Source of the DNA: Nitrosospira sp. Nsp11
GTDB lineage: Bacteria; Pseudomonadota; Gammaproteobacteria; Burkholderiales; Nitrosomonadaceae
NCBI RefSeq assembly: GCF_900142705.1
Contig: NZ_FRBV01000002.1
Coordinates: forward strand, 186,001 to 250,000
DNA length: 64,000 nucleotides
Reading direction: 5' to 3'
Each line of letters begins with the position of its first letter. Position 1 is the stretch's first letter. The notes under the pieces are model-generated. The model saw only the letters and a list, made by a program, of their open reading frames with translations, was not told the origin of the DNA and made no database searches. The translations under genes were made by a program, and so were the position numbers. This document shows, in pieces, positions 1 to 64,000 of the stretch.

Positions 1-512
1 CTTTTCAGAATGCGGCTGACACGAGGCGCCGTGGTGTCGAGTTTTCAGCCGACTCCCGTTTTGGCGCTGATCTCTCCGCCTATTTATCTTATACCTATCT
101 CGATGCTGAATTCCAGGATTCATATACCTACCTCCGACCGGGAGGGCTTTCCACAACCGTAGCCAATGGTAACCTTCTGCCTGGCGTGCCCCGCAATACC
201 GCTTACATGGAGTTGGCATGGCGCCGCGGCTTGCCAGGTTTCTCGGCAGTAGCTGAAGCAATCTATCGTGACAAGGTTTTCGCAAACGATACCAATACCG
301 AAGCCGCTAAACGATATGGCATCGCAAATATCCGGTTCTCCTATTCGCATCAGATCGGCGGCTGGAAGCTCAGCGAATTCTTGCGGTTGGACAATATCAC
401 CGATACGCAATATGTGGGCTCGGTAATCGTAAACGAAGGGAACAGCCGCTTTTACGAACCTGCGCCGGGGAGGAACGTAATAGTGGGGATGAGCGCAAGG
501 TACACATTTTAG
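1..512 (+). CDS. TonB-dependent outer-membrane receptor, C-terminal part
   Basis: This is the 3' end of a longer gene that begins before the window; the open frame runs from base 3 to the TAG at 510-512. The visible ~169 residues look like the last strands of a TonB-dependent receptor barrel: alternating aromatic and polar strands, a segment NAADTRRRGVEFSAD typical of the late barrel, the stretch LDNITDTQYVGS that matches the common LxNlfDxxYv block, and a final SARYTF ending in phenylalanine as outer-membrane barrels do. Such receptors import ferric siderophores, other metal chelates or vitamins with TonB energy; the ligand cannot be told from this part. The plug domain and signal peptide lie outside the window. 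Confidence 0.85.
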   Translation, partial: FQNAADTRRRGVEFSADSRFGADLSAYLSYTYLDAEFQDSYTYLRPGGLSTTVANGNLLPGVPRNTAYMELAWRRGLPGFSAVAEAIYRDKVFANDTNTEAAKRYGIANIRFSYSHQIGGWKLSEFLRLDNITDTQYVGSVIVNEGNSRFYEPAPGRNVIVGMSARYTF

Positions 513-567
513 CCAGCGGTTGTTTATACCTTGTGCGCTACCGTACCGAAACGTGCGGCAGTATCCC

Positions 568-573
568 TATAAT
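568..573 (+). promoter_or_regulatory. Candidate -10 box of the DUF1264 gene
   Basis: A perfect TATAAT lies in an AT-rich stretch 47 bases before the ATG at 620. No good -35 hexamer is visible at 16-18 bases upstream, so the assignment rests on the -10 alone. Transcription from here would start close to the tandem repeat at 581-619. Confidence 0.4.
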
Positions 574-580
574 AAAAAAT

Positions 581-619
581 TGGGATATGAAGGAGATATT
601 GGGATATGAAGGAGATAAT
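581..619 (+). repeat. Tandem duplication of a 19-20 base unit carrying a ribosome binding site
   Basis: Two head-to-tail copies of a unit beginning TGGGATATGAAGGAGAT occupy 581-599 and 600-619, so the Shine-Dalgarno sequence GAAGGAG occurs twice before the ATG at 620. Only the second copy is at a normal distance from that start. The first copy also holds an in-frame ATG at 587 preceded by no good site. Confidence 0.85.
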
Positions 620-1441
620 ATGGACGGGCTGCGTTTAAATTTCCGCATTATTTTATGTGTTGCTTTACTACCCGCCGCAATACCAACTGCCTCTGCAGCA
701 GGCTCCCTCACGCAAATGGCGCAAGCAAGCTCGCTGCCTGACACGATACCCGCCGGGGAGGAAAAGACGGCCAAAACACGGGCGCTGGAGTTGGGTGCAA
801 AACTTCTTCAAGGCAAGTCTCCATTAAAACCGTTTGACATCTATCTTGTCGGTTTTCATCCGATGAAGGATTCTCCGGAAGACCAGATGGAGGCACATCA
901 TTACTGTCATCAGGTAAATGAGGATTTTGCACAGTGCGTATTATTTGATGACAACACGGAGGAAGCGAACCTGAATGGCATCGAATACATTATTTCCGAA
1001 AAGCTTTTTGCTGCCTTGCCGGAAGCCGAAAGAAAATACTGGCATCCTCACAATGGTGAAATTCTTACCGGGCAGCTAGTTGCCCCGGGTATTCCGAAAG
1101 CCGCGGAAAAAGAGTTGATGAAGGGGAAGATGAACAGCTATGGCAAAACCTGGCACGTCTGGAATACGGGTTATGAAGGAAACCCCGGCGATAAGATGCC
1201 ATTGGGTGCGCCGATGCTTGGCTGGTCTTTCAATCGCGATGGAGAAGCGATCCCTGGCTTGGTCGAAAAGCGGGATAAGAGGCTGAAGCTGAACAGTTCA
1301 GAAGAGCGCCGGCGGCGTGCAGACCTGGAACAGTTCGCCAGGCCTCAATCAGGCGTTGATGATCTCAAGGGGAAGTTCGCCCGGCCCACCAAAGATATCC
1401 CAGCCGTCATAGATCGGAAGAGCGCTGGCAAGGTTGACTAG
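620..1441 (+). CDS. Exported DUF1264 (OBAP-like) protein
   Basis: The start at 620 is chosen because it follows AAGGAGAT at normal spacing and begins a clear signal peptide (positive start, hydrophobic core IILCVALLPAAIP, cleavage near ASAAG). The 273-residue product has the hallmarks of DUF1264: HHYCHQVNEDFAQCVLFD, then NGIEYIISEKLF and YWHPHNGEILTG. DUF1264 is the family of plant oil-body-associated proteins and many uncharacterised bacterial homologues; its biochemical role is not established. The conserved His and Cys residues suggest metal binding, which is inference. An in-frame extension upstream to 533 is less likely because it would bury the signal peptide. The gene stands alone after the receptor fragment. 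Confidence 0.85.
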   Translation: MDGLRLNFRIILCVALLPAAIPTASAAGSLTQMAQASSLPDTIPAGEEKTAKTRALELGAKLLQGKSPLKPFDIYLVGFHPMKDSPEDQMEAHHYCHQVNEDFAQCVLFDDNTEEANLNGIEYIISEKLFAALPEAERKYWHPHNGEILTGQLVAPGIPKAAEKELMKGKMNSYGKTWHVWNTGYEGNPGDKMPLGAPMLGWSFNRDGEAIPGLVEKRDKRLKLNSSEERRRRADLEQFARPQSGVDDLKGKFARPTKDIPAVIDRKSAGKVD

Positions 1442-1561
1442 ACAGTGGTTCCAGCTTTACCGGCTCCGCGCCAATTACTTGGGATATTTTTCCAATCTGA
1501 TTCCCGAGCTGCCAATGCAAGTCGGCTATTCCCAATCATCATATCTTTCATGGCACCGGTT

Positions 1562-1870
1562 TCATTCGAGCCCTGCTCCGCACCGCCAACATAATTGAAA
1601 ATTACGCGGGTTTTCCTCTGTGCACACCCGGCAGAAAACCACACGTGTTTCAACCGGGGTTTTTTCGAAAGCCCTGACAATTACCTGGCCTCTTGCAAGA
1701 TCATTGTCGTCAACCACCCAAACCTCTGGATAAGCATGGGTAAAAGGGATGTCTCCGAGGCCGCCCTGCGCATGTTCATTAAACAGCCGTGCGTCTATGT
1801 TGGCGTGCCCGAGGAGATCGAGCTTGATTTGCGCTTCCATGAGATTGGCGGCGGTACAGAGTTTTTTCAT
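1562..1870 (-). CDS. DUF2007 small protein with C-terminal zinc ribbon
   Basis: A 102-residue cytoplasmic protein. The N-terminal ~70 residues (KKLCTAANLMEAQIKLDLL, then the acidic VWVVDDNDLARGQVIV) match the DUF2007 fold, often labelled putative signal-transducing protein and related to the PII-like ferredoxin fold. The C-terminus has two CxxC knuckles (FCRVC and CWRCG), so it probably binds one zinc ion. I chose the ATG at 1870, preceded by AGGAAA, over the upstream GTG at 1888. It lies convergent to the DUF1264 gene. Function of the family is not known to me beyond the domain name. Confidence 0.75.
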   Translation of the reverse strand: MKKLCTAANLMEAQIKLDLLGHANIDARLFNEHAQGGLGDIPFTHAYPEVWVVDDNDLARGQVIVRAFEKTPVETRVVFCRVCTEENPRNFQLCWRCGAGLE

Positions 1871-2440
1871 ATTCGAAATTTCCTGCACGGTTATTCGCCA
1901 AGCTTATCAAAAAATACTCCGCAATAATTTTCTTCAGGGACATCGCAGATAGATTGACTCGCATGAGCGCTATTGATCAGGATAGCATAGAAAAAATACC
2001 GCGGTTCGGTGACAGAAGCTCACGGCGAGCAGGGGAGAGCGGCGAAAGCGACAGTAAAAGATGGGCCTTTCATCCGGACATCTTCTGCGGGAAACAGGGA
2101 CTACAGGCTTGTAAATCAGCGCTAATATCCACTAATCGGTTGGGGTAGTAGCCAATGTTCGTCCATGATATAACGGCTGCTGAGCTTTTCAGCTCAGATA
2201 GGTTGTAATCGGGTTTAAGCGTAATAGCAAAATTATTTATCGCCGTTACAGGCTCAATAAAGTGGGCGAATTGCGGCGGTCGTGACGTATCTGGAAGCTC
2301 GAACTTCCAAGATAAGATAGGGTGTAATTGAATATCGCCTAGGAGCTCTGGCTCGTGTGATCGATTTTCCTGCTCTTCTTCTCGCTGCCGATGTCTATGG
2401 ACAAAAGCCAAGGTAATGAAACCATACCAAGGAGATCTGA
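1871..2440. other. Intergenic region without a convincing gene
   Basis: About 570 bases between two divergent genes (the DUF2007 gene and the ankyrin gene), so it should contain both promoters. Short open frames occur on both strands but none has a good ribosome site or a recognisable product, and the longest on the minus strand runs into the ankyrin coding region. No strong hairpin was noticed. Confidence 0.5.
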
Positions 2441-3892
2441 ATGATTGCATCGCGAAGAATGCGTGTTCTAGGCATGATGATAGCTTTAATGGGCTCGTGC
2501 TGGGCTTCAGCAGCGGCATGGGCCGACAGTGACCTGCTTGTCGCGGCCAGGAGGGGCGATCTTCCCCAGGTCAAAACACTTCTTGGAACCAAAGCCCATG
2601 TAGATGCCAGAAGGGGAGATGGCGCCACAGCGTTGATGGCCGCGTCGACCACAGGTCATCTGGCGGTAGTGCAGACATTGCTTGCCGCGAAGGCCGATGT
2701 GAATGCCAGCATGACCAACGGCGCCACCTCATTGATGGCAGCGGCGGCGGTGGGCAACCGGCAGGTAGTACGGGCGCTTCTGGGTGCGGGCGCCAATGTG
2801 GACGCCAAGGCAAACGATGGTTTGACAGCGCTTTTGATAGCGTCGGAGGGTGGGTTTCCTCGAGTTGTACAGGCACTGCTTGACGCCAAAGCCGACGTCA
2901 ACGCCAGCACCGGCAACGGCGTCACCCCCCTGATGGCGGCGTCGCAGGAAGGATACCGGATCGTCGTGCAAGAGTTGCTCACGGCCGGGGCCGATGTGAA
3001 CGCCAGGACGAATGACGGTCTCACAGCGCTGCTGATCGCGTCTGAAAATGGTCACCATCGGGTGGTCCAGGAACTGCTGGCTGCGGGAGCCGACGTCAAT
3101 GCGGGCATGGACAATGGCACGACACCCTTGATTATGGCATCGCAGAATGGGCACCAGATGGTGGTGCAGACGTTGCTTGCCGCAAGAGCTGAAGTAAATG
3201 CCAGGACAAAAGATGGTCTCACGGCTTTACTGATGGCATCGGAAATGAATCACCCGGACGTGGTACAGATGCTGCTCGCAGCCGTCGCCGATGTGAACGC
3301 GAGGACGAACAATGATGTGGCCGCATTGATCGCGGCGGCGCAGGAAGGTCACCTGATGGTGGTGCATGAGCTGCTTGCCGCCAAGGCCGATGTGAATGCT
3401 CATGCAGGCAATAGCGTAACCGCTTTGATACTTGCGTCGGAGAGGGGACACCATAAGGTCACGCAGGCACTGCTTACGGCCAAGCCTGATGTCAATGCCA
3501 GGACAACTGATGGGGTTACGGCGCTGATGGCGGCAGCGAAAGAAGGCCACCAGTTGGTGGTGCATGAGTTGCTGGAGGCCGGGGCCGATGCGAACATCAA
3601 ATCGAAGGGCGGCATTACTGCCTTGATGGCGGCGGCGAAGGATGGCCGGCAGGAAGTGGTATATGTGCTGCTTGCCGCCGGCGCGGATGTAAATGCCAAA
3701 TCAAAAGATGGCTTCACCGCGCTGATGATGGCATCGCAGGACGGCCGTCAGAACGTGGCGCGTGCGCTGCTAGACGCAGGCGCCAACTTGCATGCCAAGT
3801 CGAAGGCCGGTGCCACGGCGCTGAAGATAGCGATGCAAAATGGCCACCAGGAAATAGTGCAACTCCTCGAAGAGGCTGGCGCCAAAAAATGA
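2441..3892 (+). CDS. Exported ankyrin-repeat protein with 14 repeats
   Basis: A 483-residue protein starting after AAGGAGAT with a signal peptide (MRVLGMMIALMGSCWASAAA, cleavage near AWAD). The mature part is almost entirely ankyrin repeats of 33 residues: 14 can be counted, most with the core xGxTALmaAs..GH..VVq.LLaAgADVNA. The last is shortened (LEEAGAKK). Ankyrin repeats bind partner proteins; in the periplasm the partner is unknown. No enzymatic domain is attached. Repeats 4 to 8 alternate between a DGLTALLIASE type and an NGxTPLxxAS type, so the array probably grew in two-repeat (198-base) steps. The gene stands alone. Confidence 0.9.
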   Translation: MIASRRMRVLGMMIALMGSCWASAAAWADSDLLVAARRGDLPQVKTLLGTKAHVDARRGDGATALMAASTTGHLAVVQTLLAAKADVNASMTNGATSLMAAAAVGNRQVVRALLGAGANVDAKANDGLTALLIASEGGFPRVVQALLDAKADVNASTGNGVTPLMAASQEGYRIVVQELLTAGADVNARTNDGLTALLIASENGHHRVVQELLAAGADVNAGMDNGTTPLIMASQNGHQMVVQTLLAARAEVNARTKDGLTALLMASEMNHPDVVQMLLAAVADVNARTNNDVAALIAAAQEGHLMVVHELLAAKADVNAHAGNSVTALILASERGHHKVTQALLTAKPDVNARTTDGVTALMAAAKEGHQLVVHELLEAGADANIKSKGGITALMAAAKDGRQEVVYVLLAAGADVNAKSKDGFTALMMASQDGRQNVARALLDAGANLHAKSKAGATALKIAMQNGHQEIVQLLEEAGAKK

Positions 3893-4305
3893 AACCCGGA
3901 AGTTTTGCCGCATAGCCGGGCTGGTCACGACTTCCTGAAGCAGAGGAATTGCTTCTCGGATAAATTACTTCTATACGGCAACATCTCAGCCCGAGGGAAT
4001 TCGCTCGTTTGCGAGAGGTCGCGCAGGACGTCTTATTAATGCATCATCCCAACGTGCATCATCTCAAAGCGCCGCCACGCGACTCCGTTATTTGATATGC
4101 TCGTCTCTCCAATCCCGGAGATTCACCGAACAGCGGGCGCTCTCGTCAAGCACATCGAATTCTGTGGAATTCATCGCGTATGAGCCCATTTGTCAGCGAT
4201 ACGGGGGCGGTATTCCTGGAATCGTCAATGTGCTTTATTAAAACATGGCGGAGTTTCAGGGCAGGCAAGCGATGCCGGGACTTCAACTCCTATTGAGGAG
4301 ACGAC
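3893..4305. other. Intergenic region before the universal stress gene
   Basis: About 410 bases with no gene I can support. Only short open frames without ribosome sites are present. A TTGATATG at 4092-4099 is half of an FNR-like box, but the second half is missing, so no operator is called. Confidence 0.4.
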
Positions 4306-5235
4306 GTGCAGAATATCAGAACAATTCTTGTGGCAACCGACCTGTCCGAGTTTGCCGGGCGTGCCGGGACACGCGCCGCGATGCTATGCGCCAGCCTGAA
4401 CTGGAATTCGGTTGAGCTGTTGAATGTCAAGGAAAGCGGATTACCGAACGCGCTGGGCCTTGTCCTGAAGAAAACGCCCGCAACGGCCGAGGCCGCCTTG
4501 GTCGAGCGCGTTATGCGCGAGTTACAACTTATCTGCAATCTGTTGCAGGACAATTATGGCGTTCGCTGTGCCCCTACCGTCAAGTTTGGGCGCCCCGAGG
4601 AGGAAATCGTTGCCAGAGCAGATGAATTGGCTGCGAAGTTAACGGTTATAGGCGCGCACGGTGGCAATTTTTTTACTGACCTTTTTCTCGGCAACACCGC
4701 CGATAAATTGGCCCGCATGAGTAAAACGCCCTTATTACTGGTAAAGAACCAGACCACAGAGCCCTATCGCCGGGTACTGGTTCCAGTAGACTTTTCTGAG
4801 AATTCGAGACGTGCGGCGCAAATGGCGCTGGAAATCGCACCGGAGGCGCACATAACTTTCCTGCACGTGTTCGATGTCGTGCTGGAAGAGCAAATGCAGT
4901 ACCTGAATGCTGCTCATGACACTATCCACGATTACCATGTCAAAGCTGCGGAAGATGCGCGTCTCGATTTAAACGAGTTTATAGTGGGCCTTCAAACTGG
5001 CCGCAAGGCTGATCATCGGCCCGGCCGTCACGCTTTGTTCCGGACAGTCGCTTTCGGTCATCCCGGACACGTCATTTACGACCACGCAAAGTCTATAAAG
5101 GCGGATTTGATCGTGATGGGAAAACATGGGCGATCCCGTTTCGAGGAGTTGCTGCTGGGAAGCGTCTCACGACATGTCATCGAGCAATGTTTTTGCGATG
5201 TGCTGATTGTGACCGGGCCGGTCCAGTTGGCGTAG
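4306..5235 (+). CDS. Universal stress protein with two Usp domains
   Basis: A 309-residue cytoplasmic protein made of two UspA domains, roughly residues 3-147 and 150-306. Each starts with the beta strand and VATDLS or VPVDFS motif and ends with the nucleotide-binding loop; the second has the full G-2x-G-9x-G-S pattern (GKHGRSRFEELLLGS), the first a close variant (GAHGGNFFTDLFLGNTA). Both loops suggest ATP binding. Usp proteins are induced by starvation, redox and energy stress. The start is a GTG at 4306 with GAGGAG five bases upstream. Codon use and GC look like the neighbours. It appears to be a single-gene unit. Confidence 0.9.
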   Translation: MQNIRTILVATDLSEFAGRAGTRAAMLCASLNWNSVELLNVKESGLPNALGLVLKKTPATAEAALVERVMRELQLICNLLQDNYGVRCAPTVKFGRPEEEIVARADELAAKLTVIGAHGGNFFTDLFLGNTADKLARMSKTPLLLVKNQTTEPYRRVLVPVDFSENSRRAAQMALEIAPEAHITFLHVFDVVLEEQMQYLNAAHDTIHDYHVKAAEDARLDLNEFIVGLQTGRKADHRPGRHALFRTVAFGHPGHVIYDHAKSIKADLIVMGKHGRSRFEELLLGSVSRHVIEQCFCDVLIVTGPVQLA

Positions 5236-5398
5236 CTTAGCGGAAAGGGATTCAGCCAGGTCTTCCTGGTGTCTCCGAACTCCCAGGGTCCCCAAGCCCA
5301 GCAATAAGCAACGCTGTCCTTTTCCGACTACAATAAAATGAGCCGGAAAATGGAGTTGGCATCTCAATTTCCGTGATACTCCCGTTTAAAGAACATCA

Positions 5399-5427
5399 GT
5401 TATTTACGTAGCGCTACAGGAAATAAC
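5399..5427 (+). promoter_or_regulatory. Nested inverted repeat over the ribosome site of the lipoprotein gene
   Basis: Arms GTTATTT (5399-5405) and AAATAAC (5421-5427) enclose a perfect 10-base palindrome GTAGCGCTAC (5408-5417). The AGGAAA ribosome site of the gene starting at 5430 lies in the right arm, so folding in the mRNA would hide it. A role in translation control is inference. Confidence 0.35.
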
Positions 5428-5429
5428 AT

Positions 5430-6290
5430 ATGGTTCGTGCTCTTGGAATAACCGGGCTCTTCCGGTTGGCGTTAACCGTGACCTTCTTGATGACGGTTGT
5501 GTCCGGATGCGCCAATTTCAAGGAAATAAAAGCATTCGCGTCGCTTTCGTCGAGTGCTGCCACCCATGATGCGCTTACAAGGGACTATATCGGAGCACTC
5601 GAAAGGCGCAAGCAATATCAGCCGCAGAAATTTCATAGCGAGCTGGAAGCACAGAAGATGCGCCGGGAAGCGCAGCGAGCTGGTCTCGATGTGCTCCAGC
5701 AAACCGTGGCGGATTACATGCAGGGCCTTGGCGGTCTTGCCGCCGGCGAAATTCGGACCTATGACAAATCTCTTGATGACCTCAGCGAACGCCTCAACAA
5801 AGTGACGCTACTCAGCGATGACGAGAAGGACGCGGTTGGCGCGCTATCGACCCTTCTTGCGCGCACTGTTACGGCCGCATACCGGGAGCATGAAATCAGT
5901 AAACTGATTCGCGATGCCAATAAGCCGCTTCAGGACGTGATCAAGGCGACCCGCAAGATTGTCGTGAAGGGCATGGCCGCCGATTTGCAGGTCGAATTCG
6001 CGCTAGTGGGAAGGTATTATGATAACTTCATACTCGCGCCAAATAATCCCCAGGAACCCGTTGCAATGGCATTGGCAAATGAGGCCAGGGTAGAAGCACT
6101 CCGTCGTGTGGATGATCGGCTCCGCGCTGCCCAACGTTATGACGTTATATTGGAGAAAATCGCACAAGGCCACCAGTATTTATTTGATCACCGGGATAGC
6201 CTTGGCGATGAAGAGCTGGAACGACAATTCAAACCATATGTCGACGCGCTGCGGGCGGCGTATCGCGATTTACTAGATGTTTCACGGTGA
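5430..6290 (+). CDS. Lipoprotein of unknown function
   Basis: A 286-residue protein with a lipoprotein signal: hydrophobic segment LFRLALTVTFLMTVVSGC, with cysteine 27 as the likely lipidated residue. The rest is mostly helical, charged and coiled-coil-like (for example the block ALERRKQYQPQKF and the C-terminal LEKIAQGHQYLFDHRDSL), with no transmembrane span. I recognise no named family. It is followed after 15 bases by a second unknown gene in the same direction, and the two probably form an operon. Start at ATG 5430 is supported by AGGAAA and by the signal sequence. Confidence 0.7.
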   Translation: MVRALGITGLFRLALTVTFLMTVVSGCANFKEIKAFASLSSSAATHDALTRDYIGALERRKQYQPQKFHSELEAQKMRREAQRAGLDVLQQTVADYMQGLGGLAAGEIRTYDKSLDDLSERLNKVTLLSDDEKDAVGALSTLLARTVTAAYREHEISKLIRDANKPLQDVIKATRKIVVKGMAADLQVEFALVGRYYDNFILAPNNPQEPVAMALANEARVEALRRVDDRLRAAQRYDVILEKIAQGHQYLFDHRDSLGDEELERQFKPYVDALRAAYRDLLDVSR

Positions 6291-6305
6291 ACAGAGAATA
6301 AAGCC

Positions 6306-6722
6306 ATGGACAAGCTTTCAGAAAATGAGGCTTTCGAGCTAGGTAACCAGTTTCGCGACGCTGCGATTGCGCTTGGAGATTGGCGTTTTAAAAACCGTGC
6401 CGGTCTGAGCAAAGTCCAATGGGATGAGCTCGATGAGCGGGAGATTACGCTTCTAAACACCGCCTCAAGCATCTACACCAGCGCCGTCAGCTTCGTCCTG
6501 GCGGAAAGCAAGGTTCCTGTTGCACGCCTGCAGTCCAACGTAGAGAGCGCCAAGTCTGCGATTCAGCATATCGCAAGCTTCAAGCAGGTGCTCGACCTCG
6601 CTTCAGCGCTGGTCCTGCTGGCCGGTGCAATTTCATCCGGCAACGTGGCGTCGATTCCCGCCGGGATAGTGGCGTTGGAAGATGCCGCTGAAGCCATTAT
6701 CAGGCCTGATGGTCCGGTTTGA
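6306..6722 (+). CDS. Small protein of unknown function downstream of the lipoprotein
   Basis: A 138-residue protein. Residues 1-95 are helical and charged; residues ~97-127 form a hydrophobic stretch rich in Ala, Gly, Leu and Val (VLDLASALVLLAGAI and SIPAGIVAL) that could be one membrane hairpin. No signal peptide. Its ribosome site is weak (GAGAATA). The 15-base spacing to the lipoprotein gene suggests joint transcription and perhaps joint function, with this protein at the inner membrane and the lipoprotein at the outer membrane. No family recognised. Confidence 0.55.
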   Translation: MDKLSENEAFELGNQFRDAAIALGDWRFKNRAGLSKVQWDELDEREITLLNTASSIYTSAVSFVLAESKVPVARLQSNVESAKSAIQHIASFKQVLDLASALVLLAGAISSGNVASIPAGIVALEDAAEAIIRPDGPV

Positions 6723-6836
6723 TGACGCCTTCAGCGCAATGATGTTCCGGCTTCTTGTAGCTTCTTGTGGCTGGTACCGGGCTGTGTAGGTCGATCTGAA
6801 TTTGAGTACTGCTATGGGTAAACTGACCATGCGCTC

Positions 6837-7859
6837 ATGAAAAAAAGGTTTATCCTGGTGGCTGTGCTTGCCATTATTGTCGCGGTGGTGGGAGGCTGGT
6901 ATTTCTCCAGGCACGCAGGCGACAAGGATACGCTGGTGCTCTTCGGTAATGTCGATATTCGCCAGGTCTCGCTAGCTTTCAACGGGAGCGAACGGATCGC
7001 CGATATGCGCGTGCAGGAAGGCGATCGGGTGGAGACCGGACAAGTCCTGGCCACGCTCGACACCCGTACCCTGAGGCTGCAAATCGCTCAGGCCGAGGCA
7101 CAGATCAACGTACAGGAGCAGGCCTTGTTACGGCTGCGGAACGGAACACGCCCCGAAGAGGTGGCTCAAGCCAAGGCTGAGGTCGCTGCTGCTCGCGCCG
7201 ACGCGGATCTTGCCGCACAGCTCCTCAAGCGTTTGCAAAATATCGAGCAGACTTCCGGTGAGGCGGTCAGCCAACAGGATTTGGACAGTGCGCGTTCGCG
7301 CCAGCGCGTGGCCGAGGCGCAGCTGGAAAACAACCAAAAGGCGCTGCAATTGGCCGTGATCGGTCCCCGCAAGGAGGACATCGCCCAGGCCGAGGCACAA
7401 TTGAACGTTTCGCAGGCTGAGCTGGCTTTGCTCAAGCATCAGCTCAGCCTGTACGAATTGAAGTCCCCCATCGATGCCGTCGTGCGCTCGCGCTTGCTGG
7501 AACCGGGCGATATGGCTTCACCGCAACGTCCGGTTTATACGCTGGCGATTACCGACCCGAAATGGGTGCGCGCCTACGTGTCGGAAGTGGATTTGGGCCG
7601 CATCAAACCTGGCATGAGTGCGCGCGTGGTCACCGATAGCCATCCCGATCAGTCGATTCCGGCCCGCGTCGGCTATATCTCCTCGGTTGCTGAGTTTACC
7701 CCTAAAATTGTGCAGACCGAAGAACTGCGCACCAGCCTGGTCTATGAAGTACGTGTCTTTGTCGAAGATGTCAGCGATCGTCTGCGCTTGGGCATGCCAG
7801 CGACGGTGTTCATCCCCTTGCAAGACGCCAAAAGCCTCGCTGGAACGGCGCATCGATGA
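6837..7859 (+). CDS. ybhG: HlyD-type periplasmic adaptor of an ABC efflux system (YbhG-like)
   Basis: A 340-residue membrane-fusion protein: N-terminal anchor (FILVAVLAIIVAVVGGWYF, residues 5-23), biotinyl/lipoyl half (VQEGDRVETGQVLATLDT), a long coiled-coil hairpin of about residues 80-200 rich in Ala, Gln and Glu, the second lipoyl half (YELKSPIDAVVRSRLLEPGD), and a beta-barrel domain. Length is close to E. coli YbhG (332 residues). It should link the inner-membrane permeases to an outer-membrane channel. It is the first gene of a four-gene unit with the same order as E. coli ybhG-F-S-R; the next gene overlaps it by four bases (ATGA). No TetR regulator lies upstream, unlike E. coli. Confidence 0.88.
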   Translation: MKKRFILVAVLAIIVAVVGGWYFSRHAGDKDTLVLFGNVDIRQVSLAFNGSERIADMRVQEGDRVETGQVLATLDTRTLRLQIAQAEAQINVQEQALLRLRNGTRPEEVAQAKAEVAAARADADLAAQLLKRLQNIEQTSGEAVSQQDLDSARSRQRVAEAQLENNQKALQLAVIGPRKEDIAQAEAQLNVSQAELALLKHQLSLYELKSPIDAVVRSRLLEPGDMASPQRPVYTLAITDPKWVRAYVSEVDLGRIKPGMSARVVTDSHPDQSIPARVGYISSVAEFTPKIVQTEELRTSLVYEVRVFVEDVSDRLRLGMPATVFIPLQDAKSLAGTAHR

Positions 7860-9670
7860 GCGGCCCGGCAGTCGCGTTGATCGCGAACCGCGTCCATAAA
7901 CGTTTTTTGGTCAAGGAAACGGGGAAATCGACTCAAGCTGTCGCTGATGTTTCGCTTGAAGTGCAGATGGGTTCGCTCACTGCCCTGGTTGGTCCCGATG
8001 GCGCAGGCAAGACCACCTTGCTGCGGATGATAGCCGGGCTGATGACGGCCGATGAAGGTCGGCTCGACGTACTGGGCATTGATGTAGCAGCCGATCCGCA
8101 GGCGGTACAGGACCGCATCAGCTACATGCCGCAGCGCTTCGGCCTGTATGAAGATCTCAGCGTGCAGGAAAACCTCGACCTCTACGCCGACCTGCATGGT
8201 GTGCCGCAAGCAATGCGGCGGAACCGCTACGCAAGGCTCCTAAAGATGACCGATCTCGCACGCTTCACCGCGCGCCCGGCAGGCAAGCTTTCCGGGGGCA
8301 TGAAGCAGAAGCTGGGCCTGGCCTGTACTCTCGTGCGCTCGCCCGAGTTGCTGTTGCTCGACGAGCCGACGGTGGGTGTCGACCCATTGTCGCGCCGGGA
8401 GCTCTGGGAGATAGTTCAGCAAATGATTGACGACGAGCAGTTGACGGTACTGGTTACCACTGCTTATCTGGATGAAGCCGAGCACTGCGCCCGGGTTTTC
8501 GTTCTTCAGGAAGGCAAGCTGCTGGCTGAAGGCACCCCGGAAGAAATTCGCCAACACGCGCGCAACCTGTGCTTCATCGTTACACCGCCGCAAGGTCAAC
8601 CTTTGCGTATCCTCCAGGCGCGCTTGCTGGATGACGCCGACTGCATCATTGATGCGGTTCCTTACGGTGGATCTGTGCGCTTCATTCGCCGGGCCGAGGT
8701 GGACCCACAGCGCCTGGACAGCTTGCTTGGCGGTATCCCGGCCACCGCGGTCGAAGCACGGGTGGAAGACGGGTTTATGGTGCTGCTGCGCGAACGGCAC
8801 GATGTCGCCCCTATGGATACAGCGATATCGAAAGCCGCCGGCGGGACGAAAAACGGAGGTAACGGGGAAGATAACGCTAAACGCGAGCCGGATGAAGTTG
8901 TCATCGAGGTGCGTGACCTTGTGCGCAAGTTCGGCGATTTTATCGCAGTGGACCATCTCTCATTCTCGGTTCGGCAAGGTGAAATTTTTGGCCTGCTAGG
9001 CCCCAACGGCGCAGGTAAGACTACGACCTTCCGGATGCTTTGCGGCCTACTGCCGGCTACCAGCGGTTTTCTTCAGGTCGCCGGCTTCAATCTTCTGCGT
9101 GCTCGCGCGGTAGCGCGCCGCAGGATAGGATATATGTCGCAGAAATTCGCGCTTTACGGCGATCTCTCGGTAATGGAAAACCTGGAGTTTTTCGGTAGCG
9201 CATATGGATTGTATGGCAAGCGCTTGCGCGAGCGCATCGATACCGTTATGCAGCAGTTTGACCTCGAGGGCAGGGAGAAGTCGCCGAGCGGGCAATTACC
9301 GGGTGGGTTCAAGCAACGCCTGGCCATGGCCGTCGGCCTGTTGCACGAGCCCGAGATCCTGTTCCTTGACGAGCCCACCAGTGGCACCGATCCGCTTAAG
9401 CGCCGGGAATTCTGGCGGCGTATCACTGCGCTGTCGGAGGTGGGCACGACAATTATCATTACGACTCACTTCATGGAAGAGGCTGAGTACTGCGATCGTA
9501 TTGTCATCCAGGATGCCGGCAGGCTGCTGGCGCTCGGCACACCGCAGGAGGTACGGATGCAAGCGGGTGGAGAGGGCGCCCGATTGAATATGGAAGAGGC
9601 CTTCATCCGCATTATCGAGCAGGAGCGGCGGAAAAACAGCGAAAGCCCTGCCGGGGAGGCCAACCCATGA
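7856..9670 (+). CDS. ybhF: ABC transporter ATPase with two nucleotide-binding domains (YbhF-like)
   Basis: A 604-residue cytoplasmic ATPase with two ABC domains in one chain. Domain 1: Walker A GPDGAGKTT, signature LSGGMKQKLGLA, Walker B LLLLDEPTVGVDP. Domain 2 (from about residue 347): Walker A GPNGAGKTT, signature LPGGFKQRLAMA in place of the usual LSGG, Walker B ILFLDEPTSGTDP. The D in the first Walker A and the altered second signature are also features of E. coli YbhF as I remember it, which supports orthology. A linker of about 45 residues rich in Gly, Asn and Lys separates the two. It powers the two permeases encoded next; E. coli YbhFSR exports drugs and cations. Confidence 0.9.
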   Translation: MSGPAVALIANRVHKRFLVKETGKSTQAVADVSLEVQMGSLTALVGPDGAGKTTLLRMIAGLMTADEGRLDVLGIDVAADPQAVQDRISYMPQRFGLYEDLSVQENLDLYADLHGVPQAMRRNRYARLLKMTDLARFTARPAGKLSGGMKQKLGLACTLVRSPELLLLDEPTVGVDPLSRRELWEIVQQMIDDEQLTVLVTTAYLDEAEHCARVFVLQEGKLLAEGTPEEIRQHARNLCFIVTPPQGQPLRILQARLLDDADCIIDAVPYGGSVRFIRRAEVDPQRLDSLLGGIPATAVEARVEDGFMVLLRERHDVAPMDTAISKAAGGTKNGGNGEDNAKREPDEVVIEVRDLVRKFGDFIAVDHLSFSVRQGEIFGLLGPNGAGKTTTFRMLCGLLPATSGFLQVAGFNLLRARAVARRRIGYMSQKFALYGDLSVMENLEFFGSAYGLYGKRLRERIDTVMQQFDLEGREKSPSGQLPGGFKQRLAMAVGLLHEPEILFLDEPTSGTDPLKRREFWRRITALSEVGTTIIITTHFMEEAEYCDRIVIQDAGRLLALGTPQEVRMQAGGEGARLNMEEAFIRIIEQERRKNSESPAGEANP

Positions 9671-10905
9671 ACGAAGCCGGAACAGAGCCAGGCAGCAAGG
9701 GGCTTCCCGCGGAGAAATCGGACAAGGTGGATAAAGCGGATAATGGGTACGAGGGACATAAAGGTATCAGGGGGTTCCGGTCGCGCCTGATCTCCCTGAC
9801 CCGCAAGGAAATTCGCCAGCTACTGCGTGACCGTAGCAACCTGATTATTGGTATCGGCCTGCCTCTCGTATTGATCCTGATTTTTGGCTATGGACTTTCA
9901 CTCGATGTCAGGGATGCCAAAGTGGCGGTAGTGCTGGAAGATCCTTCGCCCGTGGCGGCTGATGTCATCGCGGGCCTGGAGCTCTCCGCATATATCTCGC
10001 CGGTAGTGGTTACCTCCATGCATGACGCGCAGCGCCTGATGCTGGCGCGCGAGGTGGATGCCATCGTGCAGGTACAGAGCGATTTTTCGCGCCGCCTGGC
10101 GGCCGGGAACGCGCAAGTGCAATTGCTGTTGCATGGTTCCGACGCCAGTCGTGCACTTATCATACGCAGCTATGTCAGCAGTGCACTGAGTCAATGGGCG
10201 CAACGTCAGAGCGATCGTGGAATGGTAGCAGGGGCGGGCGTAGGCATCGCCGCCCCGGGATCGGTCACACTGATTCAACGGATGTGGTTCAACGCCGCCA
10301 ATACCAGCACCTGGTACCTTGTACCTGGGTTGATCGTGCTGATCATGACCCTGGTCGGCGCCTTCCTCACGGCGATGGTAATGGCACGGGAATGGGAACG
10401 CGGCACACTGGAAGCATTGTTTGTCTCCCCGGTACGACCCACCGAGATACTGCTGGCGAAGATCATTCCGTACTTTATGGTGGGAATGCTCGGCCTGGGC
10501 ATGTGCCTGCTCGCCGCGCGCTTCCTGTTCGAGGTGCCCATGTACGGTTCGTTGCTGATAGTGCTTGTCAGCTCGATGCTTTACCTGCTGGTAGCATTGG
10601 GACTGGGCCTGCTGATTTCTTCGGTTACCCGGAACCAGTTCCTGGCCAGCCAGCTCGCACTGATTACCAGTTTCATGCCGGCGCTGATGCTGTCGGGCTT
10701 TTTTTTCGACTTGCGTAATGTGCCGGTTGTCATCCACCTTATCGGCAACGCGCTGCCGGCTACGTATTTCATGGAACTGATCAGGACTTTGTTCCTGGCG
10801 GGTAACATATGGCTGCTGATTTTCAAGAACTGCGCGATCCTGGCGGGTTATGCCGTGGTGCTGCTGGGACTGGCACGGGCCGTTACCCGCAAGAAGCTGG
10901 ATTGA
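9667..10905 (+). CDS. ybhS: ABC-2 type permease (YbhS-like)
   Basis: A 412-residue inner-membrane permease: one N-terminal span (LIIGIGLPLVLILIFGYGL), a large periplasmic domain of about 150 residues, then five C-terminal spans. The cytoplasmic motif REWERGTLEALFVSPV, between the second and third spans, is typical of the ABC2 family. The first ~45 residues before RKEIRQLLRDR are unusually long and charged (many Lys, Asp and Glu). It overlaps the ATPase gene by four bases and is followed after three bases by the second permease, so all four genes should be translated together. Confidence 0.88.
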   Translation: MNEAGTEPGSKGLPAEKSDKVDKADNGYEGHKGIRGFRSRLISLTRKEIRQLLRDRSNLIIGIGLPLVLILIFGYGLSLDVRDAKVAVVLEDPSPVAADVIAGLELSAYISPVVVTSMHDAQRLMLAREVDAIVQVQSDFSRRLAAGNAQVQLLLHGSDASRALIIRSYVSSALSQWAQRQSDRGMVAGAGVGIAAPGSVTLIQRMWFNAANTSTWYLVPGLIVLIMTLVGAFLTAMVMAREWERGTLEALFVSPVRPTEILLAKIIPYFMVGMLGLGMCLLAARFLFEVPMYGSLLIVLVSSMLYLLVALGLGLLISSVTRNQFLASQLALITSFMPALMLSGFFFDLRNVPVVIHLIGNALPATYFMELIRTLFLAGNIWLLIFKNCAILAGYAVVLLGLARAVTRKKLD

Positions 10906-10908
10906 TAA

Positions 10909-12018
10909 ATGCTGAATTTCCTGCGCCGTATCGCCAGCCTGTGCCGGAAAGAGTTACTGGCTATTTTCAAGGATCCCGCCAATCGAGTCATCCTCGTCGT
11001 TCCCTCATTGATAGAAAGTTTTCTTTTCGGTTATGCGGCTACCTATGACCTGACCAATGTACCTTATGCCTTGCTGGACCAAAGCCGTGGCTCTGCATCA
11101 ACCGAATTGATCGCTCATCTGGATGGTACCGGCGTATTTCATCGCGTCGCAATGCTTCAGACGCAGGGCGATATCGCCCGGGTAATCGACAGTGGAGATG
11201 CACTGATCGTGATCCAGTTCGGGCCAAGGTTTGAGCAACAACTGAATGCAGGCGAATTCGCGCCGGTACAATTGATCCTCGACGCACGCAATTCGAATAC
11301 GGCCGGCTCCGCCGCGATCTATGTCGGTGCAGTCATCGATTCGTTCAACGCGACGCTGCGCGGCGGGACCGGGCCGCCGCTAACCGTCGAGCCACGTGCC
11401 TGGTACAATCCAAATCTCGAGACCCGCTGGAATATCCTGCCAGGTCTGATAGCCTCGTTGAGCATGATACAGACGCTGATGCTGTCTGCGTTGTCTGTTG
11501 CTCGTGAGCGCGAAAATGGCACTTTTGACCAGTTACTAGTGACACCGTTTTCGCCGACGGAAGTCATGATCGGCAAGGCCGTTCCAATCGTCATGATCGG
11601 CTTGACGCAATCCACCATCGTGCTGGCGGTAGCGCTGTTCTGGTTCAATATACCAATGGCAGGCTCACTGGTGACACTCTACGCAGGGCTGGGCCTGTTC
11701 ACGATTGCCAGCGTCGGCATGGGACTGTCGATCTCGGCGGTTTCGGCTAACATGCAGCAGGCCATGCTTTACACTTTCATGCTGATCATGCCGCTGGTAC
11801 TGCTTTCCGGACTGGCTACGCCGGTGCGCAACATGCCGCAATTCTTGCAGACCGCCACGCTGATCAATCCGTTGCGCTTCGCGATCGATCTGGCGCAGCG
11901 CGTTTACCTGGAGGGGGTCGGGTTGCTGACAGTCGTCCATGACCTGATTCCCCTGCTGATCATATCTGCTATCACACTACCGCTGGCGGCCTGGCTGTTC
12001 CGTAATCGTCTTTTGTAA
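10909..12018 (+). CDS. ybhR: ABC-2 type permease (YbhR-like)
   Basis: A 369-residue partner of the preceding permease with the same plan: KELLAIFKDPANRV, one N-terminal span, a periplasmic domain of about 140 residues, the motif ARERENGTFDQLLVTPFSPTE and five C-terminal spans ending in WLFRNRLL. The two permeases presumably form a heterodimer with the double ATPase. Last gene of the ybhGFSR-type unit; no clear terminator follows. Confidence 0.88.
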   Translation: MLNFLRRIASLCRKELLAIFKDPANRVILVVPSLIESFLFGYAATYDLTNVPYALLDQSRGSASTELIAHLDGTGVFHRVAMLQTQGDIARVIDSGDALIVIQFGPRFEQQLNAGEFAPVQLILDARNSNTAGSAAIYVGAVIDSFNATLRGGTGPPLTVEPRAWYNPNLETRWNILPGLIASLSMIQTLMLSALSVARERENGTFDQLLVTPFSPTEVMIGKAVPIVMIGLTQSTIVLAVALFWFNIPMAGSLVTLYAGLGLFTIASVGMGLSISAVSANMQQAMLYTFMLIMPLVLLSGLATPVRNMPQFLQTATLINPLRFAIDLAQRVYLEGVGLLTVVHDLIPLLIISAITLPLAAWLFRNRLL

Positions 12019-12230
12019 GGGACTTGCAAAAAGCTGCGGAGGAAGTCTGCATCAGTTCTATCCCGGCATTCTATCGGTCTGCAAGCCATACTTTATGTCC
12101 TCGTACTTATAGCGAATTTCCTCTTTAAGGCTGAACACGCGCTACTGCCCCGGGTTAATAAGGGTAATTGGCGGTGTAACGGCAATCTCGGCAGGCCCCT
12201 GTGCCCTGGTCGTTTTGTTGAATCTCATTC

Positions 12231-12258
12231 TTGCCTTTTCTATTTTCTAACCTATAAA
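12231..12258 (+). promoter_or_regulatory. Candidate sigma-70 promoter of the gene at 12289
   Basis: TTGCCT (12231-12236) and TATAAA (12253-12258) are separated by 16 bases. Transcription would begin near 12265, leaving a short leader of about 25 bases before the ATG at 12289. The remaining sequence between 12019 and 12230 shows no gene. Confidence 0.45.
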
Positions 12259-12288
12259 GAACTTAGAAGCCGATACAGTGAAGCAGCA

Positions 12289-13059
12289 ATGTCAGCTCGT
12301 CTCCAACGTTCTGGAACTGATATGGAAAAAATTCTGGAAGTCGCTGAAATCGAACTTGCCGTCCTGGAAAGTTTTCCGCCCAAATTACGTATTACGGCAT
12401 CGGGTACCGTACCCACCGGTGGCTGGTCCAATCCCAAACTGGATCCTTACATCTATATTCAAGCGCCCCCGAATGGTATTTACGATTTCAATTTTGTTGC
12501 AGATCCTCCTGAAGGAGTTGCGACGCAGGTGATTTCTCCCATTGAAGCCACTTTTAGCATGGAAAATTTAACGTCAGATGTAAAAGGGGTCCGGATACAT
12601 GCTTCGCAAAATTCAAAAACGGCGTTGTTGGATGATTCCGGCCAGCCCGATCGGCAACCCAACCGCTTTACTTTGAGCGATCGCGACAAGACTACCCGCA
12701 TCGTATTTTTTCCCCAAGCACTCACTCCATTAGGAGCGACCGAAAAACCTTCGGATGCTCAGCTTGAATATCACGGCGTTGAGGGCGAACTGGTCTTCAG
12801 GGGGGATGAAATCTCGGAGGAGCAAACGATATTGGGATTGCTCATCTCAGTGATCCTCAGACCCAACGCGGATGCGGGCGGTGTGGATTTTGCGCTGGTT
12901 TTGCCGCCGGTTAACATTGGAGGGGAGGCACGGCAGGAATTCGATACTATCGGGATCAAGATCCGAAGCAGGGGTCGCGTGATAAACCCGATTGGAGCAG
13001 AACTTACCTATGAGGTACTGAACCTCAAAGGCGTAGCGGAAGATATCCCTATTCTTTGA
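12289..13059 (+). CDS. Protein of unknown function upstream of the tyrosinase pair
   Basis: A 256-residue soluble protein without signal peptide or membrane span. It is beta-rich with many prolines and glycines (for example LRITASGTVPTGGWSNP and FALVLPPVNIGGEARQEFD). The start at 12289 fits the promoter just upstream, but the ATG at 12322 (MEKILEVAEIELAVLE) is also possible and has GGAACT in front. I do not recognise the family. It lies 91 bases before the His-rich partner of the first tyrosinase and may be part of the same unit, but the second tyrosinase module has no copy of it. Confidence 0.65.
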   Translation: MSARLQRSGTDMEKILEVAEIELAVLESFPPKLRITASGTVPTGGWSNPKLDPYIYIQAPPNGIYDFNFVADPPEGVATQVISPIEATFSMENLTSDVKGVRIHASQNSKTALLDDSGQPDRQPNRFTLSDRDKTTRIVFFPQALTPLGATEKPSDAQLEYHGVEGELVFRGDEISEEQTILGLLISVILRPNADAGGVDFALVLPPVNIGGEARQEFDTIGIKIRSRGRVINPIGAELTYEVLNLKGVAEDIPIL

Positions 13060-13150
13060 ATCAAATGTTTTGAATGAAAAAGAATGGACGAAGACCGGGG
13101 TTAAAAGATTAGCGCCTCTTTGTTTTTGAGGTTTTTATGGAGGAACTATC

Positions 13151-13633
13151 ATGGACGAAAAGAACGCGCCTACCAAGGGAAGCGCTAAAAAGGGCAAAGA
13201 GTCGAAGCCTGCTCGAAAAGGGCCAAAAGACTCGATCATTAATCCGGATGTCTCAGTTTTAAAAAACTACTCGCCAACGGAAGGCGCACAATCCCACCCC
13301 GACTGGGTAAAGAAACAGTTTCCGACATATATCGAACCTCATGGGGAACATGGCAAGCACGAAGCCACCAGCGTGCGCGAACTTACGCATAACGGGCACA
13401 ATATCAAGATCATCACTACTTACCTCGTCGAGGTGGACGGAGAGCCGGCGGACCTGCACCTTTCCGTTGATGAGGACGGGCAAGTTTATACGCATGCAAC
13501 ACCGTTTGTAACTTACGATTCCGCCGTGGATCTGATGAAACAAGTGATGGATGCCTATCCGGATGCGTTCTCTGAATCCGATCCAGGTCCCGAGCATGAC
13601 CATAATCCTAACCACGGTGGAGGTCACCAATGA
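13151..13633 (+). CDS. Small His-rich partner protein of tyrosinase, copy 1
   Basis: A 160-residue protein without signal peptide. Residues 1-40 are Lys-rich and probably disordered; a conserved core follows (about 75-140: HEATSVRELTHNGHNIKI, then TYLVEVDGEPADLHLSVD, DGQVYTHATPF and a helix ending YPDAF); the tail is His-rich (EHDHNPNHGGGHQ). The core is clearly related to the protein at 58222-58662, which also sits directly before a tyrosinase. The stop overlaps the tyrosinase start by four bases (ATGA), so the two are translationally coupled. By position and His content it may deliver copper, as the unrelated MelC1 caddie does in Streptomyces; this is inference. Start at ATG 13151 follows GGAGGAAC. 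Confidence 0.75.
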   Translation: MDEKNAPTKGSAKKGKESKPARKGPKDSIINPDVSVLKNYSPTEGAQSHPDWVKKQFPTYIEPHGEHGKHEATSVRELTHNGHNIKIITTYLVEVDGEPADLHLSVDEDGQVYTHATPFVTYDSAVDLMKQVMDAYPDAFSESDPGPEHDHNPNHGGGHQ

Positions 13634-14532
13634 TCCGCCACAATTTTCTTACTGACGCCGATGCTGCTCAGAAGTTCATTGATGGGGTAAGAAGGCTCAA
13701 AGACCCGGCACAGTTTCCATGGCCTGGCCGGGATGGGTTGTCGATCTATGACTCATTCGTTTTCTGGCATCACCAGTCGATGATGTTGATGACCCCGCCC
13801 AATCAAAATGACCGCAATGCGGCCCACTCCGGCCCTGCATTTTTACCCTGGCATAGATATTTTCTAATCACCCTGGAAGGATTTTTACGCCGGGCGGTGA
13901 ATGACAGCGAATTCAGGATTCCCTACTGGGACTGGACAGCGGATGCGGAGTTATCCGAACCTGCCACAGCTCCCATATGGAGCAATGGAAATCTGGGACA
14001 ATTCGCCGGCTCCGATTGGCGGGTTCGCCTTGAGATGAGCCTGAGGACAGGAGACTTGCGGCCGGTAAACCGATCGCTGCAACGTGAACTCGGCGATGCG
14101 GGAAGACTTCCTACCCGAACTGGGGTGCGAATGATTATACGGGATCAGGCAGCGTACGATACCTCGCCGTTTAGTTCGTCTTCGGCGGGTGGCTTGCGCA
14201 ATCTGGTGGAAGGTTGGGTCGGTAGCGAACGCATACACAACAGCGTGCATGTATGGATTGGCGGAGATATGGGACGGTCATCATCGCCCAATGATCCGGT
14301 ATTCTTTCTGCATCACTGCAATGTAGACCGAATCTGGGCCGCCTGGCAGGAAAGACACCTGAATTCAAGCTATTTGCCGGACATGACTGCCCCCGATACC
14401 CTCCAGTTTCACCGGATTGACGATGCGCTGTACAGCATTTATGAGGACACTGTCACCCCAGGAGATATGGTGGATTACAAAAGGTACTACGAGTACGACA
14501 CGATTTCGGATCTGACGGAACTGCAGGTTTAG
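13630..14532 (+). CDS. Tyrosinase family type-3 copper enzyme, copy 1
   Basis: A 300-residue protein with all six copper ligands of a type-3 dinuclear centre: CuA His47, His66 and His75 (WHHQS, NAAHSGPAFLPWHR) and CuB His203, His207 and His229 (IHNSVHVWIGGDM, DPVFFLHHCNVDRIW). The family oxidises phenols to catechols and quinones with oxygen; the actual substrate cannot be predicted. No signal peptide, so it is cytoplasmic unless the partner carries it out. Length matches short bacterial tyrosinases without a lid domain. It is coupled to the His-rich partner upstream and is paralogous to the tyrosinase at 57229-58206. Confidence 0.92.
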   Translation: MIRHNFLTDADAAQKFIDGVRRLKDPAQFPWPGRDGLSIYDSFVFWHHQSMMLMTPPNQNDRNAAHSGPAFLPWHRYFLITLEGFLRRAVNDSEFRIPYWDWTADAELSEPATAPIWSNGNLGQFAGSDWRVRLEMSLRTGDLRPVNRSLQRELGDAGRLPTRTGVRMIIRDQAAYDTSPFSSSSAGGLRNLVEGWVGSERIHNSVHVWIGGDMGRSSSPNDPVFFLHHCNVDRIWAAWQERHLNSSYLPDMTAPDTLQFHRIDDALYSIYEDTVTPGDMVDYKRYYEYDTISDLTELQV

Positions 14533-14662
14533 TTGGATCGCTGACTGTCTCGGATCAACATCCTGACGCTACGGAGTGCAGCGCATTGGCTAGGTACTGG
14601 TACCAATACGCCCATGGTAAGCATGATGAGCTTCGACGCTGGCACTTCCAAGCCCCTGACTC

Positions 14663-16615
14663 ATGGGATCGCAAAATACTGACATCATTTCATGTACGGA
14701 GGCAGGGACGCTGCCCGGGCTGTTTGCCTTGCGCATCAAGCGAACGCCGGATTCCGCGGCTTACTGGTGGTTCGATGCCGAAAGCAAAACATGGCGAAGC
14801 TATACCTGGCAGGAAACGGGGGCGCTAGCAGGGCGCTGGAAGCGAGCCCTTGCACAGGAGAATTTCGCTCCTGGCGAACGGGTAGGTATCCTGCTGCGCA
14901 ACTCTGTGGAATGGGTATGTTTCGATCAGGCCGCGCTGGCTCTGGGGCTTGTCGTGGTGCCTCTATACCCATCGGATGCGCCAGACAATATCGCTTATAT
15001 CCTGGCTGACTCAGGGGCTCGCCTGCTTCTGATAGGGACTCAAAGACGGTGGGAAACGCTTGCTCCGCTGTGTTCCAATCTCACTGGTTTGGGGAAGGTG
15101 TTATGCGTCGAACATCCTATCTCAGCCGCCGGTAACCGGGTAATGCTGGAGGGTGTGGACGACTGGCTCGATAGACCCGATCAGGCTGCCAGAGTTCAGC
15201 CAGTCGAAGACCAGGCCAATGGCCAAGGCGATGTTCACGCTGATGGCGAGGCTGACGCAGACAAGTCCCGTCTTACTGATCCCGGGGTGATTGCGACGCT
15301 CGTCTACACTTCCGGCACCACCGGCAAACCCAAAGGGGTCATGCTCTCCCATCACAATATTCTGTGGAATGCCGAGGCAGTGCTCAAGGCCATACCCGGC
15401 TATCGCGAAGATGTTTATCTTTCATTACTGCCGCTTTCGCACATGTTCGAACGCACCGTCGGCTATTATGTTCCTGTCATGGCTGGCAGCAGCGTGGCGC
15501 ATGCGCGTTCTCTCAAGGATCTGGCCGAGGATATGAAGGCCATTCGTCCCAGCATACTTGTCGGCGTGCCACAAATTTACGCGGGTATTCGTATCAAAAT
15601 GCGCCAGCAAATAGAGGAGAAAGGACGACTCGCCAGACTGTTATTCGGCTGGACTACAACCATCGGCTGGGAACGCTTCAGCAGCAGGCAATACAGGCAG
15701 GTGCAGCACAGGGGGAAGCAGCCGGTGGAGGGGAAGGGACAGGAAGCGCCCCGCTGGTGGTATCAGTTCGCCTGGCCAGTGTTAAGGCCATTGGTCGCGG
15801 AACAGATTCTGGCTCACTTTGGGGGCCGGTTACGGCTTGCGGTAAGTGGGGGAGGGCCGCTCAATAAGGACATTTCGCAATATTTCATCGGACTAGGGCT
15901 GCCGGTAGTGCAGGGCTACGGTCTGACCGAGGCTTCACCGGTACTTGCAGCCAATCGCCTGGACGATAATATTCCCGAATCGGTAGGTATGGCATTGCCG
16001 GGGGTTGAAATTCGCATTGGCGATAAAGACGAACTGTTGGCTCGCGCCCCCGGCGTCATGCTTGGTTACTGGAATAAACCGGAGGAGACACGGACTGCCG
16101 TCGATTCGGAAGGTTGGCTTCATACCGGCGATCAAGCCCGCATTTCTGACGATCATGTATTCATTTGCGGGCGGCTCAAAGAAATACTTGTCACCTCAAC
16201 GGGCGAAAAAGTCCCTCCCGGCGATCTGGAAATAGCCATTGTTCAGGACCCCTTATTCGACCAGGCGATGATAGTAGGCGAAGGCAAGCCCTATCTGGCT
16301 TCGCTGCTGGTACTGAACCAGCGCGAATGGGAGAATATTGCGACCGGCCTCGGCCTCAAGGCCAACGAACCAAAGTCGTTGGCGCATTCCGCTGCGCGAG
16401 CTGCTGTTCTAAACAGGATTAAAACCGCATTGCGCAGTTTTCCAAAGTACGCTCGGATTCGCGCCGTACATCTGGCACTCGAACCGTGGAGTGTGGAAAA
16501 CGGCCTTCTAACGCCCACCTTGAAGCTGAAGCGTCCGGAAGTGGAAAAACGTTTCGCGGACAAGATCGCCGAACTGTATAAAAAACCTGATGATCAGGAA
16601 TCTGAACCTGAATGA
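14663..16615 (+). CDS. Long-chain acyl-CoA synthetase (AMP-forming)
   Basis: A 650-residue ANL-superfamily enzyme that activates a fatty acid with ATP and CoA. Visible motifs: P-loop VYTSGTTGKPKGVMLSHHN (about residue 213), QGYGLTEASPV, LHTGDQARI, and the hinge motif GRLKEILVTSTGEKV. Size and the segment ERTVGYYVPVMAGSSVA match the FAA1-type bacterial long-chain acyl-CoA synthetases rather than E. coli FadD. Residues ~175-205 hold an acidic insertion rich in Asp, Ala and Gly. The ribosome site before 14663 is poor, but the N-terminus (TLPGLFALRIKRTPDSAAYW) is normal for the family. It runs convergent to the next lipoprotein gene. Confidence 0.9.
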   Translation: MGSQNTDIISCTEAGTLPGLFALRIKRTPDSAAYWWFDAESKTWRSYTWQETGALAGRWKRALAQENFAPGERVGILLRNSVEWVCFDQAALALGLVVVPLYPSDAPDNIAYILADSGARLLLIGTQRRWETLAPLCSNLTGLGKVLCVEHPISAAGNRVMLEGVDDWLDRPDQAARVQPVEDQANGQGDVHADGEADADKSRLTDPGVIATLVYTSGTTGKPKGVMLSHHNILWNAEAVLKAIPGYREDVYLSLLPLSHMFERTVGYYVPVMAGSSVAHARSLKDLAEDMKAIRPSILVGVPQIYAGIRIKMRQQIEEKGRLARLLFGWTTTIGWERFSSRQYRQVQHRGKQPVEGKGQEAPRWWYQFAWPVLRPLVAEQILAHFGGRLRLAVSGGGPLNKDISQYFIGLGLPVVQGYGLTEASPVLAANRLDDNIPESVGMALPGVEIRIGDKDELLARAPGVMLGYWNKPEETRTAVDSEGWLHTGDQARISDDHVFICGRLKEILVTSTGEKVPPGDLEIAIVQDPLFDQAMIVGEGKPYLASLLVLNQREWENIATGLGLKANEPKSLAHSAARAAVLNRIKTALRSFPKYARIRAVHLALEPWSVENGLLTPTLKLKRPEVEKRFADKIAELYKKPDDQESEPE

Positions 16616-16708
16616 AGCTTCGGCCTCCGCCCCTGCAGATTGAAAGTAGGTGCACGTGAGTCCCAGCAGCCTACACTCTGCAATGCGATGGTTAATCTTA
16701 TTAAACCC

Positions 16709-17005
16709 TTACTTTTTTTCCCGGATGCGATCCGCCTGGTCCTCCATCTGATCGGCACGCGTCTCCGAAGACTCGCGGGCAGCCTCAGCCGCGCGGTCGG
16801 TAGCGCTGCTATCCATACCAGGATCCCGCTTTTCAATCCGATCAGCCGTCGCTTCACCCCGATCGCGTACCACATCGGCTTTTTGTTCCACGATATCCGC
16901 TTTCTTTTCCAGTACTTCTTCCCGCTTATTTTCCTGCTTGGAATCGCATCCGGTTAATACCAGCGCGAGCATCGCCGCGGTAAGAACAGGTTTCACATAA
17001 TCCAT
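16709..17005 (-). CDS. Small coiled-coil lipoprotein
   Basis: A 98-residue protein with a lipoprotein signal (VLTAAMLALVLTGCD, lipidated Cys near residue 19). The rest is a highly charged helix with many Lys, Glu, Arg and Asp and Ala spacing (KKADIVEQKADVVRDRGEA, ESSETRADQMEDQADRI), resembling Lpp-like or stress-induced periplasmic coiled coils. I chose ATG 17005, with AGGTGG five bases upstream, over the GTG at 17014. No family name can be given. Nine residues of the coil repeat as K/R-A-D-x-V/M, which suggests a heptad-type stalk. Confidence 0.75.
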   Translation of the reverse strand: MDYVKPVLTAAMLALVLTGCDSKQENKREEVLEKKADIVEQKADVVRDRGEATADRIEKRDPGMDSSATDRAAEAARESSETRADQMEDQADRIREKK

Positions 17006-17407
17006 GATAGCCACCTCTGGTCATTTTCAAGGTTGCCACTATAGATGGCGAGCGCGTTTCTCTCTGTACGATGGCGCACGCAACTCTCACGCTGACTGAA
17101 TGACTCTTTGCAGAGAGGCTATTCGGGCAAAGCCGGGCCAGCTCAACCGGAATCATCAGGCTTGCCCGGATTCCTTATATTAAAACTTCCTTATTCGCCT
17201 CGCGCACACGCGTCATGAAAGCAACGAAACCAAGTCGGCCAGCTTGAAAGTTTTCAACGAGCCGCTCGGACTGTTGTTGTCTTCCAGTGAGAGGCGAATA
17301 AGTTGGCAAGCAGCTACAGGTAAACTGAGCAACTCAAGAAAGTTTGTCACCCTATGTTCGATAGCGTACTGAACGATATGGGAATAGGGAATATTTAGAT
17401 AAGCTCT
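17006..17407. other. Intergenic region before the subtilisin-like gene, with a long-range inverted repeat
   Basis: Perfect 12-base arms CTTATTCGCCTC (17190-17201) and GAGGCGAATAAG (17291-17302) flank an 89-base loop. No gene is seen. The sequence should hold the divergent promoters of the coiled-coil lipoprotein and of the protease locus. Confidence 0.5.
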
Positions 17408-18274
17408 ATGCTCCCTACCGAACTAGTCAAGCTCACGGCGTTGATGGCACGCACCAGCGGCAGCCCGGACATGAAGATCGGGCTCATTGATGGACCCGTC
17501 TCCAGCGGCCATGCCGATCTGGCAAAAGATCGCTTGCGTGAGATTCCCGGCCAGAACGGTGCTACCTGCACGCAGGCCAATAGCACAGCTTGCGTGCATG
17601 GAACCTTTATAGCGGGCATCCTAACCGCAAAGCGAGGTTCTGCTGCGCCCGCAATCTGTCCCGGCTGTACTGTTCTCATACGCCCGATTTTCAGCGAGAA
17701 AACTTTTGGGCGCGAACACATGCCCAGCGCAACGCCGCAGGAGCTGGCGGTAGCGATTCTCGAGTGCATCAACGCGGGTGCGCGCGTTATAAACCTCAGC
17801 CTTGCCTTGGCACAGCCTTCCGTCAAAGGGGAACAGGCGCTGGAAGAGGCGCTCAACCAGGCGCTCAGGCGCGGCGTGCTCATCATTGCGGCGGCGGGCA
17901 ATCAGGGCACGCTGGGCAGTTCTGCCATTACGCGTCATCCGTGGGTCATCCCGGTGGTGGCCTGCGATTTGCGTGGCAGGCCGATAAACGAATCGAACCT
18001 GGGCGGTTCCATCGGCATGCGCGGCCTGAGCGCACCTGGCGATAGTATTACCAGCCTGGGCGCCGGTGGGCAGACGCTCACGCTGGGCGGTACGAGCGTC
18101 GCTGTGCCGTTTGTGACCGGCACCATTGCTCTGCTGTGGTCGGAATTTTCCACGGCAACCGCGGCGCAAATCAAGCTTGCTGCTACGAAAGCGTCTGCGC
18201 CGCGGCGAGCTTCGGTCGTGCCGCCTCTGCTGGACGCGGCGGTAGCCTACCAAAGCCTGTTGACTGCAAGTTGA
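17408..18274 (+). CDS. Subtilisin-like (S8) serine protease resembling PatA/PatG proteases
   Basis: A 288-residue protease with the full S8 triad: Asp28 (IGLIDGPV), His64 (CVHGTFIAGIL) and Ser230 (GGTSVAVPFVTG), plus the oxyanion Asn165 (AAAGNQGT). It has neither signal peptide nor prodomain, so it should act in the cytoplasm, which fits an enzyme that trims a leader peptide rather than a secreted protease. The bare catalytic domain and short N-terminus resemble the protease domains of cyanobactin PatA/PatG. The genes downstream include a PatG C-terminal-like protein and Cys-rich small proteins. The ribosome site before 17408 is weak. Cleavage of the small proteins is inference from context. 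Confidence 0.85.
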   Translation: MLPTELVKLTALMARTSGSPDMKIGLIDGPVSSGHADLAKDRLREIPGQNGATCTQANSTACVHGTFIAGILTAKRGSAAPAICPGCTVLIRPIFSEKTFGREHMPSATPQELAVAILECINAGARVINLSLALAQPSVKGEQALEEALNQALRRGVLIIAAAGNQGTLGSSAITRHPWVIPVVACDLRGRPINESNLGGSIGMRGLSAPGDSITSLGAGGQTLTLGGTSVAVPFVTGTIALLWSEFSTATAAQIKLAATKASAPRRASVVPPLLDAAVAYQSLLTAS

Positions 18275-18287
18275 AGGGGGAAAATGC

Positions 18288-18536
18288 GTGGCAAAATCAG
18301 TCGGCAAAAACGTACCTGACGATAAACCAGGCGAAAGAAATGACGCTTCCGATAAAAACCAAGCCCGGCCGCATCGAGTGCGTCTCCCCGGATTTATCAC
18401 CGAAGAGGAGATTGGGCTTGGCGATGCGGTTAAGCGTGCAACCGCTTATTTAGGAATAAAGCCTTGCGGCGGCTGTGAAAGCCGGGCAACTGCACTTAAC
18501 CGCTGGCTGGTCTTCAGCCAAAGGCGGACGAGGTAG
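18288..18536 (+). CDS. Small CGGC-motif protein of the protease locus
   Basis: An 82-residue protein, GTG start at 18288 with AAGGGGG seven bases upstream and 13 bases after the protease stop. Residues 1-35 are Lys-, Asp- and Asn-rich and probably disordered; the second half is a compact conserved-looking block: LPGFITEEEIGLGDAVKR, then YLGIKPCGGCESRATALNRW. The CxxC pair could bind metal or form a disulfide. The LPGF element recalls the PGF of the leader motif in the small proteins downstream, but the rest differs. I believe similar IGLGD...CGGC small proteins are common in proteobacteria but know no function. It may be a substrate or accessory of the protease. Confidence 0.65.
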   Translation: MAKSVGKNVPDDKPGERNDASDKNQARPHRVRLPGFITEEEIGLGDAVKRATAYLGIKPCGGCESRATALNRWLVFSQRRTR

Positions 18537-18537
18537 C

Positions 18538-18645
18538 GAATTTCTTAAAGTCGGTTTTGCAGGTTTCTTGACATCGTTAGCAGCTTCGCCCATACATAAA
18601 TGAAGAGCGACAGTATGAATGAACGAGCTGAAGCAGCGAAACAGG
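18538..18645 (+). repeat. Diverged duplicate of the start region of the PatG-like gene
   Basis: Bases 18538-18586 align with 19254-19302, sharing GAATTTCTT at the left end and CATCGTTA near the right end with one gap. After a stretch of no match, the first codons at 18615 align again with those at 19326 (24 of 33 bases by eye; MNERAEAAKQ against MSEQTEAKEQ). The left copy is therefore probably a relic of a duplication of upstream region plus start of the PatG-like gene. Confidence 0.6.
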
Positions 18646-18776
18646 CGGCAGGCCGATCGGGTGACGGCGCTTTCCCAGGCTCTTACCGGCTTGTGCAAAT
18701 ATGCCGGAATCTATCCGCAGATGGCTGGCGAGACCTGACCGGTAACCTTACCTACCTGAAAGGAGACATATCGTGA
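18615..18776 (+). CDS. Possible short protein, likely relic of the PatG-like 5' end
   Basis: A 53-codon open frame (MNERAEAAKQAAGRSGDGAF at the start, LTYLKGDIS at the end) whose first ten residues resemble those of the PatG-like protein. No good ribosome site precedes it. Its stop codon TGA (18774-18776) overlaps the GTG start of the next small gene, which would allow translational coupling. Either a genuine small protein or a remnant left by duplication; I favour the remnant. Confidence 0.3.
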   Translation: MNERAEAAKQAAGRSGDGAFPGSYRLVQICRNLSADGWRDLTGNLTYLKGDIS

Positions 18777-19197
18777 GCATGCCAGGATTTACCGCAGAAA
18801 CGTCCTTTACCAGACTAGCAATCGCTACCAGCTTGCGGTTGGCGGGATTTTTCGAAGTAATGGAACACAGTTGTGATGCCCCCAGGGGTGTGGATGGATT
18901 AAAAGCATTACCTGTGGAGGGGCGATAGCAGGATGTATTGTTCTATGTACCAGCGCCTGCCTTGGCTGCCCGGTAGCCTGTGGTGCTTGCTGGGTCGGCT
19001 GCCTGGGAATAAGCCTTTACGGTTTCTGCAGAGATTGCATTCCTGATATTGGTGGGGGCGGAGACGGCGGTGGCAGTGGTGGCGGAGGGGGAGGTGGTGG
19101 CAGTGGCTGCTGCCCACCGGGCAGGAGGTGCTGCGGTAGCTGTGCAAGCGGGAGATGTGATGATGTGTGCATAAGCCCTGGCCAGTCCTGTCCCTAA
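18773..19197 (+). pseudogene. Cys-rich precursor-like gene 1, split by a one-base frameshift
   Basis: GTG 18773 follows AGGAGA and opens with MSMPGFTAETSF, the same leader motif as the two small genes downstream. This frame stops at 18926-18928 after 51 residues. In the -1 frame, open from 18877 to the TAA at 19195-19197, lies a remarkable Cys-rich sequence (GCIVLCTSACLGCPVACGAC, a Gly-rich linker, then CCPPGRRCCGSC and a CP end). One added C in the CCCCC run at 18879-18883 would join both into one protein of about 140 residues with 20 cysteines. Explanations: real frameshift mutation, sequencing error in a homopolymer, or programmed -1 slippage. Read as one gene it is the largest precursor-like protein of the locus. 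Confidence 0.7.
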
Positions 19198-19230
19198 AAA
19201 ATAGGAACAGACAGGGTGCTATCTTTTTTT
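19187..19230 (+). terminator. Candidate terminator after precursor-like gene 1
   Basis: CCTGTC (19187-19192) and GACAGG (19210-19215) can pair around a 17-base loop, followed by a run of seven T at 19224-19230. The stem is short, so efficiency would be modest. It would separate the first precursor from the PatG-like gene. Confidence 0.4.
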
Positions 19231-19325
19231 AAGGCGCTGCGTTCGGCTACAGAGAATTTCTTGAGCCTGGATTTTCCGGATTTTTGAACATCGTTAACAC
19301 CCCCTACTACTTAAGGAGTAGCAAT

Positions 19326-20285
19326 ATGAGCGAACAAACTGAAGCAAAGGAACAGCAGAGGGAACAACTAGTGGACCAACCGATCAAGGTGAATGACGTA
19401 CGGGACGCCACGCCTTATCCCGATGCCCGCTCAAACATGGCAATCTCACCGCAGGGGGGAAGCGGAAACTGTGGTTGCGGGGGAGCTGGAGACATAAGTT
19501 CAAATGGTACTGGAGTGGTCTCTTATGTCTATGCAATCGGCCGGGTCGAAGCTCGCTTCCCGAACCTTTCCGCGGAAAAGGAATTTTCCCAGGCGACCGG
19601 ACGTACAGAAACTGCCGGAAAGACGGACCAGCAAGCTTTTCATGCTGTTCTGTCCCAGCGGGAGAACCGTTACCTCGTGCGCCAGTTATGCTGGGTGCTG
19701 ACGGTACAGGGCCTGGAAACCTACTTGTTGCAGCCGCGCGACCCGGCGGATATCGACATGCTGGTGGATGCTATCCGCCCCGCTCCCGCTCCCAATGACA
19801 TCGATGTCGTCATTGGTTTGCGCGGCCCTATTGCACCGCCGGAAATGTGTAACGGCTTGATGGTGCCGATAGTCGTATTCGACCAGATCTATTCTTTCGG
19901 CCGTGATGTACTTATAAAAGCCATTCCCAAGCCGGAGAAAATGGCTGATGAGCAATTCGGGCCCGCGGCCGAGGAACTGTTCGACCGGATCATGCAAATG
20001 ACGGACAACGCCGGGGCAACCGACGAGCACCGGGTGCTCAACTACCTGGCGATGCGTTATCCCGCCATCTATGCCAAAGCCGCAGAAAAATTCGGCGACG
20101 AGTATTCACTGACGGGGATTGAAGTGATCCAATCATCGTTGAGCAGCACCCGAAAAATTTTAAAAGTCGTCTTTTCATATACCAATCGCAATACCGATTT
20201 CACCGAGAAGTTCTTTGTGCGCGTTGATGCAACCGAGGAATTTCCGTTTTTGGTCACCAAGATGTCGCCATACTACGATCGATAA
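19326..20285 (+). CDS. PatG C-terminal-domain-like protein
   Basis: A 319-residue cytoplasmic protein. I chose ATG 19326, with AAGGAG seven bases upstream. Residues 1-40 are charged and Gln/Glu-rich, then a short Gly/Cys patch (GGSGNCGCGGAG). The main part (about residue 58 on) reads VVSYVYAIGRVEARFP, QLCWVLTVQGLETYLLQPRD, MVPIVVFDQIYSFGRDVL, which I recognise as the domain found C-terminal to the macrocyclase protease in cyanobactin PatG. No protease triad is present. In cyanobactin enzymes this domain has no settled function. Here it is encoded 1 kb after a separate S8 protease, so the PatG parts are split into two genes. Confidence 0.72.
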   Translation: MSEQTEAKEQQREQLVDQPIKVNDVRDATPYPDARSNMAISPQGGSGNCGCGGAGDISSNGTGVVSYVYAIGRVEARFPNLSAEKEFSQATGRTETAGKTDQQAFHAVLSQRENRYLVRQLCWVLTVQGLETYLLQPRDPADIDMLVDAIRPAPAPNDIDVVIGLRGPIAPPEMCNGLMVPIVVFDQIYSFGRDVLIKAIPKPEKMADEQFGPAAEELFDRIMQMTDNAGATDEHRVLNYLAMRYPAIYAKAAEKFGDEYSLTGIEVIQSSLSSTRKILKVVFSYTNRNTDFTEKFFVRVDATEEFPFLVTKMSPYYDR

Positions 20286-20321
20286 CCGGTATCAAACTGA
20301 ATCAGCTGAAAGGAGATAATC

Positions 20322-20564
20322 ATGAACATGCCAAGGTTTACTGCGGAATCGTCGATCTATAAAAAAGCTGGGAATTATCTTGCGAATAAGCAGGATGTTT
20401 TTGCTAATAACTCCTCGGCGATAATCCCGCAAATAATACGAACGATAGATCTCAATCGGGGATGCACACTATTTTGCGATTGCAATCCCGCGTCAGGAGT
20501 TTGTAGCTGTGACGCCACCTTATGCCCCATCCCACCATGGGGGTTGGTTCGTGCGACGTTTTGA
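20322..20564 (+). CDS. Cys-rich small protein 2 with the shared leader motif
   Basis: An 80-residue protein starting after AAGGAGAT, 36 bases past the PatG-like stop. The N-terminus MNMPRFTAESSIYKK shares the P-x-F-T-A-E-x-S pattern with precursor-like genes 1 and 3. Residues ~15-45 are polar and free of Cys; the tail has six Cys in 19 residues (RGCTLFCDC, GVCSCDATLC) and a PIPPWG segment. The division into a shared leader and unrelated Cys-rich tail is what ribosomal peptide precursors show. No signal peptide and no double-Gly cleavage site. Which residues become modified is unknown. Confidence 0.7.
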   Translation: MNMPRFTAESSIYKKAGNYLANKQDVFANNSSAIIPQIIRTIDLNRGCTLFCDCNPASGVCSCDATLCPIPPWGLVRATF

Positions 20565-20607
20565 GGATGCTGCTGCCCAGCCTTCATGGCTGCGCAGCAG
20601 CATCCTC
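20563..20607 (+). terminator. Strong hairpin between precursor-like genes 2 and 3
   Basis: Perfect 14-base arms GAGGATGCTGCTGC (20563-20576) and GCAGCAGCATCCTC (20594-20607); the 17-base loop can itself pair AGCC with GGCT. The left arm overlaps the stop codon of gene 2. No T-run follows, so it is more likely an mRNA stability or attenuation element that sets the ratio of the two small genes than a simple terminator. Confidence 0.7.
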
Positions 20608-20639
20608 TACTACCATCCTCACTAATTCGGAGGTGACAA

Positions 20640-20939
20640 ATGAACATAACGAACATCCCAGGGTTTACAGCTGAAGCTTCGTTGTACAAGGCAATCAACC
20701 CCTACCACATGATCGGCATGCTCCACCAAGCCGATGGCGTTATAAATCCTGCACAGATCGATTCCGATCCGTCTTGTTTTCCCGAATGCTTCCGTGAATG
20801 CATTCAGGAAGGCATTCCGCCATTTCAGTGCGGCCCGGCATGCCGCCGACAATGTACTCCGCCACGCCCAAGCTGTGGCCCCTGTGTAGGTTTCCGGCAG
20901 TGTTCTGATGGGAGCCAGAGGTCTTGCTCCGCGCCTTGA
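20640..20939 (+). CDS. Cys-rich small protein 3 with the shared leader motif
   Basis: A 99-residue protein starting after GGAGGTGA. The N-terminus MNITNIPGFTAEASLYKA carries the motif P-G-F-T-A-E-A-S-L-Y-K. Residues ~19-44 are Cys-free. The tail holds ten Cys, including SCFPECFRECIQEG, QCGPACRRQC and SCGPCVGFRQC, with several prolines and a basic patch. The spacing (CxxxCxxxC, CxxxCxxxC) is regular enough to suggest crosslinks or metal binding. No export signal. Third member of the same small family and last gene of the locus; no clear terminator follows in the next 200 bases. Confidence 0.72.
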   Translation: MNITNIPGFTAEASLYKAINPYHMIGMLHQADGVINPAQIDSDPSCFPECFRECIQEGIPPFQCGPACRRQCTPPRPSCGPCVGFRQCSDGSQRSCSAP

Positions 20940-21139
20940 TTAGAGGAGCTTGGCCATCAGGCCTCGATCGACGTGGGAGCAGATTAGAGAGTCCAGGTAC
21001 CGCACTACATAGGGCAATCTTTAACGGAAACTATCAGGAGATGCAAAACGGACGGGAGCAGGCTTTGTTTCGATCACGTTAGGTACGAATTGCCGCTTCG
21101 CGTTGCCGGTTTTCAGCTATATTAATATAGGAGGGCTTT

Positions 21140-21373
21140 ATGCCGAAATGTGATGGATGCGGGAATGACTACGATAAATCTTTTCAGATTATCGCTTCTA
21201 ACAAAACCTATACTTTTGATAGCTTTGAATGTGCAATTCAGATGCTCGCCCCTACCTGCGCGCATTGCGGCGTGCGAATTATAGGTCATGGTCTGGAAAA
21301 GAACGGGGTAATATTCTGCTGTAACCATTGTGCAGAGAGAGAGGGTGTAACGGAACTGCGGGATCGCTCATAA
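21140..21373 (+). CDS. Small Cys-rich zinc-binding protein
   Basis: A 77-residue protein starting after AGGAGGGC. It has cysteines in knuckle pairs: KCDGCGNDYDKSF, SFECAI, TCAHCG, FCCNHCAE, with the conserved segment YTFDSFECAIQMLAP and GHGLEKNGVIFCC. This pattern matches a widespread bacterial family of small metal-binding proteins, sometimes labelled prokaryotic metallothionein-like; the fold is likely a treble clef or zinc ribbon binding two metal ions. The role is unknown. It follows the RiPP-like locus after 200 bases but need not belong to it. Confidence 0.75.
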   Translation: MPKCDGCGNDYDKSFQIIASNKTYTFDSFECAIQMLAPTCAHCGVRIIGHGLEKNGVIFCCNHCAEREGVTELRDRS

Positions 21374-21531
21374 CCCGTTCGCATCCATATTGCGTTTGCT
21401 CTACGGTTGCATCGATCTGGTGTCCTTTCGGTATCCGCTCCCCCTGTTCATGAGTTCGCGCGGAGAGTATGAATTCCAGTATCGGTAAATGACAGCGGCC
21501 GCTTTGGCAAGCCGCTGGCGAGCGTTATGCT

Positions 21532-22032
21532 TTACCCCTTATCGTCATGCCCATGCCCGTCATGTCTGTGCTTCCAACGCATCTGCTTCATCTGTTCCCT
21601 TTGCGTATCAGTCAAAATCTGGTGAATATCGCTGCGTATTTTGCTTCGCTCAATGACGAGGCTTGCCACCAGATCACCTCGTTCTCGTGCCAATGCTTGT
21701 ACTCGGCTATCGTCACTGCCATCTCGCCCGAGTTCTCTTAACGCCTTGCGATTTGTCCGCATCTTTTCTTTTATCGCTGTCATTTGCAGCTTCGACTTTT
21801 CCAAAGCGGCTTTAACCGATGAACGCTGTTCCGTAGTAAGTTCGAGGCGATCCGCCATCCTGTCCAGCAAACGTCCTTCGCCTTTTATGCCTTGCCCCAT
21901 CATTTTGGCGTGTTTGCCGTGATGGCATCCGCGTGCGCCATCTTTGGAATCCGTGTCAGGTTGCGGAACTGCCACAGCGATACTGCTTATTAATAAACCA
22001 CCGATCAGTGAAATTTTCTTGATTGTTTTCAT
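21532..22032 (-). CDS. Spy/CpxP family periplasmic protein
   Basis: A 166-residue protein with signal peptide (MKTIKKISLIGGLLISSIAV). Two LTxxQ motifs mark the Spy/CpxP fold: LTTEQRSSV near residue 65 and LTDTQREQM near residue 143. Between them is a long basic helix. His-rich patches at both ends of the mature protein (GCHHGKHAKM, HRHDGHGHDDKG) suggest metal binding. Spy and CpxP are periplasmic chaperones; CpxP also inhibits the sensor CpxA. The gene is divergent from a cpxRA-like pair with 212 bases between the starts, the same layout as cpxP-cpxRA in enterobacteria, so regulation by that pair is likely. Confidence 0.85.
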   Translation of the reverse strand: MKTIKKISLIGGLLISSIAVAVPQPDTDSKDGARGCHHGKHAKMMGQGIKGEGRLLDRMADRLELTTEQRSSVKAALEKSKLQMTAIKEKMRTNRKALRELGRDGSDDSRVQALARERGDLVASLVIERSKIRSDIHQILTDTQREQMKQMRWKHRHDGHGHDDKG

Positions 22033-22244
22033 TAGCCTGGTCCTCTAGATTGCGTTTAACGAATGTCGCCGTGAACCTTCACGGCTTGAACAAAGGATAA
22101 AGCCAGGCAATGTCAAGTAGGGTTAAGGAAGCGTAAATTTGTGTAAAGAAGCCAGAGGCCGCTATATTTGTTCGCCTCAATTTGGCAATATTCAAGACAA
22201 ATGGATCACGTAAGCATTTGCAACAGTTTGACTTGGGAAAACGG

Positions 22245-22943
22245 ATGGCGAGCATACTACTGGCGGATGACGATATCGAGCTGAGCCGCATGCTGGTCGA
22301 CTACCTGACGGAAGAGGGATTCAACGTCGACGCTGCTTATGATGGCGACATGGCTTTGAGCAAGGCCCTGGCTAACGAGTATGATCTATTGATACTGGAT
22401 GTGATGATGCCGAACCGGAACGGTTTTGATGTATTGCGTGAACTGCGAGTGCAGTCCTTGCTTCCCGTGTTGATGTTAACGGCGCGTGGAGATGACGTCG
22501 ACAGCATCGTCGGGCTTGAGCTCGGGGCGGATGACTATTTAGCCAAACCATCCCATCCTCGTGTCCTGGTGGCACGGATCCGTGCAATCCTGAGAAGAGC
22601 AGAGGCACAAGGCGAGCTGCATTGTGGTAAAGAACGCCTTGATCAGATTGCGATGGATGATCTTGTTATGCATTTTGGTTCACGTACCGTAACCTGCGGC
22701 GATGATCCCGTATCGATGACCAGCACGGAATTCAGCCTGTTGAGCGTACTGTTGCGCGAAGCCGGCAATGTGGTGTCAAAGGCCGATCTTTCCGAACGTG
22801 CGCTTGGTCGTAAATTGAGCCGTTATGATCGCAGCCTAGATATGCATGTAAGCAATCTGCGTAAAAAGCTGGGTCCGCTATCCGATGGACAGGAGCGGAT
22901 CAAGACGGTCCGAGGCGTTGGTTATATTTATTCACGTAACTGA
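22245..22943 (+). CDS. cpxR: OmpR-type response regulator (CpxR-like)
   Basis: A 232-residue two-component regulator: receiver domain (residues 2-115) with acidic pocket Asp8-Asp10, phosphorylation site Asp52 (LILDVMMP), Thr in MLTARGDD and Lys in YLAKP; then a winged-helix OmpR domain (DLVMHFGSRTV to TVRGVGYIYSRN). I start at ATG 22245 (MASILLADDD), which gives the normal receiver N-terminus; an in-frame extension to 22182 is unlikely. The kinase gene begins two bases after the stop. The divergent Spy/CpxP gene is the likely target. Confidence 0.9.
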   Translation: MASILLADDDIELSRMLVDYLTEEGFNVDAAYDGDMALSKALANEYDLLILDVMMPNRNGFDVLRELRVQSLLPVLMLTARGDDVDSIVGLELGADDYLAKPSHPRVLVARIRAILRRAEAQGELHCGKERLDQIAMDDLVMHFGSRTVTCGDDPVSMTSTEFSLLSVLLREAGNVVSKADLSERALGRKLSRYDRSLDMHVSNLRKKLGPLSDGQERIKTVRGVGYIYSRN

Positions 22944-22945
22944 CG

Positions 22946-24313
22946 ATGCACAGACTTTTCTGGAAAATATTTCTGTCATTCTGGCTTACGCTGATTATTT
23001 TTTCTGCATTGGTTATGTTTGCTGCTTCGAGTTATCTCGAACATACACGAACACAACAAGATATCGGCAGCATGCGCGTACGTCTGTCGGAATACTTCAA
23101 TCAAGGCCAGGCAGCCGCGAAACAGAATGGAATCGAAGGCCTAAAGGAATGGCTGGAAAATCTGGATCGTAGCGAAGCAATACCCATTTTTTTGATCGAT
23201 GAAGCAGGACAAGATGTGCTTGAGCGAGAGATTCCCGCTTATATCATTGCAAGGCTGGATCGAAGGCGTGAACACGCTGAACGCATGGAACGAAAAGGAC
23301 CGTCCCATCTGCAGCGAATACGGTTGGCGGGAGGAAGCGCATACCGCATGGTTCCCGATTTCCAGAGCATTACCTTGCGCAGAGTTTTGCAGCGCCCGAG
23401 AGTTATTGCGCTGCCCGTGGCGGTGGCAGCTTTGGTAAGTGCGCTGATTTGCCTGTTGCTCAGCCGTTACCTGACTTTTCCGCTTGAGCGGTTGCGCCGT
23501 GCCACCCAGCATATTGCGGCCGGTGATCTTACCCAGCGTGTCGCCCCATCCATGGGCAACCGCCGCGATGAAATTGCGGACCTGGCGGGCGCATTTGACA
23601 CAATGGCTGAACGGCTCGAAAAGGTATTTGGCGCGCAACGGCAATTACTGAGTGACGCCTCCCATGAACTGCGTTCTCCACTCGCTCGCTTGCAGGTCGC
23701 ATTGGGCCTAGCCCGGCAGCGATCAAACGGTCGGGCGGAGCAAGAGCTTGACCGCATCGAAACCGAGATAGAACGGCTGAATGAATTGATTGGGCAACTT
23801 CTTGAACTCTCTCGCCTGGAGGCAGGGGTGGATGTTGCGCATATTGAGAAGGTTGATATGCGCGAACTGCTCGAAGGACTCATCGATGATGCACAATTCG
23901 AAGCGGAGTCAAAGGGTTGCGAAGTCAAGCTGAAGAACGCGTTTTCGGCAAGCGTTAAGGCAAATGCCAGACTGCTTCACAGTGCCATTGAAAACGTCGT
24001 GCGCAATGCCATCAAGTACACCAAACCGGATACGGCAGTAGAAATAACCATGTTGGCAGATCGGGATATTCCGGACAGCATCATTATTAAGGTTCGGGAC
24101 CACGGACCCGGCGTACCCGAAAAAATGCTACCCCATCTTTTTGAGTCCTTCATGAGGGTAGAGGAGGCCAGAGATAGTCTAAGCGGCGGGCACGGGCTCG
24201 GGTTAGCCATCGCTGATCGTGCTATTCGGCTATATGGTGGCGAAATCGTGGCACAAAACGAGCCAGATGGAGGATTGAGTATTCTCATCCGCTTGCAGCT
24301 TGCCGCGAATTGA
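22946..24313 (+). CDS. cpxA: Sensor histidine kinase (CpxA-like)
   Basis: A 455-residue membrane kinase. Order: first span (IFLSFWLTLIIFSALVMFAA), periplasmic domain of about 120 residues, second span (VIALPVAVAALVSALICLLL), HAMP (SRYLTFPLERLRRATQHI), dimerisation/phosphoacceptor helix with His240 (SDASHELRSPLARL), and ATPase domain with N box (IENVVRNAIKYT), DHGPGVP and GHGLGLAIA. It should sense envelope stress and phosphorylate the regulator encoded just before it. Size and plan agree with CpxA. Confidence 0.9.
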   Translation: MHRLFWKIFLSFWLTLIIFSALVMFAASSYLEHTRTQQDIGSMRVRLSEYFNQGQAAAKQNGIEGLKEWLENLDRSEAIPIFLIDEAGQDVLEREIPAYIIARLDRRREHAERMERKGPSHLQRIRLAGGSAYRMVPDFQSITLRRVLQRPRVIALPVAVAALVSALICLLLSRYLTFPLERLRRATQHIAAGDLTQRVAPSMGNRRDEIADLAGAFDTMAERLEKVFGAQRQLLSDASHELRSPLARLQVALGLARQRSNGRAEQELDRIETEIERLNELIGQLLELSRLEAGVDVAHIEKVDMRELLEGLIDDAQFEAESKGCEVKLKNAFSASVKANARLLHSAIENVVRNAIKYTKPDTAVEITMLADRDIPDSIIIKVRDHGPGVPEKMLPHLFESFMRVEEARDSLSGGHGLGLAIADRAIRLYGGEIVAQNEPDGGLSILIRLQLAAN

Positions 24314-24453
24314 TTGGATAAGGGATTTTCCGGCGGAAGGGGAGAGGGCAGAGGTTTCTTTCTGCCAGAAGATTCAGGGTGGCGCCCGATTAGTATGTTG
24401 TCGACATGCTGCAGCAGTCCGGCCGCAGGCTATGCTATTTTGATAGTTGTCTG

Positions 24454-26202
24454 CTATGCCAACCGGGTATGCACCTCCGCGACCGCCGCGGCGCCTTCGC
24501 CCACGGCGGCGGCGACGCGCTTGGTTGAGCTGGCACGCGCGTCCCCGATCGCGAATACTCCCGGTACCGAAGTCTCAAGCGGCAGGGGATAGTGATCGTC
24601 CGTCGAATACGCCAACCGCGCGTAGTCGGCGGGTGAGAGATCGAGGCCCGTACAAACGAAACCCTTATCATTTACTTTCACGCCGCACTTATCGAGCCAA
24701 CCGGTGTTTGGGTCGGCACCCACGAACAGGAAAATGCGCCGGATTGATTTCGTCTGCATGGTGCCATTTTTGCGATTGCGCCAATGAACGCCGCTCACGC
24801 CTTCTTCACCGCCTTCGATTGCAACGATCTCTGATTCCGGGTGCAGCGTAACGTTCGCGAGTGCCTCGATACGGTCAATGAGAGATTTCGACATGCTTTT
24901 TGCAAGGTCAGGTCCGCGAATCAGGTGATGCACATGCGCCGCATAGTTTGCCAGGAATACTATTGCCTGCCCGGCAGCATTGCCGCCGCCCACCAATATA
25001 ACTTCTTCCTGGCCACACAGCGCGGCCTCGATCGGCGACACCCAGTAATAGATGCTGCGACCTTCGTATTTCTCGAGTTCGGGTATGGCGGGACGCCGAT
25101 ATTTTGCGCCTGTCGCGATCACCACGGTTTTAGCCGAAATCCGTACGCCACAATCCAGTTTAAGCGCATAGGGAAAACAGGTGCAATCCAGCGACGTCAC
25201 TTCAACAGGCACCACCATTTCAGCACCGAATTTCTGCGCCTGAACATAAGCGCGTCCGGCAAGCGCCTGGCCGGAGATGCCAGTCGGGAAGCCGAGGTAA
25301 TTTTCGATTCTGGCGCTAGCGCCCGCCTGGCCCCCGAACGCATGGGTGTCGAGCACCAGCACGGAAAGCCCTTCCGACGCGGCGTATACCGCACATGCAA
25401 GGCCTGCGGGCCCCGCACCGACGATCGCAACGTCATAGACGCGGTCAGCGCTCAGTTCGATATATAAGCCGAGGCGACGTGCAAGTTCCCTTTCGGTGGG
25501 ACACTTGAGGATCGTTCCATCCGGACATACGACCAACGGCAACTCATTCGGACGCGGTTCGTGGAGCTTCATCACACCTTCCGCGACGCTATTCAGCTTC
25601 GGATCCAGCGCCAGATGAGGATGGCCGTTCCTTGAAAGAAATCCCCGCAGTCGCACCATGTCGGCGCCGCCGGGAGGACCGATCAATATCGGACCGCCTG
25701 CGCCGGTTTCGATCAATCCCATGCGTCGTAGGATCAGGGCTCTCATGATTCGTTCCCCGAGCTCGGCCTCGGCCACGACCACGGCACGCAACGAAGGCGA
25801 ATCTATCAGCAATGCTTCGACCACGTCGAGCGCGTGCCCATAGACAAGGGAGGGACGTCCCGAAAGCTGGCCGATTTCAGCCATGAAGTCGCCCGGTCCG
25901 TTCTCAACGATGGGAACCTCGATTCCAAGGCAATTTTTGCGCGTAACCAGGACGTGCCCGTTTAACAAAACGAACATGCCGGGTCCGGTCTTGCTGGCCT
26001 CGAATAATAGTTCACCCGGCTACCAGGTGTGCGTCGTGCCAAAACGCCGTAACCGGTTAATTTCTGCAGGGGCGAGCTTAGGAAACATCTGCTCGCGGCG
26101 CGATGCCAGACTTGGAGGCAGCGGCACATCCGCCGCATTGGCGGAAACGTCATCCACTTGGCCAGGCGTCGACGAGAACAATCTACCGGCGACTTCGTTC
26201 AT
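24454..26202 (-). pseudogene. cNMP-binding / FAD-dependent oxidoreductase gene interrupted by an amber codon
   Basis: The frame opens at ATG 26202 (MNEVAGRLFSS), stops at TAG 26020-26022 after ...FGTTHTW, and continues in the same frame to 24454. Joined, it gives about 582 residues: an N-terminal cyclic-nucleotide-binding-like domain (FEASKTGPGMFVLLNGHV, GQLSGRPSL), a thioredoxin-like or receiver-like middle part, and a thioredoxin-reductase-type FAD/NADPH domain (VAIVGAGPAGLACAVYAA; ILVGGGNAAGQAIVF; FAIGDARASS). The redox CxxC of thioredoxin reductase is absent (YYWVSPIEAALC at that place), as in related cNMP-domain proteins. A single C-to-T change of CAG would explain the stop. Translation could restart at ATG 25977, yielding 507 residues without most of the sensor domain. 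Confidence 0.8.
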
Positions 26203-26211
26203 CGCGGCTTT

Positions 26212-26684
26212 CAGCCGACTTGGCTATATGGGCGTACGTGTACCCATGGAGCTTCAGTCTTCAGGCAATCTTCATAGCCATCTGCCGCAGGTATGGTCTT
26301 GCGAAGATTATCGAGATGTGTACAAACCATGCAATCACCATCCTACCCGCTACCTGGGTGCTGGTCTGCACGTTGACTGCCGCCTGGCAGAAGATCTTCG
26401 ATATGAATCCGCGTATCGGGTTTCTGGCACATGCCGACCAGTACAAGGAGGCATCTGCATGCGGGATGTTCCTTGCGCCGGCCAAATCGATAGAGCAGAT
26501 GCGGCAGGTGATCTTTAACGACTATGTCAATGCGTCGCTGGCAGGCCTCTTCATACTGATGCTGATCAGCTTATTGGCGTTCGGTATCCGAACGGTGATA
26601 CGTGCACGCGGCATGAACGCTCCCACCGTCAAAGAAGCCCCGTTCGAACCGCTATCGCCGCCTGAGCGACACCCGCAATTTTGA
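26212..26684 (+). pseudogene. cstA: C-terminal remnant of carbon starvation protein CstA
   Basis: The plus-strand frame ending at 26684 encodes what I recognise as the last membrane segments of CstA, a proton-coupled pyruvate/peptide transporter: ITILPATWVLVCTLTAAWQK, then IFDMNPRIGFLAHADQ, the FNDYVNASLA block and a final span FILMLISLLAFGIRTVI. CstA normally has about 600-700 residues; only about 150 remain and no start is present. The upstream end of homology, near 26212-26230, meets the 5' end of the oxidoreductase pseudogene on the other strand. The normal CstA partner gene follows, supporting the identification. The exact left limit is uncertain. Confidence 0.65.
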
Positions 26685-26693
26685 AAATAATGG

Positions 26694-26930
26694 ATGGCAA
26701 TCATGTTCCATGAATCCCCAATTAGAAAAATTACCCGAATGACCAGATTGCTGAGCGTAGCAGGTTATGTCGGACAAAGCCTGCGTCTGATGGTAGGTGT
26801 GCCTGAATACAGTGCTTATGTTGCGCATATGCGCAGCAGACATCCTAATAAACCGCCTATGTCCTATCAGGAGTTCTTCCAGGAATGCCAGACGGCACGA
26901 TATGACGGACGGGTAGGGCGATGTTGCTAG
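26694..26930 (+). CDS. ybdD: YbdD/YjiX family (DUF466) small protein, CstA partner
   Basis: A 78-residue protein with the family pattern SLRLMVGVPEYSAYVAHMRS, HPNKPPMSYQEFFQE and a C-terminal RVGRCC. These proteins are encoded right after cstA or its paralogues (ybdD, yjiX in E. coli) and are needed with them for pyruvate transport. Here the family member seems intact while the transporter before it is a fragment, nine bases away. ATG 26694 is taken; MTRLLSVAG at 26739 would fit the family N-terminus as well. No clear ribosome site for either. Confidence 0.8.
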   Translation: MAIMFHESPIRKITRMTRLLSVAGYVGQSLRLMVGVPEYSAYVAHMRSRHPNKPPMSYQEFFQECQTARYDGRVGRCC

Positions 26931-26961
26931 GCTCGGAATGGATCACCGGTAAAACCCGCGA

Positions 26962-26977
26962 TACGTATTTCTACGTA
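26962..26977 (+). promoter_or_regulatory. TACGT-N5-TACGT candidate operator upstream of the PEP-CTERM gene
   Basis: TACGTATTTCTACGTA; on the minus strand it reads TACGTAGAAATACGTA, one base different from the site at 32294-32309 next to the histidine kinase gene. The half sites are 10 bases apart, one helical turn. It lies 125 bases before the start of the gene at 27102, a good position for an activator. Confidence 0.5.
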
Positions 26978-27101
26978 GCTTTTAGACGTAATTGTGCGGA
27001 TTCGGACGAAGGTGGACACGATTAAAGTTCAACCTGAGCAGTAAATGAAACCGATACAAAACAGTTAACCAGTTTTTTTTACCCCAACCCAAGGAGATTC
27101 C

Positions 27102-28142
27102 ATGATACATCAGAAACAGAATCGGATGCAGCGCATGGTGCGCGCTGCGCTGCTGGCAGGCTGCCTGTCATTGGGAACCACGGCGTATGCGGGCATCACC
27201 TTCCAGTTTCAATATGGCGATCCCGCGGGAACAGGATTCCTTGATCCCATCTATGGAGCGAGCCGGCAAGCTGCCCTGAACACGGCAGCCGAAAATTTCT
27301 CCAGCATGTTCGGCAGCCATTTCAGCAATTCGGCCACTATCGTGCTGACCGCGAATGCGCAAAACGATCCTTACAGCGGGACGTTGGCGTCGGCAAGCAG
27401 TTATTTTACCAATCCGGGCAGTGCGGGATTCAATCTTGGAGAGGTTGTCCGGACCAAGCTTCAAAATGGAATCGATCTGAACGGGAATGTTGCGGATGGT
27501 GTGGTAAACGTCAATTTTGGTGCAAATTGGGAACTTGATTTCAATACGCCGCCGGCTTGGGGATGGGGATGGTATCCAGGCACGCACGACTTCTACGGTA
27601 CATTATATCACGAATTTACCCATACGCTCGGTTTCAGTCCCGTAATGACGCAGTCCGGGACGAGCGCGTTCGGTATGAAAGATGGAAGCTGGAGCACGTT
27701 TTCCAGCTTCATTGTGGACAAGAACAACAATCCGATCATTGATCCGCATACTTTTGTGCTGAATCAGGGGGCGTGGGATACCGGCAGTGTCGGCAATTGG
27801 GGCGAAGGCGGGTCTGAGGGGCTGTTCTTCAACGGGACTAACGCCGTGGCCGCGAATGGCGGCTTTTTGGTCACGCTCTATACAGCGGACGCTTGGGAAC
27901 CGGGCAGCAGTGTTTCCCATCTGGACGACCGGATGCCCGGCATCGAAGGAACGCTGATGTCACCCGCAAGCTACGCAGGTCCGCAAATGCGCGACTATAG
28001 TGCGATCGAAGTCGGCATTCTAAAGGATCTCGGCTATGTAGCGGTCGTGCCAGAACCCGAAACTTACGCCATGCTACTTGCGGGTCTCGCTGTGCTGGGT
28101 GCGATTGTACGTCGCCGTGCATCCGTTATCACGATGGGCTAA
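27102..28142 (+). CDS. PEP-CTERM protein with HExxH metalloprotease motif
   Basis: A 346-residue secreted protein starting after AAGGAGAT. It has a signal peptide (MVRAALLAGCLSLGTTAYAG), a mature domain with YHEFTHTLGFSPV, a zinc-protease HExxHxxG motif without the third metzincin His at the usual place, and a C-terminal PEP-CTERM tail (VVPEPETYAM, a hydrophobic span, then VRRR). The tail directs sorting by an exosortase, which is not encoded in this window, and is linked to exopolysaccharide/biofilm production. The sequence NVADGVVNVNFGANW and the late SHLDDRMPG resemble NF038122-type PEP-CTERM metalloproteases as far as I recall. Proteolytic activity is inference. Confidence 0.85.
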   Translation: MIHQKQNRMQRMVRAALLAGCLSLGTTAYAGITFQFQYGDPAGTGFLDPIYGASRQAALNTAAENFSSMFGSHFSNSATIVLTANAQNDPYSGTLASASSYFTNPGSAGFNLGEVVRTKLQNGIDLNGNVADGVVNVNFGANWELDFNTPPAWGWGWYPGTHDFYGTLYHEFTHTLGFSPVMTQSGTSAFGMKDGSWSTFSSFIVDKNNNPIIDPHTFVLNQGAWDTGSVGNWGEGGSEGLFFNGTNAVAANGGFLVTLYTADAWEPGSSVSHLDDRMPGIEGTLMSPASYAGPQMRDYSAIEVGILKDLGYVAVVPEPETYAMLLAGLAVLGAIVRRRASVITMG

Positions 28143-28225
28143 ACAATTCGGGACTCGGACGCGAGATCCCGAATTTCTTGCCGGTTAAAACCGCTGGCAG
28201 CAATTTTCCAGGAGGGTGAAGTCAC

Positions 28226-28864
28226 ATGATATCCAAAGCCGATACGGATCAATCGACTAATTCAAAATGTGAGCTTGAGAATGCGGCATTCATTGCCGGA
28301 TTCAAGCTCAAGCGTGGCTCTTTTATTTGGACACCGAATGAATTCCTTGCCGGCACCCTGCTGATGGTTATCACATGCCTGGGGATGCCGGCGGCCATGT
28401 CCGCTGAGTCTGTCATTACCGGCAGCCTTGGACCAGGCGGACCGCCGTTGACCTATCGCATCGACGACGTGCGTATCCATCTGACTCGTCACCCCGGCAA
28501 CGCCGCCTTTCCGGTTCAGCGAGTCAGCTTGGCCGGTTCCGGTAGCGCAACGCTGGAGCGGGACGGCAAAATCATGCCATTCACTTACCAAGTGAAGAAG
28601 TTGCTGGTCCTAATGAACGAGTTCTACAGAATTCGCTTTTTCGATATGCCGGACGATTATACCAACCGCTATTCAGTCTTCCTGAAGGATGAGGAAACTG
28701 TCGAAACGGCCGGACTCCACATGCTGGATGCCGGAGGCATGCGGATTTGCTTTACCGCGGCCAGCTATGAAAAATGCGTCAACTATGGCGATGAGGGGCC
28801 TTCTGAATTGGAGGATATCGCTAGACGAATTTTTTCTGAAGCCGATGTATTGGCGAATAAATAG
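28226..28864 (+). CDS. Exported or anchored protein of unknown function
   Basis: A 212-residue protein; GGAGGG precedes ATG 28226. The first ~38 residues are polar, then comes a hydrophobic segment (FLAGTLLMVITCLGMPAAMSA) that looks like a signal peptide or anchor lying unusually far from the start. The remainder is a beta-rich domain with a conserved-looking pair of cysteines (RICFTAASYEKCVNYGDEG) that could form a disulfide in the periplasm. No family recognised. It lies 84 bases after the PEP-CTERM gene in the same direction. Confidence 0.65.
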   Translation: MISKADTDQSTNSKCELENAAFIAGFKLKRGSFIWTPNEFLAGTLLMVITCLGMPAAMSAESVITGSLGPGGPPLTYRIDDVRIHLTRHPGNAAFPVQRVSLAGSGSATLERDGKIMPFTYQVKKLLVLMNEFYRIRFFDMPDDYTNRYSVFLKDEETVETAGLHMLDAGGMRICFTAASYEKCVNYGDEGPSELEDIARRIFSEADVLANK

Positions 28865-29038
28865 GGCCAGATTGCTATTCGCACCAGTCAAAGGAATGTG
28901 CTTCCAATTTGGATATATCAGTTCCTGGTTATAGTCACTTTTAAACACAATGATATGAATTATGTAATACGAGGGCGCTCCTAAAGGAAAGCGTGGATTC
29001 GTACACATTCGTCTTTAATTTTTGAGAATAAAAAAATC

Positions 29039-29440
29039 ATGACACATAAGCTATTGGCAGTATTTCTTCTTGCGCCCGTATTGGTCTTCAACTCGGGATG
29101 CTCGGTCTTCATGGCGGCGAAGCAGCCCGACAAAAAGAATGTGGATTTGTTCAGGTCGGGAACCTCTAGAAATATGCTTCTGGGTGAGTTTGGTCCTCCT
29201 GCCGTCTCGGAGACGCGGGATGGCAGGAAATATGAGGTTTTCAAGTTTATCCAGGGTTACAGCACCGGGGTAAAAGCCGGCAGGGCGTTGTTTCATGGCG
29301 CTGCCGATGTAGCAACGCTGGGTTTGTGGGAGGTTGTCGGCACACCTGCGGAAGCGGTTTTCAGCGGTGATGAGATGGCTTACCAGGTTTCATACGATAA
29401 GGACGACAGGGTCGATCAAGTTACGGTATTGAAGAAATAA
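29039..29440 (+). CDS. Small lipoprotein
   Basis: A 133-residue lipoprotein: signal LLAVFLLAPVLVFNSGCSV with lipidated Cys21. The mature part has the block GTSRNMLLGEFGPPAVSETRDG followed by KYEVFKFIQGY, reminiscent of the BamE/SmpA-OmlA fold (a short helix pair and a sheet), and a final VSYDKDDRVDQVTVLKK. It is followed after 55 bases by another lipoprotein gene, so both may act at the outer membrane together. Exact family uncertain. Confidence 0.7.
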   Translation: MTHKLLAVFLLAPVLVFNSGCSVFMAAKQPDKKNVDLFRSGTSRNMLLGEFGPPAVSETRDGRKYEVFKFIQGYSTGVKAGRALFHGAADVATLGLWEVVGTPAEAVFSGDEMAYQVSYDKDDRVDQVTVLKK

Positions 29441-29495
29441 ATGCGCTGGCTGATGAACACAAATATTTTAACTTAAAAAAGGAAATATCAATAAA

Positions 29496-30032
29496 ATGTA
29501 CTATTCAATCAAGATATTGAGGGTTGGTTTCCTGGCAGCGATAGGCGCCGGATTATTGCTTTCCGGCTGCGCGACAACATCCCCTAATGCAGCATTCAGG
29601 CAAGCATTGCCGAAGGACCACCGCCTGGACGCCAACGACACCGCCGATGTGAAAGTAGAAGCGGGGGAGGGCGTTTTTATCGACGAACATGAGAAACAGC
29701 GGTTGGCGCGGAACATCCTGGGAAAGATCGACTTTCAAAAATTGCAGAATCCCGATTCTTCGGGCAAGCGTGAATATGAAATCGCGGTGCTGTTGACACG
29801 ATATGAAAAAGGCAATGCTTTCGCCAGATTCATGCTTGCCGGGCTTGGACAAATTCATATTGATGCCAAGGCATCTGTATTCCTGTTGCCCCAACGTGCG
29901 AAAGTTTCCGAATTCGATATCGACAAGACGTTCGCGTGGGGCGGAATCTATGGTGGCACGACGTCCATTGAAGACGTGGAGCATGGATTTGCGGAAGGTG
30001 TGGCACAAGCGGTGACGAGCGCGAAAGAATAA
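29496..30032 (+). CDS. DUF4410-type lipoprotein
   Basis: A 178-residue lipoprotein with signal VGFLAAIGAGLLLSGCATT (Cys25). The conserved C-terminal part EFDIDKTFAWGGIYGGTTSI followed by EDVEHGFAEGVAQAV matches DUF4410 proteins, which are outer-membrane-associated and of unknown function. AAAGGAAA precedes the start. It forms a probable two-gene unit with the lipoprotein before it. Confidence 0.75.
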   Translation: MYYSIKILRVGFLAAIGAGLLLSGCATTSPNAAFRQALPKDHRLDANDTADVKVEAGEGVFIDEHEKQRLARNILGKIDFQKLQNPDSSGKREYEIAVLLTRYEKGNAFARFMLAGLGQIHIDAKASVFLLPQRAKVSEFDIDKTFAWGGIYGGTTSIEDVEHGFAEGVAQAVTSAKE

Positions 30033-30058
30033 AAGGTAGTCCCGTTCTTTTATCGAAC

Positions 30059-30113
30059 ACGCAGAAGGCAGCATGTGGAGCGGAAAGGGCGCATGAATGC
30101 ATGCCTTCTGCGT
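30059..30113 (+). terminator. Inverted repeat between convergent genes
   Basis: Perfect 12-base arms ACGCAGAAGGCA (30059-30070) and TGCCTTCTGCGT (30102-30113) around a 31-base loop. It lies between the ends of the convergent lipoprotein and LuxR-regulator genes and may stop transcripts or protect 3' ends from both sides. There is no T-run. Confidence 0.5.
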
Positions 30114-30204
30114 CGGTCCTCGACTTCAAGCATTGCGAACAATAAAAAACGCAGCTTATCAATGCCTGGACAGGGCCGACGCCTCAAGGACGCACGCAAA
30201 AAAA

Positions 30205-30909
30205 TTAGCGAGAGGACTTATCCTTTATCTTTGTATCAATGATGATGGGGAAAGGGGAGCGATCTCTATATCTTGTGGCAATATTTATTAGAACCGCTGG
30301 GTTTTCCCCTTCTTCTTCAGGCAATACGGCTTTTAGTTTTTGCCAGATACTGGAGCGGTGACCCTCTACAGTACGCTTGGTTATACCGAGTTTTCCTTTT
30401 GCAATGCCGATCTCCACCGCGATATATGTATTTGACTTTCCATCGCCAAGAAGCCACAGGACTTGCCGCTCGGTTGGCGTCAAAAGCCGTTCGAGTTCCA
30501 ACACCGGGGGAAAGACAGTTTTGCCTTTAACGATCCTGTTGATTGCATTAATAATATCGGATGCTGGCCTGTCTTTTAACACATAACCGCTCGCACCCGC
30601 CTGGATTGCTTGAAGAATGTGCTTGTCTTCATTATGCATGGTATATATTAGAACGCGTAAAGTGGAGAATTCGGCAAGCAGCCTCATGGTCAATTCAATG
30701 CCAGCGGTAGTTCCGTGCGGCATTCCCAGGTCCGTCACTACCAGGTCTATTGCCCCCTTATCTTTTGCCGTGCGCAAGGCTTCCTCCACGCCCGATGCCT
30801 CGGCAACTACGCGAAAAGCCGGCCTGGTTTCCAGCAGGCCTCGTAATCCCTTCAATAGCAGTTCGTGATCATCGACAAGCATGATGTTGATGGGCCGATC
30901 ATATATCAT
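30205..30909 (-). CDS. NarL/LuxR-type response regulator
   Basis: A 234-residue regulator: receiver domain with Asp13/Asp14 and phosphorylation site Asp60 (LVVTDLGMP), Lys in YVLKDRP, then a LuxR helix-turn-helix (LTPTERQVLWLLGDGKSNTY). Between the two DNA-binding helices the sequence EIGIAKGKLGITKRTVEGHR is about seven residues longer than the usual form (EIGIsxRTVEGHR), so the turn or recognition helix is altered. An unusual C-terminal extension of about 35 residues follows (NPAVLINIATRYRDRSPFPI). The start overlaps the stop of the kinase gene by four bases. The TACGT-N5-TACGT sites in this window are candidate targets. Confidence 0.85.
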   Translation of the reverse strand: MIYDRPINIMLVDDHELLLKGLRGLLETRPAFRVVAEASGVEEALRTAKDKGAIDLVVTDLGMPHGTTAGIELTMRLLAEFSTLRVLIYTMHNEDKHILQAIQAGASGYVLKDRPASDIINAINRIVKGKTVFPPVLELERLLTPTERQVLWLLGDGKSNTYIAVEIGIAKGKLGITKRTVEGHRSSIWQKLKAVLPEEEGENPAVLINIATRYRDRSPFPIIIDTKIKDKSSR

Positions 30910-32267
30910 GGCTTTGGAAGAAAATAATGTAATAAGTAATGTAATAAGGATAGCGGAATGGTGGCGATTACCGTTGTGCCGCTGCTTGTGGAATCAATCT
31001 TCAAGTGCCCGCCGATCTCTTCCAGCCGTTTTTTCATATTGCGCAAACTCATGCCAAACCTTGGGTCGCTATCGATCCGGCCTGCGTCAAACCCGTTGCC
31101 ATTGTCGCGAATGGTGAGCACGACCCCACGCTTGCTACGTTCCAGCCGCATCCATGCCTGCCTCGCAGCGGCGTGCTCCATGACATTCCTTAGTGCTCCC
31201 TGGGCAACCCGGTAAAGGACTTTATGGACGGAGCCGGATAAATCCTCTGTTATCCCCACTGTGGTGAATTCGATAGGGGTCGCGGCATTTTTCATATCAT
31301 GAGCCAGTCGAAGGAGGGAGGCTGCAAGATCGAGGCCGGGGCTAATTGTATCTGGATAACGCTCATGGGCAATTTTGCGGATGTCTCCGAGGATATTATC
31401 CAGTTGTGCCGCCATTCGCTCGAATGTGCTCTGCGCCGGCGTGAACTGCTCGGAAATTCCCGTCAACTGGATAATGCCTGTTTCGGCTTGCAGTCTGGCG
31501 GATACCAGTCTTTGGCAAATGTCGTCGTGCAATTCGCCCGCCAGCCTGACCTGTTCCTCCGCTTGCGCGGCGTGGCGCTCGCGGATGCTCAGCACCAGGC
31601 CGGAAGTAATCACCACGACCACTCCCAGGAACGCAATGGCGCCAATCCAGCGCATGGTGTCGAAATTATTGCTCGACACCTGGGCATCTACGGTGGCTAA
31701 TGCGTTTTCGACATCATCGAGATAAATTCCCGTCCCTATAACCCATCCCCACTCAGGCAGCGGAATGACATAGGTGAGCTTGAGAACAGGTAATCTAGTA
31801 GTCGGTTTTTCCGTTGCATACTGTACATAACCGCCGCCCTCATTCGCCCGGCTGATCAGGCTCTGGATGGTCGGATAGCCGTTGACATCCTTGTATTCCA
31901 GGCGATTGTGCCCGATTAGCTCCGGCCTGCGCGGATGAACAAGCAGCGTGCCTTTGAGATCGTATACAAAAAAATAGCCGTCCTCCGAGTAATCCAGCCG
32001 CGTCAGAATGGCTTTTGCCTCCTCCATCGCGGCGGCGTCTGTGCGACCCGATTCATAAAGATGGGCGATCGAATGCCTGGCCAGCGTCACGTAGCTCTTC
32101 AGCTCGGCTTGCTTGATGGCGCGAAAAGCCGGTTGAATAACCTCTTGCTGAGCTTTACTTAAATCCGTTGCATGGTGGTAGACAGTAAATGCAATGATGC
32201 AAAGTGCCAGAACAAGCGGCACAGTGGCAAATACAATGATTTTTTGTCTTAGTTTCATAAACACCAT
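30906..32267 (-). CDS. Cache-domain sensor histidine kinase (NarX/HisKA_3 type)
   Basis: A 453-residue kinase: span 1 (IIVFATVPLVLALCIIAFTV), a periplasmic single-cache domain (residues ~45-190; EDGYFFVYDLKGTLLVHP, WGWVIGTGIYLDDV) of the type that binds small carboxylates or similar ligands, span 2 (IGAIAFLGVVVVITSGLVL), phosphoacceptor His247 (LAGELHDDICQRLV) of the HisKA_3 class, and an ATPase domain (RNVMEHAAARQ, IRDNGNGFD). Its neighbour on the other side is dcuB, so a C4-dicarboxylate-like ligand is a reasonable guess. It is co-translated with the LuxR-type regulator. MKLRQK at 32258 is an alternative start. Confidence 0.88.
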   Translation of the reverse strand: MVFMKLRQKIIVFATVPLVLALCIIAFTVYHHATDLSKAQQEVIQPAFRAIKQAELKSYVTLARHSIAHLYESGRTDAAAMEEAKAILTRLDYSEDGYFFVYDLKGTLLVHPRRPELIGHNRLEYKDVNGYPTIQSLISRANEGGGYVQYATEKPTTRLPVLKLTYVIPLPEWGWVIGTGIYLDDVENALATVDAQVSSNNFDTMRWIGAIAFLGVVVVITSGLVLSIRERHAAQAEEQVRLAGELHDDICQRLVSARLQAETGIIQLTGISEQFTPAQSTFERMAAQLDNILGDIRKIAHERYPDTISPGLDLAASLLRLAHDMKNAATPIEFTTVGITEDLSGSVHKVLYRVAQGALRNVMEHAAARQAWMRLERSKRGVVLTIRDNGNGFDAGRIDSDPRFGMSLRNMKKRLEEIGGHLKIDSTSSGTTVIATIPLSLLHYLLHYFLPKP

Positions 32268-32741
32268 TTTATGGCTTGTGCGTCATGCGCGAATACGTAG
32301 AACTACGTATTCGCGCTACGTGCTTGTACGTTTGCTGGAGATAGCAGGTTGGTACCAAATATTAATTGCATGAAAGCAATAAAACATCGATGAGTTGCAG
32401 ATCTGGCTAAACCGGTCTTCCACGAACGAGAGCGCATCGGCTATGTCCGCATCCTGCCCCGTGAAAAGCTCTAACTCAGCGAGGATAGGGGGGCATAATA
32501 TCAGCCGCGTTTTTTCCGATCAATCACTTGCATAAGCATCGGCCGGGATGCAGGGGCTCATTTCGCTGACTATGAGAAATTATGGCAAATACATAGTCAT
32601 TTATGTTCTTTCTTGTTTTTCCATGGCACGAATTAGTCAGGGGACGATTGTTGTGTTTGTGTGATATGGGGGCTTTCACAACGGCTGATCCTGGATTCAA
32701 AATAAGCGGTTGTGCATTTTTACCTGGAAAAATTGAACAGC
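32268..32741. other. Divergent promoter region between the kinase gene and dcuB
   Basis: About 470 bases with no gene. It carries the palindrome described separately close to the kinase start. The rest is unremarkable AT-richer sequence with no second strong repeat and only short unsupported frames. Confidence 0.5.
32287..32332 (-). promoter_or_regulatory. 30-base palindrome plus second TACGT-N5-TACGT copy upstream of the kinase gene
   Basis: Arms GCGCGAATACGTAG (32287-32300) and CTACGTATTCGCGC (32303-32316) form a perfect palindrome with a 2-base centre. Its core TACGTAGAACTACGTA (32294-32309) recurs with one change at 26962-26977. A degenerate second copy TACGTGCTTGTACGTT follows at 32317-32332. 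The position 20-65 bases before the kinase start suggests autoregulation by the coupled LuxR-type regulator. Confidence 0.65.
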
Positions 32742-34082
32742 ATGGATTTCCTTTTAGAACTGGCCATCATTCTTGCCTGCCTGGTTTATGGCACGCGAAA
32801 AGGGGGCGTCGCGCTGGGCTTGCTAAGCGGCATCGGCCTTGTCATATTGATATTCGTTTTCCAGTTATCGCCAGGAAAACCGCCAGTGGATGTGATACTT
32901 ACAATCATCGCGGTCGTGGCTGCCTCGGCAACGCTGCAGGCTTCGGGAGGATTGGAGGTGGTGTTGCGGGGAGTTGAGAAACTCTTGCGGCGCAATCCGC
33001 AATTCATATCGTTGCTGGCGCCTTTTACGACCTGCGGATTAACGATGGTATGCGGCACAGGGCACGTCGTTTATACGATGATGCCCATCATTTATGACGT
33101 CGCGATCAGGAACGGCATTCGCCCGGAGCGCCCGATGGCTGCTTCCGCTGTTGCCAGCCAGATGGGCATCATCGCGAGCCCGGTATCGGTGGCAATGGTT
33201 TCGCTGGTGGCATTTCTTGCCGTCATACCCGTGGAAGGCGCGGCAATCGATTTTATTACCGTGTTGTCAATTACAATTCCCTCAACGTTAGCCGGCGTAT
33301 TAATAGTCAGTATTTTCAGCGCGTTCCGCGGCGAGGAGCTTAATGACGATAAACGGTTCCAGGCGCTTATTGCCGACCCCGATAACTGGAAGCGCGTCTA
33401 TGGCGAGACCGTTCCATTGGAAAAGAAGCAGTTGCGGCCCGGCCAATGGATCGCAATGGGCATATTCGTCGGCGCGATAATGGTGGTGTCCATGCTTGGC
33501 GCAATCGAATCGCTGAGACCCATTGTCGATGGTAAACCTTTATCGATGGTGATCACCATTCAGATATTCATGCTGCTCGCAGGCGCCCTCATTATTTTAT
33601 TTACGGAAACGGATCCCGCAGCCGTAGCCCGAAACGATGTTTTCCGTGCAGGCATGATTGCTGTCGTTGCGGTATTCGGTGTGGCCTGGATGGCTAACAC
33701 TGTATTCGACGCGAATCTGGAAGATGTGAAGATCGCGCTGTCGGGGCTGGTGAAGGCCCAGCCTTGGACTTACGCGATTGCGTTGCTGTTGGTTTCCAGG
33801 CTGGTAAATTCCCAAGCGGCCGCCATCACTGCAATGGTGCCGCTGGCTATGTCGATTGGCGTGGCACCGGGATATGTTATCGCTTTTGCGGCTGCAAGCT
33901 ATGGCTATTTTATCTTGCCCACTTATCCAAGCGACCTGGCAGCCATCCAGTTCGATCTTTCCGGTACGACGCATACCGGCAAGTACCTTATAGATAGCAG
34001 CTTCATGCTCCCCGGACTGATTGGCGTATCCACTTCGTGCGTGTTCGGATATTTGTTTGCCGCGTCACGCGGGCTCATCTAA
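32742..34082 (+). CDS. dcuB: Anaerobic C4-dicarboxylate antiporter DcuB
   Basis: A 446-residue inner-membrane transporter that aligns throughout with E. coli DcuB as I remember it: [20 protein letters not shown] at the start, [60 protein letters not shown] and [18 protein letters not shown]. DcuB exchanges fumarate or aspartate for succinate. I start at ATG 32742 ([10 protein letters not shown]), which matches the family N-terminus; an upstream GTG at 32712 is less likely. The adjacent cache kinase and LuxR-type regulator may control it, replacing DcuSR, although the only strong operator-like palindrome lies at the kinase end of the intergenic region. Confidence 0.92.
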
Positions 34083-34525
34083 CGCAGAAGCAACTTGTCA
34101 TTCCGACTGCCGAGCCGTGACCCCGCTTTGATGGGCATTCAGGCATCTTCGCACGACCGTAATGATGGGCGAGCAGATAACTATTGCCGAATGTTCATGA
34201 GTAAAGCCGCGTAATCATCTGGATCGGCTTATACCATCCCAGATCCGGCGCGCCACTGCTGGATGACCTCCAGGCTTTTTCAAAACCTGCTGCTGGACTC
34301 CTTTATACAGCTCAGGTTGGAAAGCGAGACATCCGCAGGCAATTCCAGATGCATTTTTTATCACGCTTTCCTGACGCATCCATCGCGTGCGCGTCATGAC
34401 ATCCATAAAGGCCACTAGCTGCTTTATATGTGTTCATTCTCCAATTTTTATGATTTTATTCAAGCCTCTTCTGGCAACTACGTACCAACTGACCGTATTT
34501 ATACGCATACCGAAGGAAATGAAAT
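34083..34525. other. Intergenic region after dcuB
   Basis: About 440 bases without a supported gene. Short frames exist on both strands (for example 34215-34415 minus), none with a ribosome site or recognisable product. No strong hairpin noticed. Confidence 0.4.
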
Positions 34526-34699
34526 ATGGTCGAATATCAATTGCTGGTTGGCAGAGAAAAAACCGGCATATCCATGACCGGGAGGCTCCTGAGCAGGAGC
34601 AAATATATGCCGATGAAAGCAATAATTCCATTGAAACCTCTTCCTGAAAGAAAAGAAGAACTACTCGGATTTTTGGCCCAATCTTCTTTTATGGAGTAG
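34526..34699 (+). CDS. Possible 57-residue protein
   Basis: ATG 34526 follows AAGGAAAT at about seven bases and opens a frame to TAG 34697-34699. The product begins MVEYQLLVGREKTG and ends LLGFLAQSSFME; it is basic and soluble with no known motif. It ends seven bases before the next gene, so it could be a leader peptide or the first gene of a pair. Only the ribosome site and spacing support it. Confidence 0.3.
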   Translation: MVEYQLLVGREKTGISMTGRLLSRSKYMPMKAIIPLKPLPERKEELLGFLAQSSFME

Positions 34700-34706
34700 T
34701 TGCGTT

Positions 34707-35390
34707 ATGTATGGAATGTTTAAATGGGGGGCGGAAGAGAGCGATATTCTGCTTTTTTTTCTTTATTTGAGCTTCCTTCTATTTTTTTCATTATCTCAGC
34801 CGAAAAGATCCCGACAAAGTGCGCAAACTGGATATCGTTCCGCCTTCATTAATGAGTACGCGTTCCCCGATTCAATAATGGAACAAGTAAGGAATCATTA
34901 TCCTCATCTATCCGACGAGCATCTGCGCCTCGTCATGCAAGGGCTAAGTCAGTATTTTCAATTTTGCTATATGAGCGGGAAGGAGGAAATTTCGATGCCT
35001 TCCCGCGTGGTGGATCGTGCGTGGCATGAATTCATTCTGATAACACGATCTTACGAGCGTTTCTGCTGGAGTACCATGGGTCGTTTTCTCCATCATATCC
35101 CTGCAAGCGAGGCAAGCTCGTCGGTTTCCTTTGCTGAGGGCATAAGCAGAGCATGGAGATTGGCCTGTGACTGGGAGGGAATAAATCGGTACTCGCCTGA
35201 GCGGCTTCCATCTCTGTTCGCGATTGATAACGCGCTGAAGATACCTGACGGATTCAACCACGTCCTGAACAATAACTACGCCATCAGTGGTGGACCGCAT
35301 GATAACGCTTCAGAAGGTGGTTGCGGAGGTGATGGAGGCAGTTGCTCAGGTGATGGCGGCTGTGGAGGTGGTTGCGGAGGTGGTGGTTAA
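34707..35390 (+). CDS. Membrane-anchored protein with Gly/Cys-rich tail
   Basis: A 227-residue protein: an N-terminal hydrophobic anchor (ILLFFLYLSFLLFFSL), a helical domain of about 130 residues with the motif RVVDRAWHEFILITRSYERF and GRFLHHIP, and a C-terminal tail of about 27 residues made of Gly, Cys, Asp and Ser (GGCGGDGGSCSGDGGCGGGC). The WHEFIL...Y..FC pattern resembles the helical part of glycine-rich-domain (GRDP/DUF1399-like) proteins; this is from memory. Tails of this kind occur in several bacterial membrane proteins and may bind metal or be modified. The start codon lacks a clear Shine-Dalgarno. Confidence 0.75.
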   Translation: MYGMFKWGAEESDILLFFLYLSFLLFFSLSQPKRSRQSAQTGYRSAFINEYAFPDSIMEQVRNHYPHLSDEHLRLVMQGLSQYFQFCYMSGKEEISMPSRVVDRAWHEFILITRSYERFCWSTMGRFLHHIPASEASSSVSFAEGISRAWRLACDWEGINRYSPERLPSLFAIDNALKIPDGFNHVLNNNYAISGGPHDNASEGGCGGDGGSCSGDGGCGGGCGGGG

Positions 35391-35500
35391 ACAGAAACCG
35401 AGTTGCCTCCGCGTAGCTCCAAGCTCCCATTGTAGAAGGCGTTACGGGCCCTGCCGGCCATAGACGGGATTTAAATGCACTTTTCGGTCGGTGATAAACA

Positions 35501-35746
35501 ATGTGCACAGCACACCCTGGCCACACTCGCGGCAAGTTCTATTTATTGGACGGCGGTGCGGAAGTATCTGAACAAGCTTGGTATTTGAACGAAAACAAGG
35601 AACCGCACATGAGCAGCGCCAAGGCCGCGACTCATGTGTTGGACAATGTTGCCGACCTTGACAACATTTCGACCACAAAAATTTATGACTACCACCACCG
35701 CAAGGCCCGGCCGGAAATAAGCCACCATTTAAGGGTGAGTTACTAA
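35501..35746 (+). pseudogene. C-terminal remnant of a tyrosine recombinase (integrase)
   Basis: The end of this frame, ATHVLDNVADL then DNISTTKIYDYHHRKARPEI and a final LRVSY, matches the typical last segment of XerC-like integrases (ATNxLDxxADIxxVQEWLGHANISTTRiYDxRKxRPEDSPTFxVxY), but about ten residues including the GHA motif are deleted and two extra residues are inserted near YDYHH. The upstream 40 codons are not recognisable. The catalytic Arg/His/Tyr set is therefore incomplete. It marks a past integration event near 35.6 kb. Confidence 0.55.
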
Positions 35747-35792
35747 AACTATCCCTAATGTTGCCTCGACTTAAAATATACCAATAGCTCGC

Positions 35793-36209
35793 TTAAAGCG
35801 CTGGGCTCTGAGTCCCAGACGTCGCGTGGTTATCGTCGAGTTTTGAAGCCATTTGACGGTGCAAAGCGGCTTCTTGTATATCTGTTGCGACATTCCGCTC
35901 GTAATCCCGGATTAACGCTTCAGTATGGGATTGCAAGTCTTGCGCCCGCCGACCATAGAGATAGCTTTTATTCTGATACTGTTCCAGCAGCTCCTTTTGT
36001 TCCTTCACTTTTGCCTGCATCTGCGAAGCCGCGTCTTCATAATATTTTGCTATGGCCTCATGATCGCTCCGGGTGGTGGCATTCTGCACCGCCGCACGGA
36101 TTTCAGGGGTGTCAGCAGAATTATCAGCCGCAGTAGCGGGGGCGCTTAGCGAAGCCAGCAGGCCTATCATCGATATCGCGGCAACGAATTTTCCAGATTT
36201 TGTTTTCAT
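35793..36209 (-). CDS. Periplasmic helical protein with SYLYGR motif, paralogue A
   Basis: A 138-residue protein with signal peptide (AAISMIGLLASLSAPATA, cleavage near AAD). The mature part is helical: DHEAIAKYYEDAASQMQAK, LLEQYQNKSYLYGRRAQDL, LHRQMASKL. It is clearly related to the lipoprotein at 39283-39720, which has DHNALAKRFENLAKEM, LLEHYQEKSYLYGRQAQD and THRQMAAKL. The shared E-x-Y-x-x-KSYLYGRxAQD block defines a small family that I cannot name. One copy is soluble and the other lipidated, so they may act in the same envelope process at different sites. Confidence 0.75.
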   Translation of the reverse strand: MKTKSGKFVAAISMIGLLASLSAPATAADNSADTPEIRAAVQNATTRSDHEAIAKYYEDAASQMQAKVKEQKELLEQYQNKSYLYGRRAQDLQSHTEALIRDYERNVATDIQEAALHRQMASKLDDNHATSGTQSPAL

Positions 36210-36727
36210 AATAGTAATGAACGCAAATAGGTTAGTTGGCCTTATCGTAGCTCGATTAATACTATGAGTACATTGGGGAAACTCTGATTTTATGCTAAGG
36301 GAAACCCTTAGGAAGTCCCTCGCTACAATGGCCTGCGCTAAACTATGGGGGGCCTTTTAGCGCCGCTGAAACGATCGGCAGATGAGGTATTCGAACCAGG
36401 TGTTTTCCAATATACCTAAGTTATTCGTCCCTGAAAAACCTCTTCCTTAACAAACAGCCATCATTAATCGATGTTCATCTTCATTTTGTTTCTGTCTGAG
36501 GCATTGCAGGCATTCCAGGATGTGGGCGTATAAAAGCGCTAACCGGCGCAGGATCTTGCGCAGTTTGAGCCCTTCGCCTCACCAGCGCGCTTTTGGCTTT
36601 GGGGTAGAGCCCGGTCTGCCAAGCAGGGCACGGAACCGAAACAACTGCGCCAGCTCGGCGCAGTGGATAAGCCTGCAAGAATCGCAACCATACCAAAACC
36701 GTTTACGAAACTGAATATCCAGCCGGG
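36210..36727. other. Intergenic region with a short perfect hairpin
   Basis: About 520 bases without a supported gene. CTAAGGG and CCCTTAG (36295-36311) form a 7-base stem with an AAA loop about 85 bases before the start of the minus-strand gene ending at 35793, a possible operator. Short frames on both strands (for example 36481-36696 minus) look spurious. Confidence 0.4.
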
Positions 36728-38755
36728 TTACGAGTCACTGGCCACGGCGGCCTCATCATTCGTGGCAAAAAATGCCTCCACCTCAGCCAATTCTCGGGTA
36801 CGCTTCATCGGCGGCAAGCTCTGCCAGATTTTCTTTCCATACGATTTGGTGATGAGGCGCGGGTCACAGATCATCAGTACGCCGCGATCGGTTTCATCAC
36901 GGATCAACCTTCCCGCGCCTTGCTTGAGGTTGATGACCGCGCGCGGTAGTTGATATTCCATGAAGGCATTGCGTCCTTCCTTGTTGATTTTGTCTATGCG
37001 CGCGGCGAGCACCGGGTCATCCGGCGGGGCAAAGGGCAGCTTGTCGATTATCACCACCGACAACGCTTCGCCGCGTACGTCCACGCCTTCCCAGAAGGAT
37101 TGACTACCGATAAGTATGGCATTGCCCATTTTACGGAAGCGTTCCAGCATATGGGAGCGCGAGCCCTGGCCTTGCAACAGTATGGGATAATCGAGTTTCT
37201 CCCGCTTGAATGCCTCCAGCAGCAGTTCGTGAGCCCGTTGCATTGCACGCAGGCTGGTGCACAGGAAAAAAGCACGGCCACGGCTGGCCTTCAATACCGG
37301 CAGTGCGGCCTTTATCACTTCTTCGGTGTATTCCCGACTATTGGGTTCGGGCATGCCGACGGGTACATAAAGCAGGGACTGGTTGGCAAAGTCGAATGGG
37401 CTGTCCCAGCAGGCTGACTGTGCGGGGCTTGATTCCGTATCCAGGCCCATTTCGTTTTTGTAGTGCGAGAAATCGCCTTTTACCGAAAGTGTTGCGGAAG
37501 TGAATACCCATGCGCGGGGAGACCCGCTCAACTGCTTGTTGAAAATTTCCGCAATGGAAAGCGGTGTGGCGTTGAGCTGCAGTGCATGACTGAATACTTC
37601 CACCCAACGCACGAACCCTTCGGCTTCTGCCTGGTCACGCCAGCGTTTTATGTTGGTGGAAATTTCTCGCGCGCGTTGCCAGCAGTTCTCTAGTCCTTCA
37701 GAGCGCTCTGCCTGGCTTTCCAGCATATCTATCATTACCTCAAGTTTTTTCAGCAGCTCGTCCAGGGCACTACCGAACTTGGCATTTTTCATCGTAGCGG
37801 CCAGCGGCAGACGCGTATTCTCGCCCTCGATAGTCAGCCGAAAGTCGCGTGCCGCTTTTTCCATTGCCGCTATGACAGGGGGCAGGGCAACAAAATCTTT
37901 CGCGCCTCGCAGCGCTTCCGCCTCGGTGTCGCGAGCAAGCTCCAGCAATTGACTGGTGCTTACCGATTCTCCAAAAAACAAGCTGGCGGTTTCCGGCAAC
38001 TGGTGGGCTTCGTCGAATATTACTGTGTTGCAGGCGGGAAGCAGCTCGGCCAGGCCTTCATCGCGCAACATGACGTCTGCGAAGAACAGATGATGGTTGA
38101 CTACAACTACATCTGCTGCGAGTGCCTGTTTGCGAGCCTCCATGACAAAGCAATTCTTGTGATGCGGGCATTCCGAACCGAGGCAATTATCGCGGGTGGA
38201 AGTCACCTGCTGCCAGACCGCGGCGTTTTCCGGCACTTCGCTCAACCCGCTTTTATCACCGCTTTGGGTGGCGGCGGCGTAGCGTTCAATCAGCTTCAGA
38301 TACTTCACCTCTTCACGGCTGGCAAGGATGGCGCGGCCCTCCTGCACCGTGCGCTCCAGATGGTAATGACAGACGTAGTTGGCTCGTCCTTTCAATAACG
38401 CCACGGTCACCGGGGCCTTGAGTGCCGTCCGCACGGTAGGAATGTCGCGGTTGAAGAGCTGGTCTTGCAGGGTCTTGGTGCCGGTGGAGATAATCACCTT
38501 GCCGCCGGCTAGCAACGCCGGGACCAGGTAGGCAAAAGTTTTGCCGGTGCCGGTGCCTGCCTCGGCGACGAGGAGAGAATTTGCGGCGATGGTTTCCGCT
38601 ATTGCCTGCGCCATTTCAAGTTGCTGCGCACGCACGCTGTAACCCGGCACGGTACGGGCAAGCGCGCCGGCAGCGGAAAAGAAGGTTTCGATATCAGGCA
38701 TGGAGGAAGTCGAGGGAACTGCCGCCATGATAACGCAGTGCTTTGTATAAGGCAC
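36728..38755 (-). CDS. dinG: DinG/YoaA family iron-sulfur DNA helicase
   Basis: A 675-residue superfamily 2 helicase of the XPD-like group. Walker A AEAGTGTGKT (residues 64-73), iron-sulfur cluster cysteines Cys129, Cys191, Cys196 and Cys202 (YVCHYHLE, CLGSECPHHKNC), DEAH box IFDEAHQL, and late motifs GSQSFWEGVDVRGE and QGAGRLIRDETDRG. Such enzymes unwind 5'-tailed DNA and resolve R-loops or damaged forks. Size fits YoaA (636) or DinG (716). The first ~18 residues may not be translated; ATG 38728 and 38701 are alternative starts. Stands alone. Confidence 0.92.
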   Translation of the reverse strand: MPYTKHCVIMAAVPSTSSMPDIETFFSAAGALARTVPGYSVRAQQLEMAQAIAETIAANSLLVAEAGTGTGKTFAYLVPALLAGGKVIISTGTKTLQDQLFNRDIPTVRTALKAPVTVALLKGRANYVCHYHLERTVQEGRAILASREEVKYLKLIERYAAATQSGDKSGLSEVPENAAVWQQVTSTRDNCLGSECPHHKNCFVMEARKQALAADVVVVNHHLFFADVMLRDEGLAELLPACNTVIFDEAHQLPETASLFFGESVSTSQLLELARDTEAEALRGAKDFVALPPVIAAMEKAARDFRLTIEGENTRLPLAATMKNAKFGSALDELLKKLEVMIDMLESQAERSEGLENCWQRAREISTNIKRWRDQAEAEGFVRWVEVFSHALQLNATPLSIAEIFNKQLSGSPRAWVFTSATLSVKGDFSHYKNEMGLDTESSPAQSACWDSPFDFANQSLLYVPVGMPEPNSREYTEEVIKAALPVLKASRGRAFFLCTSLRAMQRAHELLLEAFKREKLDYPILLQGQGSRSHMLERFRKMGNAILIGSQSFWEGVDVRGEALSVVIIDKLPFAPPDDPVLAARIDKINKEGRNAFMEYQLPRAVINLKQGAGRLIRDETDRGVLMICDPRLITKSYGKKIWQSLPPMKRTRELAEVEAFFATNDEAAVASDS

Positions 38756-38900
38756 CGTTAAACCCTGATTTGTCGTCTATTATCGGTCCCTGATTTAATT
38801 CCTGCCGTCGGTCTATTCAGCAAAAGACGCATACTTCCCTCATCCGCTCCTATAAATAGCCGAGTATTACTATTTTGGATCGCAGACGAATTACGGTGAG
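38756..38900. other. Short intergenic stretch
   Basis: Probable promoter region of the helicase gene; no motif stands out. Confidence 0.35.
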
Positions 38901-39173
38901 CTAAACGCTTTTTCTGCCTTTAGCCGTTTTGATCTTTCCTGGCAGCGTGCTTGCCTGAGGCAAATTGTGGCCGGCGTGATAGGTTTTTTTCCATAAGGCC
39001 GCGGTGCACAACGGATCGCTGAAAAAATCCCTTTTCTGGGCGATATTCCTCGCCAGTCCGTGTAACGCGGCGATACTGATCACGGTAAAGATAACAAGAA
39101 TTATTAGCGGGAGGCACCTCTTTACTGATGACAACAACGATACTTCCCTGCATATTAGCCGGATTGATTTCAT
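38901..39173 (-). CDS. Possible small membrane protein
   Basis: A 90-codon frame whose product has one clear transmembrane span (CLPLIILVIFTVISIAALHG) after a basic N-terminus, then a polar tail (WKKTYHAGHNLPQ) and a basic end (KTAKGRKSV). The nearest Shine-Dalgarno-like AGGTGA is 14 bases from ATG 39173, too far to be convincing. Other frames overlap on both strands. No family recognised. Confidence 0.35.
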   Translation of the reverse strand: MKSIRLICREVSLLSSVKRCLPLIILVIFTVISIAALHGLARNIAQKRDFFSDPLCTAALWKKTYHAGHNLPQASTLPGKIKTAKGRKSV

Positions 39174-39282
39174 ATCATCGATTAAAGATCACCTTTGGAA
39201 TAGCCTGGTTGGCCTTGCTATCGGTGACCTCGAATTGCGGGTCTATAAATATGACAAAAACGATCGCCTGGATACGCTTATC

Positions 39283-39720
39283 TCAATTGTTTTCAGTGGT
39301 TTTAGGATTATTGGCGGCGTTCTCTGTTTGCCGGATAGGAGTAGCATAACCGTCCTGCTTGAGTTTTGCTGCCATTTGCCGGTGAGTAGCCGCTTTACCG
39401 AGGCTTGTCTTTGCCGCTTGTTCATACCGGTGCATTAAAGCCCAGGTATGCGATTTCCGATCCTGCGCTTGCCTCCCGTAGAGGTAGCTTTTTTCCTGAT
39501 AATGCTCAAGTAATCTTCTTTGTTCCTCTGCCTTCATGCGCATTTCTTTGGCCAGATTTTCAAAACGCTTTGCCAACGCGTTGTGATCGTTGTATGTCCT
39601 GGCATCCTGCACAGCTTTAAGGATGGCAGGACTTTTTACCGCCTCATACCGACTCATCGGTGCGCAGGCAACCAATAAACCGAAAGAAGATATCATTATC
39701 AGAAACCTGTTTATTTTCAT
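39283..39720 (-). CDS. Lipoprotein with SYLYGR motif, paralogue B
   Basis: A 145-residue lipoprotein. I start at ATG 39720, which gives MKINRFLIMISSFGLLVACA with lipidated Cys19; the in-frame extension to 39771 would bury the signal. The mature protein is a charged helix bundle sharing a ~95-residue block with the protein at 35793-36209 (LLEHYQEKSYLYGRQAQD and neighbours). The two genes are 3 kb apart in the same direction, separated by the helicase gene, consistent with a duplication. Confidence 0.75.
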   Translation of the reverse strand: MKINRFLIMISSFGLLVACAPMSRYEAVKSPAILKAVQDARTYNDHNALAKRFENLAKEMRMKAEEQRRLLEHYQEKSYLYGRQAQDRKSHTWALMHRYEQAAKTSLGKAATHRQMAAKLKQDGYATPIRQTENAANNPKTTENN

Positions 39721-40087
39721 GCGAAAGCTGCTGAGAGTCTGAATTGACTGCACGAGATGCGCTGCACGCAAACTCGGCTGCCACGGATAGATTACTAACT
39801 GCCTGGCACTTTGTCAACTTTCTTATGTTTAAAGTATCTCAAGCTATTGGCGAAAAGGCCTATTTGCGCAGCATGTTCTGTGGTTTGTGAAAAGTGTAAA
39901 GAATGCCGCTGCCCGAACGGGAACGCGGAGGATAGCAATCCTTGCGGGTTCACCTTGCCTTGGATTACAGTGGAAATTGTTGCGACATCGAAATTACCGG
40001 CTGTGCAGATAGACCTTTCCGGCTTTGCTGGTCAGCGCCGGCAGGCCTCAGCACGAGGGCTCTACTGCAATTTCGGCTTAATCTCCA
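39721..40087. other. Intergenic region before the PPK2 3' end
   Basis: About 370 bases. A plus-strand frame with a Cys cluster (CAACSVVCEKCKECRC) runs through it into the antisense of the kinase gene, but lacks a ribosome site. Otherwise nothing is seen. Confidence 0.35.
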
Positions 40088-40900
40088 TTACGGGGCCAGC
40101 AGGCCTTTCTCGATGGATGAGATCGCAAACGGGGTAACGATCTGCGGGTCTGAAAGAATCAGCCGCTCGTCCTTGTCTGCGTAATCGAGCCGGCTGAGCA
40201 TATCCTTGATGACGTTGAGCCGCGTCAGCGGTTTGTCGTCGGCATGCACAATTATCCATGGCGATATAAAACTGTGCGTGTTGGCCAGCATTTTGTCGCG
40301 CGCAAGGCTGTATTGATTCCACTTTTTCAGCGCGTGCTTGTCTAATCCGCTGATTTTCCATTGAGCGAGCGGATCCTTCTTGCGCTCATCCAGCCGTTTT
40401 GCCTGTTCGGATTTGCTGATGTCGAGGTAATACTTGAGGAGCTTGATGCCGGAACGAATCAGCATATGCTCGAAATCCAGCACCGAGTTCATGAACTCTT
40501 CATATTCGGCTTCAGTACAGAAACCCATTACCTTTTCCACGCCCGCCCGGTTGTACCAGCTGCGGTTAAACAGCACGAGCTCCCGCGCCGCAGGCAGATA
40601 TGGAACATAACGTTGGAAATACCAGGAACTCCGATCCCGGTCGGAGGGGACGCCGAGAGCGACCACCCGCGTCTCGCGCGGGCTCAGGTGCTCGGTAATG
40701 CGTTTGATCGTGCCGTCCTTTCCGGCAGCATCCCGCCCTTCGAAGATGACGAGAATCTTGTCGTCGCAATTGATGAAGTGACGCTGCAGCTTGACGAGTT
40801 CAATCTGCAGTTTGTATAGCGTATCCTCATAGGTTTTTTTGGATATATCGGATTCGGACCTGTCCGATTCCTTTTCTTTTTTTTCGGCTTTTTTGCTCAT
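40088..40900 (-). CDS. ppk2: Polyphosphate kinase 2
   Basis: A 270-residue PPK2-family enzyme that moves phosphate between polyphosphate and nucleoside di- or monophosphates. Walker A EGRDAAGKDGTIKR (residues 54-67), the FQRYVPYLPAARELVLFNRS Walker B region followed by WYNRAGVEKVMGF, and YYLDISKSEQAKRL are typical. The N-terminal ~20 residues are Lys, Glu and Ser only. Single-domain length fits the class I enzymes that favour ADP or GDP. No partner genes adjoin. Confidence 0.93.
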   Translation of the reverse strand: MSKKAEKKEKESDRSESDISKKTYEDTLYKLQIELVKLQRHFINCDDKILVIFEGRDAAGKDGTIKRITEHLSPRETRVVALGVPSDRDRSSWYFQRYVPYLPAARELVLFNRSWYNRAGVEKVMGFCTEAEYEEFMNSVLDFEHMLIRSGIKLLKYYLDISKSEQAKRLDERKKDPLAQWKISGLDKHALKKWNQYSLARDKMLANTHSFISPWIIVHADDKPLTRLNVIKDMLSRLDYADKDERLILSDPQIVTPFAISSIEKGLLAP

Positions 40901-41255
40901 GGATGGGTATGGTCAGTTGGGAATCCAATCTTGTGGATTATGCCTCTATACTGCTTCAGCATGAAAGTAGAGTGAAGTGCGATCCATCATTCGGCACGAT
41001 CATGGAAATAATTTCATAAGCTTACTCAGGGCTTATTCATCATGCGCTGGCATAATGAATTGGCGTTATGGATCGCGTTGAGGCGTCGACTTGCATTTAT
41101 CCGCCCCTGTACTACGATAATTCATATTCGTCGAAACGCACGACTCACGAAACTATGCGCAACCCTGAGTTCGGACTCAGCTTCAAAACGCTCATAGACC
41201 CCGTTTGTAGTATATGGACTTGCTCTACGCAGAAGAAATAAGCATACTAGATAAC
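40901..41255. other. Intergenic region before the Cus operon
   Basis: About 355 bases separating the divergent PPK2 gene and the metal-efflux operon. A metal-responsive promoter is expected here, but no clear MerR-type or CusR-type dyad was found by eye. Confidence 0.35.
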
Positions 41256-41669
41256 ATGATGTTGCGTACACGCACATTTATAGTGATTCTAATCATATCG
41301 GCGCTGCCGCTGCAAGGTGCGCTCGCAGCAATCATGCCGTTGTGCGCGCAAGCCAGGAATATGTCGGCAGGGCTCGAAACGCACCTCATTTCTTCCGCCA
41401 TCCCATCCGCCTTTACTCCAGCTGCCTGCGCCCAGCATGACAGCAATGCTCACGAGCAACTCCATGGCAGCCATGGCGACGACGGCGCCGCAAATGAGGC
41501 GGGCTTCGCTCTTTCCTGCGATGGCGTTGTTTGCCACATCAGTGGCAACGGCCTGCCTTCCGTGCCCGCCGCCCTGAATTTTACCGGCGGATTTTCTTAT
41601 CCCGTCTCTTTTAATTCCCGCTTTTCTTCATTCATTCTGCAGCAACCCCAGCGTCCTCCTCTGGCCTAG
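41256..41669 (+). CDS. Small exported His/Cys protein at the head of the Cus operon
   Basis: A 137-residue protein. ATG 41256 (MMLRTRTFIVILIISALPLQ) gives a normal signal peptide, better than the upstream ATG 41214. The mature part has a His-rich loop (CAQHDSNAHEQLHGSHGDDG) and two further Cys (SCDGVVCHISG), then a C-terminus rich in aromatic and proline residues (QQPQRPPLA). Small exported proteins of this plan (CzcI/CopL or DUF2946-like) stand before CusCBA/CzcCBA genes and probably bind or sense metal. The next gene starts 180 bases on. Family assignment is tentative. Confidence 0.65.
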   Translation: MMLRTRTFIVILIISALPLQGALAAIMPLCAQARNMSAGLETHLISSAIPSAFTPAACAQHDSNAHEQLHGSHGDDGAANEAGFALSCDGVVCHISGNGLPSVPAALNFTGGFSYPVSFNSRFSSFILQQPQRPPLA

Positions 41670-41848
41670 TTCTTCGATAGAAGAAATCCGCCTGATGTAT
41701 CGGCGATCATCTACGTGATTCATATTCAAGATTTTTTGCGATAGCGCCTCATGGAGGTTGCAGTTGCCGTGAGTGCTAATGGCAAGTGCTGGCCGATGTA
41801 CTAGCTGGCTTATCGGCTGCTCTGCCACCACATGTTAAGGAAATCAGA

Positions 41849-43417
41849 ATGAACCTCTCGTTCCTTGTTACATCGCAGCGGCCCGGCGTTCGAAACTTTG
41901 AGCCGCTTTCAAAGGAAATGCCGCCCGCAGCCATTCGGATTTCAGTTACTCATGGTCAGCGGCGCTTTCCCGCGAGGAACTTGTGCAAAATCGGAAGGAA
42001 CGCCGAAAGCACCAGATCAACAGGTACAGGAAAAGCAGCCGGAATAATTCGAAGTGCGGCAACTGTCGCATTTTTTGCCATGGCTATATTTTCAGCGGAC
42101 GTAAAGGCGGAAGCTCTCGTTGGCGCCGTTGCGCCAGAGAGTTCCTCGACTACTTTTGGACCAGCCATGGAAGCCTCTGCAACAAATGGGGCTGCTGCGT
42201 TGGCTGCGCTGATCACGGAAGCTATGGAAAGCAATCCGGAAATCCAGTCCGCTTTGCGGGAGCGCGAGGCCGCCAGCCAGAGAATAGCTCCGGCCGAAGC
42301 GCTGGATGACCCCATTCTCGAAGCAGGGGTGATCAATGCCCCGCTGGCATCATCAACTTTCAATCGTGAAGACATGACCATGAAAATGATCGGTCTGTCC
42401 CAGCGCCTGCCATTCCCCGGTAAGCGCGGTTTGCGCAAGGACGTCGCAATGCAGGACGCGCAGAGTGTCAGCCACGGTTATCAGGAAACCGTGAACCGGG
42501 TAGCACGCGATATCAAGGCAGCTTATTTCGATCTGGGACTCATCCTTGAAAAGACTCGGCTGGTCGAGAAAAATAAACTGATCCTGGAAGATATGCGCCA
42601 CATTGCCGAACAACATTACGGGGTAGGCTTGGGAAGCCAGGCCGATGCACTGAAGGCACAGACGCAGGTATCCAGAATGCTGGACGAACTGCTCAAGCTC
42701 GCGCGTGAACGGCCGACAACTGAAGCCGAACTCATTCGTGCGCTGGGACGCAACGCAATCGTTACCCCGCCTGTGCCAGGGCCGCCGCAATTGTGCGAAG
42801 AAACCTTGAACCTGGAATCGTTGCGCGAGATCGCTCTTTCGCAGCGGCCGCAATTGCTGGCGCTGCAAAGCATGGTGGCACGGAACGAAAAAGCGCTTGA
42901 TCTCGCACGCAAAAACTACTACCCCGACTTCGATGTACGTCTGGCGTACGGCCAGCGCGACAACATGCTGGACGGCAGCAGGCGCCCCGACATGGTGTCC
43001 TTGACTGTAGCGGTCAACCTGCCGGTGTGGCGCGAAAACAAGCTTGCCCCGCGTGTTGCGGAAGCACTGGCGAAGCGTGATCAGGCCCAGAGCATGTACG
43101 AAGCGCAACGCAATGAAGTGGCCGCCAGCCTGCGCCAGCAGACGGCGATGGCCGAGCAAAACTTGCAATCAGCACGGCTCTACCAGACCGCGATCCTGCC
43201 GCAGGCCAGGCTTACGGTTGAATCGGCAATATCCGCATACCAGGTCAACCGTGTGGACTTTCTCACACTGCTTGATAGCCAGATGACGGTATTTAACTAT
43301 GAGATCAGCCTGGCAACAGCCATGGCGGGCTATAACAAGGCGCTGGCGGAAATTGATTTTCTCATCGGCAAACTGCCGTCGGCGGTCCGCCTGCCCATTC
43401 CGGCGGAGCCTCTGTGA
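41849..43417 (+). CDS. cusC: Outer-membrane efflux channel of the Cus system
   Basis: A 522-residue TolC-family protein. ATG 41849 follows AAGGAAAT. Two OEP repeats form the barrel and helical tunnel; visible marks are LSQRLPFPGKRGLRKDVA, the hydrophobic/Ala-rich coiled coils and VDFLTLLDSQMTVFNYEI near the end. A likely signal sequence (AATVAFFAMAIFSADVKAEA) begins only about 65 residues after the chosen start, so either the N-terminal extension is real or the true start is later; no ATG with a ribosome site is seen nearer. The next gene overlaps by four bases. Confidence 0.85.
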   Translation: MNLSFLVTSQRPGVRNFEPLSKEMPPAAIRISVTHGQRRFPARNLCKIGRNAESTRSTGTGKAAGIIRSAATVAFFAMAIFSADVKAEALVGAVAPESSSTTFGPAMEASATNGAAALAALITEAMESNPEIQSALREREAASQRIAPAEALDDPILEAGVINAPLASSTFNREDMTMKMIGLSQRLPFPGKRGLRKDVAMQDAQSVSHGYQETVNRVARDIKAAYFDLGLILEKTRLVEKNKLILEDMRHIAEQHYGVGLGSQADALKAQTQVSRMLDELLKLARERPTTEAELIRALGRNAIVTPPVPGPPQLCEETLNLESLREIALSQRPQLLALQSMVARNEKALDLARKNYYPDFDVRLAYGQRDNMLDGSRRPDMVSLTVAVNLPVWRENKLAPRVAEALAKRDQAQSMYEAQRNEVAASLRQQTAMAEQNLQSARLYQTAILPQARLTVESAISAYQVNRVDFLTLLDSQMTVFNYEISLATAMAGYNKALAEIDFLIGKLPSAVRLPIPAEPL

Positions 43418-45021
43418 AAACCATCACCAGATTGATAGTGGTTATCGCCTTTATCGCGGCGGCCGTGGCCGCGGGATATTGGTGGGGCAGCGTTGAGTTT
43501 GAGACCTCTACGGTCGAGCCGCAAAAGTTTGAGGCGTCGACACATAAGCCGAAGATTCTCTATTACCGCAATCCGATGGGACACCCCGACACATCGCCGG
43601 TGCCGAAGAAAGACTCCATGGGCATGGACTATCTCCCGGTTTATGAGGGCGAAGAATCCCCATCTGATAATTCCGTGGTGAAGATCAGTACCGAAAAAAT
43701 ACAAAAGCTGGGCGTGAGAACCGAGATTGTCGCGCTGCGCGAACTCACTCGTACCGTAAGGGCGGTAGCAACGGTACAGGCAGACGAGCGGCGGCTATAT
43801 ACCATGGCGCCCAAGTTCGAGGGCTGGATCCAGCGACTCTACGTGAACACCACCGGCCAGGCGGTAAAAAAAGGCGAGGCGTTGATGGATGTTTACAGTC
43901 CTGAACTGATCACAGCGCAACACGAATATCTTATTGCCAGGAAAGGGATGCAGTCGGTCGAAGGGAGCGGGCCCGAGGTTCGGGCAGGCATGCTGCGGCT
44001 GTCAGAGAATGCCTTGCAGAGACTCCGCAACTGGGACATATCTGACTCTGACCTGCAAACGCTGCAGGAAGAAGGCCGGATCAAACGGTTTATCACCTTG
44101 CGCTCCCCCGCCAGCGGGGCGGTTATCGAAAAATCCGCAATTCAGGGAAACCGCTTTACGCCCGGAGAAGTACTGTACCAGATCACCGATCTCTCCAAGG
44201 TATGGATGCTGGCAGATGTGTTTGAGCAGGATCTTGGCTTAGTGCAGCGGGGCCAGGGCGTCACCATCACGTTGGATGCGTATCCGGAGAAAGTATTCAA
44301 CGGCAAGGTCACGTTCATCTATCCGACGGTGACGCCCGAAACCCGTACCGCAAAAATACGCATCGAACTTCCCAACGCTCAGGGATTGCTCAAGCCTGCC
44401 ATGTACGGCAGGGTGGAGTTCGCCTCATCCCGCAGTAAAAACAAGGTGCTTGCCGTGCCTGATTCGGCTGTGCTCGACACCGGCATACGGCGGCTGGTGC
44501 TGGTTGATTTGGGCGAAGGCCGGTTCGAGCCACGCCCCCTAAAACTGGGCATACGCGCCGATGGCTATGCTGAAGTGCTGGGGGGGTTGAAAGCCGGAGA
44601 AACGGTTGTGGTCAGCGCGAACTTTCTGATCGATGCAGAGAGTAACCTCAAGGCGGCGCTAGGCGGCTTCGGCCACCATCCAGGTTCTACATCTGGCGAG
44701 AACGGACAGACCACGTCCGGCGCATCCATGACGACACTGGGGGCCGCACCAGGGCCGGCAAGTCATCATGGCATAGGCAATATTACAGAAATGGATTGGA
44801 CCCATGCGACGGTAACGATTGCACATGATGCAATTGCGAGCCTCAACTGGCTGGCGATGACCATGGATTTCCGTGTCAGGGACCCGGCACTGCTGCGGCC
44901 ACTGAAGCCCGGCCAGAAAGTGAGTTTCGAGATAGCCGAGGAGTCGGCGGGCGAATATGTCATCGTTCGCATCCAACCGCCGAATGAAAGCCCGACTGCC
45001 AGCGATCAGCGGGGGCACTGA
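43414..45021 (+). CDS. cusB: Cus periplasmic adaptor with fused heavy-metal-binding and CusF domains
   Basis: A 535-residue adaptor, GTG start overlapping the channel stop. Order: N-terminal anchor (RLIVVIAFIAAAVAAGYWWG), heavy-metal-binding domain (YYRNPMGHPDTSPVPKKDSM, about residues 50-75), lipoyl and helical hairpin parts (KFEGWIQRLYVN, GQAVKKGEALMDVYSPELIT), beta-barrel, membrane-proximal domain, then a flexible linker and a C-terminal CusF-like metallochaperone domain (about 455-530: HDAIASLNWLAMTMDFRV, with the His, Trp and M-x-M ligands of CusF). In E. coli CusF is a separate protein, so this is a fusion. Substrates are Cu(I)/Ag(I). Confidence 0.9.
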   Translation: MKTITRLIVVIAFIAAAVAAGYWWGSVEFETSTVEPQKFEASTHKPKILYYRNPMGHPDTSPVPKKDSMGMDYLPVYEGEESPSDNSVVKISTEKIQKLGVRTEIVALRELTRTVRAVATVQADERRLYTMAPKFEGWIQRLYVNTTGQAVKKGEALMDVYSPELITAQHEYLIARKGMQSVEGSGPEVRAGMLRLSENALQRLRNWDISDSDLQTLQEEGRIKRFITLRSPASGAVIEKSAIQGNRFTPGEVLYQITDLSKVWMLADVFEQDLGLVQRGQGVTITLDAYPEKVFNGKVTFIYPTVTPETRTAKIRIELPNAQGLLKPAMYGRVEFASSRSKNKVLAVPDSAVLDTGIRRLVLVDLGEGRFEPRPLKLGIRADGYAEVLGGLKAGETVVVSANFLIDAESNLKAALGGFGHHPGSTSGENGQTTSGASMTTLGAAPGPASHHGIGNITEMDWTHATVTIAHDAIASLNWLAMTMDFRVRDPALLRPLKPGQKVSFEIAEESAGEYVIVRIQPPNESPTASDQRGH

Positions 45022-45022
45022 C

Positions 45023-48000
45023 ATGCTGGGCCGAATTATCGAATGGTCCGCGCGTAACGTGTTCCTGGTGTTGCTGGGAACCGCGTTCGTGATCGGCCTG
45101 GGCATCCATGCCGTTATCCGCATGCCTCTGGACGCGATACCGGATCTCTCGGACGTTCAGGTCATCATCTATACGGAATACCCAGGGCAGGCACCGCAGG
45201 TGGTCGAAGACCAGATTACCTATCCCTTGAGCACGGCGATGCTGGCGGTGCCCAAATCCAAAGTGGTGCGGGGCCTGTCAGTGTTCGGCGCATCCTTTAT
45301 CTATGTCATTTTCGAGGATCACACCGACATCTACTGGGCGCGCACACGAGTACTCGAATACCTTAATTTCGCGTCGGGACGCATGCCGCGCGGTGTCACC
45401 CCGACCTTGGGGCCGGACGCCACCGGCGTAGGCTGGGTATACCAATATGTTGTGGTTGCTGCCCAGCATACGCTTGCGGAATTGCGCACCATACAGGATT
45501 GGTTCGTGCGTTATCAACTCACCAAAGCCCAGGGCGTGGCCGAGGTGGCGAGCGTGGGCGGGTTCGTCAAAACCTATCAGGTGACCGTGGAGCCGCGCAA
45601 GCTGCAGGCCTATGGGATTCCTCTCAACCAGATCGCAGCAGTGATACGCGCCAGCAACCGTGACGTAGGCGGGCGGGTGATCGAGATGGCTGAGACCGAA
45701 TATGTGGTGCGTGGCCGAGGGTACCTGCGCGGTATTTCCGACATCGAAAATCTCGTGGTCAAGGCTACGGAAGGCACACCGGTGCTGATCCGCGACGTGG
45801 CACGAGTCGAGTTGGCACCGGACGAACGGCGCGGAATCGCGGAGCTGAACGGTGAAGGTGAAGTAGTCGCCGGCATTGTCGTGGCGCGTTACGGCCAAAA
45901 TGCGCTTGACGTCATTGACAACCTTAAAACGAAGATTAAGGAAATCTCCAGTGGTTTGCCGGAAGGTGTGTCGCTACACGCTGTTTATGACCGTTCAGAC
46001 CTGATCCACCGCGCCATCGACAATCTGAAACGGGTCCTGATCGAGGAAAGTATCATTGTGGGAGTGGTCTGCATTGTATTTCTCATGCACGCGAGAAGCG
46101 CGCTCGTGGCCATCATAATGCTGCCCATCGGCGTGCTCATCGCGCTCACCGCCATGCACATGCTGGGGCTTAATTCCAACATCATGAGCCTGGGCGGTAT
46201 CGCCATTGCCATTGGCGCCATGGTGGATGCGGCAATCGTCATGATCGAGAATGCCCATAAGCATCTTGAGCGCGCGCCGCCCGATTCGCCACGTCTTCAG
46301 ATAGTGATTGATGCCTGTCGGGAAGTTGGGCCCGCATTGTTCTTCAGCCTGCTCATCATCACCGTTTCCTTCCTGCCGGTATTCACGCTGGAAGCGCAGG
46401 AAGGGCGGATGTTCGCGCCGCTCGCCTACACCAAAACCTTTGCGATGGCGGGCGCCGCACTACTGTCTATCACGCTGGTGCCGGTGCTGATGTTTCTGTT
46501 CATCCGCGGCAAGATCATGCCCGAACAGAAAAATCCGCTTAACCGCTTTCTGATATGGATTTACCGCCCCGTCATCGCCTGGGTCATGCGCTGGAAGAAA
46601 CTCACCATTACCTTAGCCGTGATTGCGCTTGCGCTCTCGGTATTTCCGGCGATGAAACTGGGCAGTGAATTCATGCCCACGCTGAACGAGGGAAGCTTGT
46701 TGTTTATGCCCATCACCTTGCCGGCATTGTCGGTCACCAAATCCGCCGAGCTATTGCAAACCCAGGACAAGATCATCAAGACGTTCCCCGAGGTCGGGTC
46801 GGTGTTCGGCAAGGCGGGGCGCGCCAATACCGCCACCGACCCGGCTCCGCTCGAAATGGCGGAGACGGTCATCAACCTGAAACCGGAAAGTGAATGGCGT
46901 GCCGGCGTGACTATAGATACCCTGATAGCAGAACTGGACCAGGCATTGCAAATACCTGGGGTCAGCAATGCCTGGACCATGCCGATCAAGAACAGGATCG
47001 ACATGCTTGCCACCGGCATCCGCACGCCGATCGGCGTCAAGGTATTCGGCAAGGACTTAGGCGAAATGGAGGAACTCGCCAAGCAGATCGAGACCGTTAT
47101 CAAAACGGTGCCCGGAACGACCAGTGCCTACGCGGAACGTACGATCGGCGGGTACTACCTCGATATCGAACCCGACCGTATCGAGGCCGCCAGATATGGG
47201 TTAGCGGTCGGCGACCTGCTGGAAGTGATTTCGGTAGCGCTCGGCGGCGAGATGCTGACGACCACGGTCGAGGGCCGCGAGCGTTTCGGTGTTACCGTAC
47301 GCTATCCGCGCGAATTGCGGCAAGATCCCTTGGCCATCGCCACTCAGGTCCTGGTGCCCCTCCCGAACGGTGGCATGATCCCATTGGGGCAGGTGGCAAG
47401 CGTCAAGACAATCAAGGGGCCACCCAGCATTCGTACCGAAAACGCGCTGCTGTCGGCGTACATCTTTGTCGATATTCGCAACCGCGATATCGGCAGTTAC
47501 GTCGCCGAGGCACAAAAGGCGGTGCGTGAACAGGTGAAATTCCCGCCCGGCTACTACGCAACCTGGAGCGGACAGTACGAATACATGGAACGCGCCAAGC
47601 AGAAGCTGAAAGTGGTCGTGCCGCTTACTCTGGCGATTATTTTGCTGCTTCTCTACCTTAATTTCCGGCGGTTCACCGAAACCCTCATCGTCATGCTGTC
47701 GGTTCCCTTTTCATTGGTGGGCGGTATATGGTTGATATGGCTGCTTGGCTACAATCTCAGCGTTGCGGTAGCAGTGGGTTTCATTGCGCTCGCCGGCGTT
47801 GCCGCAGAGACGGGGGTCGTGATGCTGATCTATCTCGACCATGCCTGGGATGCAATAAAGGCGAAACGCGCATTCACGGGCGACAAGCCGACGGTCACCG
47901 ATCTCTATGCAGCAGTAATGGAAGGTGCGGTGGAGCGGGTGCGGCCAAAGATCATGACTGTGGTGGCTATCATGGCAGGTCTGTTGCCGATCATGTGGGG

Positions 48001-48136
48001 CACCGGTACCGGTTCAGAAGTGATGCGGCGCATTGCCGCGCCCATGATCGGTGGCATGGTTTCGTCTACGCTGCTTACCTTGATCGTAATTCCCGCCATT
48101 TATGCAATTGTCAAGGAATGGAGCTTGCGCAAATAA
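45023..48136 (+). CDS. cusA: Cu/Ag RND efflux pump CusA
   Basis: A 1037-residue inner-membrane RND transporter. ATG 45023 (MLGRIIEWSARN) lies one base after the adaptor stop and matches the family N-terminus. Marks of the CusA class: IPDLSDVQVIIYTEYPGQAP, fourth-helix motif IAIGAMVDAAIVMIENAHK, methionine-rich helices in the pump core and a final IYAIVKEW. It forms a tripartite pump with the adaptor and channel to expel Cu(I)/Ag(I) from the periplasm. Confidence 0.95.
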   Translation: MLGRIIEWSARNVFLVLLGTAFVIGLGIHAVIRMPLDAIPDLSDVQVIIYTEYPGQAPQVVEDQITYPLSTAMLAVPKSKVVRGLSVFGASFIYVIFEDHTDIYWARTRVLEYLNFASGRMPRGVTPTLGPDATGVGWVYQYVVVAAQHTLAELRTIQDWFVRYQLTKAQGVAEVASVGGFVKTYQVTVEPRKLQAYGIPLNQIAAVIRASNRDVGGRVIEMAETEYVVRGRGYLRGISDIENLVVKATEGTPVLIRDVARVELAPDERRGIAELNGEGEVVAGIVVARYGQNALDVIDNLKTKIKEISSGLPEGVSLHAVYDRSDLIHRAIDNLKRVLIEESIIVGVVCIVFLMHARSALVAIIMLPIGVLIALTAMHMLGLNSNIMSLGGIAIAIGAMVDAAIVMIENAHKHLERAPPDSPRLQIVIDACREVGPALFFSLLIITVSFLPVFTLEAQEGRMFAPLAYTKTFAMAGAALLSITLVPVLMFLFIRGKIMPEQKNPLNRFLIWIYRPVIAWVMRWKKLTITLAVIALALSVFPAMKLGSEFMPTLNEGSLLFMPITLPALSVTKSAELLQTQDKIIKTFPEVGSVFGKAGRANTATDPAPLEMAETVINLKPESEWRAGVTIDTLIAELDQALQIPGVSNAWTMPIKNRIDMLATGIRTPIGVKVFGKDLGEMEELAKQIETVIKTVPGTTSAYAERTIGGYYLDIEPDRIEAARYGLAVGDLLEVISVALGGEMLTTTVEGRERFGVTVRYPRELRQDPLAIATQVLVPLPNGGMIPLGQVASVKTIKGPPSIRTENALLSAYIFVDIRNRDIGSYVAEAQKAVREQVKFPPGYYATWSGQYEYMERAKQKLKVVVPLTLAIILLLLYLNFRRFTETLIVMLSVPFSLVGGIWLIWLLGYNLSVAVAVGFIALAGVAAETGVVMLIYLDHAWDAIKAKRAFTGDKPTVTDLYAAVMEGAVERVRPKIMTVVAIMAGLLPIMWGTGTGSEVMRRIAAPMIGGMVSSTLLTLIVIPAIYAIVKEWSLRK

Positions 48137-48141
48137 ATGAA

Positions 48142-48480
48142 TATGACATTTAACTTACGCTGCTTTCACAAGGGATAATTGAACCCATTTTACCGGGCGT
48201 TTCACATGGAAAATGTTCTTTAACTTTAATATGTAATCAAATGAAAATAATGATATATATACACACTACTGTAAATAGTGTGGATGAAGAGAAGCGTAAT
48301 CCATCAAAAAAATAGCTCAGCAGGCAAGCACTGCAAGGGTCTCGCGGAACGGAACGACGGTATGAAACTGAGGGATAATCCGACGGCAATCAACCCCAAT
48401 GGACATGAGGTAACAGGAACGAGCCGAAGCGAAGATCAACAATGAATTTCCTGCCGGTTATGACATTTTACCCACGCTGC
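48142..48480. repeat. Imperfect 22-base direct repeat around a 295-base AT-rich segment
   Basis: Copies at 48142-48163 and 48459-48480 match at 19 of 22 bases; both begin TATGACATTT and end ACGCTGC. The segment between is AT-rich in its first half, with a small hairpin (48263-48281: ACACTA/TAGTGT) and a TGATATATAT string, and GC-richer later with a 27-codon frame at 48362. No gene is recognised. The right copy ends where the glycosyltransferase coding frame ends. Could be the footprint of a small inserted element. Confidence 0.55.
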
Positions 48481-49479
48481 CTAGCGCAACAGATCCTTGC
48501 AAAAGGTGGTCAATCCATGAGCGTAGCTATGATAGCGTAACGCCATGAGTTCATGCAGGGCAACGGGCAAGCGTCGCCAGCGGGGCTGGGGCAGCGCTGC
48601 GCGAGCTTGCAAAAAAGCCAGTTTTTCATCAAGGCGGTGAATCGTCTGCTTGCTAACGCGAAAACGCTCTTCGAACTCCTCAAGACGCTTGCGAATAGCC
48701 TCATAGAGCAAAACACGCGGCCCATAGATTGCGGCACAGCTTTTGCCGCGGTTTCGCCCGGCGCGTGGAATGCCCAGTTGATTATCGCCATGCTGGCGAT
48801 AGGCAATCAACTGCGCCGGTAGCGCTTCCAGGCGCGATGTTGCGCCAATCAGCAACGCGATCCATGCATCATGCCAGGTCTGCGGTATGGGCAGCACGAG
48901 ATCACGATAGCTGGAGCGAAAGGCCATGGTGGCGCCCGTCACCACGGGCTGCTTGAGCAGCACTCCGAGCGCATCATTGGCCACAAAACGCGCCTGTTTT
49001 TCGGGACCGAATTTATAGATTTGCCATAGCCGTCGCCCGAGCGGATGCAAATTCTCGTCGACAACATCGGCGTCGGTGAATACAGCGCCTACGTCCGGGT
49101 TATTTATGAAACGCTCTTCGACGAGGCTGATTTTATTTGGATACCAAACATCATCCTGGTCACATAGAAAGATAATGTCGCCCTTACACGCTCTGATGGC
49201 GATCTCGAAATTACGGGTGGAACCCGCGCGCGCGCTATTTTGAAGGATTCTTACGGGAAATGGTGCTCGCCGGGCGAAATCCAGCGCGATTCCTGTTGTT
49301 GCGTCGCGGGAGGCATCATCCGAGATAATCAATTCATCGGGTAGCCGGGTTTGGCGCGCGATGCTGTCGAGCTGCTCCCCAATATAGCGCTCGCCATTAT
49401 AGCTTGCCAGCGCAACAGATAATGAGAGTTGTGTCTTCACGTTGCTGCCATCGAAGGTGCGACATGACGGATGTGTCAT
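48481..49479 (-). CDS. Family 2 glycosyltransferase
   Basis: A 332-residue cytoplasmic glycosyltransferase of the GT-A fold: LSVALASYNGERYIGEQLDS, then DELIISDDASRD, DIIFLCDQDDVWYPNKISLV (metal/nucleotide-sugar Asp residues) and WHDAWIALL. It likely adds a sugar during O-antigen or exopolysaccharide assembly; the O-antigen-ligase-type gene lies next to it in the same direction, 37 bases upstream. The start may be as late as MTHPSC or inside; ATG 49479 is taken. Confidence 0.88.
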   Translation of the reverse strand: MTHPSCRTFDGSNVKTQLSLSVALASYNGERYIGEQLDSIARQTRLPDELIISDDASRDATTGIALDFARRAPFPVRILQNSARAGSTRNFEIAIRACKGDIIFLCDQDDVWYPNKISLVEERFINNPDVGAVFTDADVVDENLHPLGRRLWQIYKFGPEKQARFVANDALGVLLKQPVVTGATMAFRSSYRDLVLPIPQTWHDAWIALLIGATSRLEALPAQLIAYRQHGDNQLGIPRAGRNRGKSCAAIYGPRVLLYEAIRKRLEEFEERFRVSKQTIHRLDEKLAFLQARAALPQPRWRRLPVALHELMALRYHSYAHGLTTFCKDLLR

Positions 49480-49516
49480 TTTGAAGGCAATTATCCCAGA
49501 AAACCCTGCCGCTCGC

Positions 49517-50776
49517 TTACCGATGTTCTTTGGCTTGAGTAAAGCGGCTTTGTACGCCCGCTGTGTGCCCCTTATGCCAACCGATACCTATCGCGGTAAT
49601 GATGAGAAGCAGGTAAAAGGTTTGCCTAAAGAAAACGAGGTTGTCTGTCAGGCCCGATAAAAAGACAAAAAACACCAGGGCGGTACCCAGGATCCTCAAC
49701 TGATGTGCCTTAAATGTTTGAAACCAACTCCACAGGAAATACGCATAAGCCATTAGACCTAATGCACCGATATGCATGCCGATCTCAATCCAGTCATTAT
49801 GAAAATGATAGGTGGTTGGAATGAATTTTGGCAATTCCTTGTAGAGGCCGCCCTTATATGTCCCGATAGTTTGGTCGAAATAGCTCGCAGCCATCCCCGT
49901 GCCATGGCCGAAAAAAGGTCTTTCGGCGATACCGTGCAGGCCAACATCCCACATTGCGATGCGATATCCCAGGCTGGTGTCATATCGTCCCTGCGTGGAC
50001 AATTCGATGTCATGCCGGGCTTGAACCAGCCTTTCCTGAAAGCTGGTACTGCTGGATGCAAAAACACCAAGGATAATCGTTAACGAAGCCATCAGTGCGA
50101 AAAGCGTCCGGATTTCTTTTTTATGAAGCAGCAGAAGCAAAAATGCGGATGAGATGAGCGTGGCTGCAAGAATTCCCCGCGCATTCTGATTGAACTGAAG
50201 AAAGAGTAAAAAAACTGTAAAACACCACAAGATTGTTTTTGCTTTTTTGTTTTTGTTTATACCGGCAAAGTAGAGCGTCAGTATGGCCCCTATCCCCAAC
50301 ATCGAAGAAAAATGCAAGTAAGGCATGCCAAGAGGCGGAATGCCTTGAACTCCCAGAACCGCCCATTGGTAAACCCCAATGGCCAGCGCCACCAGGTAAC
50401 CGATGAGCAAGCCGCTGATCGCCCACCGTAACCGCGCCTTATTCAGAAGGCCCAAATAAGGAATAAAAACGAGGAAAGCGAAGTACCGTCGCCAGACTTT
50501 GAAACCAAGTCCGGGAAAATCGCTCCAAAGAATGCCAAGAGCGAGGACAAGACACAAAACAAGCAGGGCGCCGATCAACGGTTCGTAAACTATCTCTTTA
50601 AAACGGCGCAGGCCTCCATCCAGTACCCAAGCAACGGGCAAGAGATAGTAGGCATAAAAACTCAGCCCCTTGTACCACAGGGCGACACCGAAAAAGAGGA
50701 GGGCGAACTTCGCCAGCATATCGCGCGAGGTGAGGGCGCTTTGCATGAGGCGGGGCGGACTGGTAGATGTCGGCAC
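49517..50776 (-). CDS. O-antigen ligase / polymerase family membrane protein
   Basis: A 419-residue protein with about 11 predicted spans and one large periplasmic loop of the Wzy_C type: HGTGMAASYFDQTIG and the conserved YHFHNDWIEIGMHIGALGL. The family joins O-antigen to lipid A core (WaaL) or polymerises surface glycans; which one cannot be told here. It precedes the glycosyltransferase gene, so both likely serve the same surface glycan. Confidence 0.85.
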   Translation of the reverse strand: MPTSTSPPRLMQSALTSRDMLAKFALLFFGVALWYKGLSFYAYYLLPVAWVLDGGLRRFKEIVYEPLIGALLVLCLVLALGILWSDFPGLGFKVWRRYFAFLVFIPYLGLLNKARLRWAISGLLIGYLVALAIGVYQWAVLGVQGIPPLGMPYLHFSSMLGIGAILTLYFAGINKNKKAKTILWCFTVFLLFLQFNQNARGILAATLISSAFLLLLLHKKEIRTLFALMASLTIILGVFASSSTSFQERLVQARHDIELSTQGRYDTSLGYRIAMWDVGLHGIAERPFFGHGTGMAASYFDQTIGTYKGGLYKELPKFIPTTYHFHNDWIEIGMHIGALGLMAYAYFLWSWFQTFKAHQLRILGTALVFFVFLSGLTDNLVFFRQTFYLLLIITAIGIGWHKGHTAGVQSRFTQAKEHR

Positions 50777-50889
50777 GCGTTGGAATATGTCCGTTATAGA
50801 CCGGCTATTTTAACCGTATGAGCTGATGAATAGCCTTAACCATTAAGTCTTCTGTCATGCGTGGGAAAGTGTCGCGCCTCCCACCATGC

Positions 50890-51228
50890 CTATTTGGATG
50901 TCTCGGGGAGCCGTTCGTCCTTGTTCCTCCCGGTATTTATCTTTCCACTTTTGCTCACGTCGATGACGTAAACTTTCCCCGCACCATGCTGATGCGTATT
51001 TGCTGTCAGCATCAGGGTATCAAAGATGATTTCCACCAGTTCATCAGGCGCAAATACTTCAATGCGCTTTTTTGGTATGAACGGTGTGAAATCCCCGTCT
51101 ATGACTGTATCCCCATCGAATCCTTCGCAATCGGATACGCTCATACCCGGGAACCCTGGTATTTCAAGCAGCGCCTGGGTGACCTTGGATAACATGAATG
51201 GTTGAATGTAAGCGCGAATTTCTTTCAT
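50890..51228 (-). CDS. PII-like protein of the metal-efflux operon
   Basis: A 112-residue protein with the PII fold: start MKEIRAYIQPFMLSKVTQAL, T-loop region altered (FDGDTVIDGDFTPFIPKKR, without the Tyr51 that GlnB uses for uridylylation), then RIEVFAPDELVEIIFDTLM and a final GKVYVIDVSKSGKINTG. Such PII-like proteins are found at the end of CzcCBA-type operons and are thought to respond to small molecules or metals rather than nitrogen. Its start overlaps the stop of the RND pump gene by four bases, the last gene of this operon. Confidence 0.85.
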   Translation of the reverse strand: MKEIRAYIQPFMLSKVTQALLEIPGFPGMSVSDCEGFDGDTVIDGDFTPFIPKKRIEVFAPDELVEIIFDTLMLTANTHQHGAGKVYVIDVSKSGKINTGRNKDERLPETSK

Positions 51229-54200
51229 GAAATCACCTTGGGTTCACGCCATTCTTCAAAGCTGCGATAGAGCGCGGGAAGCATGGTCAATGTGAGTAGC
51301 GTTGCCGTGATCAAGCCGCCAATGATAACCACGGCAAAAGGTTTGACAGTTTCCGAGCCCACGCTCGTGGAGAGCGCAGCCGGCAACAATCCCAGCATGG
51401 CCATCAATGCAGTCATCACCACTGGACGCAATCGACTGACGGAACCTTGCAAGATAGCATCATGAATTGGCACCCCTTCGCGCCTGAGCAGATTGATCTG
51501 CGATAACAGGATTACGCCATTTTGTACGGCGATGCCGAACAGCGCAATGAACCCAACCGCTGCCGATACACTCAGGTGGATACCGGTCAGCATCAATGCC
51601 ACCAGTCCGCCGATCAGCGAGAACGGCACGTTCATTACAATCAGGGAAGCATTCTTTACCGAGCGGAAAGCCCAGAATAACAGTACGAAGATCAGAGTGA
51701 AACTAACAGGCACAATATAGGAAAGCCGCTTCATTGCGCGCTGCTGATTCTCGAACTGGCCGCTCCAAACCATACGGTATCCCGGCTCCAGGTGTACCTG
51801 TCGAGCGATCTTCCGCTGTGCTTCAGCAACGAAGCTCCCCATATCGCGCCCGATCAAGTTGCATTTGATGGCAATACGGCGCATGTGATCCTCGCGGCTG
51901 ATACGAGATGCGCCTTGACTGACCTTGATCTCAGCCAATTCACCCAATGGAATACGGCTGCCGCTGGGTGTCAGCACGACTATATCTTCTATTGCCCCTA
52001 CCGAGTCGCGTGCGAAACTCGCCAGCCGCACTGTCACATCAAATCGTCGCTCACCCTCCAGCATCTGTGTAGCGGGTTTCCCTCCAACTGCCATTGCGAT
52101 CACGTCTTCAACATCGGCGACATTGATGCCGTAGCGCGCAATTTTTTCCCGGTCAATGGAAATGACCAATTGGGCCAACCCGGATTGCTGCTCGGCAGCG
52201 ACGTCGGTAGCGCCTTCGATAGAGCGCAGAATGCCGGTAATCTGATTGGCTTTATTCTGAAGAGTGTTGAGATCCTCACCAAAAATCTTGATGGCGATTT
52301 CGCCTTTGACGCCGGAAATCGCTTCTTCCACATTATCCTGGATTACCTGAGAGAAATTGAACTGCAGGCCCGGGAATACCGCCAGGCGCTTCTGCATGGC
52401 CTCGACCAATTCGTCCTTGCTGTCATAACGCCATGTCTCCTTAGGCTTGAGGTCGATAAGAACTTCAAGATTGTTGAAACCTTTTGGATCTGTGCCGTCT
52501 TCGGGACGGCCGAGTTGCGTAAGTATCGATTTCGCTTCGCTGAATTCGAGCAGACGTGTACGCACATCCGTTTCCAGTTCTTTGGCCTTATTCAGTGAGA
52601 CTGGTGTTGGGAGCGTAACTGTCAACCAGACATTGCCTTCATCCAGTTTGGGCATGAACTCGGTCCCGATCAGCGGCGACGAAACCAGGGATAAGGCAAG
52701 CATCAAGCCTGCACCGGCGAATAGCTTGCGAGGATGGCGCAGTACGGCCTCCAGCAGTTTTAAATAGCCTTGCTCCATCCTGTGGACGAGCGGATTGTGG
52801 GGCTCGGTGAGCCGCGGTCCAAGCAAATAACTTAACAGAACCGGCACCAGCGTTAAACTGATGATCAGTGAACCCAGCAACGCAAAAGTGAGCGTGAATG
52901 CCATCGGAGAAAAAATCTTTTCCTCGACGCGCTGGAAAGTGAATATGGGTATGAAGGCGATAATGAGGATAGCTTTCGAAAACAGGATGGGCCGCGCCAT
53001 CTCTGTCGCGGTGATGAGCATGGATTGACGCATGTGTGCAGCACTTGCCTGCTGGCGCATATCCAACGTCACCTTGACCATGATGGCCTCGACCAGGACT
53101 ACGGCGCTGTCCACGATAATGCCGAAATCGATAGCCCCGAGAGAAATAAGGTTGGCGGAAATATGCAGCGTATCTATCAGGATAAAGGCAAACAACAACG
53201 ACAGCGGGATAACGACGATAACGACTGCTGAAGCCCATATTCGACGAAGAAAAATGATCAGGATTACCAGAATCAGTACCGCACCTTCAAGCATGTTTCG
53301 CTCAACCGTGCGCACAGTGTGCTGTATCAGTTCGGTACGGTCGTAAATGGGGATGATCTGAACGCCGCGAGGCAAACCAAAATTGTTGAGATACTCAATT
53401 TTTTCCTTCACGCCGTTCAATACTTCAATGGCATTCATCCCCTTGATAAGCAGAACGATACCCTCGACTACATCGTCTTCGTTGTTATAGGCCGCGATTC
53501 CGTTGCGCGGTTGTGGCCCCACGACGACATCGGCAATGTTTTTGACAAAAATGGGAACGCCATCGCGATCGGCAACGACGATGTTCCCGATTTCGCCGCC
53601 CGACTTCAATAAACCTGTGCCACGTACTACCAATGCCTCATGGCCGTGATCAATATAACCTCCGCCGGTATTGGCATTGTTGGCGGCGATAGCCTGATGG
53701 ATCTCTGGCAGCGCCAGGTGGTAATTCCTCAGTTTGTTGGGGTCGACCTCGACCTGATATTGTTTGATACCCCCTCCGAAGCTCACCACGTCGGCTACGC
53801 CCTGAACAGAGCGAAGAGTGCGCTCGATCAGCCAATCCTGCAACGCGCGCTGTTCCACCAGGGGAACGAGGGGTGCCTCTATCCGGTAGCGGAAAATTTC
53901 ACCTATGCCGGTCGTCAATGGACCTAGTTTCGGCTTTACTTCCGCTGGCAAGTTGGCGGTTTTCAACCGCTCCAGCACCTGTTGCCGTGAAAAATAATCC
54001 TCTGCATTATCGTCAAACGTCATCGTCACGACGGACAACCCGAAAATGGCTACCGAGCGCATGTTGATCATATGCGGCAAGCCGCTCATTTCCTTTTCGA
54101 TCGGCAGACTGATCAGTTTTTCCACTTCTTCGGGGGCTTGGCCAGGGTACTGAGTCACGACCTGTACGAAGACGTTCTGTACATCCGGGAACGCCTGTAC

Positions 54201-54305
54201 AGGCAAATGTTCAAACGACAGCACGCCAATGACGACCAGTAACACTGACGTGCTAATGATCAGCAAGCGCTGCTGCAAGCAAAATGCAATGATTTTATGA
54301 ATCAT
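51225..54305 (-). CDS. czcA: Heavy-metal RND efflux pump, CzcA type
   Basis: A 1026-residue RND pump. The fourth-helix motif LGAIDFGIIVDSAVVLVEAI places it with CzcA-type (Zn/Co/Cd or Ni) rather than CusA-type pumps; the N-terminus MIHKIIAFCLQQRLLIISTS and the closing segment TLLTLTMLPALYRSFEEW agree. It overlaps the adaptor gene before it and the PII-like gene after it by four bases each. Metal range cannot be fixed from sequence. Confidence 0.93.
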   Translation of the reverse strand: MIHKIIAFCLQQRLLIISTSVLLVVIGVLSFEHLPVQAFPDVQNVFVQVVTQYPGQAPEEVEKLISLPIEKEMSGLPHMINMRSVAIFGLSVVTMTFDDNAEDYFSRQQVLERLKTANLPAEVKPKLGPLTTGIGEIFRYRIEAPLVPLVEQRALQDWLIERTLRSVQGVADVVSFGGGIKQYQVEVDPNKLRNYHLALPEIHQAIAANNANTGGGYIDHGHEALVVRGTGLLKSGGEIGNIVVADRDGVPIFVKNIADVVVGPQPRNGIAAYNNEDDVVEGIVLLIKGMNAIEVLNGVKEKIEYLNNFGLPRGVQIIPIYDRTELIQHTVRTVERNMLEGAVLILVILIIFLRRIWASAVVIVVIPLSLLFAFILIDTLHISANLISLGAIDFGIIVDSAVVLVEAIMVKVTLDMRQQASAAHMRQSMLITATEMARPILFSKAILIIAFIPIFTFQRVEEKIFSPMAFTLTFALLGSLIISLTLVPVLLSYLLGPRLTEPHNPLVHRMEQGYLKLLEAVLRHPRKLFAGAGLMLALSLVSSPLIGTEFMPKLDEGNVWLTVTLPTPVSLNKAKELETDVRTRLLEFSEAKSILTQLGRPEDGTDPKGFNNLEVLIDLKPKETWRYDSKDELVEAMQKRLAVFPGLQFNFSQVIQDNVEEAISGVKGEIAIKIFGEDLNTLQNKANQITGILRSIEGATDVAAEQQSGLAQLVISIDREKIARYGINVADVEDVIAMAVGGKPATQMLEGERRFDVTVRLASFARDSVGAIEDIVVLTPSGSRIPLGELAEIKVSQGASRISREDHMRRIAIKCNLIGRDMGSFVAEAQRKIARQVHLEPGYRMVWSGQFENQQRAMKRLSYIVPVSFTLIFVLLFWAFRSVKNASLIVMNVPFSLIGGLVALMLTGIHLSVSAAVGFIALFGIAVQNGVILLSQINLLRREGVPIHDAILQGSVSRLRPVVMTALMAMLGLLPAALSTSVGSETVKPFAVVIIGGLITATLLTLTMLPALYRSFEEWREPKVIS

Positions 54306-55459
54306 CGCGTGCCTTCCCCGGTTTGCTGCTCCGTATCCTGTTCGGTGCGCAACAGCAGTGCTCCCTGTACAACGATGCGCTCGCCGGGCTTCAAACCGGA
54401 AAGAATCACTGCCCGGTCTTTAAGACGCAGTCCCACTGTAACGGGGCGCCTCTGATAATGATAATCGCCTATGTTCACATATACCCAATCGGATTCATCC
54501 TGGGCAAATATTGCGTTCAACGGAACAACAACCGAGAGATCGTCGGGATCGCTTTGCACTGCAATACTGGCGAACATGGCGGGAAAGAGCCGTTTGTCCA
54601 AATTGGGCAAAATGCATCGCACTTTTACCGTACGCGTGGCCTCATCCACTACCTGGCCTATATAACTGACCGTTGCTGTAAAGTCCTCGCCTGGATAAGC
54701 CGGCACTTGCAGCAGCACCGTGGCGCCGATATGAATCAGTCCGATATCTTTCTCGAAAATATCCATCTGTACCCATAATTCATTCAGATCGGAAACGACG
54801 AACAAGGGTGCCGCCAGGTCGGGCCTGACTTCCATGCCGGGATTGATATTACGCTCGGTAATCGTTCCGGAAACGGGTGAATGCAAAATGAAGCGGTTGT
54901 CCGGACGCCTGTTGCGCACACCCAGGTTAATTAGCTTGAGGCGTGCCCGCTCTGCCTCGCTATGCGCACGGATCAGATTATCTTCCGACTGTTCCTGTTC
55001 CTTCCGGGGAGCAATGCCGTTATCATACAACTCCTTGATGCGCTCGAAGCTCCGGTTTGCCAGGTTCAAATCGGACATTGCATCAGCGTATGCCGATTGC
55101 GCCTGGCCCAGTTCGGGACTATCGATTTCCACCAGCGCATCACCTGCGCGAATGTGTGCGCCTAATGCAGCAATGGCGCCGATCACTCGCCCGGCAATCG
55201 GAGATGAAACACGAGCAGTACGGGCTTCGTTGTAAGCAATCTTGCCCGTGACGGGGTCCATCAGCGGCCGCTGAACTAATTCAATGATTTCGTCTTTAAT
55301 ATACTCGCGCTTGGGCGATTTGGGGCTGAGTACGACTTCATCCTTGGGGTGGGCGATAACGGATGGCGGCGGTTCATGATTTCGCGACTGACAGCCCGAC
55401 AAAAACGCACCTAACAATACGACGGCTAGCTGAGTCGTATAAAAAGATCTGGCACTCAT
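54302..55459 (-). CDS. czcB: Lipidated periplasmic adaptor, CzcB type
   Basis: A 385-residue adaptor with a lipoprotein signal (LAVVLLGAFLSGCQS, Cys23) instead of a membrane span. Domains: lipoyl (SSPIAGRVIGAIAALGAHIR, GDALVEIDSPELGQAQ), helical hairpin, barrel (FILHSPVSGTITERNINPGM) and membrane-proximal part. No heavy-metal-binding or CusF domain is fused, unlike the Cus adaptor in this window. It bridges the Czc-type pump and channel. Its start is 69 bases after the channel gene. Confidence 0.9.
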   Translation of the reverse strand: MSARSFYTTQLAVVLLGAFLSGCQSRNHEPPPSVIAHPKDEVVLSPKSPKREYIKDEIIELVQRPLMDPVTGKIAYNEARTARVSSPIAGRVIGAIAALGAHIRAGDALVEIDSPELGQAQSAYADAMSDLNLANRSFERIKELYDNGIAPRKEQEQSEDNLIRAHSEAERARLKLINLGVRNRRPDNRFILHSPVSGTITERNINPGMEVRPDLAAPLFVVSDLNELWVQMDIFEKDIGLIHIGATVLLQVPAYPGEDFTATVSYIGQVVDEATRTVKVRCILPNLDKRLFPAMFASIAVQSDPDDLSVVVPLNAIFAQDESDWVYVNIGDYHYQRRPVTVGLRLKDRAVILSGLKPGERIVVQGALLLRTEQDTEQQTGEGTR

Positions 55460-55528
55460 GGACTTACCCGATCTCCGCCTATCCGTTTATTCAGCCTGTA
55501 AACGCGCCGCGAAACTACCATCATCGAA

Positions 55529-56872
55529 TCAGCCATCTCTATCCTCTGAATGACGTGACGAATTTCTAATTTCTCCGCCATACGCCATTAACAGATCTGC
55601 CCAGGCTTTGCTGCGATTTGCCAGGGCGATGTAATAATCCAGCATGATTGCTTTATAGCTCCGCTCTGCATCGATCAGATCCAGAACACCCACTGCGCCT
55701 TTCTGGTAAGCGATTTCCTGTGCTTTACGCAACGTTTCGATCCGATCGACCACCGACGTCTCGAAGCGGCGGGCTATCGCGTCAGCGCTTTGCCAGGAGG
55801 CTGTGGCTTTCATGACCTCTGCCCGAATTTCCTGTTCAGCCCGCCTTAACGCCAGTTCGGCAGAGGTTAGACCGGCACGAGCTTGAGAAATCTCACCTTT
55901 TTGCTGGTAAAACACGGGTATCGGCACACTGATGCCGACGCCGCCGCTGTGTGCGAAGTAGTTACCCGCATCATGATCGTAAAAAGCACTTATTGTCACA
56001 TCCGGAATGATTTTCCGTCGTGCCAGTGTAAGCGTCTTGGCCGCTTGCGCAATGCGAGTTCTTGCAGCTTGCATATCCGGCCGCCGCTCCAGCGCGCGCC
56101 CGATCAGCTGGTCCTGTCCTGCCAGCGCAATCTCGGGCGCTGCTTCGGGCCAGCTTTCGACCGCACTGATCTCCAGGCTGTTTTCGGGCCAGCCCAGCAG
56201 CAGCAGCAACTCGGCTCGCGCCTGATCCAGTGCAGTCCGTGCCTGATCCTGATCACCCTGAGCCTTCAGGCTTTCAACCTCGATGCGGATAAAATCGACC
56301 GCAGCCACATCTCCCACTTTAAGCCTGATTTCATTGACGCGCAGGATCTCACGATAGTGTTCGAGATTGTCGCTCGCAACCTTGATTGTTTTTTGCGCCA
56401 GTATGAGGTTGTAAAAACTGCGCCGCACCGCGTTGGTAAGCACGCGCGCAACGTCTTGCACATCGAAGTTCACTGCTTCGGTAGCAAGTTCGCTGCTTTC
56501 TATCCGCAAACGGCGTTTTCCCGCGGTTTCGATGAGCTGTTGAATCTGCGGCACCAGCGCCGGCACAGCAACGTCGCGATTTTCCGGGCGGAACATCTTG
56601 AGGTTCAGTTCTTGAGCGGTGAAACTGAAAACAGGATTTGGAATCGCCCCGGCAATGATTTCTTGAGCCCGAGCCTTGTCAATGTTGAGGTTTGCCGCGA
56701 TCAAACCAAGATTGCGTTGATAGAACAACGCAATGGCCTGCTGTTCAGTAATGGCCAGTGCCCCCTCCACCACAGCAGACATCGTTTGCGCCTGTAGCGT
56801 CATTGCGCATGAAGCGAGCAGCAGGCCAAAAAAAATAGCTGATTTTGATGCAGCGTTCAAGATGCTGAGCAC
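55529..56872 (-). CDS. czcC: Outer-membrane efflux channel, CzcC type
   Basis: A 447-residue TolC-family protein with signal peptide (SAIFFGLLLASCAMTLQAQ) and two OEP repeats; typical parts are EQQAIALFYQRNLGLIAANL, ALERRPDMQAARTRIAQAAK and GVLDLIDAERSYKAIMLDYY. First gene of the operon czcC-czcB-czcA-PII. Shorter than the Cus channel of the + strand operon and only distantly similar to it. Confidence 0.9.
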   Translation of the reverse strand: MLSILNAASKSAIFFGLLLASCAMTLQAQTMSAVVEGALAITEQQAIALFYQRNLGLIAANLNIDKARAQEIIAGAIPNPVFSFTAQELNLKMFRPENRDVAVPALVPQIQQLIETAGKRRLRIESSELATEAVNFDVQDVARVLTNAVRRSFYNLILAQKTIKVASDNLEHYREILRVNEIRLKVGDVAAVDFIRIEVESLKAQGDQDQARTALDQARAELLLLLGWPENSLEISAVESWPEAAPEIALAGQDQLIGRALERRPDMQAARTRIAQAAKTLTLARRKIIPDVTISAFYDHDAGNYFAHSGGVGISVPIPVFYQQKGEISQARAGLTSAELALRRAEQEIRAEVMKATASWQSADAIARRFETSVVDRIETLRKAQEIAYQKGAVGVLDLIDAERSYKAIMLDYYIALANRSKAWADLLMAYGGEIRNSSRHSEDRDG

Positions 56873-57228
56873 ATCAATGATGTCCGCTAAGTAACAAGCT
56901 CGTGCGTTATGGATGAACTCTTGTCGAATATTTTGATTACTTCAAGGAAATGACCTGGCGACTGGCCTACGACGGCAGCGCCTGTTTGAGTATAAGGTTA
57001 CGCTACCCGGCTTCATGATATACGTATATCAAGCCCACGCTCTGGCTCAAGCGCAAGGGGACTGGCAATTGCAGGAACTTAATAATGAAGGAATGGCTGA
57101 TCAATGACATGTTTTCTTGTTAAAGTATCAAAATAGCCTTGATCACTCCCACCACTACTTCCGCAGCCGATTTCCTTTAAGTCCGATAAGCTGCAACGGC
57201 CAGGCGAGCATTGAGACATTTTGTCCTT
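56873..57228. other. Intergenic region upstream of the Czc-type operon
   Basis: About 355 bases between the tyrosinase 2 stop and the channel start, both minus strand. It contains the palindrome at 57016-57031, about 145 bases before the channel ATG, and no gene. Confidence 0.5.
57016..57031 (-). promoter_or_regulatory. Perfect 16-base palindrome, candidate operator of the Czc-type operon
   Basis: TGATATACGTATATCA. The dyad would suit a dimeric repressor or activator. The minus strand reads CTTGATAT at one side, resembling an FNR half site, but the spacing between halves is eight bases instead of four. Confidence 0.45.
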
Positions 57229-58206
57229 TCACACATTCAGCGAGTCGTAGGTATACAGTTCACTGATATCCAGCATGTCCGCAGGGGTAGTGGTCCCGGA
57301 CAAAAGGGAGCTCAAGGTGTCGTTGAGGCGGTGGCCCTTTAAGCTGGCGGATGCCGATTGCGCCGGGACATAAGCGCGGCCATGACCTTTCGGTGCCGGT
57401 TGCATCCAGCTTTCCCAAATGCGGTCCACATTGCAGTGGTTGAGATAAAACACCGGGTCGTTGGGTGATGTGGAGGGCGACATGTCTCCTCCAACGAATA
57501 CATGGACACGGTTGTGCAGACTCGGGGGTGGAATTTGCGGCTGGTCTTGCCAGCCTTCGACGAGGTTGCGAAAACCGGCTGAAGTGGTGTTCCATGGAGC
57601 AGTGTCATAGATGGGCTGATCAAGGGTGGTCGCCGTATGCGTTTTTTTCGGCAGACGGGTTGTCTGCGTTCCCAGTCGCCGGCGCAAGCCGCGATTTACC
57701 TGAACCAATTGTCCGTTGACATTTGTTGTGATGTGAACGCGCCAAGCGCCTGAATCGCCGGGTTCGAATGCGAATGGGCCTGTAGTTACTGGAACTCCGC
57801 TACCCCCCATGCAGTTGCTGGCCCAGACGGAGGCTCTTTTCTGACGTGCCGGCGACAATTGGCCATCTTGCGCCCAGTCCCAGTATGGCAGTCCAAAGGT
57901 CAAGTCATCGCCAAGCACGCGCTGGAGATTCATTTCCAGTTGCATCAGCATGAATCTATGCCATGGAAGAAAGACAGGGCCGCGATGAGCGGCGTTTCTG
58001 TCACTCTGCGTAGGCGGAGTGAACGTTGTCATCGCAACATGATGCCAAACCACAAACAGGTCATAGGTGCTGACCGGCTGGGAGAGCCCTTCGATGCCGA
58101 GGCTTGCTGTGGTTGGCCCCGGGAACTCATTCTTCAGTAACTTTACACCCTGGATATACTTGTCGCGCGCGGCCGCGCTAGTCAAAATATTTTCTCTTAT
58201 GGCCAT
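57229..58206 (-). CDS. Tyrosinase family type-3 copper enzyme, copy 2
   Basis: A 325-residue enzyme with six copper ligands: CuA His55, His74 and His83 (VWHHVAM, NAAHRGPVFLPWHR), CuB His231, His235 and His257 (LHNRVHVFVGGDM, DPVFYLNHCNVDRIW). The asparagine before His257 shows which of the two His in copy 1 is the ligand. It is about 40 percent identical by eye over the metal sites to copy 1 and differs in the loops. No signal peptide. The related His-rich partner is encoded 15 bases upstream, as in copy 1 but without overlap. Substrate unknown. Confidence 0.92.
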   Translation of the reverse strand: MAIRENILTSAAARDKYIQGVKLLKNEFPGPTTASLGIEGLSQPVSTYDLFVVWHHVAMTTFTPPTQSDRNAAHRGPVFLPWHRFMLMQLEMNLQRVLGDDLTFGLPYWDWAQDGQLSPARQKRASVWASNCMGGSGVPVTTGPFAFEPGDSGAWRVHITTNVNGQLVQVNRGLRRRLGTQTTRLPKKTHTATTLDQPIYDTAPWNTTSAGFRNLVEGWQDQPQIPPPSLHNRVHVFVGGDMSPSTSPNDPVFYLNHCNVDRIWESWMQPAPKGHGRAYVPAQSASASLKGHRLNDTLSSLLSGTTTPADMLDISELYTYDSLNV

Positions 58207-58221
58207 GGCGTTCTCCGGCGT

Positions 58222-58662
58222 CTATTCGTGATCAGTATGGGTTTTCCTGACGCGACGGGTCTTCGGCGCGGATTTGGCGCGAGGCCGGCTCCGGGCGCCA
58301 TGGCTCTCATGTCCACCATGTTCTGCGGGCATACCCCCCTTGCCAGCGAAGTCATCAGGAAAGACATCGATCAACTGCCTGACCACGTCCAGGGCGGAAG
58401 CGAAGCTCATGTTCGGTATGGGGTGATAATGGACTTGCCCGTCGTCGGTCACCCCGAGATGTCCGGTAACAGGTACCCCATCGACTTCTATCTGATAAGT
58501 TGTGCGAACAACGATATGATGGCCTTCATAGTCCGCTTCGCGGACAGTTTCAGATGCCTCGTGCTGGTGCCTCTGGGCTTCCTCCACCTGAGGGGCATGC
58601 TTTTTGACGTAGGAGCTTATTGACTTCATAGTCGGCCGGCTAACTTGATTCTGGCTTGGCAT
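58222..58662 (-). CDS. Small His-rich partner protein of tyrosinase, copy 2
   Basis: A 146-residue protein; ATG 58662 follows AGGAG. Core (about 35-105) HEASETVREADYEGHHIVV, TYQIEVDGVPVTGHLGVTD, DGQVHYHPIPNM and a helix ending FPDDF aligns with the partner at 13151-13633 (for example YLVEVDGEPADLHLSVD and DGQVYTHATPF). The C-terminal tail is rich in His, Arg and Lys (EHGGHESHGARSRPRAKSA). No signal peptide or membrane span. Conservation of the pair order at two loci is the main sign of a joint function, probably copper loading or substrate handling. Confidence 0.78.
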   Translation of the reverse strand: MPSQNQVSRPTMKSISSYVKKHAPQVEEAQRHQHEASETVREADYEGHHIVVRTTYQIEVDGVPVTGHLGVTDDGQVHYHPIPNMSFASALDVVRQLIDVFPDDFAGKGGMPAEHGGHESHGARSRPRAKSAPKTRRVRKTHTDHE

Positions 58663-58885
58663 GGCTCATCTCCTGTTTGGCACTCGACGCTCGCATCGAT
58701 ACCGCTTGTATCAGTACTATAAACTGGAATTGTTCAACGGATTCTTTAATATAGATCAGGATGTTGAAAAAGCAAGCAGTAGTAGCGCATGCGAATTGCC
58801 TTAATAAAAAAGTAACCGAAGGAGTGCATCAAGAGGATACGTTGCCTCAAATTGTTGGTAACCGAACGAACGGAGGGTTATCGAT

Positions 58886-59010
58886 ATGGGCAAGCATGAG
58901 AAACGGGTCTATCTTGAGGCAATACGCAAACGCTATCCCGGGCCAGGTGCGCTGACAAGGGCAAGATCCTGGACGAGTTCTGTTCGGTCTGTGGTTATCA
59001 GCGCAAGGCC
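58886..59010 (+). pseudogene. N-terminal remnant of an insertion-sequence transposase
   Basis: ATG 58886, after CGGAGGG, begins MGKHEKRVYLEAIRKRY, then a frameshift near 58938 leads to RARCADKGKILDEFCSVCGY followed by QRKAM. Joined, this is the start of a transposase family whose normal sequence continues ...DEFCAVCGYHRKYAIRLL. Homology ends at about 59010 where sequence of the next remnant begins. The remaining ~350 residues of the transposase are missing. No terminal inverted repeats were found nearby. Confidence 0.6.
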
Positions 59011-59250
59011 ATGATGCCATTGTCTCCCCACAAGCTCATGAGCGCTGCGGACCAGTAGTACCGGCCGGGTTCGTAAGACATGAAGTCGCGGATAGGTACC
59101 TCACCCAGCATCACACGTTGAGCACCATACCAAAGAAAGCCCTCATCCCATAGCCAGAACCCTTTATGCCCCTGCCAGAGAAAAAGTGCGAACACGACGA
59201 AGCTGGAAAAAGCGAGTATTTGATAAACCAGGAGCTTGTTTTCTTGAGGC
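58998..59250 (-). pseudogene. N-terminal remnant of a membrane glycosyltransferase (PMT/GT39-like)
   Basis: The frame encodes one span ([17 protein letters not shown]) and then [20 protein letters not shown], a typical first luminal loop with a DEG/DE motif, followed by [20 protein letters not shown] and an abrupt end at TGA 58998-59000. Upstream, in-frame stops separate it from the nearest ATG, so the 5' end is damaged too. The end coincides with the transposase remnant, indicating a deletion or insertion junction at about 59001-59012. Such proteins normally have 450-550 residues. Confidence 0.6.
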
Positions 59251-59559
59251 TTGGTATGCGTTTATGATCACTGTAGCGAGCGTATTTTCTTCGTTGCCAT
59301 GACACATCTTCTGACTCATCATCAGCCTTTTTAAATGTGTTCGTGAAATGGGAATAAAATCTTATTTGGAAACCCTAGCCTTATAGGCGGGCTATATTAG
59401 CCCATATGCACCGGCATCTATTCGCCCTATTTTGAAAATATAGATTGGCTCGACGTTCAAGCCAATGACCGCGAATCCATGCAAAGTCATTATCTTGTCG
59501 GCTGGTTTTAGTAGCCATCGAAGCTTCAATTTTGAGGAGAGTCGCTGGCAGGTTATGGA
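59251..59559. other. Intergenic region left of the ABC exporter
   Basis: About 310 bases with only short frames (for example 59381-59626 minus) that overlap the exporter gene and have no support. No repeat seen. Confidence 0.35.
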
Positions 59560-60315
59560 TCATCTTCGAATTTTGTACCCTGTTTTCAGCATTTGCAATG
59601 TCAGCCATGATACGGCCAGGAAACATGCCGCCAGAGCTCCGAGGCTAAGGTAGGGTGAAACATCGGAGGTGCGAAAGAAGCCGTAGCGAAATCCGTCAAC
59701 CATGTAGAAAAACGGATTAAGATACGATAATCCTCGCCAAAATGGAGGTAACGAGGAGATCGTATAGAAAACGCCCGATAAAAACGTCAGTGGCAGGATG
59801 ATAAAGTTTTGCAACGCAGAAAGGTGCTCAAATTTTTCCGCCCAGATTCCCGCAATGATGCCTAAGGCACCCAGCAATGCGGTGCCCATCAAGGCAAATA
59901 CAAATACCCATGCGAACGAGTACAGGGGAATTTCAAAAAATCCCAGCGTTATCAGATAGATACCCAGTCCTACCGCCAGACCACGAACTACCGATGCCAG
60001 TACATAGGCAGTGAATATTTCCTGGTAAGAAAGCGGCGATAACAGCATAAAGATGTGATTGCCCGAGACTATCGACTGTATCAGGCTCGATGAGGAGTTG
60101 GCGAAAGCGTTCTGCAACATAGCCATTATCACCAGTCCCGGAATCAGAAAAACGGTGTAGGTTACACCGGGATATGCCTGGACCCGTTCTTCCAGCATGT
60201 GAGAAAAAATCAAAAGATAGAGCAAGGTAGACAGCATGGGTGCAAATACGGTCTGGAACCCGACTTTCCAGAATCGTAGCAATTCCTTGTAGAGCAGCGT
60301 AAGAAATCCATTCAT
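59560..60315 (-). CDS. yadH: ABC-2 type permease (YadH-like)
   Basis: A 251-residue permease with six spans and the ABC2 pattern: start MNGFLTLLYKELLRFWKVGF, SSSLIQSIVSGNHIFMLLSP, then PLTFLSGVFYTISSLP and YLNPFFYMVDGFRYGFF. Length matches E. coli YadH (256). It overlaps the ATPase gene by four bases. YadGH-type exporters have unknown substrates. Confidence 0.88.
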   Translation of the reverse strand: MNGFLTLLYKELLRFWKVGFQTVFAPMLSTLLYLLIFSHMLEERVQAYPGVTYTVFLIPGLVIMAMLQNAFANSSSSLIQSIVSGNHIFMLLSPLSYQEIFTAYVLASVVRGLAVGLGIYLITLGFFEIPLYSFAWVFVFALMGTALLGALGIIAGIWAEKFEHLSALQNFIILPLTFLSGVFYTISSLPPFWRGLSYLNPFFYMVDGFRYGFFRTSDVSPYLSLGALAACFLAVSWLTLQMLKTGYKIRR

Positions 60316-61235
60316 ACCGATACAGGTTTCAGATTCTCTGCACTGTGCATGATCTTTACGAACACTTCTTCCAGATCAGGTTGCAATATCTGCAGTTCCA
60401 GGATTTGGGTCTGGGCGGCGCGTAATGCTGCCATCACGTTTTCAAGCTGGCAGCATTCCTCGATCGCCAGAACGTGGTAGCCTTGGTCGTGGCTGATTGC
60501 CAGTAGCTGTAACGCCGTCGGCAGCGTATCGGGAGATAACCGCAGCCGTATCCGGTGTCCGGAAATGTTGCTGATGAGATTTCTGACGCTTTCAAGCACA
60601 ACTATACTGCCATTTTTTAGCATTGCCACGCGATTGCATAAAGCCTCTGCTTCTTCGAGATAATGCGTAGTGAGCACAATGGTATGACCGTTGCGGTTTA
60701 ATTGCTTGATGAAACGCCAAAGGGCCTGGCGCAACTCCACATCTACGCCTGCGGTGGGTTCATCCAAAATGATTACCGGGGGTTTGTGGACCAATGCCTG
60801 CGCTACCAGCACGCGCCGCTTCATGCCGCCGGACAACGAACGCATGTTGGTATCGGCCTTGTCGGCAAGGTCGAGATGGTGGATTATCTCGTCTATCCAG
60901 CCGTTATTCTTCTTTATGCCGTAATAGCCGGATTGAAACAAAAGCGTTTCCCGGACGGTAAAGAACGGATCAAATACCAACTCCTGCGGCACCACGCCTA
61001 ACATGCGGCGTGCTTCACGGTACTCGGCGACGACATCATGCCCCTTTACCCTGGCACTGCCGCTGCTGGCAAGGGTAAGACCCGCGATAATATTGATCAG
61101 CGTCGTCTTTCCCGCTCCATTGGGACCAAGCAAAGCGAAGAATTCGCCGGTATTGATTTCGAGATCAATACCGTGCAAGGCATGCAATGCACCGAAACGC
61201 TTGTACACCTGCCTGACTTCGATTGCCGGAGTCAT
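60312..61235 (-). CDS. yadG: ABC transporter ATPase (YadG-like)
   Basis: A 307-residue ATPase: Walker A GPNGAGKTTLINII, signature LSGGMKRRVLVAQAL, Walker B VIILDEPTAGVD, and switch His in VLTTHYLEEAE. The C-terminal part carries the usual regulatory extension of this group. It drives the permease encoded next. Its ATG overlaps the stop of the gshB fragment (ATGA), so translation seems coupled through gshA, the fragment and this gene. Confidence 0.9.
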   Translation of the reverse strand: MTPAIEVRQVYKRFGALHALHGIDLEINTGEFFALLGPNGAGKTTLINIIAGLTLASSGSARVKGHDVVAEYREARRMLGVVPQELVFDPFFTVRETLLFQSGYYGIKKNNGWIDEIIHHLDLADKADTNMRSLSGGMKRRVLVAQALVHKPPVIILDEPTAGVDVELRQALWRFIKQLNRNGHTIVLTTHYLEEAEALCNRVAMLKNGSIVVLESVRNLISNISGHRIRLRLSPDTLPTALQLLAISHDQGYHVLAIEECCQLENVMAALRAAQTQILELQILQPDLEEVFVKIMHSAENLKPVSV

Positions 61236-61501
61236 GGGTAAAGCCCTGCTTCAAACGGAGGAGTGACGGGGGTTTCCGCCAATTCCAGCAGATAAGTGGT
61301 ATAGACATGTTCCATATTGAATGGCGGGTCCTTACGCGTCAAAACAGCATCGAATTCCCGCAGCGGGATTTCCTCCGGCTCCCTTGTCCGGTACCAGCGG
61401 TGTCGTCCAACGTCATCCGCCTTGCCGGTCAATTCCAACCACGCGCAAATCCCACGGTTTGCGCACCCTTCCATGACAAGTCGTTTCATGAGTGTATTCA
61501 T
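61232..61501 (-). pseudogene. gshB: Internal fragment of glutathione synthetase gene
   Basis: An 89-codon frame coupled to both neighbours by ATGA overlaps. Residues ~44-74, including PLREFDAVLTRKDPPF and NMEHVYTTYLLELAE, match the GshB N-terminal domain (E. coli: DVILMRKDPPFDTEFIYATY). The first ~20 residues of GshB and everything after residue ~100, including the ATP-grasp domain, are missing; the last 14 residues do not match. GshB normally follows gshA and has about 315 residues. The product cannot be active. A complete gshB must lie elsewhere if glutathione is made. Confidence 0.7.
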
Positions 61502-63156
61502 CGAGTAGCAGTTTCGGCCAAAGAGACAGGCAAGTTTTGAGGCAAGTCCTCGGAATGAATGACGCTGGCTGAGGCGCCTTGCGAGAAATAGTTGCTCAGG
61601 TATTTATCGAAAGGGATCTTATCTGTGGCATCGAGCTGTTTCTGTTGCGCCAGCGATGTCTTGACCTGGAAATCAAAATTCGTTTTTACCGCGACATCCA
61701 GCGCGGCATTCTGGAAATAACGAGTGTATTCACGGGACTTCTGCAATACCAGTTCGGTAATTGACATCTTTTGCGTGCGCATGGCCGACAGCATCCTTGC
61801 TGAAGCCGTCAACTCGGGATGGCGAATGGTTTCGATCTGCTGGTGCAATGCGCGGGTGTAGGGGAGATCTGCATTGCCGTTATCCAGGATCTCACAGACC
61901 TCCCGCATCTGCTTACACAGCGTCAACGCCCACTGCCGTAGCGGAATTTCATGCCCGTTTTCACGCAGCTTCAGTCTCGGATCCCTGCCGCGATTGGCCA
62001 CCGCCAGTGCGTTATTGCTGATCTCGTCATGCTGCTTCAAGTCATGCCCCGCATTGGGCTGGAATAGACAGAAAAGACTCAGCGCTTCAAGAAAGCGCGT
62101 GGTTTCGATCGAAATTCCCGTTGGTTCAAATACATCCACATCCACGGATCGTATTTCAATATATTGAATCCCCCGGCTTACCAGTGCCTGCAGCGGCCTC
62201 TCGCCGGACTTCGCTGGCTGTTTTGGACGCACCGGCGTGTAATACTCGTTCTCGATTTGCAGGAAATGGGTGTTCAACTGCCGGTACTGGTCGCCTACCT
62301 TTGCCCCGATCCTTTCATATCCGAGATAAGGTATCGTTGTTGCCCTGCCCAGGTCCTGTATATATTCTTCGATGCTGTTAAAGGAAATATGAAACATCGA
62401 TTGAACGGGATTCAAATAGCCTATTTCGCTCATCCTCAAAGAGGTGGCAAAGGGCTTGTAGTAGGAAGTCTCGTCAAATTTCTGCAATGTATCGGAATAA
62501 ACAGAATTGCGGCTATCGATGAAGCTTTTGCTTACTGCCGGGGACGAGCCGAATAAATACAGGATAAGCCAGCCATAACGCTGCAGGTTTCTGATCATTC
62601 CCATATAAGCGCTGGTAGTGAACGATTGCAGATCACCCGTATGTTTCATGAACTGCTGGTATTCCGGCCAGAATGGCTCAGGAAGCGAGTAGTTGAAATG
62701 AATTCCGGCAATGACCTGCATGCAGCGGCCGTAGCGATAGCTTAAACCCTGCCGGTAGATGTGTTTCATCCTCCCGAGATTGGATAAACCATATTCAGCG
62801 ATGGGAATTGACGGGTCCCGCAAATCGCCGACAGGCATACTTGCCGCCAGCAATAATTCGTCGTTGATATTTGCGCAGACGTATTTATGCAAATCCGTTA
62901 AGGAGTCCAGCACTTCCGTTCCATCCGATAATGCTGGCGTGATCAGCTCAAGTAACGCTTCAGAATAATCGGTTGTTATATTCGGATGAGTCAACGCGGC
63001 TCCAAGCTGAACCGGATGAGGTGACAATGATATTGATCCCTCCCCGTTAATTCGGAGGCTTTCTTTTTCGATGCCTTTCAAACCATGAATCAATAACGGC
63101 TGAAGAGATTGGTTGATGGGCGTTGTGCGCTTGCTACAAGATGATTGTCTTGACAT
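61498..63156 (-). CDS. gshA: Glutamate-cysteine ligase
   Basis: A 552-residue enzyme of the proteobacterial GshA class that joins glutamate and cysteine with ATP, the first step of glutathione synthesis. Marks: GLKGIEKESLRINGEGSISL, TTDYSEALLELITPA, IHFNYSLPEPFW, YIEIRSVDVDVFEPTGIS. Length is slightly above E. coli GshA (518). GGAGG precedes the ATG at 63156 by five bases. It is the first gene of a coupled unit with the gshB fragment and the yadGH exporter. Confidence 0.95.
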   Translation of the reverse strand: MSRQSSCSKRTTPINQSLQPLLIHGLKGIEKESLRINGEGSISLSPHPVQLGAALTHPNITTDYSEALLELITPALSDGTEVLDSLTDLHKYVCANINDELLLAASMPVGDLRDPSIPIAEYGLSNLGRMKHIYRQGLSYRYGRCMQVIAGIHFNYSLPEPFWPEYQQFMKHTGDLQSFTTSAYMGMIRNLQRYGWLILYLFGSSPAVSKSFIDSRNSVYSDTLQKFDETSYYKPFATSLRMSEIGYLNPVQSMFHISFNSIEEYIQDLGRATTIPYLGYERIGAKVGDQYRQLNTHFLQIENEYYTPVRPKQPAKSGERPLQALVSRGIQYIEIRSVDVDVFEPTGISIETTRFLEALSLFCLFQPNAGHDLKQHDEISNNALAVANRGRDPRLKLRENGHEIPLRQWALTLCKQMREVCEILDNGNADLPYTRALHQQIETIRHPELTASARMLSAMRTQKMSITELVLQKSREYTRYFQNAALDVAVKTNFDFQVKTSLAQQKQLDATDKIPFDKYLSNYFSQGASASVIHSEDLPQNLPVSLAETATR

Positions 63157-63325
63157 TTATCCTCCGATAATGATTGCAATTAGCAAGTGGTCAGAGTATA
63201 GACTGGGAGACGGGCAGGTGTGTAGCCTGCAAAATCAGTTATCAGAGTCCTGTTTTTGAAACTATGAGTGGCGCAGTGGCAGAGATGGACTCGTTGCGCG
63301 AGCTCAGGTAACGCTCTTAAGTTAC

Positions 63326-64000
63326 CTAGTCCTCATGCAGCATCTCGAAATGCTGTGCGAGAAAATCAATTAACGCCCGCACAGATGGCAGAAGACCGCG
63401 CCGTGACGGAAACACCGCATGAATGATTTCGGGGCGCGGCGCCCAGTCCGGCACCAGCCTGACCAATGAGCCAGCCGCCAATTGGTCTCGTGCCATGACC
63501 GCCGGCAGTTGCACCACACCGACACCGGCCACAGCGGCATCTCTAAGTGCAATCAAATCCGTCGTCACGAAGCGTGGCGTGTGATGAAGTGTTGTGTGTG
63601 TGTCATCTGGCCCATGCAGCACCCAGGTGTGGATTTGTTGCAGGACCCCAAGGCCCAGGCTGGGCCAGTTGCTCAAAGCAGTTGGCGCAGCAGGAAAACC
63701 GAGCCGCTGGACAAGGACAGGGCTGCCTACCAGATACTGGCCTCGCTCAGCCAAAACACGCATGACGAGGTTACTGTCCTGCAGGGGCGGTGGTCGCACA
63801 CGAAGGGCGACGTCGACCGACTCACTGACCAGATCGACACGCCGGTTGGTCGCCTCCATCTGCACTGTGACGTGCGGATAGCGCGCCATGAAATCCGCCA
63901 GCATCACTCCCACGTAAGCATTCACCAGCGGTATGGGGCATGTCATCCGGATTACACCCCGGGGTTCGGCTGTTAGCGTGTCTATTGCTTCCTGGGCCCC
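63326..64000 (-). CDS. LysR-type transcriptional regulator, C-terminal part
   Basis: The frame is open to the window end and lacks its start. The 225 visible residues are a LysR effector domain: EPRGVIRMTCPIPLVNAYVG, MLADFMARYPHVTVQMEATN, SVDVALRVRPPPLQDSNLVM, DAAVAGVGVVQLPAVMARDQ and a final DFLAQHFEML. The DNA-binding domain would be at the missing 5' end. The group with RxRxxPPxLxDSxLV is related to PecT/DsdC-like and often regulates a divergent oxidoreductase gene, here outside the window. No neighbour on the left belongs to it. Confidence 0.9.
   Translation of the reverse strand, partial: GAQEAIDTLTAEPRGVIRMTCPIPLVNAYVGVMLADFMARYPHVTVQMEATNRRVDLVSESVDVALRVRPPPLQDSNLVMRVLAERGQYLVGSPVLVQRLGFPAAPTALSNWPSLGLGVLQQIHTWVLHGPDDTHTTLHHTPRFVTTDLIALRDAAVAGVGVVQLPAVMARDQLAAGSLVRLVPDWAPRPEIIHAVFPSRRGLLPSVRALIDFLAQHFEMLHED

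Follow-up and report, generated by a model that had tools for sequence, protein, structure and literature searches.

Between positions 17408 and 20939 of the window (the whole stretch of 64,000 nucleotides that was analysed) lie an S8 protease, a small CGGC protein, a protein made up of PatG_D and PatG_C domains, and three precursor-like genes, one of them interrupted (Table 1). The genome is that of a soil ammonia oxidiser whose nearest named relatives are Nitrosospira and Nitrosovibrio, in keeping with the betaproteobacterial host supposed in the original prediction. The layout is also the one described there: the CGGC gene follows the protease gene in the same direction, protease and PatG domain are separate genes, and two further Cys-rich small genes are present. 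The Cys-rich precursor-like gene placed before the PatG gene stands in part only; leader and Cys/Gly-rich pieces both exist, but they sit in separate frames and the gene is therefore interrupted. A similar peptide at another locus (L031 5964–6419) appears by eye in a single frame. YcaO, radical SAM, methyltransferase and transporter families, said to be missing from the locus, gave no match among the scanned cassette proteins (Pfam, NCBIfam). The precursors themselves had no Pfam or NCBIfam match at E of 1 or less, and PADLOC likewise returned nothing for them.

Table 1. Genes and sites of the cassette, in window coordinates
Feature	Position	Strand	Evidence or remark
PatA-like S8 (subtilisin) protease, 288 aa	17408..18274	+	Pfam Peptidase_S8, 80.9 bits; proposed leader peptidase
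Small CxxC ("CGGC") protein, GTG start	18288..18536	+	LPGF motif resembling that of the leaders
Leader piece (SMPGFTAETSF...) of interrupted precursor	18773..18928	+	Leader profile, E=5e-6; frame ends at 18928
Cys/Gly-rich core piece of interrupted precursor, different frame	18904..19197	+	Resembles L031 5964–6419 core by eye
Free-standing PatG_D + PatG_C protein, 319 aa	19326..20285	+	Pfam; proposed protease partner or substrate adaptor
Precursor-like motif [IV]xPQ...CxC, PatG protein residues 40–51	19443..19478	+	Column conservation in disordered N-terminal tail
Precursor, leader MPRFTAESSIYK, 80 aa, 6 Cys in core	20322..20564	+	Leader profile, E=1e-5
AIIPQ motif, proposed leader/core border of 20322 precursor	20418..20432	+	PQ enrichment and cysteine parity
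Precursor, leader IPGFTAEASLYK, 99 aa, 10 Cys in core	20640..20939	+	Leader profile, E=5e-11
VINPA motif, proposed leader/core border of 20640 precursor	20739..20753	+	Position in motif peak

The protease had been described as cytoplasmic with an intact triad, and the sequence agrees on both points. Across 34 aligned rows, the window's among them, Asp28 and His64 are kept in all 33 rows reaching those columns and Ser230 in 34/34, the open frame of L032 covering the C-terminal part only; no N-terminal signal peptide was seen on inspection by eye. Cys54, Cys62, Cys84 and Cys87 are also conserved. Its best four PDB matches are 4h6w, 4h6v, 3zxx and 3zxy [1e-28 to 6e-28]; the record of 4h6w carries the PatA name and the other three are presumably PatA proteases as well. 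Classical subtilisins match less well, their best value being 3.8e-16, and the PatG macrocyclase, entered as "thiazoline oxidase/subtilisin-like protease", reaches 3.5e-13 at best. Among NCBIfam models mycosin TIGR03921 scored 119.3 bits against 111.7 bits for PatA TIGR03895, each far under its cut-off (421 for the latter). The Asp28–His64 spacing is 36 residues, that of PatA 4h6w, counted from the alignment, 35; the macrocyclase PatGmac has an insert between these two residues. Judged by its sequence, the window protease is nearer to PatA than to the PatG macrocyclase. A role in defence was considered and rejected: PADLOC gave only weak subtilase matches, the protease matched part of the IetS model of the IetAS anti-phage system with no more than 30.2 bits, and none of the cassette proteins scanned with Pfam matched an AAA partner.

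The likeness to the C-terminal domain of PatG, put forward in the original prediction, withstood the HMM check, with 128.1 bits for PatG_D [PF18047, cut-off 27] and 112.9 bits for PatG_C [PF18065, cut-off 25.9]. A profile of the family matched PDB 4uvq at 1.7e-5 and the AF2 model did so at 4.1e-12; a phmmer search with the window protein alone had no PDB match up to E of 0.1. Among 34 sequences 56 columns are invariant. Residues 1–64 have pLDDT below 50 in the AF2 model, and within this tail a short motif is kept (P42 in 33/34, Q43 in 29/34, C49 in 32/34 and C51 in 30/34) while the remainder varies. The distance matrices of the S8 and PatG proteins correlate (Mantel r=0.86, 33 rows), none of 2000 permutations being as high. 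The structure of the cyanobactin domain, PatG-DUF, was published in 2014 with its role then left open, and NMR showed no binding of the patellamide precursor (PMC4259220); the null result makes it less likely that the domain binds leaders in cyanobactins.

Relatives of the CGGC protein whose conserved part lies in a single open frame occur at 25/34 loci, the window counted; seven loci have no match and in two the gene is interrupted. All 25 match phrog_32048, whose function is unknown. The AF2 model is a strand-helix-helix-strand whose second helix begins with the CxxC. Searched singly or as an alignment, the protein reached E=0.04 at best in NCBIfam and matched nothing in Pfam or PADLOC.

S8 and PatG genes occur together in 33/33 related loci from seven phyla, which is more than chance would give, and leader-bearing genes accompany them in 33/34 loci, as the original prediction of a recurring neighbourhood required. 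The two findings on which that prediction was to stand or fall, the PatG match and the recurrence of the gene set, both came out in its favour. Within the genus 13/23 genomes carry PatG, all 13 together with S8 and leader peptides (genome counts refer to this phylum only); of the ten others one has a leader peptide (G013, no S8) and another a partial S8 match. PatG_C was found in 2/398 evenly drawn genomes, one being the window's own, so that the domain is rare overall. The S8–PatG pair is also present on plasmids of Mesorhizobium, Sinorhizobium and Streptomyces. Three of four plasmid stretches outside the training sample contained leaders (8 matches at E of 1 or less, L071–L073), those at L072 7253 and 8330 being weak-looking with three cysteines each; none was found in L074 at the same threshold. 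The plasmid records label the PatG-like protein "hypothetical protein" and annotate 0/8 of the leader matches, their gene tables being incomplete. The Mesorhizobium plasmid has AAA genes upstream of its cassette. The cassette had no match in phages, and of 29 pattern matches in viral contigs none was confirmed.

The leader M-x-[MIL]-PGFTAEASLYK-x4-Y opens 106 distinct ORFs in 33/34 loci including the window (profile, E of 1 or less, a threshold at which about one chance match is expected); since the loci counted had also supplied the training sequences of the profile, this conservation is partly built in. Matches in L002, L010 and L013 were removed before counting, as were ORFs repeating the last 15 residues of another (111 to 106). 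All but one of the 106 share the strand of PatG. Twenty orphan leader matches yielded 14 new ORFs, giving the 120 precursors used for motif and information profiles. Cores differ from one another at each locus, up to 12 leader ORFs occurring together (L048). A conserved leader followed by a variable core, the pattern by which a ribosomal precursor of RiPP type is recognised, is thus seen both in the 106 ORFs and in the 120-ORF information profile.

Cysteine numbers in the cores are predominantly even, and the excess depends on where counting begins. Starting at the leader proline, 84 precursors are even and 21 odd; the figures are 96 and 7 for starts from +26 to +30, 91 and 11 at +35, and 74 and 27 at +40. 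Seven of the 103 precursors with cysteines from +26 therefore have an odd number, and the interrupted window gene is one of the odd rows. The p-values for parity assume independent precursors; a count with one sequence per core cluster is safer and gives 43.9 even to 6.1 odd at +26, though one of the 53 clusters chains 42 sequences. PQ lies within +22 to +48 in 61/120 precursors (mean of shuffles 12, highest 19), while P[QAS] is missing from 28/120. The proline of VINPA in the 20640 precursor is 30 residues past the leader proline, and the motif peak is at 30–32. The jump in parity suggests removal of the leader near the VxPQ motif and disulfide-bonded products; disulfides are the one core modification that we infer, and the label RiPP in its strict sense is provisional. 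The C-terminal tail is not conserved: in 117 ORFs none of the last eight positions exceeds 0.32 bits.

Close orthologues keep the cores of both intact window precursors. Those of the 20322 precursor (L020, L025, L027, L029) show core dN below dS wherever dS could be computed; for the 20640 precursor (orthologue in L018) core dN is 0.11 with dS saturated. Two leader-bearing ORFs contain 44 and 46 cysteines, unlike usual peptide products. Nitrosospira genomes also have leader-tagged orphan genes, with as many as 24 cysteines, scattered outside the cassette, and in the 8/20 orphan stretches with ORFs listed no tailoring enzyme or cassette gene was evident by eye.

Apart from these genes no family was seen to recur with the cassette, that is, to appear outside Nitrosospira at three loci or more. 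This comparison used BLAST clustering of ORFs of at least 60 aa; the stretches spanned 5 to 21 kb, the window being taken whole, and shadow frames were discarded by eye. YcaO was found in 0/23 genomes of the genus, the control search being positive in 5/14 named genomes. Several candidates were set aside: an ABC-2/HlyD exporter (6837–12018) 5.4 kb upstream was not seen recurring with the cassette, a tyrosinase and its partner (13151–14532), considered as tailoring enzymes, were seen in five Nitrosospira-type loci and the window but at no other locus, a C39 peptidase transporter had no match in this genome and matched in 2/23 of the genus, and an MNIO enzyme that might act in trans is encoded in 23/23 genomes with or without the cassette. 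The original suggestion that the chemistry may be new or supplied elsewhere accordingly needs revision. With YcaO absent from the 23 genomes searched and no other recurring family seen, leader cutting plus disulfides is favoured over new enzymatic chemistry; substrates, too, lie in other parts of the genome.

We consider, with a probability of roughly 0.6, that the locus is a minimal transferable peptide-maturation cassette, related to cyanobactin processing, in which a protease and a PatG domain act in trans on tagged disulfide peptides. Short precursors would consist of the fixed N-terminal leader, running on to VxPQ, and varied even-cysteine cores. The cytoplasmic PatA-like protease would remove the leader at or just past the VxPQ region, and the free-standing PatG protein would assist in trans, most likely bound to the leader or docked onto the protease, its tail carrying a copy of the VxPQ..CxC part of the precursors. 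The CGGC protein, with its LPGF copy of the leader and its CxxC at a helix start, would be an optional accessory that perhaps assists redox chemistry or restrains the protease. Released cores would then fold with disulfides, and any export route, like the use of the products, is putative. Disulfides require an oxidising place, yet no recurring exporter was seen. More tentatively, and with less than even odds, we consider a new class of ribosomal peptide system that horizontal transfer has carried into eight phyla, one genome bin being of a methanotrophic archaeon. Here the PatG domain would be the adaptor between substrate leader and protease, the helpers would copy the two leader halves (LPGF in CGGC, VxPQ..CxC in the PatG tail) and gate the protease or be processed by it, and one cassette would mature many unlinked disulfide miniproteins.

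Alternatively, the locus might serve house-keeping or the stress response, with a tag-directed protease maturing Cys-rich proteins for metal or redox handling. This would account for the dispersed orphan genes in stretches where no tailoring enzyme was evident, for the ORFs with 44 and 46 cysteines, for the CxxC of the accessory protein and for the cores kept among close orthologues. We regard it as unlikely, for the patchy occurrence within the genus, carriage on plasmids, unlike cores at each locus and sharing across phyla resemble secondary metabolism or competition. It is also rather improbable that the PatG protein or the protease adds a modification, such as macrocyclisation or another backbone or cysteine linkage, making this a RiPP class with new chemistry. 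S8 relatives belonging to the PatG type are macrocyclases (PMC10885120), and the PatG domain has no known role (PMC4259220). The 56 invariant columns, too, are what an active protein might show. On the other side, the protease is closer to PatA, has a matching Asp–His spacing and lacks the macrocyclase insert; its substrates have no conserved C-terminal tail, and plain disulfides fit the even cysteine counts.

A split cyanobactin pathway, with YcaO or another tailoring enzyme elsewhere in the genome, we hold to be very improbable, and its version with YcaO in this genus is mostly refuted. Protease and PatG domain are of cyanobactin kind and an MNIO-family gene is present in all 23 genomes of the genus, but it is there regardless of the cassette, YcaO went undetected in these genomes by a search that works on others, no further family was seen recurring outside Nitrosospira, and azoline formation would not predict even cysteine counts.

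A PatG domain separate from its protease, in two to three genes with clear substrates, makes the role of the domain testable by inclusion or omission. Through the leader, many disulfide-rich peptides of soil and water bacteria should be easy to find, and cysteine parity, which locates a border from counts alone, may serve other families of disulfide peptides.

Among the titles and abstract openings listed in a literature search, mostly of open-access papers, none described the leader or precursors of this sort beside a free-standing PatG domain. A cyanobactin peptidase gene reported from Roseomonas oryzae (PMC8776678) may or may not be of this kind. With PatG-DUF 4uvq (PMC4259220) the window protein shares domain family and fold; in cyanobactins the domain, of unknown role, is fused to the protease, whereas here it is free-standing and bears a disordered tail with a precursor-like motif. 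A fused form exists in another genome of the phylum, where S8, PatG_D and PatG_C make up one 661-aa protein (L070 10126–12111) rather than the split genes of the cassette; its 19.9-kb stretch has no leader-type ORF at E of 1 or less, and its neighbours include an FAD oxidoreductase, a glycosyltransferase and a 2OG oxygenase.

Like the cyanobactin system of PatA, PatG and patellamide, the cassette combines a PatA/PatG-type S8 protease (by its PDB matches; TIGR03895 under cut-off) and the PatG C-terminal domain with precursors of leader and core, and leader removal by S8 is the step proposed here as well. It differs in having protease and PatG domain as separate genes, no PatD-type YcaO cyclodehydratase in the genus, a protease with PatA-like rather than macrocyclase-type Asp–His spacing, and no C-terminal recognition tail in its substrates. 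Cyanobactin products are small macrocycles, whereas the cores described here are tens of residues long with paired cysteines. Cyanobactin precursors carry G(L/V)E(A/P)S before the core and AYDG-like sites after it (PMC10885120), neither of which is found in the cassette precursors; their leader and VxPQ site are unlike G(L/V)E(A/P)S. With other precursor sites and no YcaO in 23/23 genomes, a cyanobactin proper is ruled out. The cassette leader does not appear to belong to the Nif11 or nitrile-hydratase type, and neither lanthionine synthetase nor YcaO was seen with the cassette, as distinct from those systems. Prochlorosins and the Nif11/NHLP families join a single leader to many unlike cores and have substrates beyond the cluster, and in this the cassette resembles them, with one leader, varied cores and unlinked substrates.

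P0002, the PatG-like protein, scores 128.1 bits against Pfam PatG_D and 112.9 bits against PatG_C, where the cut-offs are 27 and 25.9. On its own it retrieved nothing from the PDB using phmmer at E ≤ 0.1; a profile built from 34 of its relatives matched the crystal structure of PatG-DUF [4uvq, 1.7e-5]. The same entry is the sole PDB match at E ≤ 0.001 of its AlphaFold2 model [4.1e-12; TM 0.59 by query, 0.69 by target], which has a mean pLDDT of 67.4 and falls below 50 over residues 1–64. Domains, profile and fold thus bear out the kinship with PatG that the original prediction had offered.

The closest solved structures to the S8 protease, P0001, are 4h6w, named PatA in its record, and 4h6v, 3zxx and 3zxy, which we take to be PatA-type entries [1e-28 to 6e-28]. 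They are followed by classical subtilisins [3.8e-16] and then by PatG macrocyclase entries [3.5e-13 at best]. The NCBIfam models count against assignment as PatA: mycosin [119.3 bits] narrowly outscores PatA/PatG [111.7 bits], and both lie far below their cut-offs. The catalytic triad noticed earlier in the window is complete and conserved across the aligned relatives, Asp28 and His64 being kept in 33/33 and Ser230 in 34/34 of the alignment rows reaching those columns. Cys54, Cys62, Cys84 and Cys87 are invariant in 33/33 rows.

The window is part of contig C24; the genome is 3.2 Mb in size and has Nitrosospira and Nitrosovibrio as its closest named relatives. Every gene of the cassette is on the plus strand. 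The Cys-rich, precursor-like gene predicted ahead of the PatG gene is interrupted, its leader and Cys/Gly-rich pieces being in different frames; judged by eye, similar uninterrupted peptides are found in loci L031 and L002, one in each. A small Cys-rich protein downstream lacks the leader, shows weak zinc-ribbon matches below the cut-offs, and is retained on that side of the cassette in L018, L019, L020 and L024. Upstream there is an exporter operon (consecutive genes for an HlyD-like protein, a double ATPase and two ABC-2 membrane proteins), for which no association with the cassette was seen in other loci. The window also carries two tyrosinase genes, 44.5% identical, each adjoined by a small partner gene; in five Nitrosospira-type loci, too, the first pair precedes the cassette.

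Genes of the cassette and other features of the window
Feature	Position	Strand
Exporter operon	6837-12018	+
First tyrosinase, with small partner gene	13151-14532	+
S8 protease (P0001)	17408-18274	+
CGGC protein (P0003)	18288-18536	+
Interrupted precursor, leader piece	18773-18928	+
Interrupted precursor, Cys/Gly-rich piece	18904-19197	+
PatG protein (P0002)	19326-20285	+
Precursor P0004	20322-20564	+
Precursor P0005	20640-20939	+
Small Cys-rich protein	21140-21373	+
Second tyrosinase, with small partner gene	57229-58662	-

A collection of species genomes, scanned once with P0002, yielded 76 pattern matches; relatives are encoded by 33 of them. The gene types do occur together in these genomes: an S8 relative is present within the fetched stretch in 33/33 loci, on the strand of the PatG gene (upstream in 32, downstream in L028; in L032 the frame is open for the C-terminal part only), and leader-bearing ORFs were found in 33/34 loci, the window included. 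The conserved part of the CGGC protein lies in one frame in 25 of these 34, is interrupted in two and has no match in seven. With these families, the precursors and presumed shadow frames (judged by eye) set aside, clustering of ORFs of at least 60 residues revealed no further family shared by three loci or more outside Nitrosospira.

The leader profile retrieved 111 ORFs at E ≤ 1, reduced to 106 upon removal of those sharing their last 15 residues, matches in L002, L010 and L013, all short stretches, being set aside; of these 106, 105 share the strand of the PatG gene. L049 was missed by the profile, and ORFs with an LPGFI start adjoin its PatG gene. Adding 14 distinct orphans gives 120 ORFs, in which the leader residues P (118), F (116), A (116), E (103), S (98) and Y at +15 (98), numbered from the leader proline, are highly conserved, partly by construction as the same profile retrieved the ORFs. 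Beyond the leader, conservation declines, with a local rise at V-x-P-Q (about +30 to +33); it is absent from the C-terminus. PQ occurs within +22 to +48 in 61/120 precursors; 200 shuffles average 12 and never exceed 19.

The core of P0004, compared with those in L020, L025, L027 and L029, displays mostly silent changes (dN 0.16–0.19; dS 0.58–0.96 or saturated); for P0005 against L018, dN is 0.11 and dS saturated. Both cores are thus products that stay stable among close relatives; paralogous cores are unlike one another. Leader-bearing ORFs in L045 (4044) and L046 (11037 and 12967) specify not short peptides but long proteins rich in cysteine (44, 46 and 30 cysteines, respectively), and in an Acetobacteraceae bin 12 precursor-like ORFs follow one cassette within less than 6 kb (L048 2155-7930).

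Cysteines counted from the leader proline onwards are even in number in 84 ORFs, odd in 21 and zero in one. Counted from +26 to +30 the figures become 96, 7 and 3 (p=4e-21 if the ORFs are independent), and from +40 there are 74 even and 27 odd. Leader cysteines therefore spoil the parity which the core cysteines restore. When each of the 53 core clusters counts as one sequence (one cluster chains 42), the even/odd ratio is 35.5/16.5 if counting starts at the proline and 43.9/6.1 if it starts at +26. For ORFs with a P[QAS] motif, 92 in all, it is 76/16 from the proline and 85/5 after the motif. With the count started at +22, G, P, S, A, R, D and E give even:odd values between 46:60 and 54:50; W (24:48) and Y (25:52) are more often odd, presumably since one copy of each is usual. 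The simplest reading of these sequences is that the core would begin at about +26 to +36, close to VxPQ, and would have paired cysteines.

The PatG protein carries a tail of approximately 64 residues which is variable and predicted to be disordered, save at [IV]xPQ and a subsequent CxC (P42 33/34, Q43 29/34, C49 32/34, C51 30/34). In the CGGC protein L33, P34 and F36 of an LPGF motif, and CxxC, are invariant in 25 sequences; its model is strand-helix-helix-strand with CxxC at the start of the second helix (mean pLDDT 74.7). The two helpers, so to speak, bear the two halves of the precursor leader, and we infer that both may dock on the same protease or be cut by it. Most likely, the S8 protease would cut the leader off near VxPQ, the PatG protein would assist it in trans as an adaptor, and the freed core would become a disulfide-bonded miniprotein, presumably exported. 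In PMC4259220, PatG-DUF and the patellamide precursor showed no binding by NMR, which speaks against leader binding by this domain in cyanobactins; here a tail that docks could change that.

Candidate substrates also lie away from the cassette. Within the genus PatG is found in 13/23 genomes, own included, and S8 in 14/23; the fourteenth, G002, has a partial S8 match, and its assembly is 80% complete. Leader peptides occur in all 13 genomes with PatG versus 1/10 without (G013, which also lacks S8); precursors far from the cassette were found in 10 of the 13, plus G013. Leader matches were present in 9/10 genomes of other groups. The host genome has one such orphan, with 4 cysteines, on contig C15 (L050 ~5083, minus strand). 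Each of 20 orphan stretches fetched holds one leader match at E ≤ 0.1, and in the 8 whose ORFs were listed no cassette gene or evident tailoring enzyme was seen by eye. Orphan precursors with 24 cysteines, alike among Nitrosospira genomes, occur in L053, L054, L055, L056, L062 and L068 (155–165 residues in the four measured); that of L067 is similar, with 20.

The cassette is rare (2/398 genomes drawn across the phylum, one being the host itself) and scattered: carriers belong to Pseudomonadota, Acidobacteriota, Nitrospirota, Myxococcota and Cyanobacteriota, with one bin each, which may include stray contigs, from Bacteroidota (Ferruginibacter) and Methanobacteriota (Methanoperedens). Five of 72,556 plasmid records match P0002. 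Those of Mesorhizobium sp. B2-1-1, Sinorhizobium mexicanum (conjugative) and Streptomyces sp. NBC_01568 carry S8, CGGC, PatG and leader peptides; that of S. xanthophaeus has CGGC and PatG, with no S8 at E ≤ 1e-40 and no leader match in the stretch; the fifth, from Photobacterium, is 23% identical to P0002. S8 and PatG distances are correlated (Mantel r=0.86 over 33 rows, window in and L032 out; 0/2000 permutations as high), also without Nitrosospira (r=0.85), as are those of CGGC and PatG (0.61 over 24 rows). Labels on the PatG tree change four times for Pseudomonadota and three for Acidobacteriota, of which well-supported branches force at most one for either. The tree alone is no proof; taken with plasmid carriage, it makes horizontal transfer of the cassette likely.

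Within the papers searched, the leader strings PGFTAE, TAEASLY, FTAEASL and GFTAEAS do not occur, and topic searches showed no description of such a system among the matches listed. Another genome of the phylum encodes the same domains as one fused, PatA-like S8-PatG_D-PatG_C protein (L070 10126-12111), with an FAD oxidoreductase, a glycosyltransferase and a 2OG oxygenase as neighbours (L070 4923-12111 in all, minus strand); the 19.9 kb around it contain no such leaders, and it possibly represents a different PatG-type pathway. A cyanobactin proper is ruled out for our cassette because YcaO (absent from 23/23 genomes of the genus), the cyanobactin recognition sites and the C-terminal tail are all lacking. 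The likeness lies in the first half of cyanobactin maturation, the cutting of the leader by a PatA-like protease as outlined in PMC10885120, which is the step proposed here for the S8 protease.
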